5,225 nt of DNA from Candidatus Rokuibacteriota bacterium. Its GTDB lineage: Bacteria > Methylomirabilota > Methylomirabilia > Rokubacteriales > JACPHL01. Below the pieces are notes generated by a model. It searched no databases, was not told where the DNA came from, and saw nothing but the letters and a program-made list of their open reading frames with translations. Shown here piece after piece: positions 1-5,225 of this stretch; positions within the stretch are counted from its first letter, which is position 1; every line of letters starts with the position of its first letter. The translations under genes and the position numbers were made by a program. The stretch is taken from positions 1 through 5,225 of the forward strand of contig JACPHL010000230.1 in assembly GCA_016188625.1 (NCBI GenBank). Direction: 5' to 3'.

Positions 1-138
1 ATCGAACAGCGAGCCGGGGAACCCGACGTGCCCGAAGCGGATCTCGATCGGCTTCTGCTGCGCCACGACCGGGGCGGGGTCGGCGGAACCCGCGACGAGC
101 CCTGCGGTCACGATGAGGGCCAGTGCCATCTTCCTCAT
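1..138 (-). CDS. TRAP transporter substrate-binding protein (DctP-like), N-terminal fragment, cut by left edge
   Basis: Only the first 46 residues are present; the frame is open to the window edge. The protein starts MRKMALALIVTAGLVAG, a basic n-region plus hydrophobic core typical of a Sec signal peptide. A likely cleavage region lies around Val-Val-Ala-Gln-Gln (residues 24-28). The mature start, KPIEIRFGHVGFPGSLFD, has the IxxRFGHV opening strand usual for periplasmic DctP-type TRAP binding proteins. These capture organic acids and deliver them to a DctQM membrane pair, which would lie off the window if present. The ATG at 138 is chosen because AAGGAGG (minus strand, 153-147) sits 8 nt upstream; an in-frame ATG at 129 has no such site. 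The gene follows the aminotransferase by 44 nt on the same strand, so co-transcription is likely. With so little sequence, another periplasmic binding-protein family remains possible. Confidence 0.6.
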   Translation of the reverse strand, partial: MRKMALALIVTAGLVAGSADPAPVVAQQKPIEIRFGHVGFPGSLFD

Positions 139-182
139 TGCACGCTCCTCCTTCCTGCCGTTACCCGGCACCTTCGGCCTGC

Positions 183-1544
183 TCACGCCTTCCCGGGGAC
201 GACGGCCTGGACCGCCTCCCGGACCACCTCGACGAGCCGGTCCACCTGCGCCTCGGTGATCACCAGGGGCGGGGCGAACAGGAGGACATCCCCGCGGATC
301 CGGGTCACGACCCCCCGCTTCTCCATCTCCCGCTTCACCCTCTCCCCCACCTTCTCTCCGGGCGGGAAGGGGGCCTTCGTCGCCCGGTCCGCCGTCAACT
401 CGACCCCGGCCAGGAGACCCCGGCCGCCCCGGACGTCCCCCACGTGGGCCAGGTCCAGGAGCCCCAGGAACCCCTCGTAGAGGCGCGCCCCGAGCCTGGC
501 CGAGCGCTCCCAGAGCCGCTCCCGCTCCATGATCTCGAGGTTCGCCAGCGCGACCGCGCAGCAGGTCGGGTTGGCGGAGTAGGTGTAGGCGTGCATCCAG
601 CGGTCCTCGTACCGGACCGAGTCCATCGCGGCCTTGATCTCGGCCGAGACGATGATCCCCCCGAGCGGCAGGTAGCCCGAGGTCACCGCCTTGGCGAAGG
701 TCATGATGTCGGGCTCCACCCCCCAGTGGGTGAGGGCGAACCACTGCCCGGTCCGGCAGAAGCCGGTGATGACCTCGTCGGCGATGAAGAGGACCTGGTG
801 GCGGGTGCAGATCTCGCGGACCCGCGGGAAGTAGTCGTCGGGCGGGACGATGACGCCGCCCCCGCCGATGATCGGCTCGGCGATGAAGGCCGCCACCGTC
901 TCCGGCCCCTCGGCGAGGATCTTCTCCTCCAGCTCCCGCGCCGCGGCCTGCCCCACGCCCTCCCCGGGCCGGGCGCCCTGGAAGCGGTAGGGGTACGGGG
1001 CCTGGATGTGGACGAAGCCCGGGACCCGCGGCTCGAACATCTTCCAGTAGAGCGGCATCCCGGTGGCGCTCATCGCCTGCCCCGTCACGCCGTGGTAGGC
1101 GTTCTCCCGGGCGATGATCTTGCCCTTCTCCGGCTTCCCCTTGGCCTTCCAGTAAAAGCGCGCGGTCTTGAAGGCCGACTCGTTGGACTCCGCGCCCCCG
1201 CAGGTGAAGAAGACCGCGGTGAGGTTCTTGTACGCCAGCTCCACGAGCCGCGTCGCCAGGCGGATCGCCGGGACGTTGGAGGAGCCCACGTACCCCGAGA
1301 AGTAGGCCAGGGTCTTCATCTGCTCGGAGGCGGCCCGGGCCAGCTCCTCGCGCCCGTGCCCGACGGCGACGTTCCAGAGGCCGGCCAGGCCGTCGATGTA
1401 CTCCTTCCCCTGGATGTCCTTGACGACCGCCCCCTTCCCCTCGACGTAGATCAGCGGCTCGGCGTGGTCCAGGGGGTGGTGGAGGGAGTGGATCAGGTGC
1501 GCCTGGTCGTCCTTGACCAGCTCCGCGGCGTTCAGCGTGGTCAT
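183..1544 (-). CDS. class III PLP-dependent aminotransferase (omega-amino acid/amine:pyruvate type)
   Basis: The complete protein has 453 residues, normal for fold-type I class III aminotransferases. It would move an amino group from an omega-amino acid or amine to a keto acid, usually pyruvate, using PLP in the cytoplasm. Visible landmarks are Trp57 in GLWNVAVGHG, the phosphate-binding GGAES (116-120), Tyr150-His151-Gly152 stacking on the cofactor, Glu223 in IAEP, Asp256 in IADEVITGFCRTG (pairs with the pyridine nitrogen) and the Schiff-base Lys285 in TFAKAVTSG. Arg415, before RGDVLLFAPPL, sits where amine:pyruvate transaminases place the arginine that switches for carboxylate substrates. 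It resembles SpuC-like or beta-alanine/taurine:pyruvate enzymes; the exact donor cannot be read from the sequence. The ATG has an excellent AAAGGAGG (1557-1550) 5 nt upstream and overlaps the stop of the upstream cyclotransferase gene as ATGA, implying coupled translation. Confidence 0.93.
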   Translation of the reverse strand: MTTLNAAELVKDDQAHLIHSLHHPLDHAEPLIYVEGKGAVVKDIQGKEYIDGLAGLWNVAVGHGREELARAASEQMKTLAYFSGYVGSSNVPAIRLATRLVELAYKNLTAVFFTCGGAESNESAFKTARFYWKAKGKPEKGKIIARENAYHGVTGQAMSATGMPLYWKMFEPRVPGFVHIQAPYPYRFQGARPGEGVGQAAARELEEKILAEGPETVAAFIAEPIIGGGGVIVPPDDYFPRVREICTRHQVLFIADEVITGFCRTGQWFALTHWGVEPDIMTFAKAVTSGYLPLGGIIVSAEIKAAMDSVRYEDRWMHAYTYSANPTCCAVALANLEIMERERLWERSARLGARLYEGFLGLLDLAHVGDVRGGRGLLAGVELTADRATKAPFPPGEKVGERVKREMEKRGVVTRIRGDVLLFAPPLVITEAQVDRLVEVVREAVQAVVPGKA

Positions 1545-1972
1545 GCCTGCCTCCTTTGGGCGCGAGGGTTCGGGGAGGTGCGTCGGTCGGCCAGATGGCG
1601 GCGCCAGTCGCCGGAGGGGATCGGGACGGCCTGCGCGAGCGGGCCGGCGTAGAGGTAGGCCCAGGCCGCGATGACGCGGCCATCGGCGAGGGTCACCGGG
1701 ACGCGGCGGCGGACGTAGAGGCTCCCCGCCTCGTCGGCGGGATCGTACCCCTCCTCGTCGTCGAGCCGGCGAAGGAGCCCGGGGTCGCGCAGGCGGTAGG
1801 CCTCGCCGTGGACCCGGCCATGAGGCGTCGTCACCGCGCCCGGATAGTCGCCGAGGTCGTAGAGGCGGCCGGGGATCTGCCCGGGACCCAGGGGGACCGC
1901 CGAGGCCAGGAGGGGGTGGAGGGGGAGCCCGGGGAGGAGGGAGCCGTAGACGAAGAGGACGTCGGGTTCCAT
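1541..1972 (-). CDS. gamma-glutamylcyclotransferase-like (AIG2/GGCT-fold) protein
   Basis: The protein has 143 residues from the chosen ATG. It opens MEPDVLFVYGSLLPG, carrying the YGSL substrate-binding loop of the gamma-glutamylcyclotransferase fold. It also has the LDDEEGYD segment (70-77), where Glu74 is the likely general acid/base, then LYVRRRVPV and AWAYLYAG (103-110), the usual closing strands. The family releases 5-oxoproline from gamma-glutamyl peptides or gamma-glutamyl amines; which one applies here is unclear. The frame stays open up to 2047, but those 25 extra codons overlap the peroxiredoxin gene and encode Ser/Arg-rich sequence unlike the family, so the ATG at 1972 is preferred. 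That ATG is 7 nt after the peroxiredoxin TAG; only a weak GGCGG ribosome site precedes it, so translation may rely on coupling. The stop overlaps the aminotransferase start (ATGA). The C-terminus (about 124-143) is Arg-rich and may be disordered. Confidence 0.85.
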   Translation of the reverse strand: MEPDVLFVYGSLLPGLPLHPLLASAVPLGPGQIPGRLYDLGDYPGAVTTPHGRVHGEAYRLRDPGLLRRLDDEEGYDPADEAGSLYVRRRVPVTLADGRVIAAWAYLYAGPLAQAVPIPSGDWRRHLADRRTSPNPRAQRRQA

Positions 1973-1979
1973 GGCGCGG

Positions 1980-2552
1980 CTATCGGGCCGCCTTCGCGAG
2001 ACGGTCGAGGGCGGTGAGGACCGGCTGGATGTCCAGGGCGAGGCCATCCACCTCCACGAAGCGGATGATCCGGTCCCGGTCGATGATGAAGGTGGCCCGC
2101 CGCTCGAGCCCCCAGGCCTCGTCGTAGACGCCGTAGAGCCGCCCCACCTTCCCCTTCGGGCCGAGGTCCGAGAGGAGGCGGAAGGGGAGCCCGAGGTCGC
2201 GGGACCACGCCAGGTTGGTCTTGGGGGGATCCACGCTGATCCCGACTACCTCCGCCCCCAGGGCATCGAACCTCGCCTTCTCATCCCGGAACCGGGAGAA
2301 CTCCAGGACTCAGCCGGGGGTGAAGGCCTTGACGTAGAAGGCCAGAACCACGTGCGGGCGACGGGCGAGGAGTTCGGAGAGGCGGACGATCTTCCCGTCC
2401 TGATCGCGCAGGGCGAAGTCCGGGGCCCTGTCGCCCACGGCCAGGGGCTGATCAGGACCAGCGGCCGACGGCGGCGCCAGCAGGATCGCCGCGAGGGCGA
2501 CCGCCGGGAGCAGCGACGCCAGGGCGGGGAGGACCAGGCGCCTCCCCGTCAC
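1980..2552 (-). CDS. selenocysteine-containing peroxiredoxin (AhpC/TSA family), exported or membrane-anchored; read through in-frame TGA
   Basis: The product has 190 residues if the TGA at 2312-2310 is read as selenocysteine (residue 81). Before it lie GDRAPDFALRDQDGK (40-54) and the strand VVLAFYVKAFTPG (68-80); after it VLEFSRFRDEKARFDALGAEVVGISVD (82-108), LPFRLLSD (122-129), YGVYDE (140-145) and RRATFIIDRD (151-160). This is an uninterrupted AhpC/TSA peroxiredoxin. The TPGU (78-81) replaces the catalytic TPxC, with Arg152 as the expected active-site arginine. The protein has no cysteine, so it is a 1-Sec enzyme needing an external reductant; selenocysteine peroxiredoxins are known (PrxU of Eubacterium acidaminophilum). 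The start is a GTG overlapping the previous gene's TGA as GTGA, with GGGGTG 5 nt upstream. Residues 4-31 (RRLVLPALASLL... to PPSAA) form a signal peptide or anchor; RRLVL faintly resembles a Tat motif. A GTG at 2438 would give a cytosolic form but lacks a ribosome site. Confidence 0.85.
2284..2297 (-). promoter_or_regulatory. candidate bacterial SECIS hairpin of the peroxiredoxin mRNA
   Basis: Counting the U of UGA as 1, nucleotides 16-20 (UCCCG) pair with 25-29 (CGGGA), leaving an apical loop GUUC at 21-24; an inner G-C could close it further. On the DNA this is the perfect inverted repeat TCCCGG/CCGGGA. The geometry resembles the E. coli fdhF SECIS, whose loop GGUC lies at about 22-25 after the UGA, with a G and U that SelB recognises. 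More pairing is possible below the stem (UUCUC with GAGAA in an alternative fold). It lies inside the coding sequence, as bacterial SECIS elements do. Folding was done by eye. Confidence 0.65.
2310..2312 (-). other. UGA recoded as selenocysteine, peroxiredoxin residue 81
   Basis: The codon is TGA on the minus strand, directly after codons for Ala-Phe-Thr-Pro-Gly, where AhpC/TSA enzymes carry the peroxidatic cysteine. The same frame continues for 109 codons of recognisable peroxiredoxin before a TAG. A random nonsense mutation or sequencing error would be unlikely to hit exactly the catalytic codon, and even less likely to do so in the neighbouring gene too. Read-through needs SelB, tRNA-Sec, SelA and SelD, none of which is in this window. 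Confidence 0.85.
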
Positions 2553-3208
2553 GCCAGCACCCCGCCGCCGTCGGCGGCCCGGAGGACCTCGGCGACGAAG
2601 GCCGGCTCCGGGAGGGCCCCCTCGAAGGAGACCGTCTCGTTGATGACCACCTTCGGGACCGCCATGACGGCGTAGCGACGGGCCAGCTCCGGGAACTCGG
2701 TGGCCTCGATGGCATCCCCCCGGATGAGGTCCGAGGCGGCGGCCAGGTGATGCGCCAGGCGCACGGCCCGGGGGCAGTGGGGTCAGGTCGGCGTCGTGAA
2801 GACCTGGATGTGGACGGGGCGCGTGAGCCCGCCGAGCTGCTCCAGGGTCCGGGCCGAGAGCTGGGGCTGGCCCGAGGCGGCCAGGAGCATGGCGTCGATC
2901 AGGTTCGCGAACTCGTAGCCCCCCGGGAGGCCGAAGAAGCGGATCCCGTAGTCGCGGGCGCCCTCGACCACGACGGCGGGGATCTTGTCCACCCCGTAGG
3001 CCTCGGCCTTGTCCCGGTCGAGGATGGCGTTCCAGGTCTCCACGGTGACCTTGTCGGAGAGCGAGGCCAGCTCCTTCATCAGGTGCTCGGTGGCCACGGC
3101 GGCCTCGGTGCCGAGCTCCTGGGTGAAGACGATGAGCTTCACGGGACCGGCCAGCTTGGCCAGCTCCTGCTCGACCAGGCCCCGGTCCCGATCCGTGAGG
3201 ATCGCCAT
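2549..3208 (-). CDS. selenocysteine-containing two-domain thioredoxin-fold oxidoreductase (PDO/glutaredoxin-like); read through in-frame TGA
   Basis: The product has 219 residues if the TGA at 2785-2783 is selenocysteine (residue 142), close to archaeal/bacterial protein disulfide oxidoreductases (about 225 residues, tandem thioredoxin folds). The N-terminal domain has strand KLIVFTQ (24-30), helix EHLMKELASL, TVETWN and cis-Pro77 in KIPAVVV, but its CxxC position reads ELGTEA, so it is redox-dead. The C-terminal domain has HIQVFTTPT (133-141), the active site U-P-H-C (142-145), helix PRAVRLAHHLAAASD and cis-Pro185 in AVPKVVIN. Cys145 is the only cysteine, so Sec142/Cys145 is the sole redox pair. 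No signal peptide is seen; it is probably cytoplasmic. The ATG at 3208 has AGGAGG (3221-3216) 7 nt upstream and is the first gene after the promoter. The gene ends in TGA, overlapping the peroxiredoxin GTG. The likely role is thiol/selenol reduction or disulfide exchange, plausibly as reductant of that peroxiredoxin. The N-terminal domain of AhpF has a comparable fold. Confidence 0.85.
2755..2771 (-). promoter_or_regulatory. candidate bacterial SECIS hairpin of the oxidoreductase mRNA
   Basis: Counting the U of UGA as 1, nucleotides 15-20 (CCGGGC) pair with 26-31 (GCCUGG) through one G-U wobble, leaving the loop CGUGC at 21-25. A G within the first two loop positions followed by U, 20-23 nt after the UGA, matches the known bacterial SECIS layout and nearly superposes on the hairpin of the next gene. 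It lies within the coding sequence over residues 146-152. Paired by eye; in such GC-rich DNA a chance stem is possible. Confidence 0.65.
2783..2785 (-). other. UGA recoded as selenocysteine, oxidoreductase residue 142 (UxxC)
   Basis: The TGA follows codons for Val-Phe-Thr-Thr-Pro-Thr and precedes Pro-His-Cys-Pro, so it takes the place of the first, nucleophilic cysteine of a glutaredoxin-type CPHC. The same frame continues for 77 codons, including the cis-proline loop (AVPKVVIN), to the normal end. The same gene also uses TGA as its true stop (2551-2549), so the two TGAs must be told apart by local RNA structure. Confidence 0.86.
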
Positions 3209-3243
3209 CGGGCTCCCTCCTCCGAGAAAATGTGGGCCCCCCC

Positions 3244-3272
3244 ATTATACCCGACCGCTCCCCCCTTGTCTT
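3244..3272 (-). promoter_or_regulatory. sigma70-type promoter of the selenoprotein operon
   Basis: On the minus strand a perfect TATAAT (3249-3244) lies 17 nt downstream of AAGACA (3272-3267), which shares GACA with the consensus -35. Transcription would start near 3237, giving a leader of about 30 nt that holds the GGAGGAGGG ribosome site before the ATG at 3208. A perfect -10 box in DNA this GC-rich is unlikely by chance. No terminator is visible before the left edge, so all five minus-strand genes may share this promoter. Confidence 0.7.
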
Positions 3273-3294
3273 GCGGGGGACCGTCCTCTACGAT
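3266..3294 (+). promoter_or_regulatory. possible divergent promoter for the AsmA-like gene
   Basis: TTGTCT (3266-3271) and TACGAT (3289-3294) are separated by 17 nt; each matches four of six consensus bases. Its -35 box overlaps the -35 of the minus-strand promoter, so the two would share one face-to-face polymerase site. Transcription from about 3301 would leave a leader near 115 nt before the ATG at 3417. I see no riboswitch or convincing small gene in that leader; it is GC-rich with no clear structure. Confidence 0.35.
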
Positions 3295-3416
3295 GGAGGT
3301 GTGTCCGTGGATGGGGTCCGCGCCGGCCGCCACCCCGAGGGTCGCCCCGACCGGGCTCCGCGACCGGCCTCCCCGGCCCCGAGGGCTGGCGGGTCGTGAA
3401 CTTCGAGGCACCCCCG

Positions 3417-5225
3417 ATGCGGAAGTGGATCATCGTCGCCGTCGTCGTGCTCGCCGTCGTCGCGGCGGCCCTCGCGTACGCCCTGGCGAACCTCAACGCC
3501 TACCTGAGGGAGAACAAGGACTGGCTGGCGGCCCGGGTCGAGGCCGCCCTCGGGCGCGCGGTGAGCTTCGAGGAGGTGACCGTCAGCCTGTGGGGTGGCT
3601 TCGGAGCGCGCGTCACGGAGCTCCGGATCGCGGATGACCCGCGCTTCTCCGAGGAGGACTTCGTGGAGGCCGACGACGCCCAGGTCTCGGTCCGGATCCT
3701 GCCCGCGCTCTTCGGCCGCTACGAGGTCGGTCGCATCCTGCTCGACCGCCCCACCCTCACGGTGATCCGCACGGCGGACGGCTTCAACTTCGACTCGATC
3801 GGGCGCAAGCCCGGCGAGGCCGCGCCGAGGGCGGAGGCGCCGCCCGCCGCGAGGCCGGAGGGGACGGAGACGACGCCGGCACAGCCGGAGACGACGCCGG
3901 CGGGGCCGCCGGCCGCCTTCCTCGTCGCGCGGACGGAGATCCGCGACGCGCGCCTCCGTTATGTGGATCGCACGACGAAGCCGGTGACTGACGCCGTCAT
4001 CGACCGGCTCGACCTCTCCGCCTCGGACGTGAGCCCGGCCTCTCCCGTCCGGCTCGAGGTGGCGGCGGCCCTCCTCGGGAGCCGGCAGCAGAACCTCAGG
4101 CTCTCGGGCACGATCGGGCCGCTCGGCTCCCCGCCCGATGCGGGGCGGGCGCCGCTGGACCTGGTCGTGGAGGCCGGGCCGATCGTCCTCGACGAGGTGA
4201 AGAAGCTCGCCGCGCTGAAAGGCGCGATCCCGCCGGAGCTCTCCGCTCCCGACCCGGTCTCCGTCCGCGCCGCGCTGAAGGGGACCGTGGAGGCGCCCTC
4301 GCTGACGGCAAGCCTGGACGCCACCCGCGCGCGGCTTGGCTGGGGCGAGACCTTCGCGAAGCCGGCGGGCGTCACGATGACGCTCGAGGTCGCCGCCTCC
4401 CGCTCGGGGGACACCGTGGAGATCCGCTCGCTCGCCTTGCGGCTCGCGGACCTCGCCCTCTCCGGAAAGGGGACCGTCACGACCGCGCCACCCACCCGGG
4501 TGGACCTCCAGATCGACAGCAACCGCGCGCCGCTCTCGGGCTGGGACCGCCTCCTCCCCGCGCTCGCGGGGCACGAGGTCTCCGGGCAGCTCGAGGTGCA
4601 CGTCCATGCCAGGGGAGCCGTCGGCGCCGGGCGGATCCCGGAGCTCACCGGCTCGCTCGCGCTGGAAGGCGTGAGCGCCCGGCTGAAGGGATCGCCGCGC
4701 GAGATCGAGGGCCTTTCGGCCCGCATCCAGCTCCGGGGAGACGCGGCGACGGTGCCCCCGACCCGGTTCCGGCTCGGCGGATCCCCGGTCGAGCTCGAGG
4801 CGAAGATCGACAGCCTCCAGGCGCGCCGCGGGAGCTTCCGGCTGCGCTCGCCCGGGCTCCGGGCCGCCTCGCTCGGTCTCGCCGGGGAGAAGGTCCGGAA
4901 GGAGGAGGTGATCCGCGGGTTCGACCTCGCGGGCTCCTTCGCGGCGCCTCCGGGGCGGGATCCGGCGCTGGACGGCACGCTCCGCTCCGAGAGCGGGAGC
5001 CTGCGCGACCTGGACTACCGGAACCTGCGCGCGGAGTTCAGCCTGCGCGAGCGGGTGGCCACGCTGAGGGCGCTCGCCCTCGAGGCCTACGAGGGGACCC
5101 TCCAGGGCGACGGCCGCTACGACATGCGAGAGCCCGAGCGGCCGCAGTTCGACCTCCGCTCGAAGATCCGGGGGATGCGGCTGAAAGGGCTCCTCGCCGC
5201 CCCGTTCCCGGGCGCGGAGGAGCGG
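3417..5225 (+). CDS. AsmA-like family protein, N-terminal 603 residues, cut by right edge
   Basis: The frame is open from the ATG to the window edge without a stop. Residues 1-27 (MRKWIIVAVVVLAVVAAALA...) form one N-terminal transmembrane anchor. Next come LNAYLRENKDWLAARVEAALGRAVSFEEV and SLWGGFGARVTELRIADDPRFSEEDFVEADDAQVSV, then VGRILLDRPTLTVIR and GFNFDSIG, the typical N-terminal block of AsmA/YhdP-like proteins: a short amphipathic helix, then repeating beta-strand units. Such proteins are thought to bridge the inner and outer membrane and help lipid transport or outer-membrane assembly, implying a diderm cell. From about 168 on, repeated strands with LSG-type turns continue (ARTEIRDARLRYVD, LRLSGTIG, LALSGKGTV), consistent with a long beta-groove. 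Residues 131-167 are a Pro/Ala/Thr/Glu-rich linker. GAGG lies 8 nt before the ATG; an in-frame GTG at 3396 would add seven residues. It diverges from the selenoprotein operon, so a functional link is uncertain. Confidence 0.82.
   Translation, partial: MRKWIIVAVVVLAVVAAALAYALANLNAYLRENKDWLAARVEAALGRAVSFEEVTVSLWGGFGARVTELRIADDPRFSEEDFVEADDAQVSVRILPALFGRYEVGRILLDRPTLTVIRTADGFNFDSIGRKPGEAAPRAEAPPAARPEGTETTPAQPETTPAGPPAAFLVARTEIRDARLRYVDRTTKPVTDAVIDRLDLSASDVSPASPVRLEVAAALLGSRQQNLRLSGTIGPLGSPPDAGRAPLDLVVEAGPIVLDEVKKLAALKGAIPPELSAPDPVSVRAALKGTVEAPSLTASLDATRARLGWGETFAKPAGVTMTLEVAASRSGDTVEIRSLALRLADLALSGKGTVTTAPPTRVDLQIDSNRAPLSGWDRLLPALAGHEVSGQLEVHVHARGAVGAGRIPELTGSLALEGVSARLKGSPREIEGLSARIQLRGDAATVPPTRFRLGGSPVELEAKIDSLQARRGSFRLRSPGLRAASLGLAGEKVRKEEVIRGFDLAGSFAAPPGRDPALDGTLRSESGSLRDLDYRNLRAEFSLRERVATLRALALEAYEGTLQGDGRYDMREPERPQFDLRSKIRGMRLKGLLAAPFPGAEER
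3865..3901 (+). repeat. two-copy 16-nt direct repeat in the AsmA-like linker
   Basis: CGGAGACGACGCCGGC occurs at 3865-3880 and again at 3886-3901, a 21-nt period that equals seven codons. It encodes tandem ETTPA units (TETTPAQ then PETTPAG) within the disordered linker at residues 150-163. In-frame spacing suggests duplication by slippage that the linker tolerates. Confidence 0.75.

What the first reader, a model, noticed from the sequence alone, without database searches (positions are those of the whole stretch)
1980..3208. Two adjacent selenoprotein genes: a Sec peroxiredoxin and a Sec PDO/glutaredoxin-like oxidoreductase in one operon
Sequence shows two in-frame TGA codons, one per gene, each exactly at the catalytic cysteine position (TPG-TGA; TGA-PHC). 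Both proteins resume in frame with clear family sequence, and the genes overlap by GTGA. Selenocysteine peroxiredoxins and UxxC thioredoxin-fold proteins are known separately. A tandem pair in which both the peroxidase and its candidate reductant carry Sec, driven from one promoter, looks like a dedicated selenium-based peroxide-reducing system. The pairing of partners is inference.
Basis: partly seen in the sequence, partly recalled or inferred. Interest (0 to 1): 0.92.

Follow-up and report, generated by a model that had tools for sequence, protein, structure and literature searches.

The report
Adjacent selenocysteine peroxiredoxin and disulfide-oxidoreductase genes
A bacterium of the uncultured Rokubacteria kind carries two neighbouring genes whose active-site amino acid is selenocysteine, one for an apparently exported peroxide-destroying enzyme and one for a thiol-reducing enzyme inside the cell; both genes look real and their pairing recurs in relatives, but that one protein recharges the other is not shown, and their predicted locations argue against direct contact.

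Summary
Observation confirmed. On the minus strand, a TIGR02187 protein disulfide oxidoreductase (PDO; Sec142, UPHC) overlaps by GTGA an AhpE-like peroxiredoxin (Prx; Sec81). The genome has tRNA-Sec, selA, selB and a selD that itself holds an in-frame TGA. The TGA is kept at the PDO active site in 51 of 52 class relatives; many homologues from other phyla have TGC/TGT there. All 14 PDO-Prx pairs, in 10 genera, have TGA in both genes; this Prx subfamily was never seen away from the PDO. A bacterial-SECIS-like stem follows the PDO TGA in 51/59 Sec genes against 2/32 others.

Interpretation only partly supported. The Prx starts with a signal-peptide-like segment in all 13 orthologues with a readable N-terminus, has no resolving Cys, and usually lacks the Pro of PxxxTxxC. 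The PDO has no such segment, and Sec-PDOs have mostly lost the N-terminal CxxC. Peroxidase and candidate reductant are probably on opposite sides of the membrane. The Prx is a facultative insert (14/52) in a conserved PDO-[Prx]-GGACT-aminotransferase run.

Both families are known selenoproteins; this tandem, the exported AhpE-like form and the one-site Sec-PDO were not found in the papers I could search. New variant of a known kind.

The parts
2549..3208 (-). Sec-PDO gene: TIGR02187 protein disulfide oxidoreductase, 219 aa, two Trx folds; C-terminal active site UPHC, N-terminal CxxC absent (TQELGTEAAVAT)
   Evidence: TIGR02187 252 bits over cut-off 185; PDB 2ywm/1a8l matches; alignments
2783..2785 (-). 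In-frame TGA read as Sec142 of the PDO
   Evidence: TGA in 51/52 class relatives, TGC/TGT in many homologues of other phyla
2755..2771 (-). bSECIS-like stem-loop (UGA+14..+30; loop with GU at +21/22) in the PDO coding sequence
   Evidence: >=5/6 pairs in 51/59 distinct Sec-PDO vs 2/32 non-Sec-PDO sequences, sliding controls lower; codon-resampled energy alone not significant
1980..2552 (-). Sec-Prx gene: AhpE-like 1-Sec peroxiredoxin, 190 aa, GTG start overlapping the PDO stop (GTGA)
   Evidence: PF00578 122 bits; AF2 model pLDDT 89.5, M. tuberculosis AhpE Z 26.5, rmsd 1.4, 38% identity
2310..2312 (-). In-frame TGA read as Sec81, the peroxidatic position of the Prx
   Evidence: TGA in 14/14 adjacent orthologues; aligns with the Cys of AhpE
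2280..2300 (-). bSECIS-like hairpin after the Prx TGA (TTCTCCCGGTTCCGGGATGAG)
   Evidence: hairpin at this place in orthologues; codon-resampling mean Z -1.16 over 14, 36% with p<=0.05, against about 0 in control windows; the window's own copy alone is not significant: modest support
2460..2552 (-). Signal-peptide-like N-terminal segment of the Prx (about residues 1-31)
   Evidence: hydrophobic segment after basic residues in all 13 orthologues with a readable N-terminus; absent in the PDO. No signal-peptide predictor was available
3244..3272 (-). sigma-70-like promoter candidate upstream of the PDO (AAGACA-17-TATAAT)
   Evidence: 10/12 matches, expected about 0
1541..1972 (-). GGACT-type gamma-glutamylcyclotransferase gene, third in the run
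   Evidence: PF06094 92 bits; downstream of the PDO in 47 of 52 loci
183..1544 (-). Class III aminotransferase gene, fourth in the run, overlapping the third by 4 bases
   Evidence: PF00202 332 bits; downstream in 50 of 52 loci

Best explanation
Two genuine selenoprotein genes at the head of a four-gene run. The PDO is a cytoplasmic thiol/disulfide reductase with all its chemistry in the C-terminal Sec site (U142-P-H-C145), the N-terminal CxxC being lost. The Prx is an exported AhpE-like 1-Sec peroxidase: peroxide oxidises Sec81, and because no resolving Cys exists, an outside thiol or selenol must regenerate it. With the Prx outside and the PDO inside, a link would most likely be indirect, through a membrane thiol conduit of the CcdA/DsbD kind (two homologues in this genome) and a periplasmic carrier. 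Shown: the gene pair, TGA codons, Sec machinery, family, modelled fold, linkage. Inferred: Sec insertion itself, export, peroxidase activity, electron route.
For: Sec machinery: tRNA-Sec 75.7 bits, selA-like frame beside it (recognised from its sequence, not scored against a family model), selB 381 bits, selD 396 bits with a TGA. TGA conserved, Cys in homologues. SECIS-like stem in Sec-PDO but not non-Sec-PDO genes. N-terminal CxxC kept in 28/32 non-Sec PDOs but 5/72 Sec-PDOs. Prx fold AhpE, Thr78 and Arg152 kept. Signal-like N-terminus in 13/13. DsbD_TM homologues at C197 and C121.
Against: No signal-peptide predictor, localisation or activity data. A downstream in-frame GTG could give a cytoplasmic Prx, though this would discard the conserved segment and the GTGA overlap. 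The Pro of PxxxTxxC is Val/Ile/Leu in most orthologues, so peroxidase activity is not certain. The conduit is not encoded nearby. The relatives are phylogenetically related, so the counts are not independent.
Confidence: 0.58

Rival explanations
1. One reading: a dedicated pair in one compartment, the Sec-PDO directly reducing the oxidised Sec-Prx.
For: Invariable linkage and overlap; PDO recycles Bcp1/3/4 in S. solfataricus (PMC7465337); a selenoprotein Grx adapted to reduce a selenoprotein MsrA is known in Clostridium (title cited in PMC9312934); the site retained in the PDO is the one that matters most for thiol-transferase activity in S. solfataricus PDO.
Against: Signal-like N-terminus on the Prx, none on the PDO; most Sec-PDOs have no such Prx beside them.
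Confidence: 0.25
2. Both are real selenoproteins but share only transcription and selenium-dependent translation; the Prx is a facultative passenger in a conserved PDO-GGACT-aminotransferase run.
For: Prx present in 14/52, needing about 10 changes on the PDO tree; decayed copy in G046; in other genomes the slot holds a small membrane selenoprotein candidate, alone or with a hydrolase-like frame.
Against: The Prx subfamily is never found elsewhere in the class, unlikely for a mere passenger.
Confidence: 0.15
3. Pseudogenes, assembly errors or a reassigned TGA rather than Sec.
For: None found beyond the assembly being fragmented (344 contigs, 84% complete).
Against: TGA at the same columns across separate genomes, conserved frame after it, complete Sec machinery, and TGA used as the ordinary stop of the PDO itself.
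Confidence: 0.02

Closest known systems
Sec-containing 'homolog of AhpF N-terminal domain' (TIGR02187 PDO_seleno_TRX; Carboxydothermus, Symbiobacterium)
   Same: Same family and same UxxC motif; Sec form listed in PMC1794560 and PMC13188914
   Different: Here the N-terminal CxxC is lost and the gene is followed by a probably exported Sec-Prx
Sec peroxiredoxins of the TxxU type (PF00578)
   Same: Sec at the peroxidatic position, TxxU
   Different: Nearest to AhpE rather than PrxU/BCP (below their NCBIfam cut-offs); signal-like N-terminus; Pro of PxxxTxxC mostly replaced
M. tuberculosis AhpE (1-Cys Prx reduced through mycothiol/mycoredoxin-1)
   Same: Fold (Z 26.5, 38-39% identity), single peroxidatic residue, catalytic Arg
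   Different: Sec instead of Cys, signal-like N-terminus, a PDO rather than a mycoredoxin beside it
Sulfolobus solfataricus TrxR-PDO-Bcp peroxide system
   Same: PDO and a Prx as a redox pair
   Different: Cys proteins there; here both Sec, PDO with one site, Prx probably exported, interaction unproven
Selenoprotein Grx reducing selenoprotein MsrA (Clostridium)
   Same: Enzyme and reductant both carry Sec
   Different: Different enzymes; reported there, only inferred here
Prx/SelW and Prx-like/AhpD-like adjacent selenoprotein genes (marine metagenomes, PMC2398784)
   Same: Two neighbouring Sec genes of redox proteins
   Different: Different partner family

Membership tests
TIGR02187 protein disulfide oxidoreductase | Score over the curated cut-off along the whole model | tested here: met
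   252 bits vs 185, model 2-208/209
TIGR02187 protein disulfide oxidoreductase | C-terminal redox motif of the CPYC kind | tested here: met
   UPHC; Sec/Cys142, Pro143 and Cys145 invariant in the alignment
Classical two-site PDO (PDI-like) | N-terminal CxxC also present | tested here: not met
   TQELGTEAAVAT in the window; CxxC in 5/72 Sec-PDOs vs 28/32 non-Sec
Peroxiredoxin (AhpC/TSA) | Family domain and fold | tested here: met
   PF00578 122 bits; structure matches to Prxs
Peroxiredoxin (AhpC/TSA) | PxxxTxxC motif and catalytic Arg | tested here: inconclusive
   Thr78, U81 and Arg152 present; Pro is Val74 in the window, and Pro in only 2 of the 11 aligned orthologues
AhpE group | Best match among Prx groups by sequence and structure; no resolving Cys | tested here: met
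   no other Cys in P0002
PrxU / BCP equivalogs | NCBIfam cut-offs | tested here: not met
   75 vs 270 and 73 vs 140 bits
Bacterial selenoprotein gene | In-frame TGA at a Cys column, SECIS just downstream, Sec machinery in the genome | tested here: met
   SECIS support good for the PDO, modest for the Prx
Bacterial selenoprotein gene | Sec found in the protein | not testable with these tools
   needs mass spectrometry or 75Se labelling

The most novel reading that the evidence does not exclude
A selenium-based transmembrane peroxide defence: a one-site cytoplasmic Sec-PDO feeds electrons across the membrane to an exported Sec-Prx, in some relatives with a small membrane-anchored selenoprotein (LPRFGxxTU...SREEP) encoded between them as the relay, so that three successive carriers would use Sec.
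Probability: 0.12. Interest if true: 0.85.

Novelty: new variant of a known kind. Interest (0 to 1): 0.5.

Why it matters
It adds a conserved pair of Sec redox enzymes in a selenoprotein-rich, uncultured lineage, and a clear case in which a two-site oxidoreductase became one-site where Sec replaced Cys. If the two proteins do exchange electrons across a membrane, it would be a defined test of why some bacteria use Sec in successive carriers.

Tried and rejected
Rfam scan of the window: nothing at E<=1. Codon-resampled folding energy did not by itself support a PDO SECIS (mean Z -0.61); the fixed-stem comparison did. A Prx of this subfamily was not found next to the PDO in the non-Rokubacterial loci with flanks of up to 4 kb. 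Haft & Tolstoy 2025 (PMC12013261) is not held, so its content was not checked. The G058 PDO has AGA (Arg) instead of TGA: left as a lone exception, error or decay. I considered a reassigned TGA and a chance or assembly origin and rejected them on the comparative evidence.

Full report
What is there. The window is an entire 5,225-base contig (C39) of a 2.6-Mb, 84%-complete assembly. Named relatives of the PDO at about 60% identity are mostly Candidatus Rokubacteria, and the class relatives number 95 genomes; I take it as Methylomirabilota/Rokubacteriales, an inference from those names. On the minus strand, reading TGA as Sec gives a 219-aa PDO (3208-2549, Sec142) and a 190-aa Prx (2552-1980, Sec81), overlapping by GTGA. 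They are followed by a GGACT gene (1972-1541) and a class III aminotransferase (1544-183), so the run has four genes, not two. A sigma-70-like site stands just upstream of the PDO and no terminator-like site lies between.

Are the TGAs Sec codons? The genome carries tRNA-Sec, a selA-like frame next to it, selB and selD with its own in-frame TGA. In 52 class genomes analysed (the window's own included), the PDO column is TGA in 51 and AGA in one; in all 14 with the Prx next door, both columns are TGA. Many PDO homologues from other phyla have TGC or TGT at the column, while further Sec forms occur in Acidobacteria, Sulfobacillus and others. The frame after each TGA is conserved. A stem at UGA+14..30 with a GU-bearing loop forms in 51/59 distinct Sec-PDOs and 2/32 non-Sec ones; many Sec sequences are close relatives, so the Fisher p-value overstates independence. 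For the Prx the hairpin evidence is weaker.

What the proteins are. The PDO passes the TIGR02187 cut-off. NCBIfam already names this family PDO_seleno_TRX, and the Sec form is listed in PMC1794560 and PMC13188914. Its N-terminal CxxC is gone; CxxC survives in 5/72 Sec-PDOs but 28/32 non-Sec ones. In S. solfataricus PDO the C-terminal site is fundamental for thiol-transferase activity and both sites are needed for isomerase activity (PMC7465337), so the Sec form should be a reductase rather than an isomerase: inference. The Prx is AhpE-like by sequence and by model (pLDDT 89.5; Z 26.5, rmsd 1.4 over 153 residues). It has no other Cys, so it is a 1-Sec enzyme. Thr78 and Arg152 are kept, but the motif Pro is Val74, and Val, Ile or Leu in most orthologues.

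Pairing. Prxs of this subfamily were found only next to the PDO. The Prx is nonetheless optional: on the PDO tree its presence needs about 10 changes, at least 7 forced by well-supported branches, and G046 holds a remnant with the Sec region deleted. Each Prx orthologue with a readable N-terminus begins with basic residues and a hydrophobic stretch; in several the start codon overlaps the PDO stop, which places the start before that stretch. The PDO lacks such a segment. Direct reduction of an exported Prx by a cytoplasmic PDO would need a carrier across the membrane; two DsbD_TM homologues exist elsewhere in the genome. That route is a hypothesis.

Neighbouring oddity. In ten class genomes a 48-56-aa frame with one hydrophobic segment, LPRFG(x2-3)U and SREEP lies just after the PDO. 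In G081 and G083 it lies between PDO and Prx, giving three Sec genes in a row. No NCBIfam model matches and no Pfam model reaches its cut-off. Its SREEP codons may double as a hairpin; I judged this by eye and did not test it.

Verdict. Real, conserved, and a step beyond listed examples of neighbouring selenoprotein genes (Prx/SelW, Prx-like/AhpD-like; PMC2398784, PMC13188914), but built from known selenoprotein families. I could not read all the literature (for example PMC12013261), so novelty is relative to the papers held. The dedicated peroxide-reducing pair remains an untested idea with one serious obstacle, localisation.

Noticed in passing
L179-L188 (e.g. G083:C149:13355-13495, G081:C126:2343-2486): Small one-helix selenoprotein candidate LPRFGxxTU...SREEP directly after the Sec-PDO in ten genomes; in G081 and G083 it sits between PDO and Prx, giving three Sec genes in a row. 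No Pfam/NCBIfam family above cut-off.
   Followed up: partly
L189-L195: Weaker relatives of that small protein elsewhere in seven genomes, each with one TGA.
   Followed up: no
L151 (G046:C230): Decayed Prx between PDO and GGACT: signal-like start and C-terminal piece remain, the Sec region is deleted.
   Followed up: yes
L161 (G058:C122): PDO whose Sec codon reads AGA (Arg), otherwise intact.
   Followed up: partly
G000:C130:6294-6743 and C131:3823-4269: Two further Prx-like genes with an in-frame TGA in the same genome.
   Followed up: no
window 183-1972: GGACT plus class III aminotransferase conserved downstream of the PDO in most relatives; why they travel with a PDO is unknown.
   Followed up: partly
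L009:1615-2330 (C273): Two overlapping frames between selC and selA look like one gene broken by a frameshift.
   Followed up: no
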